Of a DNA stretch of 64,000 nucleotides, positions 1-64,000 are shown one piece after another. Where the stretch lies: contig NC_037590.1 in the NCBI RefSeq assembly GCF_003073045.1, positions 29,724,449-29,788,448 of the forward strand, in the 5' to 3' direction. The notes under the pieces are model-generated. The model was not told where the DNA came from and made no database searches. It worked only from the letters and a program-made list of their open reading frames with translations. Each line of letters begins with the position of its first letter. The first letter of the stretch is position 1. Source of the DNA: Pomacea canaliculata. Its lineage: Eukaryota > Mollusca > Gastropoda > Architaenioglossa > Ampullariidae. The translations under genes were made by a program, and so were the position numbers.

Positions 1-680
<680 letters not shown>

Positions 681-700
681 TTACCTTGTATCGAAGCCAC

Positions 701-729
701 AATCGCGCCAAGAGTGAAGGTGGCGGGAA
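701..729. promoter_or_regulatory. Two E2F-like sites in the PCNA promoter
   Basis: About 140-170 bp upstream of the PCNA start codon are AATCGCGCCAA (701-711; TTGGCGCGATT on the gene's strand) and GGCGGGAA (722-729). Both fit the E2F consensus family (TTTSSCGC and its complement). PCNA is a standard E2F target in animals, so cell-cycle control is a reasonable inference. An ETS-like CCGGAAG lies about 30 bp further on. The transcription start is not known. Confidence 0.55.
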
Positions 730-779
730 CAACGCTGTGTGCAGATTGGTGTACACTACCGGAAGTTACGTTTTAGTGG

Positions 780-2483
780 CTAGCATCTGTGTCTGGGGCG
801 CGTTTCACTTTACATTTTAACCATCAAAACTACAAAGTCATTATATAAATTACGTCATGTTATCTAGACCATTATTAAAGTTATTAAAATTCGTTTTGCG
901 TATTTAATGTTAGTCTGAAGTGAGTTTCAACTGGCAGCAACTCTGTGAAAAGTAACATCTGCATTCAGTTGTGGAACAAGGATTAAAAACGTTTTCCATC
1001 TGAATTAATTTTCTAGTAATGATAGTTTGTGGTGATGAGAAAAATACATGCCTGTCGATAATACATGAAATCCATTTAATATCCTAAACATTTTAAGAAG
1101 TCTCTTAAACTAATTCTCCTTTCAGAGAGTGGAGTTTTAATAAAGATCTATCTCTTATTCCGATACTTTATTGAAACCACCCTGTGACTCCATCCTCTGA
1201 TCTTTTCATTCTACAAGTAATATAATACCACATATTTGTACTCTGTCCACTCGATCGTGTCTAAGAATAGACAACAGAGAGCTTAGATGTACACTGGCAT
1301 ATACTCCAAATGGGGGCGTTTTATACGTTCTTTTGTAACATTTTTAAAAGTGTATTTAAATAATCGAAAGTCCTCCTTTGCCAACATGATAACACGACTT
1401 GCTCACCACTCTTTGGTTATGTGAATCGAAAAACAATTTAAATTAACTCTTCTCATCACAAGTTTTTATCAACCTACATTTATTAATCCCCCTTTTTTTT
1501 TATTGTATACGAATATTTAGGATTATTTTTATCAACATAAATAACTGCACACCCCGTTATATTGAAATATAAAATTTATTTCTCGCACCCTTCTTGCAAT
1601 TTGTCAATGTCACTTTGAATCATTATGCTATATTAGTTTTTGAAGAAGTTTTGCACTTCCGTGTATGTCTGTCCCTTTGCTTACATGGTGTTTACGACAT
1701 ACACAAGAATGTTCAGTAGTTATTTCCCCTGTTTGCCTGGTAGGACGCTAGGTACAGTCGCTAGTGTCTGCATCATTATTATCAATAACTACTTACAGCT
1801 GAATAATGTGAGCTGCATAGGCTATTCTGTAGAAAGGTAAATATGTTAACATTGCATAACATTCAGTCATTCGTTATTTTCTGTACTACTCCCCCCCTTT
1901 CTTTTAAAATATTGACGACCTTTGTCGGTTGCAGGTTGTAATAAGTAAGCCAAATACGCTGCATCTTCTGCAGTAATAATTCGATTTGAAGTGTGCACAA
2001 ATGCCTTAAGCTTAACATCAATTAGTTACATAAATGTACTTTTGATGGGTATATCACACTTAATGAGCGTTGGCATTGTGAGGATATTATATGCAAAAAA
2101 TTAGGTCTCAGATGTAAAAGTAGTCGGAATATGTGTCTGGTATGCACCCATTATTATGTTATACCATGGACGTGGGGATCTACGTTCATTGTTATACCCA
2201 TCAGTATTTAGCAGGAGATCGTGCACTTAATTATAAGAGAAGAATGAAGAATGAAGTAATCTACCGTGTGGTATCTGTTACAGAAAACTGCGGTTTCTTA
2301 GCAGCCATTTCGTAGTATTCATAAACCATTTAACGTCATAACGTTTTAAAAGCAAAAAATTCAACAAAATTTAAGTTTTTCGTTAAAAAAAAAAAGAACA
2401 ACTTTATAAACAGGAGTTCATCAGAGACTTGTCAGTGTTCAAAGCTCCAAATTTGAAAGTGGATTCTTTCATTTTATTTTCAG
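780..2483. other. Intergenic: PCNA promoter side to the MICU1 first coding exon
   Basis: No coding exon is recognised here; the small open frames have no family resemblance. The stretch is AT-rich with homopolymer runs. The first MICU1 coding exon begins right after a clean acceptor (AG at 2482-2483), so at least one untranslated MICU1 exon should lie here or nearer the PCNA promoter. I could not identify it. Confidence 0.5.
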
Positions 2484-2491
2484 ACATCATA

Positions 2492-5400
2492 ATGGAGAAT
2501 TTCTTGATAGGATCAGCAAAGCATCGATGGATGTTAGCACTTTACCATCATGCCAGAAATGCAACAGCCAACCCTACTTTGACTTTTCAGCGAAGCATTT
2601 CACATAAAAACATAGTCCAGATTGCTGGACCCTGTCACAAGAAAGCTGACTATTCTACATGCCAAACACTGGCAAACACCAGATGGCAGAACTTGTTTCA
2701 GCAGCAGTGGACATTATTATCAACTCCTGCAGCCTTCATTCATACATCACTACCAGTTGATGCCCGAGGATCTGCTTACTCCAACTTTGGGCATAAGCGC
2801 AGACCAGCAAGCAAACTTTCTATAATTTATACTTTCACTTTGGTAGTACTGTTGATTGGTTGCTTTGGATTGGACGGGTAAGTACATTTTCATGGTGAGC
2901 AAAAAACTGTGCTTGTCATGTAAGCTAATAACTGCAATACAATGAAGTTTTTTACTATGCTGGTAAGCTTAGTTACCTGCACAACAAACAGCTAGTGTAT
3001 GGTTGATTGCTTAGTGTACCTGAAATATTAACTCAAATGTGTCATGTATTTTTCATGAAAACCTTAGTTCACAAACATAATATTAATGCCTACATAAGAC
3101 ATATAAGCCTTAAGAATTAACATAGCAACAGCCCATATTATCAAAAGCCTCCCATGCATTACAACAATAATAATTCATAGCAACCAGGCCCCCACACACA
3201 TACATTCTATCTCTCTCTTAAGGTTTTTAGGGACAATCCTGATCAAAGATTTTCCAGAAAAGTTTTCAGAGCAGATCAAAAAGTAGAGATTGAGCACTCT
3301 CCTAAGGATTTAGCATTGATATGTAAAACAGCAAGAGTCAAATTATCTGCATATGATTGGAATCTTTTTGCCAGGATATACTGATGAACCAAGTCATATA
3401 TGAAGAACCAATTGAGTAAACTGCTTACAACAAACATGCAAACTTGTACTTTATTCTGGATTCAGCTGGAAGCCAGTGCAGGGCACGGAGATAAGGGGTA
3501 ATGTTCTTAGACTTGCAAATTTGAAGGATTAAACATGAAATTTCTGAAGACAGTACAACAAATTCTGGAGACAGCATTGAAGCAAAGTATTACAATTATA
3601 AAACCTGGACAGAATGAAGGCTAAAACAAGTATCCTTATGGCCTGTTTCATCAGGTAATGAAAAATGTGGCTGTGGAGATGTAATTAGTCTTGATAGTAT
3701 GGATGATGCCAGGAACATGAGCATGCATTGTTAGATGACAGTTGGGTGTAGCAGCAAGATTCTTCATAATCTCAGACAGCATAACAGTAGAGTTGCCAAT
3801 AATCATCTTTTCTTGAATATAAACAAAAGAATGTGCCAAGTAAAACAGCATAACTTAAAACTTGTCATCAAACTTCAGCTTGTTAAATATCGGCCAAAAC
3901 ATCCTAAATACACTGCTGGATAGAATAGACAAAACTGCCGAAGTGCTTCAGTTTTGCAGACCTAGGGAGTTGCATGTTATCAGAAAAGAAACGACAACTG
4001 AGTGAGCAGTGATAATCTCTGATAAAGGTGAAGTGTGCAAGACAAACAATACAGGACCTAAAACTGAACCCTGAGGTACACCATAACAAACAATGATTGG
4101 ATCTGAAGTGATGCTGTTGATACAGATCTAGTGGGGTCTGTCTCTATAATAAAAATCTACTTAATGCCGTACCCTAAATGCCATAAACATACTACAGTCT
4201 GTCAAGTAAAGTACTGTGATTTACAGGATAAAGACCACCGATAAATCTATATTAACAAAGAGTAAAAACTTTGAGATTCAACAGGAATCAAAACATTCTG
4301 TATATATTCCTAATTGCAGTTATGCAGATAATCATTGTTTGCAGCTTTTCATGGTTGATGAAGAAGTTGAAGGTGGATGCAGCATCAGAAGTTGAGTCTG
4401 ACTCCAGCAAGAGCAAAGAGGATGGTGAGGATGAAGACGAAGAAGAAGAGGGAAAAAAGAAAAAAAAGAAAGTAGGGTTTAGAGACAGAAAGGTGAGTGA
4501 TGGGTATGTATTCTTTAAGTGTTGATGCAGAAGTAAATCATGGAGACCTTCTTTTTCTCATTCTTTGTTTAGAAACACGAGAATAATATTCAGTCATATA
4601 GTAAGATGATATCAGTTGCATCCAGTGTTTAATGATGAATATGATGTAACTGTTGTCAAGTTAATGATGCTTACTTGTTGTAGAAGCTAAAAGCATCTTG
4701 GGTGTAACAAAAGCAAATAGCTTGTAAGAGTAGTCAGCTTAAACTGTTTTAGAAAATACTTGCATGTGATGAAACTCCATTGCTAGGTATTCAGCTTTGT
4801 TTCATCTTGAAGGCCATTGAAATGCATTTTTGCATTTTTGCCGTAAATAATAACCGCAGGTTCAAATAGATTGAATTCAGTTTGTATTTAATATTCTGTT
4901 TTTATTTTTAATCTGTAGATCATTGGATATGAGGACCGTATCCGTGCATATTCCACACCAGACAAGATTTTTCGCTATTTTGCAACGCTGAAAGTTGTGC
5001 AGAATGGAGAAATTTATATGACTCCAGAAGACTTTGTGCGCTCCATCACACCAGGAATCAAACAACCTGATGGTTGGTAATCTAAAAGTGTTTGGCTTTC
5101 GCATGCACCTAAATTTTTTTCATGCCAAAATCTTTTAATTCAAGTGCTTTTGATTAACATTTTTATTATTAATTTCAGGAGTCAGATCAGCAGTCACATA
5201 ATGTTTTTTTCTTAATATTGTAAGAAGTAACTGAGTAAACGTGTCCTTTGACTACTGGAATGAACTTCAAGTTGATGTTAAATTTTTTTAAATGAAAATA
5301 TCTGAGGGAGTACTTAGATGCACAGAAGCAAATGCACATCTATCTATTCCATTGCAAGTGAAGGGAAAACTATTATTTCACTGAAAAACTATGCATGAGT

Positions 5401-8400
5401 TACGTCAAATTGTTTGGGTGGCTATGCGTACTTCAGATGTAATTCTTGTTTTGAAGGAATGATTGGGCAGAGAGGTCAGTCAACTGCAAAGATGAATAAC
5501 AAAGACTTATTTGGGGTCATTTCGTTCGGGGTCTAAATTGCTTGATTAATTTATGAGTGATTACCTTTTGTTTTTCAGGTCTTGGATTAGACAGCTTTCG
5601 CAAGTTTGATCTCCAGGTAAAACATACCAAAAGAATTAAATGCACTGGCTATATAATTAATGTTCATCAAAGTTTGAATTAAAAAAAAAAAAATTAGGAA
5701 TGTAAATGTTTTTAGTGAGTTTCTGCTTTTGAGTAAAACAGAGGTTTGTTTTTTTTTTAAACTAACTTTATATATCTTCAGCATGATACATTTTCAGTTT
5801 TCTATTGTTGTCAGAATTGTTTGCTTAGGTATTGTCTGTGCATCAGTACCAGTCAAAGGATAGATGAATGGTGTGTGTTTGTGTGAGTGTGTATGCGCAC
5901 ACATGCGTGTGCTGAAAATTATGTGCACACATTTCAAGAAGTTTTAAAGATCATAACTATCTGGCAACATCTGACAAATGTTCCAATTGTTTAGAGTGAT
6001 GCCTTCTGGCTGTTTATAGGAGAGAATCAGTAGCATGAATTTCATTCTGCACAAAAAGATTGGTTACATTTTTATGTTGCACAAGAAATGCAGTTGGTAG
6101 AACAGCACGTACTGTGGGTGATTAAAAAGAGATTGTGATGCCTTTGTGGTGTTGTCAGTAGCACTGGTTCATGACTAATTATGGATGGTAGTTTCTTTTT
6201 TTTTTTTTTTCTGCTACCTTCAGTTTACTTCCATTTTGATATTATGTACATCTAAGATTTCCATTGAATCAAACTCAATGTTTGGAAAAAAAGAAATTGT
6301 CAGGTCTCGCCAGTGTGATCTTTTAAAGAGGTTAGTTGAAGAGATTGGCTTAGTGTTTGGGAGCTGATATAATTTTTTCAAATCTGGAATAGAAATGCAG
6401 ACTTTGTTTTGAAGCTTATAATTTGTTAATAAAAGATAGGGAGAAATCTGTATTGTGAAAGCCCAAATTTCTTGTTATTTCATTGTTATTTTTATGCAAA
6501 TCTTGCCACCATATGGCACTCACAAACCCTAAATGTTTTCCCCCCAAACACTATCTTAGAAGGATAGCTTCAAAGATTTGGTGAGTCGGTCCTAAATCAG
6601 CAGGAAGATCTTGGCTTTGAATTGTATCTTGGATTGTTTTTTTTTTCAACCTTCTTTTGCCTATGGTTCTCTTAGGCAATGGCTGTTCAGCTGGATTCAG
6701 TCAAATATGCTCAGGCCTTTTTTATTAGCATTCTGCTAGGGTTAGTTGTATAACATTGAAAGAACATGCCTGTTCTAAAGATAGTATGCAATGCATGCCG
6801 TTATATTCTTTCATAGCTTTTTTACTATCAGCAGTCCCTGCTGGTATTGAAGCACAAGCTGTAGTGTGTATTCTGCATATCTAATTTCAGTTGTTATTTT
6901 GTTTAAGAAGTACATTTGTACATTTTGGGGTAGACATAGATTACATTTGTGTTTACTGTTTGTTAAAAGTCTAGCACTGAGTGTTTGGGGTATCAATAGC
7001 AGATCAACAGGAGTCAAAGACAAGTTACATATGAAATAGTTCAAACCAAATAAAATACATATGTGTACACACAAAATACATACAGATAAGCTTGAAAGTG
7101 TGTCCATATAGAATGTTGACAACAATTGTTTGTAAACCATACACCAATAAAAAAGAAGTTAATAGTACAGATTTTCACTTGAAGAGGCCTGTTACTGTCT
7201 AATCAAGATCAGTTGAATAGCCAGTGCAATGTTTCTGAAAAATTTGCCATTTCTTCTGCCATATTTAGTTGATCATGTATTTAGTTTACTACACGTTAAA
7301 GTAACTGAGTAATGGTATAAAGGAATTTCCATTAGGTTTTACTCTCCAGTTTAAAGCCAAGGTCTGACTGTAGGCTTGGTGATGCAGACATGTAATGCGC
7401 CAGTGTTGTATTTTAATTCCACTCACAAAATACTTCACTAATGGCTGTGCACTTGCCTTCTGTTTTGTTTTACTTTTTGCATTATTTTGCCTGTCTCTTC
7501 ATTATTTATTCATCATTTCCTTTTATTTTAGCTGATGTCTGCTTTGTCTAATTGATAGTGAATACGTAGAGTGTTTGATTTGAGGAGCAGTAATTTAGTG
7601 ATTAGTGACAATGGTTAAAAAAAATACAAATGTGTTATTTATTTAAAGGAATTTCTTGATTTGCTTTCTCAGGATACATTGAGTGATCTGATAAAACCCA
7701 TTTAGAGGTCAACCCAGGCTGCTCTAGACTACTAAGCGGATTCCAAATGTTTACTAGCAAGCACAAGCATGACTTTATCATATGTGAGGTTAATTACAAA
7801 TTCGAAAAAAAGAGAAGAGCTAGGTTGATATGTGAACTGCTAGATTTCTGATATCAGTAGGCATTCTTACAAGATAAATGTTCAAAATAAAGACCTGATA
7901 TATTTGCAAAATGCACTTTAAAAACATATCCTGGGAAAAAAGGAGAAAGTATCCTTCTACTTTTTACTAATTGACTTCTGTTATTATTTTACATATTTGT
8001 AATTGATAAGAAAACTTGAAATAATCTCACATGCAGATGGCTCAACATTTACAGTTTTCTGTGTGTGTGTGGGGAGGGGTGGCTATGGTTGAGTACCACC
8101 ATTAATTCTCTAAACCGTGAGAAACTATAAACTACGTAAGTATTCAAAAAATTTGAAAACATAAGAAAATCCTGTCAGTATTACTTACAATAAATTTATA
8201 AACTTAAAGATCTACCTGAATGGTTTGCATTTTTTGCAGGTATTGGTAGATATAGGCGATACAAACCTAACTAGTAAATTTCAGCTTCCAAAGCGGATCC
8301 GTTAATTATCTGTTACCAAAGTACGCAATTTGCATTTGAGTGCTGCTATCAGTGTTCTACATCACTTTGGTACACCATTCACTACATTGCCAGCCTTCAA

Positions 8401-11400
8401 CACCAATCAGAGAGACAGTTAAGGTTATTCGGACATTGAAAGTCAGCATTTCTTGTGCTAAAGTAGCAGTTTTTCAGAACCACGAGAAACGCAGACTGTC
8501 AGTGTCCGAATAATCCAAACTATTGCTCATTCTCCCTCTCTGATTGGTGCTGACGGTTGGCAGTGTTGGGAATGGTGCACTAGCGTGACGTAGAACACAG
8601 CGCTCATTGGTCACAGGTGCGAATCATAGCAGATAATTAACGGATGGGTTTTGGATGCTGAAATTTACAGGTTTTATACCGCCTATATCTGCTGATGTCT
8701 GATAAAAATGCAAACTGTTCAGGTTGGTCTTTAACAACGCTGTTCCATCTGTTCTTTAAAATGGTGTAGATCATCTTAATAATAAATGTGGGATTTATAT
8801 TGCACATAATCACAGTCACAAAAGGAGCATGCCCTTTGTGCTTAAGACATTGGACAGAATGCAAAGGACATAAGGAGAAACAACTATATGTAGACAAGTA
8901 ATAAAAAACGAAAATAAAAGACACAAAGAGGAATTAAGGAACAAACAGTAAGGATGGATATTGTCCTAAATCTCCAGAGACAAACAGGCTGGCAGACTAG
9001 TCTATTGACAATAAATATAATCACAACTATGGACAGCTATGTTGATTGGTGTAAGGAGTAATGCTCATCGTACAGATGGGGTTTTGGTGTACGGTAAAAG
9101 GATTTGAGAGTGGGTAAATGGTGAATATGGTATGGACATGATAGTTTAAACTAAAAATGTTGATATGGGGTGGATTTGGGAATTCAGTCCAGCACAACAA
9201 AATGTATTTTCCAAGAGCCGAAGTAAAAATTATTCCTTCTAAGAAGAAGATTTAGAATTCTGCTAGATAATACATAATTACAAGATGAGGAACTTTACTC
9301 TGGTTGATGCTAATGAGAACACCTTTCATCCTCTTGTTCCTTTAACAAATATTTTAACCATTCCTCACCATAAAAAGCATTTAGCAAATTTACTCCACAC
9401 TATTGAATTTCCATTCCTCTTGAAATTCCTGTAATATGTATGCGTGGTCTTTCAAGAAGTTACCTGAGCCTTGCCCATCTTCAAGTACTTACATTCTGTT
9501 GTTTTGGTCTTTGTGTTTTACACAAAACAAGTTTAATTTTTTATTATATTTCATTACATTTAAATTCAAAAATTGTTCATGCTTTTTTTAAGAAGATGTT
9601 GTTTGGTGGTATGCCTCAAGTGACAGGCCTTGAAAACAAATATGCTTGGTCTTGTCATACCAAGTGCCTTATTTTAGTAGTAGGAACAGCTAGGATCAGT
9701 AGCTGGTACCATAGGTAACTAGAGTACACAAGAGTACTTGTGATCTAACATTTATTAATTACATTATAATAGCTATATGCTTATTGCTAAGTGGAGTCCA
9801 TGTAATCTATGTTGGCATCAGTATAGTGCTATATGCTGCTCTATTGAAGCACAGTATTTATCATTTTTATAAATTTTGTTTTCCATCAAACTCTGATTTT
9901 TGCACTTGGATCAGAAAATGGTTTTACTTCTCATTAAATTTGTGATTCTGTTTCTCTTTGGTGTCTCACACATTCAGGACTAAGCTTTGTGCACCTTTTA
10001 TTCATGAAACTGTTCGTGGACTAGAATGATTACACAGCTCTGGTAGTTTTTTCACCTTTTTTGAAGGGAAACAATGTATTTTATTTTGTAGCACATACAG
10101 TATGTGTAGAGTATCCTCTGTGATACTACTTTCTTATGAATAAAAAAGTGTATAATATTTTTACAATTTAAGATATTTTTTGTAAGGAATGGGATTATAA
10201 AGAAAAAATTTATATAAATGCAGATTGCACTTTCAGAACCAGCTTATGTCGTTTGTATTTTGTTTTTTTAAAAAACTCATTTTAGAGCTAGACTTGAAAG
10301 TGAGGGAGTGGAAACTAGTATAACTTTTAATATCTGTTTGATGCCCAATTTAGAAAGTGTAAAAAAATGTGTTTTGTTTCCATGACAGAGGGATCAACAT
10401 GAGACCTCTTCCCACATAAGCGAGGACAGCATTTTCTACAAGCTGAGCGAGCATGGCCTCATTTCCTTCTCTGACTACATCTTCCTACTCACAGTTCTTT
10501 CCAGTAATTTTTGTTGTAGATAAATAGTAAAGTAGATAATTTTATATTGTTGCATCAAAGCACTTTACGTGAATGTCATTTTCAGAATTGTATTGTCAAA
10601 CTGATGTAACTATTTTTATAAGCTCTGCTTCATCTTTATAAGTTATTTGAAATGGTGACCCTTTTATATGGAGAAAGTTAAGTTGTTCCAAGTAATTTGT
10701 TCAACTAAATCACTTGTTTTGTTCTGAAGCTCTTAAGACCCCAGCTCAAGTACTAGCTGTTGCATTTTGAGATAATAATAACTAGATTAAAAAAGAGAAG
10801 TGCAAGTTATGTAATTTCCTTTGTTCAGATATTTTAGCTTGGTTTTCCATTAGAATTTTTTTGTATGTTTGGTGATTTATGACAGATCTGATCGGAGCTG
10901 AATATCAAGTTTACTTTTGAATGTCTGAAACAAATTGTTTACTTTGTTTGCATCTTGACCTACATGGAGTAAAGGTAGTATTATGACTTACAGATTATGG
11001 GGAGTGAAATGTTAGAGCCCTCTTTTATAGGAAGGCCAGCTTTTTGTGAGGTTGGTGCCTGTCTCCTGCTCACTGCCTTGCCTTAGGTACCTACTCCACA
11101 GCTGATGAACTGGGGAAAAGTACTCTGTGTTACATAGAGATGAAACTGGTTTCAGTACATGCTGTTGAGTTTGGATGCCATTGCCACCAAGCTGTCTGCT
11201 CCTCCTGTCTTGACATAAAGCCTTGAGACTATTAGTGATGTTGTTAATTAGGAATAGATTATTAAAAACAAAAATTAAAGTGTATAGTTCCAACATTGAT
11301 AATCATTGATTTTTCTGTAACAGCCCCTCCAAGAAATTTTGAAATTGCATTCCGAATGTTTGATATCAATGGAGATGGGGAGCTGGACTTGGAAGAATTC

Positions 11401-14400
11401 AATATGGTAAGTGTGACATTTAAAAATTTTTACTAAACGATATGGTAATCACTGGTAGATTCAGCTGGGCTTCCTTTGGGAAGGAGCTTCATTTTCTTCT
11501 ACCCCAGTGGGACTTTAGAAGCAGAGCACCATTTAAAGGGACTCTTTTGGGGTCTGTCATTTAAAACTGATATGTTGTGCTGTTTTTGCAGTTGCAGCAG
11601 AACCAGCACATCCAACTTTGGCATATTTTTATATTTAAGTGGGCATTCTCCAGGATAGGTTGATTGTATAGATTAAACGAGCCCCATCACCGCAACTAAT
11701 TTTCATTAGTTAGTGCCTTTATCTGCCTTCACAGTCATTGTGAAAAGTTCCTCATCTGTCAGTCCAGCCATTGGGAACTTCCTTGCTCTTGTTTGCCTGG
11801 TGAGCCCATCATATTACACTTGGGGTATTTTATAGAGCTAACAGCACTACCTGGTATCCTGCCCCATCTTGCTAGGAATACCGCCGGTTGATCTGCAGCT
11901 GCTTAATCATCTGGAAAAGCCCAGCTTATTTTGCAGCTAACCTTCCATATCTGGAGGCTGGCCTCCTATCTACCACCTGGAGAAATGCTGGTATAGGGAT
12001 GGTCACCCCATTGCTGCAAAGGGAGTAGCATCAACTCAAAAATGTTTTCAACAGTATTTTCAATTATTTTTAAGTGTACCAGATATTTCAAATGTATTTA
12101 GTCATTTTGCGTTTCTGCATATGACATTCTTGATTTTAATATATATATTTTTTTCAAAGGTTCAGGAGATCATTCGCAACCAGACTAGCATAGGGATGAA
12201 ACACCGAGACCATACCACAACTGGTAGCGTTGATCGCGGGATGAGTTCAGCTCTTGTAACATTTTTCTTTGGCAAAGATGGTAAAAAAAAACTAACGCAT
12301 CAGGAATTTTTGGAGTTTCAACGGCAACTCCAGCGTGAAATCAACAGGATTGAGGTACATTATAGCTTTTTAGGAAAGAGAACATTTTGGTTTCACTAAT
12401 TTGTTTTGTGAATCTCATGCATTTTTTTCATGCAGAATGACTGTAGTCTTTGGTGAAGTCGCACTGCTGTTTTTTTGCAAAATACTTTGCTAGGCATATC
12501 TCTCTCCAAAAGTAAAAAAATATACTGTGCATATTTTATGTTAACAGGTTATTTTCAAGGAGTGTACACATTTCTTTGCCACATTCTGATTTTAGCTATT
12601 TTACCTACCACCAATTAGGCATAAAGGACACAAAAAATAATATCCATTGGACTTCTGAGTGTGAGTGCATGTTTCTTATGTGTGATTGTAAAGAGATCTT
12701 TTTCATGTATTTTTAAATACCTATCTGTATGTAGTTTGAGCGATATGCTGGTGAAGATGGAACAATATCAGAGAAGGATTTTGGCAACATCTTGCTGACA
12801 TATGCAGGATTACCCTCCAAAAGAATGTCTCGCATGTTGAAAAGAGTCAGACGGAAGTTCAAGGAAGAGTCTCAGGTATAACAGCAACCAAATCACTGAA
12901 TTTCTTTTTCATGATCAGATATTAAATTTACAGTGATAAGTAATGATTAACAATAAACTCCACGAGCAGTGATACTGTTTTGACTCGTCTTCCAACCTTC
13001 ATTCAATCATTCCGTTGACTGGTACCACTCGAAAAGTGGGCATGCTGGTCCTTTGGTACACATCTGGGTGAATGGTTGTATAGATGCAGTTCTAACAAGG
13101 CTCACCAATTAGACTAGCGAGCAGAGACTGATGATGATGATGATGATGAAGAAGGAGTCTTATAACGCGCAAAATCCGAATCCTTGAGAAACGCTCAATT
13201 CGCCGAAATGTTACAGAAAAGTACACCAATAAAATCCACATTAGCAGCTGCAGAAAACCAAAAGGAAAGTTAGAATCAAACGATCCGACGGCTAAAAAAG
13301 GACCACAGTTGTGAGTGAACGATCTGCTGCTGCAAAGCGCATGACCACTACTCACAAACATAGGTCCACAAATCAGAAGAAGGAGAAACAGGTGTTTGCA
13401 TGGGCATTGTAGGAAAATGAAGGGTTAGATCATCAGGTGCTGGGCCCTGCAGTACAGTCCTCAGTCCTCTTGACGAGTGCTGAGTTACATGCACTGTGGT
13501 CGTATCTCTGTGACCTGTATATAGCTGATCGATACAGGCCACACTGTCAAACTGCACGATGACCCCCTCTGATGATTGTGATCAACATCTACAAGCCGCA
13601 TGAGTTAAGTGTCTTTGTGTTGCATTCTGCGAACTGACTGATCTACAGGCTGGATGTCGATCTCTCTCGCGTGCTTCACTCACTGTCACAGCGAATTTGA
13701 GTTGTGGTAAAGAAAGTGAAGCGACGATCCCCTTTTTCGTTGTATAATATGATAATATTCCCTCATATTCTTAAGATGTTCTCAGTATATTCTCAATATT
13801 TTTCCGATGTCATCGATCCTTGTTATCTGGAGTCGTCCCATTAGATCTACAGGGATCGCCCTTAGTAACCACAAATAACCACAAAACTACAAATAGTTTG
13901 CACTTCTTTCTCGTGGAACGGCTGAGACTCTCAGCTGCCAGTGTTAGTATCAGCTGCGCAAAGGACTGTTAGTGTCCGCCATAGAAGCAAACTCCGAGAA
14001 AAGCTCTTGTATCTGAAATATTGTGTGGCAACAGCCTGTCCTCAGTGTTCACAGAACAGGAAAACAGGGTCTTGTTATCTGCCAATGGTGGGGAGGTGAT
14101 GTCGATGGTAAGGCTGACTTGCTGGTGTACAATCAGGCAGTTTAGCAAGTCATCTGCCCTGGGCCCGTACTGGATCTCAACGGCCCTGAGTTCAGATCTA
14201 CAGCTTGGAAAGCCATAGTGTCGTCATACAGTAGCAACGCAGAATAGAGCAATGATGAAATCACAAAACAGAGGAAAACTGCATGAAAATTTTGAAAGCA
14301 AAGGACTGACTTGTGTGATCTTCAAGATCTTCAGAAAAAAAAAAAACCGTTATGCAGAGAAGACCAGAAGTCTACGGAAAATCCGAAATCGCAGAAGAAA

Positions 14401-17400
14401 CCAAAGTCAAATAGTCTTGCACAGCAACGACGAAACGAAAAAAAAAAAGCACCGGGCTAACCAATGGGCACCAAAAACACAGCAAACTAATAAAAATACA
14501 AAAATTGCGGAGAACCGCCTCCCTCAAACCTGCCAGGCGAAGGGACGCTACTCTCACCATAGACTGCATAGAGAATCCCCACCTTTCACTTTTGCAAACA
14601 AGTTTTCCTCTGTCCACCTATTGTTGATTCCCCTTGAAGGTACCCTAGAGTTTCATGCCAGGTTGCAAAGCCAAATCAGATCTTTTGTGCCAGTTCACTG
14701 TTGGGAGAAGGGGTTTTTGGTGTCCCATGATGGGTTTTGTGCTCCATGTAAGATATTTGGAGCAGCCTACTCAGGCACTTGTTCTTGAATGCCTGTATTC
14801 TCTTTTCACTTAAGCAGAGTGCACATATCACATCCCTACAGTTGGATGGGAACTTTGAGGGGTTTATACAGTCAGTACTTACTGGCAAACCTGATTGTTT
14901 TTCCACACCAGATCCTGTCCAGCCTGGCCATTTCCACTGTTGCTGTTGTGATCCTGGTGTGAATGTCTGAAGTCCATCTGCCATCTTTGAAGAGTCCTTA
15001 AAACTGTTCATCTTACTGAACTGTTCTCAGTTCATTTAGACCCCTGCATTGTTGCAGCCATTGGTGTTAACCATGATTTGTTCTTTAAATACTGGTATGC
15101 ATTAGATATGCATTCACAGTCAGTTTGTTGGTACAGTCTTGCAGTTTGCTGTTGGCTCCTGCCGTGAGATCAATGTCATCTACAAGACACAGGTCTACCC
15201 ACCAATAGAAATGGAGGTCAGATGGCCATAGGTTTCTTCCATGATGCCATTGAAGAAGGCATTGAATACAGACAATAGGGAATACCTTTGCTGACACTCA
15301 TTATTGCTGGAAAGAAGTCTCCTAGCTGTTGAGTAGTTTTGTGCTTAATGAAGTATTGTATAGTGCTTTGAAGATTTGAACAAGTTTTTATATCAGGATG
15401 CAACAGTTAAAGATCTGTTTAGTTGTGCTCCTGACTAGTCTGAAGCCAATGTGTTCTTCTGCTAGCAGTGGTAGTGGTAATATGATTCCGGATTTCATTT
15501 TGCATGTGTGGCTGATGAGACTTATGGTGTTGTAGTTTCAGGACTGTTGTATGTTTTCTTTCTTTGTATTGCACTGATAGAGCCTTAGTTTCTGGCACAG
15601 CATAAAGCTCAGTTTTCTTTTTAAGGGGTATGACTAGTGATTGCATCCATTCTTTACATTCCTAGATTCTTTGGCACCGAGCAATAAGGGCCTTTGTTTG
15701 TTTGTTTTTTTTTTCCACCCTGCTTTAGCAGTTAGCTTGGATGTTGTCAGGGGACTTCAGTCCCTTTAGACATCATATAGCTGTTTCGCCCTCTTCCTAT
15801 AGTACTGGCATGTCTGTGGGCATTCTGTTGTTTTGGAGGACATTGGCGCCTTCCCTTAGCTGGAAGTTGCCCAGGTTGTTGCAATATTCAGTCCTTCAGT
15901 TTCTGTGAGAAGATGGCCATTGCTGTCATCAGTGACAAAAGTCTTGGGTTGACCTGTTTTGGTAAGGGTCTTCATGAGTTGGTAGGCCTTTTATCTGTCA
16001 TTTCATACCATTCCCTTGTATAGTCTGGCACTGGTCCTTGATCAGTTATCTGCCTTCATTATCTTCCTCATATTTCATTTTACTGTGCTAGGAAGATGCT
16101 TCTGGGTTACTATTTCTATTTTCAAGGCCTTCCTCTGGTCGCAGAGATGCTAGAATTTTGGATACCAAAACACCACCCCCATTCCCTGTAGCAAATGAAT
16201 TATCTGACATTTACACTGTACTTGAAAGATAAATTTACATTGACCTGTCAAATCTGGTTGAGCAGTAGGAATTGGACATTTTGCAAAGAAACAGATTTTG
16301 TGAAAAACTGGTTTGAAAGATGTGGATTTTCTTCCACTACTGTTGCAAAAAAACCAAATAAACAAAAAATAAATACAAAACAAACCCCACCAAAAAACTA
16401 TCAGTATTAACCCAGCCTCCTCTAGATTTGGTTTTATTTAGGAAGAAATCTTTCTGTACACAATTTGGATGTCTTTATCATCTAGTAGCTTGAAGAGTAG
16501 ACTCTAATGTTTAAAAAAAATACAGTTGCAAAAGTAATCTGTTTCTTGCAGGGAATTGAGTTTGAAGAATATCTAGCTTTCTGGAAGTTTCTCAAAAGCA
16601 TAAATGATGTAGACACTGCTCTCAGCTTCTACCACCTGGCAGGTGTCTCGATTGACAGAGGTGAGATTGTTAGAAAAGTTAACCATTTTATTTACAATTA
16701 AGGCATTCCGTATATATAATTCATTTTACTTATTTTAAACCTTACAATTGTTTACTGCTCTTAAAATATTGACTTGGAAAAGAGATAGAAGTTCTGGTCC
16801 ACATTGTTTAAAGATTGCAGATTCCCATCTTGCCTCCAACACATGGTTACTTTGTGCAGGTGGCAACTGTTTAGTGCCGGACAAGTTCAGTGTAATATAG
16901 CTAAGTTGCAGATTCTTGCATAAAATGCTTGCACCACATTCCCCCTAAACAGTATGTTCCTACCACTAAATTATGTGAAATCAAAGCTGTTGTCTGCTGT
17001 TCTGTTTGTGATTTTTTCCAGAGACATTTCGCCATGTAGCTAAAACGGTGGCTAAAGCAGATCTTTCAGAACACATCATTGATGTGGTTTTCACCTTGTT
17101 TGATGAAAACAGTAAGTTTATTGTTGCACAATGAGTCACTCCTTTCTTGACTGTTTATTTAGGTTGAGAATTTGTCCACTTATTTTGATAAAGATGATAA
17201 TATTACTACATTCAAGAGTAGAGCCATTATTTTGCATGAAATGCTGTGAACATTAATATGAGTAAGCATAAACTTAATAAATTCATCAAAAAAAAATGAT
17301 GAATAGCACTTTAAAAAGCTCAAAACAAGTTTTAAGCCCTTTGGTTTTGGTCTGCAGATGATGGGGAACTTAGCAACAAAGAATTTGTGTCAGTTATGAA

Positions 17401-17506
17401 GCGCCGAGTCATGCGTGGTTTGGAAAAACCAAAAGATACAGGTTTTGTGAAGTTAATGAATGCCATGTGGAAGTGTGCTACCTCTGCCACCACATTTCTG
17501 GACTAA
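2492..17506 (+). CDS. MICU1: MICU1, mitochondrial calcium uptake 1 (complete, 11 coding exons)
   Basis: MICU1 is the EF-hand gatekeeper of the mitochondrial calcium uniporter, acting in the intermembrane space. Coding exons: 2492-2877, 4345-4492, 4919-5072, 5579-5616, 10389-10503, 11324-11406, 12160-12354, 12735-12875, 16552-16660, 17022-17111, 17358-17506. Phases agree throughout and give 535 residues (human 476). Seen: an N-terminal extension with a hydrophobic segment (~107-127); an acidic stretch followed by six lysines (166-171) just before GFRDRK, matching the polybasic uniporter-binding region; then [18 protein letters not shown]-hand loop 1 is [12 protein letters not shown] (294-305) and loop 2 [12 protein letters not shown] (484-495). 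The C-terminal MWKC Cys (526) corresponds to the human Cys that links to MICU2. The 38-nt exon 4 and the intron-4 inverted repeat are notable. GLEKPKD and the polybasic block favour MICU1 over MICU2/3. Confidence 0.95.
3440..4135 (-). mobile_element. Decayed LINE reverse-transcriptase fragment (CR1/Jockey-like)
   Basis: On the minus strand, around 4084-4054, the sequence translates to [13 protein letters not shown], the conserved reverse-transcriptase block just before the catalytic loop of many non-LTR retrotransposons, followed by a degraded downstream region. The frame is interrupted and the expected ADD motif is not intact, so this is an old relic in MICU1 intron 1, antisense to the gene. 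Clade assignment is by general resemblance only and the ends are approximate. Confidence 0.65.
8247..8690. repeat. Long inverted repeat (foldback / MITE-like element)
   Basis: The left arm, about 8247-8457, is mirrored by the right arm, about 8481-8690, around a ~23-bp spacer. Paired landmarks are GATATAGGCG with CGCCTATATC, AAATTTCAGC with GCTGAAATTT, CCGTTAATTATCTG with CAGATAATTAACGG, CACCAATCAGAGAG with CTCTCTGATTGGTGC, and ATTCGGACA with TGTCCGAAT. Arms are imperfect, so the copy is not fresh. No open frame is present. It sits in MICU1 intron 4. A non-autonomous DNA transposon is the likeliest origin; the ends and target duplication could not be fixed. Confidence 0.85.
13085..13200 (-). 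mobile_element. LINE/SINE 3'-end relic with (ATC)n tail
   Basis: Read on the minus strand, a GAGCG...CGGAT...GCGCGTTATAA block is followed by a run of ATC trinucleotides. The same block with the same tail occurs on the plus strand near 61770-61825, after a recognisable LINE C-terminus. This is therefore a second, opposite-facing copy of that 3' end, in MICU1 intron 8. Confidence 0.6.
13620..13950. repeat. Old interspersed repeat, copy 1 (partner at 33120-33400)
   Basis: Blocks such as TCATATTCT, TATTCTC, GATGTCA, TCTGGAGTC and CCATTA-ATCTA occur in the same order and spacing here and in an intron of hnRNP copy B. They are preceded by a more diverged GAACTG...ATCTA...CAGC...TGAG region. No coding frame or terminal structure was identified. 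Family unknown. Confidence 0.55.
14560..16140 (-). mobile_element. Decayed LINE (endonuclease/RT type), minus strand
   Basis: Reading the minus strand from about 16140 to 14560 gives, in order and in several broken frames: TEYCNNLGN; a [11 protein letters not shown] segment; [17 protein letters not shown], a damaged FADDIDL catalytic region; [12 protein letters not shown]; and [25 protein letters not shown]. This is the order found in a widespread invertebrate non-LTR retrotransposon polyprotein. Many stops and shifts separate the blocks, so it is inactive. It lies in MICU1 intron 8, antisense to the gene. Clade is uncertain. Confidence 0.75.
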
Positions 17507-19464
17507 TTTTTCTTTACACCTTATTTCCATTTACCCATGTTGATGGATTGTTAGATTTGTGTCAATAATGCTGATTAAAAACTAGGAATTGTCTGAACTT
17601 GTGTTTTTTCGAGCATTTTTACTCACTTCTAAAGTAACAAAATAAAAAAGGGTCAGCTCCCAGACATCTTGCTTTTGAAATAATCCATTACTGGCCCTTT
17701 ATATGACACCAACTTTGTTCACTTTTTAAGTCCTCAGATATACTGTGACTATCCTGTTGTATCATTTCACTAAGATGGAAAAAGACTTACCAGCAATGTT
17801 GTGCTATTGAAACAAAAGGAAGGTTGACTACTTTGACGTGATATAGACTTAGCTACTTGCTACATGTAAAAACACCAGTTCCCCCTTTCCATTATGGAGA
17901 GAAAGAAAAACTAAAGCGTTTGGTATGGAGATGAGTTGGCATATCACATGTAACTATGAGGAAAATGCCATTGAAGATGAATTCTTTTGAATATTTAAAA
18001 AAAAAACTGCAAATGATGCCTTAATATCCAAATCTACATGAGCTTTTGTAAAGAATGTTACGGATATTTCCAATTTTTAAATTTATATGTTTATTAATCT
18101 CATCTGTCCTTTGAAAAATGCTAAGAGTTATAAGAATTACCCACTCCTTTACATTGTGTATGTAATGCACATGCTCATGGCTGTTGTTTTATTCATTCTG
18201 ATCCATTTTTTTAAACACTATTAATACTACATAAAAGGGAATGTGTGTAACATTGTTACAGTTTGCTTTGTAACTTGTGCCATCATGTAATCTGTCAGAT
18301 TTCGGTCTTGGACTTGATCGATGATAGTCAACTGCATGCTCTTGGCCCAAAAGTGCAGTCTTAGCTATAGTCTATATATAAATGTATATATATAAGAAAA
18401 AGGGGTCTGTTGCCTTTGTTGTGTATTGTCTGCTTTTTAAGAACATTGTGTGATTTAACCTATCAGCTAAAAATGTAAAAGACATATTGAAAATTTTATT
18501 AAAAATGTTCAGTAATTAAGACAAAGCTTGAGAGTTTTAGAGTTCTCAAAATGTGTAAATGATCAGTGTTGTATCACATAAGCAACTACCTTTTCTGCTC
18601 AGCACACAAAAGCGAAAACAAACTGATCGCACAAACATTTTAATGAACAAGAGCTTAAGTGTCATCATGGTTTTCACGGATAAAAATCTTGTCTGAAAGT
18701 GAAGGAATCCAAATACACACACTCATGCACTCGATCAAGTCAACTGCAATATAAAAAGTGACTTTACACCCTGATGAATAATCTGATGAACAGCCAGGTT
18801 AGTAGCTTACAATGGCAGCTGATATCAATGAACATGAAAATGCTTTATGCGACGTCAACATCATTCAGAGTTCATAGCTGTGTAATTTCTGCACAAACTT
18901 TCTGAACACATGCTATCAATTTCTTGATATATGAAAGGACAAAATACTACTAAAGTCCACTTGATCTAACAAGTGTGTTTATACTTTTGAGCTTTGTCCA
19001 TTACATCATGATTCATGTCATCTAGTTCCCAAACTAAATAAAAAATAAATACATAACAAAAAATGGACCTCTTATGCACACAAAAAACCCCACTAGGATG
19101 TCTCAAAACGGAGACAAAACATGCCACCATGCTTCTATATTCATTTTCACATGACATAAGCATTAGGGTCTGGATGATTTATTACTATTTCCTGCACTGT
19201 AAATTAAGAGGCAATAATAAATGGCTGTTTTACCACAAATTACTGGAATTCCTAAGTGTAAAAAATATGGGAAATATAATTCTGAAGAATAATAAAAAAA
19301 AAAAAAAAAAAAATGGCTGTAAGACTCTTGCAATCTGATTTTTGTTCGCACAGGAACAGAATAAATCACCCCGAAGGAAAATATGTCATGACCCTCAATA
19401 AGTTTATTTAGTACGTCAAAGAAAAGTGTCATTTTGTGAGCTGGATGCATCCTGGTATCAAGAA
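17507..19464. other. Convergent 3' regions of MICU1 (+) and hnRNP copy A (-)
   Basis: No coding exon is seen. AATAAA at 17641-17646 could end MICU1. On the minus strand AATAAA (TTTATT on plus) occurs at 19403-19408, very close to the copy A stop, and again at 18495-18500, so the two 3' UTRs may meet or overlap. A poly(A)-rich run lies near 19298-19313. Confidence 0.5.
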
Positions 19465-22400
19465 CTAGAAAGCAGTGTAATTAGGGTTGGCCATGCTGCC
19501 CATGGTGTTACTTGTTAAATTTCCACCGTAGCCACCACCATCCATGTAGCTATTATTCATCCCTGTAACAGAAATAACATTTCAACCCACTTTGCACATA
19601 TCACAAAATCCTGCAATTTCCAAGAAATGAAATGTCACAACTCTTAAGGTCAGAAATTAAAAAATTAAAACAAATTGTTCTATAGAGATACTTGCCTCCG
19701 CCGTAGCCTCCACCACTTCCCATACTGCCACCCATTCCATAGCCTCCACCACTGCCACTGCTGTTGCTGCTGAACTGACCCCCGTTGAAACCCCCTTGGT
19801 TGCCATAGCCTCCACCAGCACCACTTCCCATTCCATAACCACCGCCACTGTTGCTGCTAGCTCCATAGCCTCCTCCACCACCAAAACTGCCACTTCCACC
19901 ACCCATGTTGCCACTGCTAAATCCACCACCCATGTCGCTGCCATAGTTTCCCATGTCAGAACCTCCACGAGTTGGTGTGGAATTCAGGAATAATTCAATG
20001 TATCGATGCTCTGAGAGGAAAAAGTAAAGATTAGAGTACTAAGGATTTTTAAAAATTATTGCTACAGAATACATTTATCATAACTTTTATCATCACTTTT
20101 GTGCATCACACAATGTGTATTTTATGTCAAAATATGCAAATCTGGTGTTGTCTGATACTGGACCATGAGACATTGCTGTATTCTGGAAGCTGCCTTCCCA
20201 CTTCGGGAAGAGGGAAGGGGGAAGGGGGTTGAAAGTCTAGATTCAAGGTATTTTGAGGCTTGAGTTGATAACTGTAATGTGACAACTCACGCATGTTCGA
20301 TCGGTGTTTCTTCATGGCTTCTAAGGCTTCCTGGTGAGTAGCAAAATCCACATTGGCCTCACCCGTACGACGACCGTCAGAGCCATATTCAAACTCCACC
20401 CTTACTGGCTGGATTGGTGCAAAGAACTACCAAAAAAATCAGCGCTTTAAAAAATAAACTGTCCAACAGTAGACCGAAAGTTTATAAATATATAACATTA
20501 CTCACAATAAATAGTGTTCAATAAAGAACTTCAATCTGCACCTTAAGTAAACTTACATGACATGCAGCTTGAGCTTAGAAGCATTGTAAGGGTGAGATGT
20601 CTAAAAATTATTGGTACTAGAATGAAGAAGGCATGTGGCAGAAATCTTTAATGCAAGAAACAACCCTAACCCTCCCAATGAATACTATGGCTGACTGTAA
20701 CTCAAACTCATGAAAACCATTTTTTAATAATCTGAAAACAATGGGAAAACTGTCTAGAATTCTACTTACATCGAAGACATCCTGCTCTATGGCAAGAAAT
20801 GGCATACCACGCATATGAACTGAGTGGCCTGTCTTGCTGATATAATGACTTCCTGGATGTCCCATGCGTGGTCGTTCATCTATCATCATGCGACCTCGAG
20901 GTGGCCGCATTCCCCCACGACCCCTTTGGCCCATGTAACCCATTCCACCAAATCCCATATTGTAATCGTCAAATTCGTCATCATAATATCCTGGAAAAGT
21001 AACAGATCATAATTTTTTTTACAAAATGAGATAGCAAGGAGAAAATAATAATACTTTATTTGTCCCAGAGGGCAATTCTGTTGCAGCTCATTTAAAATTA
21101 AAATTCATACACAACTGCATGCACAAAACTGCAAAAATGTATGCCAGATTTGTAAATGTACTGAAAAGGACCACCAGATCTGAACTGATGAAAAATGATA
21201 AATTACTGTTTAAAAAATAAAAATCTTTTGTTTGCTTTTGATGCCAAATGCCCATGGGTTTACTAAATACACAAAGAACGCCTTGTAATAAGTTTTAAAC
21301 ATTTTATTTAGACCCCACATTTAGGTATATCGCTGTACCAAAGAAATGATCCAGAGGATTTGTTTCATGAAGTAACAGTTCTTTTTAAAAAATGATGCCA
21401 ACAATAAGCAAATCTAAAAAGTTAAAATCCATAAATTCAAACTTTAAAACAAGTTTTTATAAGTTTCTCAATTTTGTAACAACTATTTTTTTATACTTTA
21501 TGATTACCTTTGAGATTTCTTCCTCCTCGACCTCTGTTGAAACCCATACCCATTGGGCCACCCATTCCCATGCCAGGTCCAATTGGACCACCAAACCTGT
21601 CATTGCGATCATAGGGGCTGGGTCGACCAATCCCCATGCCGGGACCCATAGGAGGCCTGAAGCCACCACGTTGATTACCAAACACTGCATTAGCCTCTGA
21701 CATGCTGCTCTTGAAAATTTCTATGTACCTGAAAAATTTGATGGGGATAGTCAATGACCGTTTTAAGATCATGCTGCCACTACCTCTATTTTTGGCAATG
21801 CAAGAAAAAGGAGAGAAAATATAACAAATAACAAATAGATAACAAATCCACTGATTCAATCCCCTACTTTTTTTTTTAAAAAAAAGCCTTTCTCTCCCTC
21901 TAACTAAAGCTCACAACACAACCTCTCCTATTATTAAATCAATTTCTGTGGACTCCTCACAGCACAAATAAAAATAATAATAAAAGGGGCACATGGCACA
22001 CAAAATAGGAAAAAATTAACAGTAACATTAACTATGTGACGTCACACATCTTCTGAACACAAAATATACAATCACAAAAATGTCAGCTAAAGAAGTGAGA
22101 GAGCATAGCAACAAGGCTAGCACTTTCATCCAATTCTCATACAACAGGCCTCTTTTCTTTCTTTATACTAATATTTAAGTTGTTCAGATATCACATGCTT
22201 TCCACAAAGCTGCTCAAAGATTCAGTCAGCACAAGCATTTTATGTCCACCTTACCATTGTGAAAGTTCATAGAGACGTTGCACCACAAATTTTGAAGTTG
22301 TCACCAGTACCTGTCTTCGTTTTGTTTCTAGTTTCTTCAAAGGCATTAGAATACTGAACAGATGTATGTAGCTGATCAAGGAGGAATTGACTCAAGAGGC

Positions 22401-25265
22401 TGTTCACTAACAGCTTGTTATAAGACCATCGTTTTTGTTTTTTTTGTTTTATAATTACCAATAAATAATGGGGAGAGAAAGAAAAGTAGCTGTCTACCCC
22501 CTATGACCCCCACACACCCCCATACACCCACCACTCTCCCCGCAGCAAATAAGAAACAACAAGTACGGCTCTGTGCCCCATCAGGCCCAGCCATCCCACC
22601 TGTGCCCTATGCGCTCCTTGTGTTTACCCAGGGCCTTTTCTGCTATCTCCTGGGATGCGAACTGTACAAACGCCTCCCCTGTGCTGCGCCCCAGCCGATC
22701 CTCTGGTAGCATTATCCCATTGGGTACAATCTCGAACCCTACATACCCACCCAACAAACAGAGTCAAACAGTCAGCACCCAATGGTTAAAGTAGACAGCC
22801 TGCAAGTACAGCATCCATATCAAATCCAAACTCCCATTTTAAAGTCTTCCCCTAATGCATATATAATTCTGTGTAACTACAGAAACAACCTTTTCTTTTC
22901 TATTTATAAGGCTTGTTTTTATAGATTAAAGTTCAGGTTGTCACTGCTATGTTAACTGACATGGGTTGCCTTTTCAACAATATCCATTAGTAACCAAGGG
23001 ACACAAAATAATTTCCTAGGACCACTGTTATGAAGCAAGGGTAAGTTGTTTTTTTCCAGGAAAACATGGAAAGCTCCATGGCAATTACCTTGTCTCCATA
23101 GCTGTAGTGTTGATTCCTCCATTTTTGCACTGGGGCAACAACTGACCTTCACTTCCAAACTAAAGCCCCTAAATTATTTAAAAAGCTTTTACCTAACACT
23201 ATAAGGTAGAGGAAAAAATATATGACTTAGTTTCTTTGATTCTTCACCATTCACTTTTTTTAATGGCTACTTTTAATAGATTAATCTGCAACTTAGTCAT
23301 AGGATTCTAGACTTCTTAGAAGACTAAATATACACACATTAAAGTGCATAACAAGATTATAATTCTTAGTGCTTGGGTGACAGACTCCATCGATAGGTTA
23401 AAAAATGTGGTTCTGCAACACTCTTTCCTTGTCACTTCAGAGGGCAAAGAAACAGCAATACAATCTTGTATAAAGTCTATTGACACAATGTTCTGGCTAT
23501 ATACTAAGTGATATAAGATGGAGTGGATTTAATGACTTTAACTCAGGTTTTCACATAAAGATACACCACTTCTGCATCCTCTTTAAATCCATATTTCAAC
23601 ATTCTGACCCTCTTATGTGTATGCTAAAACCAAAATTTCATTAAAAAAAGAAATATCATAGTTGCAAAACGTTTTGCAGATTTTATTGCTTGTGCTCCAG
23701 AGAAGACTATTTGAAATTTTAGAGTATTCAATACTGATATTATTTAGCCCTTTGTAGACAAATGTCCAAACTAAAAAATTTCACAGGATTTTTTAAAATA
23801 AATGTTTGATGTATTTAATATATTTATAGCATCTGAAAGACACATTACAAACGTGAAAATGCATCTGTTAACTAAACTTTTTTCAACACCCTCAATATAA
23901 AATATCTTAAGATTAGAATACTGATGCATTAAAAGGGGAAGGACAATTTAAACTGAATTAAGCATAATAATTGCCACACAGTCTTAATACTCTTTTTAAA
24001 AAACATATTTTCTAAAATCTGTAGATAATTGTTTTATTACTTTTCATTGCTTTAAAGGATGCAATAATTTCTTTCTCAATTGCCTTTGTTGGTATGTCAG
24101 AAAATTCAGTTTTGCAAATTACTTCAACAAATTCTGATGCAAACTTTACATCTAAACTTTTATTTTCAATGTCTAATATTCACAAACATCATACTACGCA
24201 AACTCAAGAGTATATTTAATGGTATTATGAATCTGACAAAGCAGGAGGGAAAATCATTTAAAAGAGCTGAACTTTTAAAATTTCCTCCCCCTCCCGCATA
24301 CACACACATGTACAAGTTTTATTTACATCACAGCAAATAATTTTCTCAATGCCTATTCACACAAACAAACAAATAAAAAGCACATGCACAGATAGAAACA
24401 TCACTATATATATATAAATTTAAATTTATTAATCTGACACTTTTTCTCGAAAATTGATGTTTTAACATTATATTTAAAACTACAAGAAGCAATGTTGCTT
24501 GAATTTTAATTTTTAATAAAAATGAAAAATGAAAATTTTTTTCACCACAGCTATACATCATACTATTTCACTTAAAACACAGCTATTTAAGGAGTATACC
24601 TGTAAAGAACTGAGCAATCTCTTCTTTGGAACAGCCAAAAGGAAGACCACGTAATTTGACAACTGCTTCACTCATGTTGGGAGAGTCCAAACCAGCACGT
24701 TTGATGACCCACTCCATTTCACCTTTCTTTGACCGAAATACTGCCAACAAACAGAAAGGCTCATTAGTCTATCCTTCAACTTTATCCCATTGCTAGCAAG
24801 ATTCTACCTTCCCAATTCCTTTGCCATTGCTAAAGGGAATCAGAATTTTTCCGCTTCCTTGTATCTGCTGTTAAGATTAAAATAATTCACACCCCATGGC
24901 TCTGACAGATCAAGTGGGCAAAATGGCACATGGTGATTATTGTGCTAGTTCTTAGCAGCAATAAAGTAGATAAGGCAGCAAAAAAAGTAAATACAAAATT
25001 AGGTAATATTAACAGAAATAATGGTTTAACTCATTTATGCCTGATATTCCATTATTGGAACATTATAAATATTTGTTCTCTTCAAATTCTTGTTCCTTAA
25101 ATATCTATAAATCACATTCATGAATTTCATGCACAAATTAAAAAAATGTCAACATTTGGCATAAATGGGTTAAAGGAAAACTGGTAATAACAACAGCTTA
25201 TTTAATGTGCAATGGAAAGAAATAAAAACACTAATGTGAATTATGATGACATTCTGAAGAATGCT

Positions 25266-25302
<37 letters not shown>

Positions 25303-26793
25303 TACATTTTAAGAGCTGTTGGTAAGCAACAAAATATTTTATGCTGTGAATTCAAAACATATGAAGCTCTCATGAAGGGACAGTTTTTGGTAAAACAAAC
25401 GATGTGCCCACATTGCAGTTTTACAACATTTGTCAATTTAATTTACACTTGCATAACAGCATCTTCAACACAGCATTAAAAAGGACTGTTTTGTAAGTCT
25501 GCCCTCTCTTTAGCAAAATTTTATGTCACCGATTATGAGTAAATAAACCCACCTTCAATATATCGTTGTCCTAAGTGTTCTTTATTTTTTTTTAGTGCTG
25601 CCTGTACATCATCTTCTGAAACAAACTCAACAAATGCTTCTCCGCTGGGGCGTCCTTCTCGGGAATATGTAAGATGGACTCCATTTACTCCTTCATTTAT
25701 TTCACAACCTGTAAAGTGTTGAAATCAAACAATTTAAAAAGGGGCCAGTGATAAATATGCAGAAAATGTTTTAAAGGCCGAACTTTTAGCACACAGCAGG
25801 AGAGTTCAACCCAAAAGAGGGACGTAAGGAGCATATGCTGTGCTGGCGACCTGAGTGGTTATTCTTTCCCAATTGCTTCCATCTAACCTGACAAGCATCC
25901 TGATCTCCCTGTGCCAGATTGAATCCTTCCTTTTCTGTTGGACTAAGAAAGTTTAGCCTTAAAGCTACAAACGAAGTTAAAAAGGAAATTGTAATTTTTA
26001 AGTGAAGTGGGTGGGTCATAACTTACAAAGACAACTAGATAAAACCTATACAACCTTCTTTTATTTTTTAAAAAACTCCATCATGACGCCATTAACAAAA
26101 CAGATATCAGGATAGTGGATGATTGCATTTATCTTTGAAAGCCTTAGCCAATAGGACATCTGGGAACAACTGTTAATTAGGCATGTAGTGATTTTGACTT
26201 CTTTCTGAGCATGGTGATGTTTGTAGGATTACATCTCAAAAACAAGATTAGCCAAGATTTGGGGAAGTAGTACCATGCACTGAGCTTTACCCAATTTTTC
26301 TTTTTTTATTCATTAGAAAATAAAATGCTGCAGCCAATAATCCTCTAAATAACACTTAAAGGATTCAAATAGTTTATCAAATAGTTAACCTATTTTCTGC
26401 AACTTTTGAGATTAATTTCGTATTTTAACCAGTTTAGCTGGCAATATTTTTGGTACCAGGATATGATGAGGCACATTGCTGCATATAAAAAGTACATAAT
26501 CTCCTTAGCATTAGTGCTTTTGGGATCCAAAATTTTATTAATGTTTTATCTTGAATAATGGGGTAACATAATTTGACCTCAGACGCAGTGTTGAGCTTGA
26601 GTACCCTTATAGATGGTGTTCTGATTTTGTACACACTAATAACATTTGAAAACTATAGCTAATCTTAAATAAGTCTCAATAAGAGTGTACATCAAAAATA
26701 CACATTTTCACCATCAAAAAACTTTTCCACGTCTTCTGGAGTTGCTGACCAGGGAAGACCTCTTAAACGCACTACAAAGCCTTCCTCACCCAT
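19465..26793 (-). CDS. hnRNP H/F-family RNA-binding protein, copy A (complete, 9 coding exons)
   Basis: hnRNP H/F proteins bind G-runs with three quasi-RRMs and control splicing and poly(A) choice in the nucleus. Minus-strand coding exons: 26793-26712, 25708-25553, 24740-24600, 22738-22600, 21728-21508, 20990-20770, 20426-20291, 20010-19696, 19562-19465; phases agree, 502 residues. Seen: [26 protein letters not shown] opens qRRM1 (~4-80); [20 protein letters not shown] and [13 protein letters not shown] form qRRM2 (~102-180); a Gly/Arg/Met linker; VHMRGMPF and [20 protein letters not shown] form qRRM3 (~295-372); then a Gly/Ser/Tyr-rich tail. The start Met lies 3 nt after the acceptor. Exon 8 ends in a GC donor. 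Exon 4 was converted with copy B. Orthologous to vertebrate HNRNPH/F and fly glorund as a group. Confidence 0.95.
22525..22818. repeat. Near-identical segment shared with hnRNP copy B (conversion tract, copy A side)
   Basis: Exon 4 (22600-22738) with about 75 bp of flank on each side matches 36863-37160. By eye, from the left end to about 22790, there are five substitutions and one 4-bp length change. Four substitutions fall within ~30 bp of exon and all are synonymous. The match decays after the AATGG near 22785 and ends abruptly outside the tract. Neighbouring exons 3 and 5 differ at many silent sites and the introns do not align. Confidence 0.9.
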
Positions 26794-27018
26794 GATCTGC
26801 ACAAATAAATGAAATAAAGTCATGAGCCATAAAAACCCTACAAAATAATGAAGGGATTTTCTTTTAATCAATTTAAACAATTTAATTCTTCTAATTTATG
26901 TATAATAAATAATAATAATAAAGGTTGCTTGTATGGCGTCTTATCCTTAAGGGCAACTCAAGGTTTTTACAAAAAAAAAGAAAATTTTTTTTTACAGCAG
27001 TCTACAGAAAACTTGATA

Positions 27019-27340
27019 CAGTAATCCCTTGTTTATAGCGGGAGACGCGTTCCAGAACCACCCACAATAACCGAAAATCCGTGAAATAGAAACTGTATAT
27101 TTATTTATACACTATATTAAGGCTTTATAAACTCTCCCCCATACTTTCACGCTATATAAACCTTTTCTATTTCCTCAATAACCATTCCGACACTGTTGTT
27201 TACAAATGTTTACAATTGTGAGTAGGCGCGTAGCGGATGTTGCACGTTATTCCTTCTGAGCAGTTGCCATATAAAAATAATAACTGAATCGAGAAAGTAT
27301 GGGGACAAGTGTTTTTCTCCTTTTTTAGTCTAACAATGAT
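27019..27340. mobile_element. DNA-transposon-like terminal fragment (pogo/Tigger-type resemblance)
   Basis: The segment beginning ACAGTAATCCCTTGTTTATAG and continuing GCGGGAGACGCGTTCCAGAACCACCC...CGAAAATCCGTGAAATAGA resembles the ends of non-autonomous pogo/mariner-group elements common in animal genomes. No matching opposite terminus was found, so only one end is supported. It lies in the 5' UTR intron of hnRNP copy A. Confidence 0.4.
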
Positions 27341-28211
27341 CACTTACACATTAAAAACATCGATACTAGCTTTATAGGAGGCCACCGACCAACGATATGG
27401 ATGTGTTCACAGCTGTATGGAGTTAGTTTAAGAATCACTGAAAAATAGCTGAATTCTTTTAGTAAGATTATTAGGCTTGTAGAATGATTTTGTTCAAGAA
27501 TTTCTAGACTGCAGGCATGTTGGCGTAGTCATAGACTGTTCCCTAAGACTGTGGAGAAAGCTGCAGAGGCCTGTGCGACACACCTGTCAGCTAGCTGATT
27601 TTAAAACGTGGTTAGACTTCATGCTCCTGTGTATGACACCTTTGCAATTAAAGCATTCCAGTGCATGCAGTACATCCCGCAATTATATACTTTTTCTATA
27701 CCACGTGAAGTCATGTATATATATATATAAACTTACTTTACATTTCTTACGCTACATTAAAAAAATATGCAGCTAGGTGAAAAGACATCTGTCAAAATAT
27801 ATACAGATCCTCATACTTAGAACTTCAAGAAACAGTGATCACAGAGCTTTTAAAGCTTATAATATAGTCGAGGAGAAACCATCAACGCTACTGGGTGGGC
27901 ATTGGGCATAAAAAAACAGAAATAATTAAGGTCAAAATAAATAGTATTCTTTTACCATAAGGGCACTTCAAAGGACATTTTGCGAGATACACTATTACTA
28001 CTACCGGACAAAGCTAATAACAAGTCCAACCAACAACTTGCAGACTAAACATGCGCTGGTTATTTACAAACCCTAGCACACTCACAAGGTAACGTCATAT
28101 AAAACAATAACTGTCGATTAATTCATTTCATAAGCACAAAAATATTTGCAAAGTTGCATTGTTACACTCACAATAAGCAATCATCAAGTGCGCTTTTTAT
28201 GTTAAAGATAC

Positions 28212-28250
28212 CTCGTTTTTTCGGAACCGGAAGCTAAAATGGCGCAGTAT
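28212..28250 (-). promoter_or_regulatory. Putative untranslated first exon and promoter of hnRNP copy A
   Basis: A GTATCT donor follows position 28212 on the minus strand. Around the presumed start are an ETS-like CCGGAAG (28227-28233) and a YY1-like AAAATGGCG (28237-28245). The first coding exon of copy A begins 3 nt after an acceptor, so an upstream untranslated exon is required. This site is the best candidate, by analogy with the stronger one for copy B. Confidence 0.45.
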
Positions 28251-31200
28251 AACTATTGCCTTATGGGAGAACTATTATCTTTAAAAAGAAATTGCTTTAA
28301 GTCATTATTATGTACGCCACACAAAATATATTCTACAATAATCTATTGAAACTTTGCAAAAAGAGAAATATTGGCATATAAAGGCTAAGCCCTTTACGTT
28401 CCCGTGATTCTTAATGTCTATTTTAAATATACATATAATCAATGGCAATAGTAAAAAATATAGGATGAAAATAAACTAGTTTTTTTTTTAAATCAACCAT
28501 TTTAACTAAAAATGAGGTTATTTCGTCAAGGACGGTGACCTATAGCAACATCTAACCAGCATTTAGCAGCTTTCTTACTGCGGAGCGCTAGTCGGAGCTA
28601 GGTTAGGGCATGGGTTAGGGTGAGGTTTTGTGCGTGTCTACGCTTGTAGCGTTGATTCATTATCGTGTATTCTACGAGTTAAACGATTTCAGATTCCTTA
28701 ACATGGGCAAAGAGCGATTTAAATCAGAGAGAAATTCTTAGACCTTTTCACGGTTGCCTGCTCTTGCGAATTAATAATTTTAGATAATGGATAGAGGAAA
28801 CAAAGCTAGGCGTTAGTCTGCTTAATGCGTGAAAGAGTCTTGCACGGTCTACTTATGTCTTACTCTTTCACAATTAGCTATACACTGGCGAATAGAACAT
28901 TTCTCGGCTGCTATTATCGACAAATTTCTTCCCGCGTGAGCACTAGACAGAAGGGATGGAGCGTCGTTATCACTCATTTCAACCAAAGGTGCACCGTAAT
29001 TTCTCTATGACCCAGCAAACGCGCAAGATTCGGCCAAGCCCCAAGCAGCACAACTATATATCACGTAGGGAATCTGGCAAGCATATCATAGTGAAATTTA
29101 AAGGCAATTGGCAAAACATCACAGCACATTTTTCTCCAACGATTCGTTTCTGTAACAAAACAGTATTGTGTAAAAGCTTAATGAACATTTATTTTTAATG
29201 TCTTGTAGCCTTGTTTTCGCCCACTGTTATTTCGGAATCAATAACGTACGGTGCAGCACGCATCTTTTGAATTACTTTTCTCCAAGCCTGGCAAAGTTCG
29301 AGCAGACACTCTAGGCAGTTTTGTCACAGTGACGCTTGTTTGCTCTCACTTTTATATCCATGATGTAAATTGGGATCTGGCTGATCAAACACGTCATTTA
29401 TGTGAAAATTCTAATACCAAATGTTGACTGCACACTGTCGAGTTTGCTGTTAGCACAGAGTTCTTTTTGCATTGCATATAACAACCAATTTTCATCTCAA
29501 TTAATATTTAGACATTTACTAACTGGAAAGCAAATAACCTTTTTAAAATTTACTGCTGTGGCAATTTATAGTAGCAATGATCTTTTTCGCCGTTTTCTTT
29601 ACTATGTCTCGCAAAAGAGAAAGTGAACGGCTCAACCCTCTGCACTAGATCAGAATTCATTTTTTTTTTTTCCTTAAATACTTGACATTTTGCTTCTATC
29701 ACCGCCCTTTCGAATTCTATCAGGAGATTCAAAGATCTATTAAGTGGTGCAAAAACATCAGGAAGTCAATCCTAATAAGCAGTCCACATTAAGTTTGCTG
29801 CCAGGAGAAACTGTACTAACAAATGCTACGTTTTGTATACACCCCTAAAACAGGTTTGACAAAACGTTTAGTGGTGGATGAGGACACTGGTTTATGACAT
29901 ACATCGTTTTACCATTAATAAACTCCTGTTACAATAACCCTAGGGTGCTGCAAGTTGGGTGGGGGGGGGGGGGGAGAGAGTGTATACAATACAGACCTTT
30001 TTCTTTAATTATATGGGCTACATTTTGAATAACACTTAAACAGAAAATATACACTATTTAGGTTTGTGAACTACTGTTTATTTGCATGGCACTTTACATA
30101 ATAGTTAACAAAAGAACAAACAATGTATAAAGAATTTTAAAGTTTTATTCCAATGCATTGTGTGGGGTGACAGATGATAAAAATTAAAAAAATGGAACAG
30201 CTGATTATTATTGGCCAGCCAATGAAGTAGCATTCATATGCTGACCTGATCAGCTACATTAGAAAATACAACAAAATATTTTGGCAGAAAATTCAGATCA
30301 AATATATACGACTAATCATTTTTTTCTGCAATTCATGTGCCTTTAAAAAAAAACAAAACAGGTACTGTAATGTAAAACAGATCAGAGCTTAAAAATTTCT
30401 GCAAAACTGCACAAATGGATAAGTGAGACATCACTGCAACCACTACACTGCTTAGGAGTGGTCAGACATGGTATATCCACTTTTTATGTGCACTGATGAA
30501 CAAAGGCAAACGCCCATCAACTGTGCAAAACAAAAATTGAAGTCAAATTTCAACTGCAGACAAGGTATGCTCCGATAATTTCATTATCTGTGTTGGAAGC
30601 AAACTAAAAACCAACAGCAATGAAACAGTAACAAAGCCTTTTTTTGTACAACTTTATATAAGGAAAGTGTTAAGCCTAATCCTAAAATTCTTTTCTATAT
30701 ATAGGATACCTGAATGCTCTGCAACAACAATAGTCATTATTTTTTTTAAATACCTGTATTTTCCTTTTTAAAGGTAAAAACACAAATGCAATTGGAAGAA
30801 AACAGAGGCAGCAGTTTAGGTGGTAAAGGATCCATAATCAAAGCAAAATGTCTCTGCATTGAATAATGTCAAAAATTTATTTATCACATAATACTTGCTT
30901 TCTGCTGAAAGAGAAAATTCATCATCATCAGAGAGAGAGAGAAAAAAAACTTATGTCTTGTAATGTGTTAAAAAAAATTACTACATTAGTTTAATAATTG
31001 CTGTTTGATGAATAATGTTAGCTTTGTCTCCTTCATGTTTACAATATGCCACTTTTCAGACTGTAAGACTTGTAAAATAGTGTTTAGAGTTGTTGGTTAT
31101 GTAACTGATTATTCAAAACAAACTATATTCTGCCATACAAACTATGAATTTACATTTACAAACACTTGCAAATAGACTGGTAATGATTCCCCAAAAGTTA

Positions 31201-31564
31201 TTCATCTTTATGCACTCAGGAGTTTGCTGCCATTCAAAAGACGATTCTATAAAACATAGCATCACCAACATGTCCTAAAAACTCTCCTTGCTTGCCAATG
31301 GCAGTAGGTGTACCAAGACCAACTTTAAACAATGTAAGTGACTCACTGTATAAGTACTAAACAACAAAGAAAGCATCTTTACTCCCATTCACATATAATG
31401 AACTACATTTCAAAAGCACATTATGTTCTCAACTGATGCTTTTGATTTGTTTTTAAACTGTTGTCATAATCAGGACCCTGAAATGCATCTTCAAGTCATG
31501 CTCATTATATTATCCAGTGTACTCTTCAACTGCCAGCTGTGGCTCACGCATGGCTACAATCTGT
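28251..31564. other. Intergenic between hnRNP copies A and B
   Basis: No coding exon recognised. Copy B's 3' UTR should occupy the right part: minus-strand AATAAA signals (TTTATT on plus) lie at 30077-30082 and 30144-30149, giving a UTR of about 1.4-1.5 kb. A G14 run lies at 29961-29974. GGTTAGGG-like bits near 28600-28625 are too few to be a telomeric array. Confidence 0.5.
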
Positions 31565-34500
31565 TCAGAATGAGGAGTAATTTGAGTTACTCATCCCCCC
31601 CATGCTGCTTGACGACAAGCTGCCGTATCCACCACCACTATCCATGTAGCTACTGCTCATCCCTGTAACAAAACATAAAATTTTACAGTTTAAAATTTAA
31701 AACACTAAGTTCTTTACATGCAAAGTATTTAATATCGTGCAACAACAAAAACCTTGGAAGTCTTAACTCTACAGTATCCATAAAAAAAGGTTAAATGTTT
31801 GAATTTTTCTGGTGTATAGTGCATATGTATGTGCACCAGCAAAGTATTTAAAATATTGCAGTCATAACCACAATTCATATTACTTTTACAGACCTTACAA
31901 AACCTGAAAGTTCAACTTCAATACCAAGTTAAAAAATTTCTTACATGTGCCAGTCTTAAATATAAGTTAAAAACCATATTTCAGACCATTTTACCACTAA
32001 GATAGCTAATCTGAAATCACTCCAAAGAATGAAATCCTGGTATGGTGATTAAGTGGTTGCAGAGGCAACAAACCAACAATAATGATAGACTTAAAAACTA
32101 ACATCACTGGAGTAACAGCTGAAAAAACCATGCAATTTGTGTCGCTTCTGATAAAAGGCCAAAGACTATAGAAAACCAGTAAGCTACTGGAAAAAGAAGA
32201 GAAATATCATGTTATCTGTTTGTCAGCATTGGTAAGTTGGCATGAAGAGAATAGTTATACCAGAAGGAATTCACTGACTGGCTGTTACTTTCACAACAGT
32301 AATCAATATAAATCTCAGAAATGTTAACTACTTCGGTCAATCAATAAAACACACAAGAAAAAGAATAGATAACAAGAAACAAACCCCTATAAAGACAAAG
32401 TTTCAAAAAATCTCATTGTGAGGATTTCCCAGAATAATTTAGGCTAATCTAAAAAAAAAGGTACACAGGTCTGATGCTTTATTGAAAATGTAGGAATAAG
32501 GTTTTTGTACTGTATGACAAGCAAATAATTTATCTTTAAAGCTTAAGTATTTCTGGTAGTTCTTACCTCGTCCTCCATAGCCACTTCCGATGTTTCCACC
32601 CATGCTGGAATTCAAGTTGCCATTCATGCTACTGCCACCCATGCCATATCCTCCCCCCATGCCACCACTGCTGTACTGCTGGCCTGGGCTGCTGCCATAG
32701 CTGCTACCCTGGCTGCTGCCAAATCCACCAAGGCTGCTGCTTCCACCCCCCATACCATAGCCCCCTCCACCTAAGCTGCTGTTGTTACTGTTGCCCCCTC
32801 CATAGCCTCCACTTCCACCATAGCTACCTCCTCCCCCTCCTAAGCTTCCACTGCTAAAGCTGCCACCCCCCATGTCGCTGTTATAGCCACCTCCCTCAGA
32901 TCCACCACGAGTCTGGGGAGTGGAGTTGAGGAAAAGTTCAATGTAACGGTGCTCTGAAACAGAATGGGTTTAGAATTTAGTGAAAAAATTATCAAAAACT
33001 TAGTTCTACTCTAACAGATATGTTTGCTGAATTCCCAGAATTTTAAGTTTTCTGGCCAATACTAACAGGGCACTACTGTATTTCTACTTTGCAACAGGAC
33101 TAATTATAATGTTCTTTTGAACTGTGAACTGTTTGGATCTATTGGATGGGTTCCATTCCGCCATGTATCACTTGCTTTGGCAGCAACCTTGAGCTGCATT
33201 GAATAAACTGACATGATGATCACTCTTTTGCAGTTTTATAAAACATTTCTTCATATTCTCAAAATTACTCAATATCTTCCCAGTATTCTCCTTGATGTCA
33301 CTAACCTTTTTTTCTGGAGTCATTACCATTAAATCTAGCTGGAGTTGTTACTGTTAAATCTAGTGATCACCCTTTACTGCGGGAACACAGTGAGTCCTGT
33401 TTTTTTGTTCTACATTTCTGTTTTGTTTTTTGTCAACTTGTTTTACATCTTTGTAACTATTTAGTGATCTTGTTCAGTGCAACGAGTCCACCTTTGGTTG
33501 AGATATTGCACTTTATAAATTCCCATTATTATTTCTTCCAAAGTCTTCAACCTCACCAGACTGAGTTGTTTCTTTTCTGCAATGAAGCATTTTCTTAAGG
33601 TGAGGAGTGACTTGAGAAAATAGCAGTTTTGGGGTGACCTAATCAAATCTGAGGTCACAAATTTTAATACTTATATATATGGTTTACAAGTGTTATTTTT
33701 TAACATGTTTTGATGCTTAATTCATTTTTCATACCTGCCATCACTGATACTGAAAATGACTTTTGTTTTAAAGTTGTTACTTGTATCCCGAGGTCACCAT
33801 AGTCTATATTTCTCTCCGAACAGCTGAGACACACTTCCACTGGCATAATAAGCAGAGCTTTGTAATGCTCTCATCTTCTGACAACCAGGTAACTTTATGT
33901 CATTACACTTCTGACACCTTTGAGCCACTAATAGTTTGCACTTCTCACTTTTATATTTTTATCTGCAAAATATGTGGCAAATTCTTTGATTTTCCAATTA
34001 TTTTTTTTTTGCCTTGCATGGACATCGTTACAAGCATGAATAAAAAAGTCTAAGCAGTTCTTTAGAAGCAAATAATTCAGCCTCACGCATGTTAGATCTG
34101 TGTTTCTTCATAGCCTCCAAAGCTTCTTGGTGAGTAGCAAAGTCCACATTTGCTTCGCCTGTAAGACGTCCATTTGGTCCAAACTCAAAGCTGACCCTAA
34201 CTGGCTGGATAGGGGAAAAGAACTGAAGCAAAAATATTTATTTACTGGCATCAGAATACTTTTTGATAGGCAACATTCAGTACTTATTTTGGGGAAATAA
34301 CATGAAAATCAATCCATCCTAAAAATAACACAGAACAAGAATAAAAATCTTAATATACAACTTTTGATACAAATCCTGTCCACAAAACCCATTCCCTCTA
34401 CACAAAAAAATTTATTGATTAAAGACTGTGTGTACTGTACTGATTGGGGGGGGGGAGGGAGAGGAAAAAACCTGCAACATTAGCAACTTAATGATCAAAA

Positions 34501-37500
34501 TGCATGAATTGATCAAAATATTTGGTGGTCTTTAAATGCAGATGGTACTCCTTGGTGCACATTAGTTCACACTTTGGATGCTGTCACCATACTCGAAAAA
34601 CTGGTTTGGATGTCAAGCAGGCCTTCCAATCAAACTTACATCAAATATGTCTTGTTCACCAGCCTGGAAAGGAAGACCTCTCATGTGGACCGAGTGGCCT
34701 GTCTTGCTCATGTAATGGCTTCCTGGGGCACCACCTCTACCTCTGTCATCCATCATACCTCCTGACATGCGCCCTCGTGAACTGCCACGCCCACGGCCTC
34801 CAAATCCCATCCCGTAGCCTCCATTATAATCATTAAAATCATCATCAAAGTAGCCTGAAAAAAGAGAGAGAGAAAAATCAGTGGCACGTTAAAAAAAAAC
34901 AAAACAAAAACACTACACAAAAAGGCACAAAGACGTATTTACACTATCTCCAAAGCTGCCTAATGATAATAAACAGAGAATTTTTCTACAGATTAGATTA
35001 CCATTAAAGTTCTGCTGTCACAAATCCCACTGAAGCCGAAATTAAATGACTTGATCATTCCAGATTTTCTACTCCAATCTTTAGAATTGCCTTATTAGCC
35101 CTTACAGCCTATGAGCCACAATTGTGGCTTTGCTGGGGAAGAATGGGGAAGGCAATTTTCATTACTTTTAATGCAAAGTTCAAGCTTTCTCCTATCCAAA
35201 AATGTATAGTTTTGGGGGTCTAATATTTACCTGAAAGCAGCAATAGTAAAAACCAAAGTCAACCATTTTCATCTTCATTTTTTGACCATTGTCTTTGTAA
35301 TACTTAAATCCAGTGCTATGAAGGTTAAAGAGAGAATTTTGCTACAGCACAGATTACCTTTCAAGTTTCTGCTTCCACGACCCCTGTTGAAGCCCGCACC
35401 CATTGGGCCTCCCATGCCAGCACCACCTGGACTGCTGTATCTGTCATGCCGGTCATAAGGCCCTGGTCGACCCATGCCCATTTGAGGTCTGAAGCTTCCC
35501 CTCTGACTTCCTACCACTGCAGTGGCCTCACCCAAGCTGCTCTTAAAAATTTCTATGTATCTGTGGATAACATGAAACGGAGATGAGTGCTGACATTTTT
35601 TTATTTAAACTTTAAAAAGCACAGAAGAATCCATTTCATTAATCTGTGAATTCTACAGTCTCAAACCATTATGGAACTTACCAGGATACATAAGCAAGAC
35701 CTTGCTATGTTGGTGTGGAGTTATTCCAAGTATTCTTCCCACCATGTCTCACCACAATTTATTTACTAGTTATATTTTATTACTAAATGATTTTAAAGGG
35801 CTGCACTGCCGCCTTTCAACATTTCCATTCATGAAACACCTGCATCAATGCCTCATGACTTAGCATCTGTGCCAGAAAACAACTTCTCAATTTATAAATA
35901 TGTATATCAAATTATTATCTCAATAAAGAAAAAAATTTAATTGCAGTAAAGAAAGATTTGGAAGGCTGCAGTTTTTAATCCCTACCCTCGTTTTCCCTTT
36001 TCCAAATATTCTGGAAATTATACCTTTTACAAAAAAAAAAAAAGTAGCACAAGATCCTAGATGTCAAATTCTGCTAATTTACTCACCCAACCAAATTAAA
36101 CAAGGAAAAAAAAAAACCAACAACAAAAAGCATGCATATTCTGTTTCCCTCTTTTTAACCCTTGACTCTTAATAGGTAATACAGATGGAGAAAGAGAGAG
36201 AAAGAGAAAAAGAAAAGCTAAAAGGCACAAGCAAATCTTACCTAAACCTAGAAACAGACGATCAAGGGGAGGGTGATGAGATTGTAAGGTCACTAAAATC
36301 CAAACAACTTCAGCAGCTATCACTGCTCCATTAACAGTTAATCCCTAAATGCCAACTCCCCCACCCCTAATCACCACACAGAAACCATCCAAACCAGTTT
36401 GCAAAAAGTTAGCTAGTTTCCCCCTTCATGCAAAAGCTATTTAAGTGAGCCCATCCATACCAGTTTAAAAACATACCAACTTCCAAAAGATTAGCCAGCC
36501 CCATCAAACCAGTAAAGATTAGGAAAAGTCCCCCCCCCCATTTGCCTCAAACAAAACGAAAAGATTTTTTCAACCTACTTATTTCACCTGTTACAGCAAC
36601 TATACCACTGTAAGGTGGTAAGTCTTAAGTAAAATTTAGCCCAAGATAATTTGGAGACTGTTGTACAGGCTGTACATAATATCTGGTGATGATTGGGCTC
36701 ATTAAAATTGACTACCCCAATTACACTTAATACTTTTGAACTACATACTTTCCCTATGCCACAGAAGAAATTCCATGACATGTAATATGAAGTGAACACA
36801 ACAGTGCAAAACAGTATTAGGTAGTCGCAGAAGCAAACTCAGGCATGGTCACAATATCTGACCACCCACCACTCTCCCCGCAGCAAATAAGAAACAACAA
36901 GTACGGCTCTGTGCCCCATCAGGCCCAGCCATCCCACCTGTGCCCTATGCGCTCCTTGTGTTTACCCAGGGCCTTTTCTGCTATCTCCTGGGAAGCGAAT
37001 TGTACGAACGCCTCCCCCGTGCTGCGCCCCAGCCGATCCTCTGGTAGCATTATCCCATTGGGTACAATCTCGAACCCTACATGCCCACCCAACAAAAACA
37101 CAGAGTCAAACAGTCAGCACCCAATGGTAATGGCAGGAACTCTGCAAGCACAGCATCCATGACTTATCCCAAAAAACATATTTAAACATTTGCTACAAAA
37201 AACATCACCTAGCCTTTTCTTATAATGCCAACAGAAGATATTCCTCTCTTATCTTTCATTAATGGACTTTAGAAACAACCCCACATAAGATGGAGGATCT
37301 TTATTTTACTAGCACTTGCTTGAACTAATTTGTTAAAAGTATCTTTAAATTCTTTGCATAACTGTGATCTAATTTCATGATATATAACTAAAAGTAAACT
37401 TTCTGTACTATATGCTACACCAAAAGTTCAGGACATATATGCTAATATATTTAAAGTTTTGCAAAATGTGTTGTCTACTTACTACAACACTAAACAATGC

Positions 37501-39909
37501 ACAGGCATATCTTACCACCGTATTAAATTGGTTTTAGATGGTACAAATATGCTAGCTTACATTTGAGAAGTAAAACCAACCCCGTTTTACTTGATGAAAT
37601 AAATATTTTAAAAAATCAATGCCAATCAGATGATACTACCTGAGAAAAACTGTGCTATTTCCTCTTTGGAACAGCCAAATGGTAGTCCACGTAGCTTGAC
37701 CACTGCCTCACTCATGTTATGAATCTGATCTGATCCTGCTCGCTTAATCACCCATTCCATCTCACTCTTCTTAGATCGGAACACTGACAGAGAAAGAAAG
37801 ATTTAAGGAACTATTCTACTGCTCCATGTCTGTCCATTTTGTAAATAATATCAACAAAAACCGTTCCATAAAAATACAAACCGATGTGTTGGCAGGATGT
37901 TGCACAGGGTTGATGCCAAGCAACTACATAATCTTAAGGACCTAAATGATAGCACTTAATGCCTGCGTTTCAAAACTATAGCTCGTTGGCCATTTAGTTG
38001 TTGGTGCTTAAAGCCATGTCAGCAACAGAGGCTATACAATGGCCTTCATAAATGGATTTAATACTTTGTTGACGGAAGGACTGCATGATTAATGTAACAA
38101 CTTGTTTGTCAGACCTACATTAGAACAAAATCTAAATGTAAGGACTATCGAGGTCTCTCAAAACCTTGTTTATAAATGAACTTGTATTACACGAGGTTAC
38201 ATGATCTTAGTGCAACAATTTTCCATGGTCTAATGAAGAAACAGCATTGTAAATAAGCATGAATAGTTACTAAATTTTTTTAAATGTTTTTAAAGAAAGA
38301 TATTCTGCAAGTTGTTCCCGTCACAACAGAAAAAAAAGTAATTTTATAATGTTTTTGAAAATGCAATGAACATGCTTATGGTACAGATTTTACCATAAAT
38401 GTTTGTGGCATGTTTAGACATACAGTAATTGTACTTCTTTTTCTATCAAAGATCATGCAGGATCCAGGTGTTCTCTGTTGAGCAGCACCAACAAAAAACT
38501 AAAAGAAAATCTGAGAAATGAAAAGGAAGAAACTCTTATACCCAATAGCAGATATGCACCCTGCAAGGACATAAATGTGTGCAACAGCACAATGTTTTAA
38601 GGTGTGGGGTGGGGTTGTGAAAGATATTTTTGACAGAAATTTATGGCCAATAGTTTGACTTTTCCTTTGCTTTCATACTTAAAAATTGACCATTCATTGA
38701 TGACTATTCTGTGTTTTCAGACTTTTAAAAACATCGAAACACTACCTAAATTCATGCAAGTCTACCACTCATGCGAACTTTTCCTTAAAAAAATCTTTTA
38801 AAATGCACAACGGTGCGAAAAGATCTTCCCTTAGCTCTTTTATATTTACTAATATTAGTAATAATAAATGAATTTGTACAGTGCATTTCTCTGAATTTGT
38901 ACAAGACAGACAAATGAACTGGTCAACTATACAGCGTGAAAATGAAGGATAGACAATTTCAAAACATCAAACATAGTTTGATTCCATGGAGTTTAATTGT
39001 CTAGAATCATAGGAAGCAAAGTATTCTTGGTTTTTCCCTTCTTATGTTAAATGTGATCCAATTTACTTGCTGACAAAATACTGCATGCATGAAGCAGTGC
39101 ATGCGCATGCTGTTTCGTTACTTTTTAATGTGGCTGTAGCAAACAGGCAGAAGAGAGATGTAGTAAATGACAAGGCCCAGTCATTTGGTAGGTTCAATAA
39201 CTGAATAAAGGCTGCTAAAAAAATGCATGATTATGTAAACAAAAGCCTACATTTCAAGCAGCATTATTCCACTGTCAGAATGATGGCTTCGTAATTTTGT
39301 ATAAGATACTTTAAAAAAGTAAAAGCTTAATAACTGTTAATATTTTATTTCATAAAGCACAAAAAAAGCCACCTTCTATGTATCTCTGTCCCATATGCTC
39401 ATTGTGCTTCTCCAGGCCTCTTTCCAGGTCTTCTTCAGAAGCAAACTCAACAAAAGCTTCTCCACTGGCTCGCCCTTCTCTGGAGAAAGTCAGGTGCACT
39501 CCAGCTTCACCCCCAGCAATCTCACTCTCTGAAAATCAGAAGCCACCGCCACTAACAAGTTTGTTATATGAAGCTTGAGAAACAAGATCTTCTCCCTCCA
39601 TCTTTTATTTGCTAACATCGATGAGACAGAACTCTGCTCCCTCACCTCTGGTTTGCACCCAACAATTATACATAAACGAAGGGGCCATGATTGAATGTTA
39701 ACTGCATTTACTCATACATTAATAAAAGCATAGCAAAAATTAGTATAAACATGAACATCATCCCTCTTTGAAATCTCTTCATATTCTTTCTCTTTCACAA
39801 CTGTGTGTTGACACTTACTATTAAAAAATTTAATGATGTCACTAGGAGTTGCAGACCATGGCAATCCCCTTAAGCGGCACACAAACCCATCCATTTCTTC
39901 GTCAGACAT
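31565..39909 (-). CDS. hnRNP H/F-family RNA-binding protein, copy B (complete, 9 coding exons)
   Basis: Tandem paralogue of copy A, same role. Minus-strand coding exons: 39909-39819, 39528-39373, 37783-37640, 37076-36938, 35560-35358, 34854-34640, 34222-34087, 32953-32567, 31662-31565; phases agree, 522 residues. Exons 2, 4, 7 and 9 have exactly the lengths of copy A's, and every intron phase matches. Seen: [29 protein letters not shown] (qRRM1), [19 protein letters not shown] and [13 protein letters not shown] (qRRM2), a GRGRG/Met linker, [17 protein letters not shown] with [20 protein letters not shown] (qRRM3), and a longer Gly/Ser/Tyr tail. The start codon directly follows its acceptor. 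Exon 8 ends in an ordinary GTAAGA donor, unlike copy A. Exon 2 could start 2 nt later at a second AG, but only 39528 keeps frame. Confidence 0.95.
33120..33400. repeat. Old interspersed repeat, copy 2 (partner at 13620-13950)
   Basis: Same orientation and same ordered blocks as the copy in MICU1 intron 8: GAACTG, ATCTA, CAGC, TTGAG, TCATATTCT, GATGTCA, TCTGGAGTC, CCATTAAATCTA. More weakly, 33800-33945 holds AGCTGAGAC and AATAGTTTGCACTTCT, also found near 13890-13930, so the element may be longer and interrupted. It lies in the intron between exons 7 and 8 of copy B. Confidence 0.5.
36863..37160. repeat. Near-identical segment shared with hnRNP copy A (conversion tract, copy B side)
   Basis: Contains exon 4 of copy B (36938-37076) and intronic flanks. 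It matches 22525-22818 except for a handful of changes; its exon encodes the same residues as copy A's exon 4. By eye it is much richer in G and C than the flanking introns of either gene. Confidence 0.9.
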
Positions 39910-40384
39910 CTGTAACATTAACAAGTTTTACCTGACTAATGTATTATAAGAAAATTCCACATTTAAACAACTTTAACGTACAATTTAAATACAAGGTAAT
40001 AATGCCAAACTAAGAGATATTACTAGAGGTCATGACTGATCAGGAGGGTGGGAACTGGTGTTTTACACTGAGCCAGCAACTAAGGCTATATCACGTCAAG
40101 GCAACCAACCCTGTTAATAGATGCCACATGCATAAGAAGCATCAGGAATGGAAGTTAAAGGGATTCTAAAGGCAAAATAAAACTGCTTAGAATTGCGTAA
40201 AGAGTAGGATAAATTTGAATCTTGTCAATTTATATGTGTGTTCATATGGAAAACGTTGAAGGTTTTTAGTAGAATGCTGTGTTAATAAGAGAAATTACAT
40301 TACACGGGAATTTTTTTTTTGCTTCCACAAAGTCTCGTTCTCTGTCATGTGACCCTATGACGTGTGCTTGCCATAGTGAGAACC

Positions 40385-40640
40385 ATGCCTCGAGAATGTG
40401 CTGCACCCGATTGCCACGAAAAGATGGAAAAAGATTCAAAATTGTCTTTTCATCAGTTTCCGAAAGACAGCCTTACAAGCCTTACAAACAGAGTGCGTCA
40501 TACGAATAAAAAGACGACGAGAAATCTTCGCAATGACCAAAGACACTTTCTGTGCGTGTGACGTCATAAGGAGACTGACATCACAAGGAGACTCGTCTGC
40601 TTCACCATCTCGGGAAGATATAGTGGTTACTCAGCAGAAG
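40385..40640 (+). pseudogene. Broken THAP-type zinc-finger relic
   Basis: From the ATG at 40385 the sequence reads MPRECAAPDCHEKMEKDSKL then SFHQFPKD, a good match to the start of a THAP domain (Met-Pro, C-x4-C, SFHxFPKD). The expected continuation (VIRIKRRREIF..TKDTF) appears in the next reading frame from about 40480, so a frameshift separates the halves, and the terminal C-x2-H is not intact. It lies in the 5' UTR intron of hnRNP copy B, on the opposite strand. It could come from a P-element-like transposon or a host THAP gene. Confidence 0.6.
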
Positions 40641-40904
40641 GACAGAACAGTCGATTTCACTGGATTTTTTTCAATTTTTATAAACATCGGCAACCGAAAT
40701 AGTGCTAATAAGTGCTAATTAAGAGATAAACAAATCCTTCTTTTCTCCTGTTTTGCTCTCGTGCTCTGTAATTGTAACTAAATATATTTTTGAAACGTTT
40801 GACCGTCGCCAGAGCCTTTTCACAAGCCTTGAGTATCCCTTTAAAGAAAATGCCCTATGAAAAGTACTGCAGGTTGGTGTGGAGGAGTTTATACCTAAAA
40901 TGAG

Positions 40905-41240
40905 AATTCACATTATTGTTAAACTCCTATAAAGCCTCAAGGTCCAGACAATATTGATGAATACTGAAAGAGTTGAGTGAAGAGCTGTCCATTTTATTCC
41001 ACTCAGCAAGTCTCTGGAATCAGGTGATCTACCAAAAGAATGGCAGAGTCAACAGCTGTATTTAAGAAAGGCTCTAAATCTGATTCTGGCAATTACAGAT
41101 CAGTAAATCTGACATGCACTGTTTGTAAAATTTGAGAGAGTGTGGTCAGAGATGCTTTTGTTAAACATTTCTTAAATAAAATTAATTGTACATGGAATGT
41201 CGGCATAGTTTCAAGAACATCTTGCAAGAGTATTGTATAC
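40905..41240 (+). mobile_element. Decayed LINE reverse-transcriptase fragment
   Basis: The plus strand gives, in interrupted frames, KPQGPDNI, then AVFKKGSKSDSGNYRSVNLT and CTVCKI-ESVVRDAFVKHFLNK. This is the KKG..NYRPVSLT block of non-LTR reverse transcriptases. Several stops are present. It lies in the 5' UTR intron of hnRNP copy B, antisense to the gene. Confidence 0.75.
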
Positions 41241-41865
41241 CGGTAAATTGCTGTTAACAAAAATAATCCTACCATCTACTGACAGAGAAATAAAAAGGTA
41301 AATATTTATATAAGCATAAACTTATAAAACGTCAGAAAACATGGGTGAAGACTCTAATTATTGAAATATAGTTCACTCGCCTCTCTTGAAATAACTATGT
41401 CATAACTACAAATGTACAACAATCATACATGAGGACATAAATTGCAGAAACAAATCTACGATTAATAGTATAAACAAATAAGGAAAAAAACAATAATTAT
41501 TATATATTTGTGAAAGCATGTTAACTTCACAAAATGTAGAAAGGAACACTTTGTGGACACAGAACAGATACAATTTCATAGTGTCAAATAAATATTACGT
41601 TGTTGTATGCTGTAAGATATAAAATCGCCCGTTTTCATTATTTCTTCCCTCCTCTTACATCGAAACAGACCTCATGCATTGTCTTCCTCGTTGAAATCAT
41701 TGCCTTGGCCTTAGGCTAAATATGATCGATGATAAAACTCGTAAAAATGATTAGTCTGGCGTGATCACCATTAAAACTAATTGTCTTAAGAACAGTGGTA
41801 TTCCCTAAAGGACATTAATAATAAACTACAATGTAAAACTAAACACAGAAACAATATAAACTTAC

Positions 41866-42135
41866 TTTGCTCTTTAGCCTTAGTCAGCCTAGCACAATTT
41901 GTAGTTTCTTCCTAAGATGGCTTCGGCGGCAAACTTCTGCTTCATGGGACAAATCCTTTAAAGAACTTAATTCATAAGAGCAATATTTTTAAAAAATAAT
42001 AGTCAAGTAGCTTTCAATATAAATAATAAAAAATAATATTATTGTATTGGATCATCTACTCAATATTATACTAAAATCTCGTTCTGTGCTTGTCGTTTCC
42101 TTCCGCATTCGTGATAAACATACAGTCGCCATTTT
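41866..42135. promoter_or_regulatory. Head-to-head promoter region, hnRNP copy B (-) and MOB1 (+)
   Basis: On the minus strand a GTAAGT donor at 41865 closes a presumed untranslated exon of copy B (41866 to ~41930). YY1-type motifs lie on both sides: AAGATGGC at 41914-41921 and GCCATTTT at 42128-42135. YY1 sites of this form typically mark the start of housekeeping transcripts. The two starts would be about 200 bp apart, which suggests a shared bidirectional promoter. No CpG island is obvious. Confidence 0.55.
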
Positions 42136-42274
42136 ATCTGTTTGGTGGTATTAGAAGAAAAGAAAATCCTAAATCATCGTGGACATGACGCAGTAAATTG
42201 GCTATCTCAAAACTCTGGGTGCATTTATGGTTATGTTTGTTATTTCGAAGGAGACAGACTACGATTTTCTGAAG

Positions 42275-45200
42275 ATGAGTTTCTTTTTGTGAGTATGAAC
42301 GTCTCTTGTTTCCATCCTCTGCTGTCTAATGTTGCTGTACTGATTGCTAATCACGCACTGATGCTAAAAACATATCGATTTTATGGGTTCTTTTAACCGC
42401 ATTTTGATTGCAGTCACAATTATGAACCACTGTATAACATCAGTATTTTTATAAACAAAATTTGAGTGAAATTCATTGCAAAGCACTTTTTGTTTACGTT
42501 CTTATTTTGTTCTTTTTTCCGACTTTCAGTGAATTTCTTGTAAATAGTTGTCTTTTAATGTAATATTGGACTCGTCGGCACACTTTGAAACAAAGACAGC
42601 AGAAAGACGACATCAAGGATGTAGCATTACTATCATAAACTATTATATTATTATCAAAGTCTATGCAGCTTTGTTGATTGACAATATACAACTGTAATTC
42701 TAAAGTTTACATTTGTTATTGACAATCTTTGTTTAATTAATCCAACTTCATAGTGTTGTTATTTATCTAACAACCCAAAATTAAATGACAGCTCCTGTTC
42801 TTGCCTTACTAAAAGTTACAAGTGATGAAAAAGTAGTAGTATATTCAAGGGTCATTGCCCCTTAGAAGGGGGAGCAAACAACAATGATACAATACATAAA
42901 TATACCATTTTCATTGTATAAATTTTACTCTGAAAGCTTTACAGCATTGAGCAAAGTATACTGCATCATCTTTATTCGTTTTACATAATGGACACAGCAG
43001 GTCATGTGCAGTATGTGTTCTATATAAAAAAATGATGAACTGCAATATTGGAACATCTACTCTGAATTTAGCCAAAACTGTCACCAAATAGTACTCCAAA
43101 TTCATTTTTAAATATTCGTTAACAGTTCCTGAAATTTAAAATAAAAAGAAAACCTCTCTGTACTATTAATGTGATCTTCCCATTCCTGCCATCTACACAA
43201 AATGTGTCTTTCTTTTAATTTGCCTATAAACTTACATTTTGTAACACCCCCCCCCCCAAGTTATAAGTGACATTTTTTTTATTAGTTGTCATTATTTCTC
43301 CTATCCTTAGCTGGTAAGGTACTGAAAAGTAAATGAAATACATGAGAGTTCTTGTTCCATACAGACAGGGGAAGAGTAGGGGCAGAGTTAAGGAAATAAG
43401 ATGCTTGAACATAGGTATAGACTCTGATTCCATTAGTACATCTGAGCAAAGGAGAATGAAGTGTTAGTTTTGTGCTGTTGAAGAACTACCTTCATTGATT
43501 GATTCATGGATTTCTGTTTTTAACTGGTTAAACTTAGGCCTGGGTCTTCCTAAGGTATAACAATAAGTGATATAACTTATGAGTGCCTCTTGTATAATAA
43601 ATGCAGGAGATAGTATCACATGCCCTCAAATAATTCTTTTGATTCAATCATAAACGTTTTAAAGAAATTTTAAGCATCTGTGCCACAGAGCAGAATATAG
43701 TTCATGTTGCTTAGTTTTCTGAAGCATCCTGCTATTTTTTTCAGTGGCAGTAGAAATAACAAAACATTCAAGCCAAAAAAGAACATCCCAGAAGGAACTC
43801 ATCAATATGATCTAATGAAACATGCTGCTGTCACATTGGGTAGTGGAAATTTGAGGTTGGCTGTTATGCTCCCAGAAGGAGAGGATCTTAATGAATGGGT
43901 GGCTGTCAACAGTAAGTGAGCTTACTAGTTATAGTTGCTGACATTTGTGACATACTTGCTAATGCAATATCTGGCAATATCTGCAGTGCATGAAAGTATG
44001 TCCACTCAACTTTATACAATGATTAAAATAAAATGCTTGCTAGCTAGAACTGAATGGGATTATTTGCACCTAATACACTTTTGTTTCCAGAAAGGGTTAA
44101 AGATCTGGATATTTTGGATATCATGATACCAATACACTATCAGTGTTTGGGATAGTCATTTTTATTCTGTTGATGATTTCAGCTGTGGATTTCTTTAATC
44201 AAATCAACATGTTGTATGGCACAATCACTGAGTTCTGCTTGGAGGAGACATGTCCAGTCATGTCAGCAGGCCCCAAATATGAGTACCATTGGGCAGATGG
44301 TCAGACAATTAAGAAGCCTATTAAGTGCTCTGCACCAAAGTACATTGATTATCTGATGACTTGGGTGCAAGATCAGCTGGATGATGAAACACTTTTCCCT
44401 TCCAAGATTGGTTAGTATTCACTAAAGTTTACTTTAGAATCACTTAAGAGCTGCCAGGATTGACAGCATGCCATAGTTGAACTCCATTGAGGTCAATTTT
44501 AGTTTAACAGGAAATACTCTCTCCATCAAATAACCCAAATTAAAAAAATTGATGTCATGTTTTGTTCTGGCTTCCTTCCTTAGGGAAAGTGCATTCCATT
44601 TGAGATGCAGCAATTCAAATTCAGTAAACCCACCATTTGACAATTGACACATTGCATTTAAAATAACTTATTTAGTGTACCATTGAACAACTTGTACCTT
44701 TATAAATAGCTCATTTGGGTAAAGCACTAATCCATGAAAGTGAATAAAATATATCTCCATTTGTTTTAAAAGAGCAAGTAGATGGTAAAAAGAGGAGGAA
44801 CACAGGGTTTGACTTAGGTTTAAAATAATTATAGCACTGATATAATCCATCAAGTCTACATAAAAGAAATTCAGAAGGAAGGCTACTTAGCAGACACTTG
44901 TGACATCTAGGAAATGAAAGTGTTGGCTTAATTCCAAGCAACGATGGGAATATCCTCTGTTCTAATATTTATAGCATGCAAATGGAGCAAGACGTTTGAA
45001 GTTTAGTATCATTAAATGAAACAAGTCGATTTGTTTGAAAATAATTTACTCTTGAGTTTTTGTTGTTTAAGTTGACAGATGCGTCATTAACTGTTGAAGT
45101 GCTTAGTTTGACCTCTTGATTAAAACAGTTTTGTTGATTTCACCATATACGTATAAGTCCAAAATCAACATTTTTTTTTAAGGACTAAAACATGGACTGG

Positions 45201-45807
45201 TGTGTGGTGACAATAGAAAGTTAAATCCAAAGTGCTGACAGTAAAATATCTGGAAAGGAGCAATAGCCAATAGTTCAGTTTATATTTAGTTTTACATTTA
45301 GGGAATAAGCAGAGCTTAACATTCTAATAGGTTATACATTATGACAGTTTGGGATGCCAGCTATCTTCTCCCATTCCCCTCCTCTTGTGTTTTTTCTTTT
45401 GTTGTTTAATTATATGAGATGAGAATAACTAAAACTATGCTCTGTTCAAAAACCTTATAAACAGATTTTGATTTATTGCATCTATAGTCTAATCTGTATT
45501 TTTGTCGTTTTTAAGAACATTAAATGATTCAAAGTGTGCTAATGTGGATTATTATTTCTCAATAGGTGTACCATTCCCAAAGAATTTTTTGTCCATTGCC
45601 AAAACTATACTGAAACGTCTGTTTCGTGTCTATGCTCACATCTACCACCAGCATTTCAAGGAAGTGGTACAGCTGAGTGAGGAGGCACATTTGAACACCT
45701 CCTTTAAGCATTTTATATTTTTTGTGCAAGAATTCAACCTTATTGATCGCAAGGAACTGGCTCCTCTTCAAGAGCTTATTGACAAACTTACCAGCAAGGA
45801 TCGGTAA
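42275..45807 (+). CDS. MOB1: MOB1, MOB kinase activator 1 (complete, 4 coding exons)
   Basis: MOB1 is the adaptor and co-activator of LATS/NDR kinases in the Hippo and mitotic-exit pathways. Coding exons: 42275-42288 (only 14 nt, MSFFF), 43745-43911, 44183-44410, 45566-45807. Phases agree and give 216 residues, exactly the human MOB1A length. Seen: KTFKPKKNIPEG with Thr12, Thr35 in VTLGSGNL (the two MST phosphorylation sites), zinc ligands Cys79 and Cys84 in FCLEETCPV, EYHWADG, SAPKYIDYLMTWVQDQLDDE, and the second ligand pair in YAHIYHQHF (His161, His166). The first exon was chosen because MSFFF then a GTGAGT donor is in phase with GSRNNKTFKP and matches the vertebrate MSFLF start. Intron 1 carries a possible minus-strand LINE fragment near 42911-43105. 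Confidence 0.97.
42911..43105 (-). mobile_element. Possible LINE C-terminal fragment (CPLC motif)
   Basis: The minus-strand frame contains HDLLCPLCKTNKDDAVYFAQCC, resembling the CPLC..E..H/YF..C knuckle found after the reverse transcriptase in some invertebrate LINEs. Only this short motif supports the call. It lies in MOB1 intron 1. Confidence 0.35.
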
Positions 45808-48800
45808 AAACTGCAGTTTTGCTGCAGCTTATTGTCTAGGACCGAGCTTTCCCAGATGCTTTGCCCACCACTTCACATGGCCTGTGAATGCCTTGAAGCA
45901 GTTGCGTAAAAGTTTTAGACTTTCTTTGGCATATGTAAATGTCAAGGATATGTAAAGACTTATGTTGGACTTTTGAGATCAGAAGCCAGTACTATGTGAT
46001 GTTACATTGTGTGGGCAAGTTCTAGTGAAGGTCCTGATTAGTTAGATTAATAGATTTATCAGACCAACACAAGACGTTCCTGCTTATTGCTACAGAAGTT
46101 TTATTGTAATTGTTTGCTTGTTTTAAGTTATTTTCTTAAGGATCCTTATGTCGGTTTGTTACCCATTTCATGTTATTCTTCTCAGTCATTGCACACTTAG
46201 AATTCGCTGTAAATCTTCAGAGGAACACATCATGGAATTTAATATTTTCTTTTTGTTTCTTTGCTGCTAGAGATTTTTGACATGTCAGACTTTGTTTATA
46301 TGAAATTTGTGCAAGTTTCTTAGCAACAAATATATCTTGTTTGAAAATACACCTTAAGGCTTAAGTGTTTCATGAGGTGGGTCTTATTCTGTTTGACATG
46401 TTATTATTTAAACTCAGAAGAAAGAAATTTTTATCATTTTTCAATGTAAAATTTAGCATTTAACATCTTTTTTGTTTGTAGCCAGTGTACAGAGCAGTCT
46501 AATTCACAGCAGTGAATTCATGGTCACTTATGCCATCTTTATGTCTGCTGATTCTTGACACAGTGTTTGTGTTTTTGTGAAGATTTCTATAAAAATACAA
46601 AGAACAACTGGTGATTTGTTTCCTTTCAATTTTTATCTAGGTTTTCTCACACAAGATCCTTGCAAAAAGTTTTATAGTGGGGGACAACAATAAGATTAGT
46701 TATTACTGACATATTAATTTTGCACTTAATTAATTGATTTTAAATTCAGTTTTTGATGCTTAAAGCATATGCATCATTCTAAATTTCTTGATGACAATAG
46801 AACATTTATTCACAAGGTACTTGTTGGGCAAGACTTTTGAATGTTTGATATTTATACAACATAAGTAACAGAAGGGTTATCTTGATTTTAGTTTAAGTTA
46901 AACCCTCTTTATCATCAATTGTGCTAAATTCTAATCATGAAAAAAGAGCTTTTGATGTTTAATACTTTGAAAACATTTATACTTTTAAGCTTTACTTAGC
47001 ACAAAATGAATATGATTTGTCTTACTCTTTAAACAGCAATTTAAATTAAACCATAGATTACACGCTGTGTAGTTTAGAGACAGTCATGGGAATATATGAT
47101 GTGCATCTTCATTCTGTTTTATAAATGGAAGCATGGATCCTTGCTGCAGGTTTCGAAGTTGTGAAGTGTTGACATGTTTGATTGTGTCTTGCTCATTTGA
47201 GAGGTGTAGGTGTTGTCCTGCCGTCATAATACTTCATGGTTCTTCTGGTCTGTGCTCAGCGACAAGAAAAAAGTTTAGCCATTTGCTGCATGTACTTATC
47301 AATTGGCATGAGAAAGTATTATTTTCAGATCCGGTATCTTTATTGGTTTTGAGCATTAGTTTCTCTATCTTTGGTAATTTTAAAGTATTTTTAAATTCTT
47401 AGGTCTCTAATTTCTAATAATTGTTACTTTTTCACCCAAAGCATGGTAATATTTGTGTAATAGCAATAAAGACTCTAAAGTTCTGTCTAGAAATTACAAG
47501 CAAATTTGTAACACATTTTGCTATTAGTCATTCTGTGCTAATACTTTTCACAGCAGTAGGTATATTGGCAAATGCTTTATGTAATCTCAGATTTTATTCA
47601 GTTTTGTGCCTTTGTTATTTATTAATGTTAACACATTGAACATTGTGTTTTTGCTTTGAAATAGTAGCTATACCAACTGTAGGTAGTTTGTAAAGATGGT
47701 TCTCTTCTGTTGGGACCTAAAATGGTCATGTTAGCATTAACAGTTTCAAAGATTAGCTGAAATTTATAAGAGTTGCTCTTGGTGCAAAAGGTTAGATTTC
47801 CAGACTTCTAACATATCTGTTTTTTAGTGAGAGATTTTTGCAACTGTAATTTTAGAAGTTTTAACCTTTCTGCTTTTTGTGCACTATTTTATGTAATATT
47901 TTAAATGAGATTAATAATCGTCTTCTTCTGTTACATCCTAGAAAAGTTTAATGCTTTTTAAGATTATAAATTTAAGATGATTTTATTTTGTTTGAAGAAG
48001 CAGATGGTTTAAAATCTTTAAGCTGTTAATAGAAATGCCATAAGTAGCTTTTTTTCCCTAAATCTAAATAAGCATAATTTCCAGCATTTATTTTGTGCAC
48101 ATTTTGTTAACGATATTTGGCTAGCAATGAAATTCCATTACTGTGCTTGCACAATTGCAAGTATTAGCTGTGGTTAATTGCATTGTACATATAATAGGCC
48201 AGAATTTAAAAAAAAATATTGATAGAAAAATAATGTAATTGACAGTGATGGCTAAGACATAATGTAGTCAGATACTGGAACTAATAGAATACCAATGTTT
48301 GGTATGCATGTTCTTTATTATCCTTTACCATAACTTTCAGTAACAATAACTTAACAAGAACAACACAAGAAGTATACTTTTTGGAAAAGGAGCTTTAATT
48401 TGTTAGGCTTTGGGGATTGTACTGGAGTCTTGGAGTGCATCGGCGTTTAACGGGATTGGATATAAGTGCAGGTACATGGATATTTGATGCCTTGCATTTT
48501 AAATACATTAAGCAGTATGCTTTTCTATTTGTAATTTTATGTTACTGCTGAGTCATTACTGCTTCCTTTTCTTTCTATGCACTGGATCTGTGCACTCTTT
48601 TTATACTTTTTCTAAATCACTTGCATTTTTTTTCAAACCTGCACAAAGGGTTACAGTTGATTTCAGAGCAAGAAAGGCATCAAAGAATAGCATACAAGTT
48701 GAATGGGTTAGCAGAAGACTATTGAACAGGTGTTTGGCTTGACATGAAACTACATATGTAAGCTTATTGTTGCTAAAAAGCTAGATGTGAGTATGCAGAG

Positions 48801-50227
48801 CTTTTCTGCTAATAATAAAGCACAAGTGCCATGTGTATGTGGCTTTGCTTTTGTATTAATAATATAAATATATCCCTTTCGTGATCAGCATAGTCTTTCA
48901 CTTACCACAGATGTCTGCTTTGGTCTTTCATGCAACAAAAACATGAATTTAAAAGCAAATTTTAGCTCCCTCACCCTTTTTTCTTAACCATGGACCGAAT
49001 CTGCATCTATTATTTGATGTAACTGATAAAACATCTATGCATTTGTATTTAGCTGTGGATAATAAGAATAGGTAGCATTGTTCATCTAGTATGTTGGTGG
49101 TTTTATTTTCAAAGGAAAACATGAGGTCAGAATCATCATGTAGTATGCATCAAAAATATATGGGATTTGCAGATGCTGTGTCCTTTGCATTTAATGATTG
49201 ATGTTGTATAATATGTCATCAGAAGGTTGATGTTTTGGCTGACTGGAGGGTAAAAACAGTATAGTTTGTATTCCATTTTGTATCGAAATGGATCTCTTTG
49301 TCTGGCCATATAATTCCTGCAATGGTTAGAAGCCTCCCAGCCTTCTGGAGATGTTTAGGTGTTTACATGCTGGTTTAAATCAGATAGGTACTGCTGTTTA
49401 AATTGTCGTTGGGTAATCTCATAAACTCTGCAGTGTACATTACGACACTTCAACAGGAGATGGAGATGTATTCACACATAAGATCTAGTCTTGGTGCAGT
49501 CCATTTAACCTATCCACATGTTTGTTTCTTTTTTTGGCATGAAAGTTTACGATGAAAAGCATGTATGACAGATTTGTGCAATATTTTTATGTAGATATGT
49601 AAAACTTATTGTGACCAAGCACCTTATAGCTGTTACAACTCTTACAGATGTGTTTGTTTCCTTGTGCTGTCATTACATTTTTGGTTGCTTATTTTATCTT
49701 TCTGTGCGAAGAGCGTATAAGATGATTGCTACTACAAAGTAAAAATCTTAAAATGGATGTTAATCTAAAAGAGCCATCTGTCAGATCGTAGCTATCCTGA
49801 GGAGACATTTAGTAAATAAAGCTTAGCGTTGTAGTTATGGTGTTATTTTCATTGGGGGGGGGGGGTTCCTGAGAAAATTTAACACAGGTAATAGGTTAAG
49901 TAGCAGCTTGAATTTTGCATGGATGCTTATGATGCATTATACTGTCTTCTAGTTAAAAAACAGATTTTAAATGTCTGACAAGGAATTTCTTTGGCTGTGA
50001 TGCTTGCAGAATATGAAGGCAGTGAGAAAGCTATCACAGTAAACATTCCAGCAAACATTCTAGTTCCAAAAGCATCAGGATGTTGCTTTAGAATTTTTAT
50101 TCTCTTTCTTGTGTCTTTATATGTTGTCAAAATGTAATTTTTGAATATTGGAATCCCAGACTTAAGCTATCAGTGTTGAAAAATCTTTTATAGGTTATGT
50201 CACAAACTTGTATCACTGGACATTTTT
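45808..50227. other. MOB1 3' UTR and downstream AT-rich sequence
   Basis: No coding exon is recognised. AATAAA signals in this stretch and just beyond it (47465-47470, 49815-49820, 50661-50666 and 53215-53220, the last overlapping TGTAAATA, a Pumilio-type site) could each end MOB1. A 3' UTR of 1.7 to 7.4 kb is possible. Only transcript data can decide. Confidence 0.45.
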
Positions 50228-50390
50228 TCCAGTTAACTACTAAAACAAGGCTGGTGTATACAAAGCTTCCAGTTTAGTCACATTCATTGTTTAGGCTCGC
50301 AGAGACTAACAGCGGAGAACTTTGCAAGAGGCTAGGTGTTGGTCTCAGCAGACAGACAGCAGTCCATTTATATGCGTCCCTGGTTATGTA
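50228..50390 (+). repeat. Inverted-repeat family, copy 1
   Basis: Starts CCAGTTAACTACTAAAACAAGG and runs through TTGTTTAGGCTCGC, GAGACTAACAGC, GCAAGAGGCTA and TTGGTCTC to TGGTTA. The same ordered blocks recur at 53938-54040 (plus) and reversed at 54062-54240. Confidence 0.8.
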
Positions 50391-50861
50391 GCAGGTTCGT
50401 TTTTGCATACCTATTTTTTTCCGGGGGATGGAAGTTTCAATACATTGTTAATTTGGAAGCTTGTTTAGATGTTCTGATAAGCTTTTTACCTTAAATTTTG
50501 TGTGAAACTGTTTTTATGTCTGATGAGGATAAGTAAGGATCGTGAAATAAAATAACAGCTTGAATTTATACAAGTAATAGCAACTATAATTACCAGTGAC
50601 TAGGTAGCATCCACATGTGCATTCATATATTGTGTTTGTACATGTACAGCTGGAAGCTAAAATAAACTGCTTTTATTAAATTAAGTGATAGCTCTTCGGA
50701 TATTGTAATTACCGTCGACACTTTGCCTGCCATTATCGGAATAATTAGAACAATTTTGGTAGCTAGGTCGGTGACTGTATGACATGATAGTGAGTAGGAA
50801 GTCCAGCCTTTTACTTAAGTTGTGAATGTGATAGTTGTTTGGTTTTTTTTTTTTCAATTGT

Positions 50862-51308
50862 GGTGACCAAATCCCCCTGTGGGACCCTGGGTGTTCAGCA
50901 CCCTCCTTAACGGATCAGAATCATGGAAGATGACCAAAACCATCAGTAACAAGCTTGACGTCTTCCAAAACAGATGCCTCAGGCGCATACTTAACATCTT
51001 TTGGCCAAATACAATCACCAACGAAGAACTCCACCGAAGAACTGAAACCGAGTCCATCACCACGCAGGTTCAACAAAGGCGTTGGCGATGGATTGGACAT
51101 GTGCTCCGCCAGCAGAAAGCAGACCTCTCCAGAGTCAACCTACCCCAAAGGAAACTTGGAGAAGAACAGTGGAAAGGGAGATGAAAGGAAAGGGCTGGAC
51201 ATGGGGTCACCTAGAGCGGGTTTCAGCCGATTGACATCGGTGGTGGACTCTGAGGCCTTATGTGCAACCTGATGCATGAAGAGGATTAGATAGATAGGTG
51301 ACCAAATC
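50862..51308 (+). mobile_element. 5'-truncated LINE 3' end with target-site duplications
   Basis: The body, 50874-51296, encodes FSTLLNGSESWKMTKTISNK, VFQNRCLRRIL and RRWRWIGHVLRQ, the C-terminal part of an endonuclease/RT-type LINE polyprotein. The frame then shifts to SVVDSEALCAT, near the usual end of this protein family. It finishes in GATTAGATAGATAG, a short tandem tail. The 12-bp GGTGACCAAATC occurs exactly at 50862-50873 and at 51297-51308, so both target-site duplications are intact and the insertion is fairly young. It probably lies in or near the MOB1 3' UTR. Confidence 0.85.
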
Positions 51309-52044
51309 ACTGCTAGTGTATATGGTGTATATGTGAGGTAGTGTTGGTAGCTGTATGAGGTGGAGATGTATTTCTAAATGTTTGCAGTGCATGCTTGTGG
51401 CCTTTCTATTTTCATTAGTCATTTGTTTTTCTTGATTTTGCATCCATACAGAGAACTAATTGATATAGTTTGAAAAGTAGATAATTCTGTCAGTTTATTT
51501 GCATGGTGTAACTGTCCTCTTTCCCTGCATGTAAAGTTTTAGTTTCTTTCCCCATTGTTTTAGACACTTGTATCTTGATGTCTTATTGAAAGACTTGCCA
51601 AATCTTTGGGGTTGTTATCTGATGGCACCTGCATATGTTTGATAGCTAGTCTTTTTGTTCCTGCACTTACCATCTAAATTTTTCAGTCTTGAGATATGCT
51701 GTTACTGTTTTCATGACCATACATCTGTGTATCGGTGTTGGTTTCAAGGATTTTGAAAAAATATATTCCATGGCTTAGCTCACAGACCTGACATTTGCAG
51801 ATACACAGATAATTTGATCACATTCATTTGCATCTGACATATCTGCTTCATGTAGATTTTGTCCCTTTTATTATTATTATTAAAAGCCACTTTGTTATCA
51901 ATAAGTGAGCATGTTGCAATTAGAGAGACTTGTCAGCATATGCATGTATGCTTATTAGCCTTTATAAGTAATTTTTCCTGAGTTGAGGCCTTTAACAAGT
52001 GCAGTACTTCATTTTTTTTTTTTCTTGTACAAATTGTATTGGCT

Positions 52045-52230
52045 TTAGGGGAGTGGATAACCAAGTGGTTAAAGTACTGGAATTCAAACACAGCCATCCT
52101 TGCGTCATGATGTTGACGGTGAGAGAGAGAAGGGAGACATTGTCCTCAAAAGCAGCTGACCCCATGAAAAAAGTGGTCACTAACATGTCACTTCTCTGTG
52201 ACTGATAGGTTAGGAGGCTTATCTTTAACT
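52045..52230 (+). mobile_element. Possible tRNA-derived SINE
   Basis: GTGGATAACCAAGTGGTTAAA resembles a tRNA A-box region, and GGAATTCAAACACAGCC downstream resembles a decayed B box. A similar tRNA-like piece (GAGAGCATCTGACTTGGG) lies near 52680. No poly(A) tail or target duplication was fixed, so both calls are tentative. Confidence 0.4.
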
Positions 52231-53937
52231 TTTGTCAACTTGTATTAAGAGAAGCCAATTTTAGACTTAATCTTTGTCACCAGAAATTCAGACATGCATA
52301 GATTTATGTACACTTCTTTACATTTGGAATGCCTTCACTGCAGTTTCTTACCAAGATGTAAAGCCTTTACATTGTGATGCTATGCATACAACTTGGAGCT
52401 TAGTGGATGTTGCCTGGTGTGTGCTTTCATCCTTGTGATTCTCAAGCCTTGTTTACAGCACAGTGATGAACTCAAGAATGTGCATTATCTTGAACTTCAG
52501 CTGTAACTGGTAGAGTCATATTTTGTGTGTGGGTGTGCATATGTGCATGTGCATGACTATGTAGTGCATGTGCATGTGTGTTGTAGTATCAGTTTTTTAG
52601 ATGACCATTCATCCTTACATGTTTCTTTATTCATGTGTTCATCTACTTGCCTTAAAATGTTACATCATGGTTAGGAGAGTGGAGAGCATCTGACTTGGGT
52701 TTTGTGCACGATAGTACAAAGTTAATAACCTAAATCAGTAGTTAACAGAAAACCCTGGGGTAAAAGGCCTCAATTGTAGTGATAATGTTTGATTGGGTTG
52801 GCTTTTGAGTACTGATATACTGTAATATCTGAAGCATTTAGACTATAGAAGGAGTTTGAAAACTGTGAAATATAAAAGGTTAAACACAGGTGTTTGTCCT
52901 TTATTAGTCAAGGATAAATGGCTTTGTTTTAAGTACTGTTGGGAGATTTTTTTTTTTAAATCATTGCATCTGTTTTGCTTAATGTGGCAAAAAGATTTTG
53001 CTTATGAAGCTTGTTGGTATTTGTCAGTAGAAACCTAACAGAAAATGTTACCATGCAAAGCATTTGTGCCATCCGTACCAGCTGATTAGTTGTTGTTCAC
53101 ATTAAGAAGACCTAGAAGAAATTCCAAGTGGGATGATCATTTGTACAGTAGCATTCAAATCATCAGTGCTGTCTGTGCATTGATATGGTTTGTGAATACA
53201 TGTAAATAAAGATCTTGCAGATTATATCTTTTCTATCAAAAAAATAAAAGGAATCTGATGGAACGTTTGTTACTTCTGTGATCATAGCGTTTGTTTTACT
53301 TTTTATTTTGCTTTCCTGTCGCAAAATTCGCTGTTTGTGCAGTGCTTGTGTGTGCGTGCGATAATGAAAGGTGTCTGCAGAGGAGGATGGTTAACCCATT
53401 TCAACGAGGTGCTGTTTTTATGACTCTAATGTTTGAATTGTGTGGGTTATACTGGACTCGTTAGTTTTGATTGATTTTCCTTCACTTCAAAACAATTCCT
53501 GCCGAGATTGTAACTCTAAAGATGTCATTAAATTCTGCGGAAAACTGATCTATTTGCTTGTTAATCGAGTTCTTTACATAACTTATGGATCCGTGCTTTC
53601 CCCTATCATACGTTTGCCATCTCCCATAGTCCGGAATTGCATTAGATCATGAATGTATATTCCCTGGATGGCTCCTAGAACGAGGACTATCGACAGAACA
53701 TCCGGTTTAGCGAACGACAATGTATATGTCATCAGTCTGCGAGAGTTAACAATAAAGGAGGTGGTTTCTACTGTTGGGTGCAAGGATGCCACTGCGCAAG
53801 TGTCAAAGGTGTAAGTTTTTTTTTTTTTTGCTTCCTCGGGCAGGTATATCGAAAAAGCAAGACGAGTGACGAGTGGCCTCATTCATTCTAGAGGCCGTTT
53901 CAATCTATTGAGAGCCAAGATTTGCTTCGTCTGACTG

Positions 53938-54240
53938 TCGTTTGCTCGCCGAGACTAGCAGCAGACAACTTCACAAGAGGCCGAGCCTTGGTCTCGGTAT
54001 ACAGTCAGCCATCCACCTATACACGTCCGTGGTTAGATTCTCCCAACAACATCAACAACAATGCATGGGTCAGAGACAAGCTAGCATGAACGTGTTTAGG
54101 TGGATTGCTGTGTCTGTCAAGACCAACGCTTAGCCTCTTGCGAAGTGATCAGCTGTTAGTCTCGGCCAGCCTAAACAAAGAAAGTGAATAAACCGGAAGC
54201 TATGTCGTTTAATGCCTCGTTTTAGTAGTTAACTGGGGGG
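53938..54240. repeat. Inverted-repeat family, copies 2 and 3 facing each other
   Basis: Copy 2 (53938-54040, plus) and copy 3 (54062-54240, minus) are about 100-180 bp each and form a foldback structure. Shared blocks: CCGAGACTA-CAGC, CAAGAGGC, TTGGTCT, ACAGACA/ACAGTCA, CCACCTA-A-ACG. Copy 3 also carries the outer CCAGTTAACTACTAAAAC end seen in copy 1, here next to a G run. A spacer of about 20 bp separates the arms. It looks like a non-autonomous DNA transposon of unknown family. Confidence 0.8.
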
Positions 54241-54780
54241 GGGGGGGTGAAAAATCGCCTGCCAGAGGTCCAGGGATATTCGTGAAGCGAGTGTGCTTCG
54301 ACCACCCATGGGCATCGAGATGCTTGCGATCATCATCAGCTACATCTTCGCTTCGCATACGCATTTTAACATGGTGGCAGGTAGCGAAAGGAGGTGAACC
54401 ATGCTGTTGGCAAACATCTATGACCCTGATACCGCTACTTTGAATATTAGAGCAAATAAATGTTGAAAGCGAAATTAATAAGGGTGGTTAGGACCGTATA
54501 CGAGGAGTCACCACGACAGAGTTTTAATAGCACAGAAAATTATAAAATATTAATTTTTATTTTGTTTTGTTAAGGAGCACAAGTACAAGCCAAACACGTG
54601 TTGCATACATTGAATATTGTTACAAAAAGTATCCTAAGGTGTGCGTAGACTGTAGAGGACAGGGATCAGTGGTAGCTGACGAATTGAGAAGGCTTGAGAG
54701 TTAAATAGAAAATAGGTAAATAAAACTGAAAATTTGTCTTTTTGTTTCTTTATAGTGTTTTCAAGTGGTCACGGGTATCA

Positions 54781-55206
54781 CTAGAATTTGTATACCCTTA
54801 ATAACTGGATAGTTCTTCCTAGTTTATTTTTGCTTTTCCAATAGTGTGCCCCTCTGAGTTGTTGCATTCGTTCACACAGCAGACACTGACGGCCATGTGT
54901 GCACTTCAAGTGTACTCGAAGCTGGGCACTCCAGCGCGTGTGGGGTGCACGCGTACCGCAGTGAACACAGGGCAGTGTGGCAGCGATTCCCACTCCATGC
55001 ACGTTCAATATAACGACAAGTGAACGGGCGACCATGTTTGTGCATCCTTCGTGCGTGCGGCCCAGATGACGTGTGGATATTCTGTGGCCTTTATTTCCTG
55101 TATTTTTGTAAAAGAGAACAGGAACTAATTTATAATGACGGGAACGCCATTGTTCTCCCGCCAGACGCGACACTTCGGCTCTCCTCCTCTTCGCCGCTGT
55201 TTTCAT
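54781..55206 (-). CDS. Unrecognised 141-residue open frame (doubtful)
   Basis: An open frame starting MKTAAKRRRAEVSR that contains CVHCGTRAPHTRW and, about 20 residues on, HLKCTHGRQCLLCE, a Cys/His spacing that could bind zinc. No family was recognised, it has no visible splice partners, and the region is GC-richer than its surroundings, which favours chance open frames. It lies just upstream of the lipase on the opposite strand. It may be part of an unknown repeat. Confidence 0.15.
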   Translation of the reverse strand: MKTAAKRRRAEVSRLAGEQWRSRHYKLVPVLFYKNTGNKGHRISTRHLGRTHEGCTNMVARSLVVILNVHGVGIAATLPCVHCGTRAPHTRWSAQLRVHLKCTHGRQCLLCERMQQLRGAHYWKSKNKLGRTIQLLRVYKF

Positions 55207-55551
55207 CTGCTATGTGCGCCTTTCTATTGCGCATTTAACCGTTACTACGTACCGAGTACTGTCTTTCTATTTTGTGAATAAATTGCCTCTCGCCAAGCGA
55301 GCAACTCAACTGCACGTGACCAGGAGTTTCACTTGGTGACTCATTTTTAGTAGGTTGGTGGTGAACTAAGCACTTGTTTTAATTGTGAAAGTTCGCTGTA
55401 CGTGGTGTCTCATGCAGCAGGTGCACGAGAAAGTAAGAGACTTAAAGAGAGTTGTGGCCAAGATCTGATGTCCGAAGGAGACTGCATGTGTGCGCACAAC
55501 TGACAGGTAAGAGCGTATGTTGTTCACTCACACCAACGGCTTCTCTGCAAG

Positions 55552-58500
55552 ATGATTCCTATGACTGTCTTCAGGATGCTTGCGCTGCTAATTGCGTTCT
55601 GGACTTGGAATGCTTACTCCAAGATGTTCACATGGGCTATAACAGTAGATCCTGAGGTGTATATGGATTCGGTAAGAAAACAAATTAATTTCATGATCTG
55701 CTGTAAACGCCTTATTTAGATATATGTTAGAAGACTTCATGCAACATGGAATATAAGGACTTATGTAATTTACACATTAAGTTCTTCTAACATCAGTTTC
55801 TTTACACGGCATTTACAAAGTTGACATGGTGATCTTCATGTTTACTGAGAAAGAGAAAATGTAAATACATTCACTGTCGACGCATGCCCTCAGGATGTGT
55901 GTGTGTTGACAAGTAGATAATAACACATCATCTTTCTCAAAGAAATTGAAGGGATGAAAAAAGAATGAGAAAGTGTGTGTGTGATGGGGGGTATGTTCAC
56001 TTGAAACTGTTAACATCAGCTCTTGCACGTCAGGTCAGCTAACTCTATTCAATTTAATTGGGGTGCCAGACACAGTTAATCACCAGCAAAGGGTACCCCT
56101 GCGAGAATCATTACATCACCACAGAAGATGGCTTCATCCTCAACATGCAACGTATCCCTCATGGTCGAGCCCCAAAGTGTGACAAGTTTCGATTACACAT
56201 CAGTAAGTTTTTCATTCTCGGTGTTGGAGGGAGAGAGATAGAGAAAAAATGGTTAAGAAGGCTAAAAATAACGTTTATCGTAGCACATCAAAGTTCACCG
56301 ACACTTTTGATAAGCATAAAGATCATTTCCGCGGATGTTTTAGGGCCGAAGCCCGTGGTCATTCTTCAACACGGGCTAGAGGCGTCCTCGTCCAACTGGC
56401 TGGACAACCTGGCCAACGAGAGCCTGGCCTACCTACTGGCTGACGCCGGAGCAGACGTGTGGCTGGGCAACGTCCGAGGCAACATGTATTCCCGCAACCA
56501 CACCAAGCTCAGTCCCGACCAGGAGGAGTTCTGGGCCTGGAGGTGAGTGCATGTCACCATGTACCTACGAGGTAAAAGTCCCGGTCTACTGGTTAACTTC
56601 ATTTTGCTAGTCATAGCTAGTTCTAAGCTTTGCGGACTACTTGTTCACAATTTTAAGTAACGCTGTCGGCACACATTTGCATGGTGTGGTGAATTAATAA
56701 ACTAGACAATTGAATGAGAGGATGCGGATCAAGACTCTACGCATTGTTTACTGTAATATATTCTGTTCCTGTTTGGTGTCCGCGTGTGAGTTAACAAGTA
56801 ACAATTGATATGTCTACTGCATGTGTCTTGCAGATTAAATGAGAAAGAGAAATAATGAGTGACTCATTTTTTCTGATGTGGGAGAGGTACAGTCAAATAT
56901 ATATAATATGAAACAATGTGAAGTCTAAATACTTATATCCAAGTGAGTGGCGGTGGTGGGGGGGGGGGTGGAGGTTAAGTATTACTGTTTGTTCCTCGGT
57001 TATATCGCGAGTTACTTGTATATAGGAATAAACTCATAAGGGATACCAACAGGTGTAATACAATCAAGCACGATTATTCTGTACATCAATGATCATATCA
57101 AAGGATCGGATATTAACATGTGAATATATTTCCATTACGTGCATTCATAAATTTACAATCACTTGCATTAACAACTAATTGCATCCAACCGCTGTGACTC
57201 ATGTCCTTCAAGTGTCAGCAAGATTACATCACTGTTGTCGGCTGCTCAAAGCCTGATCAAGGACCTGTGTGCGGTGGAGGGAATTTGGGGAAAGGGGAGA
57301 AATATGATGGCAAAATATTAACCTTCAGTTTTAAATGCGTTAAACTATTTATGTACACGGATATTTTACGTATATCGTTTTTGTAAAGAAGTGCTAATTG
57401 TTTTCTTATTAAAATAGTTGGGACCAGATGGCTGCTTACGACCTGCCAGCCATGTTTGACCACGTGACTCGCACGACAGGCCAGAAAGCAGGTGCATTAC
57501 GTAGGTCACTCGCAGGGTACCTTGATAGGTTTTGCTGGCTTCACCTCCAACAAAACGCTGGCTGCTATGGTGAAACAGTTCTTCGCCCTGGCCCCCATAG
57601 CCAAAGTCTACCACATAAAGAGCCCCGTCCGTCTGTTGGCGCCCTGGGCACGTGACATAAATGTAAGTACAGGACCACTAGATACACGGGTATATGTGCA
57701 CTCTGTACAGAATATACAGCACGAGACAGATAGATACAGCATTAAACACATACAGATGCACTCTGTCTTAAAAAGGCAACACTGTGCCAACCGAGCCGCC
57801 ATAGACATATTTTCTAGTGGAAGCAGTCCATCACTCTCACGAACGCGCTGAAGGATCATGGAATGACAATGTATGATTATGACCTGTGTTCCTCTTATGC
57901 TTACATTTCTCCATAATGTAGACTGGTTAAGGGTTCTTTGGGCCTATTATTTTTGTTTTTATTTCGTCTCTCAGCATTTGATAATAACAGTTTGATAGTG
58001 TGTAAAAAATTGCCAACCCTAGTGACATATTCGATATTATATCTTAACCGGACAAATACGGACGAGTTTGTGACCATGTTTGGCACTTGTTCCATGACAA
58101 TTATATAAAGACTTGGTCAAAAGTCCTTCCTTACTTGTACAGTTAACGCCATTCTTATCTAGGCAAAGTGCTTGGACTTAACTTTGCATGTTTACCAAAG
58201 TTCTCACGTTCCGAACGATCGCCCCTCCCCCAAACATTGTTTCCTTTGACCTTTTTACACAGATTTGCCAAACTTTAGTGTCTCAAATGAGTCCTTACGA
58301 TTGTGTGCGTTCCAGGCCTTTTACGAGTTACTTGGTCATGGAGAGTTCCTGAAGTATAACCGAAGACTAATGGACATTATTGCTAAAGACGTTTGCGAAA
58401 GGCTCGGTGATGACCTGTGTGAAAACTTACTCTTTGCAGCTTGTAGGAACGGACCGACTGCACTTCAACATTGTAAGTGATGTGAAATGCCACGTGATGC

Positions 58501-59747
58501 TCGAATGTTCCGCTGCTGTATTAATATCAAAACCTTTTCCTGTAAACGGATTAGTGAAGATTAAGAAGGTATAATTTATTAATATATTTATAGATTTTTA
58601 AATAATTGTTAGTTATTATGATATATCTAGTATTTACATTATTTAATGTATATAAACTATTTATGCACGCATTAACTCAAAATGTTTTAAAGTTTTAGCT
58701 TTTCAAAGAGAAGTTACTTTAGCTAGTTAATTGTGAGATAGTTTAGTTAGTGAGTTAGTGGTGAGTTAGTTTAGTTAATTAATTCGAGTTTTACACCATG
58801 TCAGCAACTGAGGCTATCTCATGACGAAAACATCTGCTGAAGAATAAATACATTGCAAAGACGGCTTTAACGATTCGCACAAATGAAAACCCTAACCCTA
58901 AGTCTTTTTTGAAAGATACAGTAAAATCTGTCATAATTCATACAGAAGGAATTTCAAAGGTATAATTTATTTCAAATTGTTACCATTTGATTGCTCTTCT
59001 TTGTGTGTATGGGTTTGATTAATTTTCAGACCAGGATTCCTGTCTACGTTGCACACAACCCAGGTGGAACCTCAGCACAAAACATGCTGCACTTTGCTCA
59101 GGTGAGAATAAGACCATCTTGCAGGTGTATAGTGCGCACACTCTGTACTTGTGACATGTAGAATCACTATTAAGATTTTACCTCAAGTGTTTGGTGTTTT
59201 TTCTTTTGTACGCAGGGGGTGAACACAGACGCGTTCCAAAAATTTGACTATGGATCTGCGATTGAAAACATGAAATACTACAATCAGGTAACCATTTGCT
59301 TGCAGCACCTTCTTAAATTAGTGACGTTGGGGCGTTCCATGCCCTGTTAAAGGACAGAAAAAGTTTTTTTAAAAAGAAAAAGACATTCTAACGAAACGTT
59401 TTTCGAGCATACATTTTGTGTGTAAGATTTTCTTATATGGCATTATGACAAACAACTTGTTAACGCCGACACCTATTGAAACGGCAGAACAATTTCTTGT
59501 TAAACAGACCACCCCACCTCTGTACCACGCGGAAGATCTGCATGTGCCGGTTATGGTATATTCTGGCGGAAATGACAGCCTCGCCGACAGAGATGACATA
59601 GAATGGCTTTTGAACCATCTTCCAGCAGCCAACCTTCTGGGGCACATGACGTTTCCAGAATGGGACCATCTAGACTTCATATGGGCATTTGATGCAGCAA
59701 AGTATTTGTACAGTGACATCATCAAGCGGATATTTATGCCATATTGA
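55552..59747 (+). CDS. Acid lipase, LIPA/LIPF family (8 exons, two frameshifts)
   Basis: Family members hydrolyse triglycerides or cholesteryl esters in the gut or lysosome. Exons: 55552-55671, 56070-56202, 56344-56542, 57418-57662, 58316-58472, 59030-59101, 59216-59287, 59508-59747. Seen: a signal peptide ([17 protein letters not shown]), [43 protein letters not shown], nucleophile motif [26 protein letters not shown] (catalytic Asp), and [11 protein letters not shown] (catalytic His). Expected length ~411 residues against ~400 in the family. All splice sites are canonical. One extra base in exon 4 (57485-57491, between TGQK and VHYVGHSQG) and one in exon 5 (58443-58446, between LLFAAC and GTDRLHFN) each break the frame; the flanking exon phases confirm both. 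It is a recent pseudogene or carries sequence errors. Exon 1 was set by the signal peptide and phase. Confidence 0.88.
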
Positions 59748-61600
59748 ACCTGCGCCATGCTTGGAAAGTCGATTCTTTGCTTACATTTTTTTCTTCAGGT
59801 GTGAAGAGGGACAAATACGCGGACAAAGCTGCAACGCAGGTCTTTCCTTTGATCATCAGTTAGAAGGATTTTTTTTCCTAGTCTGGATTTCAAAATCACA
59901 CGTATTCTGACGAAGGAATCGTGTTACTAAATTTGTGCCCGAACTTAGTTACTTAGCAGACTTAAAATTAACCTCTGGTATTAATAATGCTTGTCATTGG
60001 TCAATACATTATATTTTGTGTTCGAATCACCATGTTCAGTGAATGTATAAAGCAGTTTTCAACATATACTACAATGTTGCCCTCTCTAAATGCCAGTCTG
60101 TGTGTTAAGCATGTGTGTAGACACTTGTAAATGCAATTAACTCCTCATCGATGTGTGTATACTAAATAGTCACTTGCTTTCATTGTTAAATTATGCATAT
60201 CTGGTTATCAGAATGTAGTAATGTAACGAATTAAACACAACTTTTGACTGAACATAGGCTATATATTTGTAAATATTTACATTTCAAGACTCAATGCTCT
60301 TCATTTGTCTCTGCACTCTAGGCACTGCCTCACACTCTGAGTTACTTGACTACAATAGGGTCAGATACTTAACATTGAGACAATGACTTGCTAATTAAGT
60401 GAGACCTCGGAGACGACAGCTCGATGTAAGGAAAGAACGAGGTGACGATAGGAAGTAGTTCGCCTTCCTTCACCTCCACTGACAGCCATCGGGTTTTCCC
60501 GCATCCAGGTGCGGAGAGCTAGTGAAAGGGATGGGGTTGATGTCCGGTCCCGAAAGAAGAGACCTGCGAAGGTCCTGTGAGCAGCTGACGCTTGACGACA
60601 GGGTTAGGCCCTAGCGCTCGCGAGACGGATAAGGGTTACACAAGGACGAGGTGAAAGGTCGCTTGAGTCCACCCCATCCGCGCGCGCACACCCAACGACA
60701 GGTCAGCCAAGTACGGTATAGGTCTAGCATGAAGACAGCCAAATAATCACCGACACGCGACAATGAACAGGTGTTTCCCACGACGGTAATGAAGTACCAG
60801 GAGAGGAACAGTCTGATCCTGAGATGCCAAGACTAGCTTTTGAAATTTTCCAGGTTATGACCGAGTCGCCTCTACCGTCTGTTTTTGCGTCGCTTGCGAT
60901 CGGCATGTGAAACAGCGCGGGGCAGTCGTTATCTAAAAGTAGACCACATCGCTCGACCTTGACACGGGGTCTGCGTCGTGTGCTAGATGCTCCTTCACAA
61001 GGAAATAGCATGTGGTATTGTTTTATCACGTGATCCCAAACTCGACTTTTGCTCCAACGTCACCCGAAACTGATCGGCAGATGTCGTTGAGCAACCCACT
61101 CGATCAGTTGGTATGTAATCGTGGCGGTGAATTGCGCTGACCTGTGGTGTGGCTGGCCATCTATCATCCGCTGGTATCTACGTCAGTCTGCGTACGTCGA
61201 ACCAAGGCTACATGGTTCGTGAGTGTCGCCGTTCCTTGATATCTTAAAACATCGCTACAATAGTCCATGTACTACGCACTAGACGAAGGGAAAATCCCGG
61301 ACCACCTCTAGGCTAAACGAATCTCAGTCGGAATTTCTAAATATTCTAAGGTTTATAAAATTACTGCATCGAATGATAATGCAATGGTTGTTTAGCACTT
61401 GACAGATTCAGCGATAATTCTGGGACAGTCTACGTACATATGGTTAAAACTCACTGAAGTATTTGTCAATTTATGTAAAGAAGAAAGAAAATCGCAAACG
61501 GATGCACAATAAAGCTTTTTGACCTCCGTGGTTACTTGTAAAGCCACCAGTGAACATTCACTTTTTTTTCCCATCTAAAACACTCAGCGGTAACCCTCCT
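59748..61600. other. Lipase 3' flank and a GC-rich block, no gene recognised
   Basis: 59748-60380 is AT-rich and probably holds the lipase 3' UTR. About 60390-61310 is distinctly richer in G, C and CpG than its surroundings, with sharp edges. Its longest open frame (minus, 61029-60724) shows no known family. An inserted unknown repeat or an unannotated promoter or exon are both possible. Confidence 0.4.
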
Positions 61601-61639
61601 ATGTTTGTGCTACCTTGGAAAAAAATCTCCCTTTCCCAG

Positions 61640-61830
61640 TTTCATATGAAACCGTTGCTTTTCGTCATCATACCTCTCTTCCAAGAAAAATCTTAAGACT
61701 CACTTGTTTAAACTTATTTGAAGTTATCATTTGACCTGCAGTTTGGTGGCTGCTGGGATCACCGCGCATTGAGCGCATCTTTGTGATGCGGATACTAGCG
61801 CGTTATAAAACTACATCATCATCATCATTC
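61640..61830 (+). mobile_element. LINE 3' end with (ATC)n tail
   Basis: The frame ending at the stop near 61722 reads SSKKNLKTHLFKLI, the typical C-terminal signature of CR1/Jockey-group LINE polyproteins. About 90 bp of 3' UTR follow, with GAGCGCATCTTTGTGATGCGG and GCGCGTTATAAAACT, then an ATC run. The same tail occurs reversed at 13085-13200. Confidence 0.7.
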
Positions 61831-61839
61831 CGATGGTTT

Positions 61840-63369
61840 CCCATTTTTTTTCTTTTTGCGTTTTCAAAAAAAAAACACAAAAAAAAAAACAAAAACAAAA
61901 CAAACTTACAGTGCATGCGTATGAACCAGAGAAGCTACAGAAAGAAGACAGTCCTACTGGAATTGGTGATATCACAGAGCAGGAACAGACGGAGTAACTA
62001 TCAAACACACGCGCGTGCACTCTGATGAGTGATGAAGCGAAGTTTTATTGCTGGAGAGGTCTAGGAAGTACTTCATGCACTTAGGAAAAACAAAGAGAAA
62101 GCAGTATGACATGCATCCTATATATGACCCTTGTTCGGACAGTGAAAATGCGTTTCGTAAACGTCCGCAAGGCCTGAGGCGACCTATTGTACTCACAACA
62201 CCAAACCATCTACCGAGAAAAGTATGAAAGCAGTTTTGATTACGATCGTGATAGACAGCAAGCAAAGAAATTATTTTCATTGCCTCCCGTTTTGGAAACA
62301 TATGTAAACTCACTTTCTAACCATACATTACCTTGCTAAGCGAAGTTGAGCCAGACCTAGTTTATACCCTTAGTCTTTATTTTTACTTTTCTCTCTATCT
62401 CTACGGCACTGCACAGGTAGGCCTTGAACCTGTTAGTTCGTCTAGGTGGGCGTAGTCTACCCGCAATCAAGGCTGAATCTCAAACCAATGCAAGAGGATA
62501 AGAGTCTTTAAATAAATTTACTTTCTAGTAGCACGGAGCTAGGAAAACGTTTCGAGAATGATCCACTTAAGTAAACGGAGATAAGGACCACCATCAGCTG
62601 TAAAAAGAATATTTTTTAATGAAGTATCTGAAACTTACAATAGAATGTACCTGATTTATTCTGCACGATTTCCGTTAAGAGTCACGTTCTGGTTTTTTCT
62701 CTTGGTGCGCAAGATAACTGAACAGTGCAATCTTTGCGTCTGCTGCAAACCTTTCGGCAATCATACAGAAAAACAGTTTAGAATGGAGCTCGTTTAGAAA
62801 GCATTGCAACATGTATATTCCGACAAATCTGTCGTTGGCAGTCACAGAAGGTATGGATTGACAGAGTGTTAAGTACGCACAGGTCACTACTTAAGACAAA
62901 AGCTGGGTTCCATGCACAAAAAATGACTTGTATTTGCCAACAAGACAGAAGAGCTTGATGTGTGTTTTTCTGGTTCCAAGCCAAAACTTCGACACCACCA
63001 GCTGCTGGTATGATTTCGACTGCATAATACAACCACACGTAAACTAGAGCCTGAATGTGGGTTTATTAAATAAAACAAAGCAGCGCATTCCACCCTTCAT
63101 ACAAACAACTTAGACCTGTTTATCCACATCACGGCATCGTTAACACTCAAAGTGTCTGCAGTGGAGAGTTGCACACAAACAACCGTTTAATATAGCTGTA
63201 AACAAAGCAACAGTTTTTTGTCAGTCACCCAGTCGCTGAGGGTGCCTTGGCACAGAAAACAAGTGGCTCTAACAGCATCAATGTCAGACAGCGAGTGTCT
63301 GCACTGTGTCTAAGAAAACACAGCATTACTAAGGCCAGACTGCAAACCAACATGTTTTTTTTTCCATTG
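61840..63369. other. Gene-free stretch
   Basis: No coding exon recognised on either strand. Open frames of up to ~110 codons occur but show no family signature and no splice structure. An A-rich run lies near 61866-61904. Confidence 0.4.
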
Positions 63370-63510
63370 AACTAACTCAACAAGGATACTTCTATGAAAG
63401 ATACGGAGCTCTCCGCGGAGCTCAGCAGGGACACTGCCATGAAAGATACAGAGCTCTCCATCAAACTTAACGAGACACATAACTCAATGTGAAAGATGCT
63501 GAACTCTAAA
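63370..63510 (+). repeat. 45-bp tandem repeat, about three units
   Basis: ATGAAAGATAC-GAGCTCTCC recurs at about 63393 and 63438, and in altered form at about 63489. The first two units are 45 bp apart and translate in one frame as MKDTELSAELSRDTA and MKDTELSIKLNETHN, a heptad-like polar pattern. The third unit has a 2-bp insertion and a stop follows. It could be a remnant coiled-coil exon or a minisatellite. Confidence 0.55.
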
Positions 63511-64000
63511 GTCGCATCTTCCTTCAACGCCACCACGCCAACGGCAAGTGCACCTGAGCACCTAACGACGCCTTGGAATGGGTTTCATTTCTCACTGAAA
63601 TGCAGAAAAAGGAGAGACATGTGGAGGCTTTTCCTTATCTTAGAGTCTGTGCACTTTGCTTCGAGACTTTGTGTTTTTAATTCAGTTTAATTTTATGCTT
63701 TGCATGTATGTAGAAACAATAGGCACCTGAAATTGTTCGTGCTATCTGCAATCCAGCTGCTTAATCACAGATGAATTGTCAAGGGAGAGAGAGAGATGTT
63801 GTAGGTGTGCATATTATTCCGTAAGATTGTTTCTAGTTTTAGTTTTTTTTTAAGATTGTGTCATTTGCTCGTATTTTTTTACCCTTTAAATAGAACTTGA
63901 TATATATATACAAAATAACCGAACACATACCATGTTCAAATTGCCCATTGAGATTAGAAAAGTTGGTCATTGCCATTGTCATTACTGCACGTTTCTTGTT

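Follow-up and report, generated by a model that had tools for sequence, protein, structure and literature searches.

Unproductive splicing of exon 4 of human HNRNPH1 has been reported (Pararajalingam et al., 2020, as cited in PMC13001508 and PMC11100220). Skipping of this exon shifts the reading frame and leads to NMD, and in MCF7 cells under cycloheximide the exon-4-skipped product was indicated to be an NMD target (PMC13001508). The NMD isoform of HNRNPH1 tracks the expression of HNRNPH2, which was interpreted as cross-regulation (PMC13001508), and in mantle cell lymphoma mutations at a single HNRNPH1 exon are described as favouring the form that escapes NMD, with loss of self-regulation (PMC11100220). 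The hnRNP H protein prefers G-rich RNA (PMC12324280; PMC10350819), and at exon 7 of AKR1A1 an HNRNPH site in the downstream intron promoted inclusion (PMC13001508). Among other splicing regulators, PTB and its paralogue nPTB are cross-regulated via exon skipping and NMD (PMC1940037).

Here, we describe two hnRNP H genes, A and B, which form a head-to-tail tandem in the gastropod Pomacea canaliculata. They lie in a window of 64,000 nucleotides, which is the whole stretch of DNA analysed (bases 29724449-29788448 of contig C1, in a genome of 440,159,624 bases in 24 contigs). Both are encoded on the minus strand, with the same order of exons and open frames (Table 1); their splice sites and frames were set manually on the DNA sequence alone, using its translation in three frames. 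The best match of residues 1-198 of gene B among solved structures is to the qRRMs of hnRNP H/F (6dhs, hnRNP H, 6.4e-72, RRM1-2, phmmer). Pfam RRM_1 stretches number two in A and three in B, and the two proteins can be aligned throughout, Gly-rich tails included; A and B both show the three qRRM domains with Gly-rich linkers by which members of the hnRNP H/F family are recognized. In gene A the donor of exon 8 is apparently of the GC type (19688-19695, GCAAGTAT); the corresponding site in B reads GTAAGAAC. A plus-strand open frame of 58 aa (40385-40561), located upstream of coding exon 1 of gene B, yields a Pfam match to the THAP domain (24.2 bits vs a cut-off of 23.9, E=6e-5) and is perhaps a domesticated or decayed piece of a transposon. 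A broken translation at about 40930-41290, also on the plus strand, resembles by eye a fragment of a LINE-type reverse transcriptase. No tRNA was found in the window, and Rfam at gathering scores gave no match to an intronic non-coding RNA between 18000 and 42500.

Table 1. Positions in the window of the two hnRNP H genes and of the elements around their fourth coding exon.
Feature	Positions	Strand	Remarks
hnRNP H gene A, coding exons 1-9	19465..26793	minus	502 aa; hand model; RRM by Pfam
hnRNP H gene B, coding exons 1-9	31565..39909	minus	522 aa; hand model; Pfam; structure match
Exon 4 of A, end of qRRM2	22600..22738	minus	139 nt; predicted stop 8 nt past exon 3-5 junction if skipped
Exon 4 of B	36938..37076	minus	139 nt; 4 silent differences vs A
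Intron 4 of A, first 75 nt	22525..22599	minus	identical to B; five G-runs
Intron 4 of B, first 75 nt	36863..36937	minus	identical to A; five G-runs
Intron 3 of A, last 47 nt	22739..22785	minus	near-identical acceptor region; GGGTGGG just before AG
Intron 3 of B, last 51 nt	37077..37127	minus	vs A: one substitution and 4 extra nt
Upstream conserved block, intron 3 of A	22801..22819	minus	17/19 with B; 15-nt spacer to core in both genes
Upstream conserved block, intron 3 of B	37143..37161	minus	counterpart of 22801..22819 in A

Exon 4 and its immediate flanks form an island of near-identity between the two genes. In its core (22525-22785 in A, 36863-37127 in B), 256 of 265 columns are identical, or 256 of 261 (98%) when a 4-nt gap is set aside, and the exon itself differs at four positions. 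The near-identity of exon 4 reported in the initial annotation is thus borne out; the figure of about 98% given there for 22525-22818 holds for the core, whereas the whole interval reaches 280 of 298 columns (94%). Of the 75 bp or so of shared intron announced for each side, the downstream part is present in full (75/75) and ends abruptly, with 25, 25, 25 and then 5 identities per 25-nt bin, whereas the upstream part is near-identical over only 47 nt of A (46/51 columns, with one substitution and one 4-nt gap). Beyond the upstream edge, a diverged spacer of 15 nt (7/15) is followed by a block conserved at 17/19 positions, in register in A and B. Being patchy and yet in register, this block is not the kind of trace expected from one clean conversion tract. 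It reads up to TTGCAG, about 60-66 nt upstream of exon 4 and above the likely branch points, and might serve as an alternative acceptor or as a further binding site. Just past the other edge of the tract (22489-22524), A alone carries three five-G runs beside TG-like repeats that B does not have; if conversion occurred, these runs may hint at A as the donor. Elsewhere the introns do not align, as had been noted before: best local scores are 150 and 99 for the flanks of exon 4 but 14-27 for the 16 flanks that belong to the eight remaining exons.

Silent divergence between A and B, compared exon by exon, is not equal along the genes, and identity forms a sharp plateau at exon 4. It amounts to 0.17 in this exon and to at least 1.2 in each of the others, mostly saturated, so that the silent divergence first remarked in the neighbouring exons extends to every other exon. 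Fourfold-degenerate sites differ at 2/22 positions in exon 4 vs 96/150 in the other eight exons pooled, and the silent difference of 0.152 in exon 4 compares with a minimum of 0.497 among the 354 windows of 46 codons that exclude it. At shared degenerate residues, the same codon is used in 41 of 46 cases in exon 4 vs 137 of 304 elsewhere (P=7e-9). The few exon differences are, as first described, silent and clustered, all four being confined to nine consecutive codons (P=0.013); a fifth silent difference affects the last base of the Arg codon that is split across exons 4 and 5. The cluster would fit an unconverted patch in a mosaic tract, or a less constrained stretch. The pattern by which a conversion tract is recognized, high local identity set in strongly diverged sequence, is therefore present.

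The length of exon 4 is not a multiple of three, so its skipping would shift the frame in both genes. The transcript predicted to result would meet a stop codon 8 nt beyond the new junction, 885 nt (A) or 933 nt (B) ahead of the last one; in both genes exon 4 thus combines a frame-shifting length with a predicted early stop far upstream of the last junction. In these respects, the snail exon looks like the frame-shifting exon skipped by human HNRNPH1. We take its boundaries to be the same as those of human HNRNPH1 exon 4, and the encoded protein differs from the human one at 6 of 47 residues.

A further property of exon 4 is its richness in G-runs (GGG or longer). Its codons, including one shared with exon 3, contain six G-runs vs 1.25 expected under synonymous shuffling with the genes' own codon usage, and none of 5000 shuffles reaches six in either A or B, two copies that are not independent of each other; the other 16 exon tests gave P values of at least 0.026. 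Five of the runs lie strictly inside the exon. GGG accounts for 4/5 of the whole Gly codons in exon 4, compared with 19/202 in the remaining exons of the two genes (P=0.0006). Another five G-runs occur within the first 75 nt of intron 4; the rest of the intron DNA of A and B averages 0.445 runs per 75 nt, and only 0.09% of its 75-nt windows hold five or more. Judged from this excess, putative motifs of the encoded protein are present in exon 4 and at the start of intron 4. In the last 47 nt of intron 3, GGGTGGG sits between the pyrimidines and the AG, a plausible spot for hnRNP H to compete with recognition of the acceptor. As the downstream-intron site of AKR1A1 promotes inclusion, the G-runs of intron 4 could enhance inclusion of exon 4 rather than its skipping; by this analogy, those of intron 4 may favour inclusion and those of exon 4 and intron 3 skipping.

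The island is GC-rich, as the initial annotation had observed, with a GC content of 0.56-0.57 in exon 4 and 0.59 in the first 75 nt of intron 4, against an intron background of 0.33. This had been attributed to repeated GC-biased conversion. Biased conversion acts equally on both strands and should raise G and C alike, but at the fourfold sites of exon 4 of A, compared with the remaining exons of both genes, only G is enriched (9/22 vs 45/421, P=0.0004), and C keeps its usual frequency (5/22 vs 89/421, P=0.79). The start of intron 4 likewise contains 33 G and 11 C, an excess above other introns (P=0.009). We therefore reject GC-biased conversion: the GC-richness of the island is a G-run effect, made up mostly of G.

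Ectopic gene conversion between tandem paralogues is a recognized process, and the initial annotation had proposed a recent event of this kind in preference to selection, with the inclusion of intron sequence as its other argument. Ectopic conversion is in our view, too, the most likely origin of the overall near-identity, given that outside exon 4 silent divergence is close to saturated or fully so and that the island ends sharply on its downstream side. Neither of the arguments brought forward for it holds, however. The flanks of a likely regulated exon carry clustered G-runs here, and constraint on intron sequence is expected in such a place. Selection without any conversion, in the form of an ultraconserved-like autoregulatory element that both genes have retained ever since they were duplicated, is accordingly a possibility to be weighed. 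In human, skipping of the exon with which the island coincides is regulated (PMC13001508), and genes of RNA-binding proteins are known to hold ultraconserved stretches (PMC4379411). The in-register, patchy similarity upstream also fits selection. In the core, whose edges were set by identity in a way that biases the comparison, intron positions are less diverged than silent sites (1/122 vs 4/33, Fisher P=0.0075), a result that speaks against a single conversion followed by simple neutral decay; when the tract is extended to the upstream block, this contrast is gone (11/156 vs 4/33, P=0.30). At the same time, selection alone would need about 80% or more of the exon 4 silent sites to be frozen (4-5 of 33 differ) while the others are near saturation, and for many bases of the island, even given selection on the G-runs, no obvious constraint is apparent. 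A 19-nt hnRNP H siRNA target printed in PMC3606458, human by context, aligns with exon 4 at 16/19 positions; three of its six codons differ silently from the snail, and none of the six differs between A and B. Small as this sample is, it indicates that these exon 4 silent sites change over time and are not frozen across animals. Unproductive splicing is moreover reported to have turned over among SR paralogues rather than remaining constant (PMC4379411). On balance, we consider selection alone rather unlikely.

The protein sequence speaks weakly for conversion. At residues that differ from human, A and B agree in 6/6 cases in exon 4 vs 35/65 in the rest of RRM1-2 (P=0.036; 181 of 182 columns, one gap column being dropped). 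About three A-B differences would be expected among those six residues, and the probability of finding none is 0.047; with exon 3 alone as the baseline (16/21 in agreement), the contrast is not significant (P=0.56). Folding of the tract RNA was no better than that of shuffled sequences (z -0.08 and -1.09), and we do not claim that a conserved RNA structure lies behind the intron identity. A 9-bp Watson-Crick helix between intron 3 and exon 4, across the acceptor, gave P values of 0.03 (A) and 0.05 (B), uncorrected, with 200 shuffles and among 18 comparisons.

Conversion alone, that is a recent and possibly mosaic ectopic event that struck exon 4 without any special role of this exon, would explain the sharp plateau, the abrupt downstream edge and the gap in silent divergence, as well as the clustered differences if they are the unconverted patch of a mosaic tract. 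It would, however, require a chance strike on one of nine exons, the one that is likely autoregulatory, and it leaves both the excess of G-runs at silent sites and the upstream block unexplained; its GC-biased version is contradicted by the missing excess of C. We regard conversion alone as quite improbable. Among the matches listed for a literature search, covering titles and the starts of abstracts, with subscription literature mostly outside, there was no report of paralogue conversion in hnRNP H exon 4. The matches listed on unproductive splicing or poison exons in splicing-factor paralogues did not contain the term 'gene conversion'.

The restriction of the shared sequence to exon 4 and its edges could also be expected if exon 4 had been duplicated from one gene into the other, where it replaced a lost exon. 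No remnant of an older exon 4 is present in introns 3 and 4 of either gene, where scores do not exceed those of 30 shuffles each, and the upstream block is in register in both genes. Furthermore, the island DNA searched against the 440-Mb genome of the snail itself finds two places, genes A and B, and neither this search nor one with the exon 4 peptide reveals a further near copy. The peptide matches eight places, two of which are exon 4 itself at 100% identity. Identity is 43-53% at the remaining six, namely exon 2 of each gene and four places on contig C12, and these paralogous matches were rejected as outgroups because they are too distant. The qRRM-like places on C12 (G000:C12:4214971-4215954 and G000:C12:7125424-7129079) comprise two with the same open-frame length of 1467 aa and two elsewhere on the contig, and they perhaps belong to RBM12-like and to ESRP- or GRSF1-like genes. 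In prokaryote genome contigs (137 pattern matches), viral contigs (7) and plasmids (0), no match encodes a relative. A copying of exon 4 from one gene into the other is very hard to sustain. An artefact of assembly or polishing is still harder to credit. The assembly (440.1 Mb, 14 chromosomes) was built from long reads followed by short-read correction (PMC6129957), a step that could blur a few differences between near-identical stretches. The window, however, contains no N, and the copies of the island are 14.3 kb apart, with dissimilar outer flanks; they still differ by four exon positions, a single intron substitution and a 4-nt gap. As short reads are not expected to map between sequences this divergent, polishing would not be expected to produce the island.

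We favour a joint action of selection and conversion, to which we give a probability of about 0.5: exon 4 would be a conserved exon for autoregulation, and its core, held under constraint, would have stayed similar enough for ectopic conversion to occur. When hnRNP H is abundant, it would bind its own pre-mRNA at the G-runs of exon 4 and its surroundings and shift splicing towards skipping; we infer both this binding and the direction of its effect on the exon. Loss of the 139 nt would create a stop immediately after the exon 3-5 junction, and the mRNA would be destroyed by NMD. With the element kept in both tandem genes, both would respond to one pool of protein and could thus regulate each other. 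Selection would maintain the G-runs and the splice signals, and after the drift of the introns and of neighbouring silent sites the island would be the only stretch alike enough to pair. At least one ectopic conversion after the duplication would then have homogenized the remainder of it. Exon 4 was probably singled out because it is the feedback exon of this gene family, and conversion most likely accounts for the rest of the identity beyond the selected G-runs and splice signals. It is also tempting to suggest, if only tentatively, that the exon 4 switch predates the split between molluscs and vertebrates, and that gene conversion which recopies only the regulatory exon couples both genes to one loop.

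If this is correct, the skip-to-NMD switch of HNRNPH1 that is reported to be altered in mantle cell lymphoma (PMC11100220) would be far older than the vertebrates. The tandem pair would then be a natural test of what the element needs, through the positions that survive in both copies amid near-saturated silent drift. More generally, the presence of intron sequence inside an island of paralogue identity is no proof of conversion by itself if the exon may be regulated.

Compared with the described systems, the snail locus shares with human HNRNPH1 exon 4 the gene family and an exon whose loss leads to a frameshift, a premature stop and NMD, as predicted in the snail; unlike in human, the element is common to two tandem genes, and in the snail the skipping is a prediction from DNA. 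As in the ultraconserved unproductive-splicing elements of SR and other splicing-factor genes (PMC4379411), an exon and its flanking intron are almost unchanged in the gene of a splicing regulator; those elements, however, are known from conservation between species, whereas the snail island is conserved between paralogues in one genome, and its exon 4, which the coding sequence needs, would be skipped and is not a poison exon that becomes included. With ectopic conversion in tandem genes it has in common a short island of near-identity that spans one exon with adjoining intron sequence on both sides and breaks off abruptly at one edge, but the island is restricted to a stretch that also bears signs of selection. 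PTB and nPTB, between which we know of no gene conversion, are paralogous splicing regulators that are reportedly tuned through skipping of a homologous exon, and the arrangement that we propose for the two snail genes resembles theirs in both respects.
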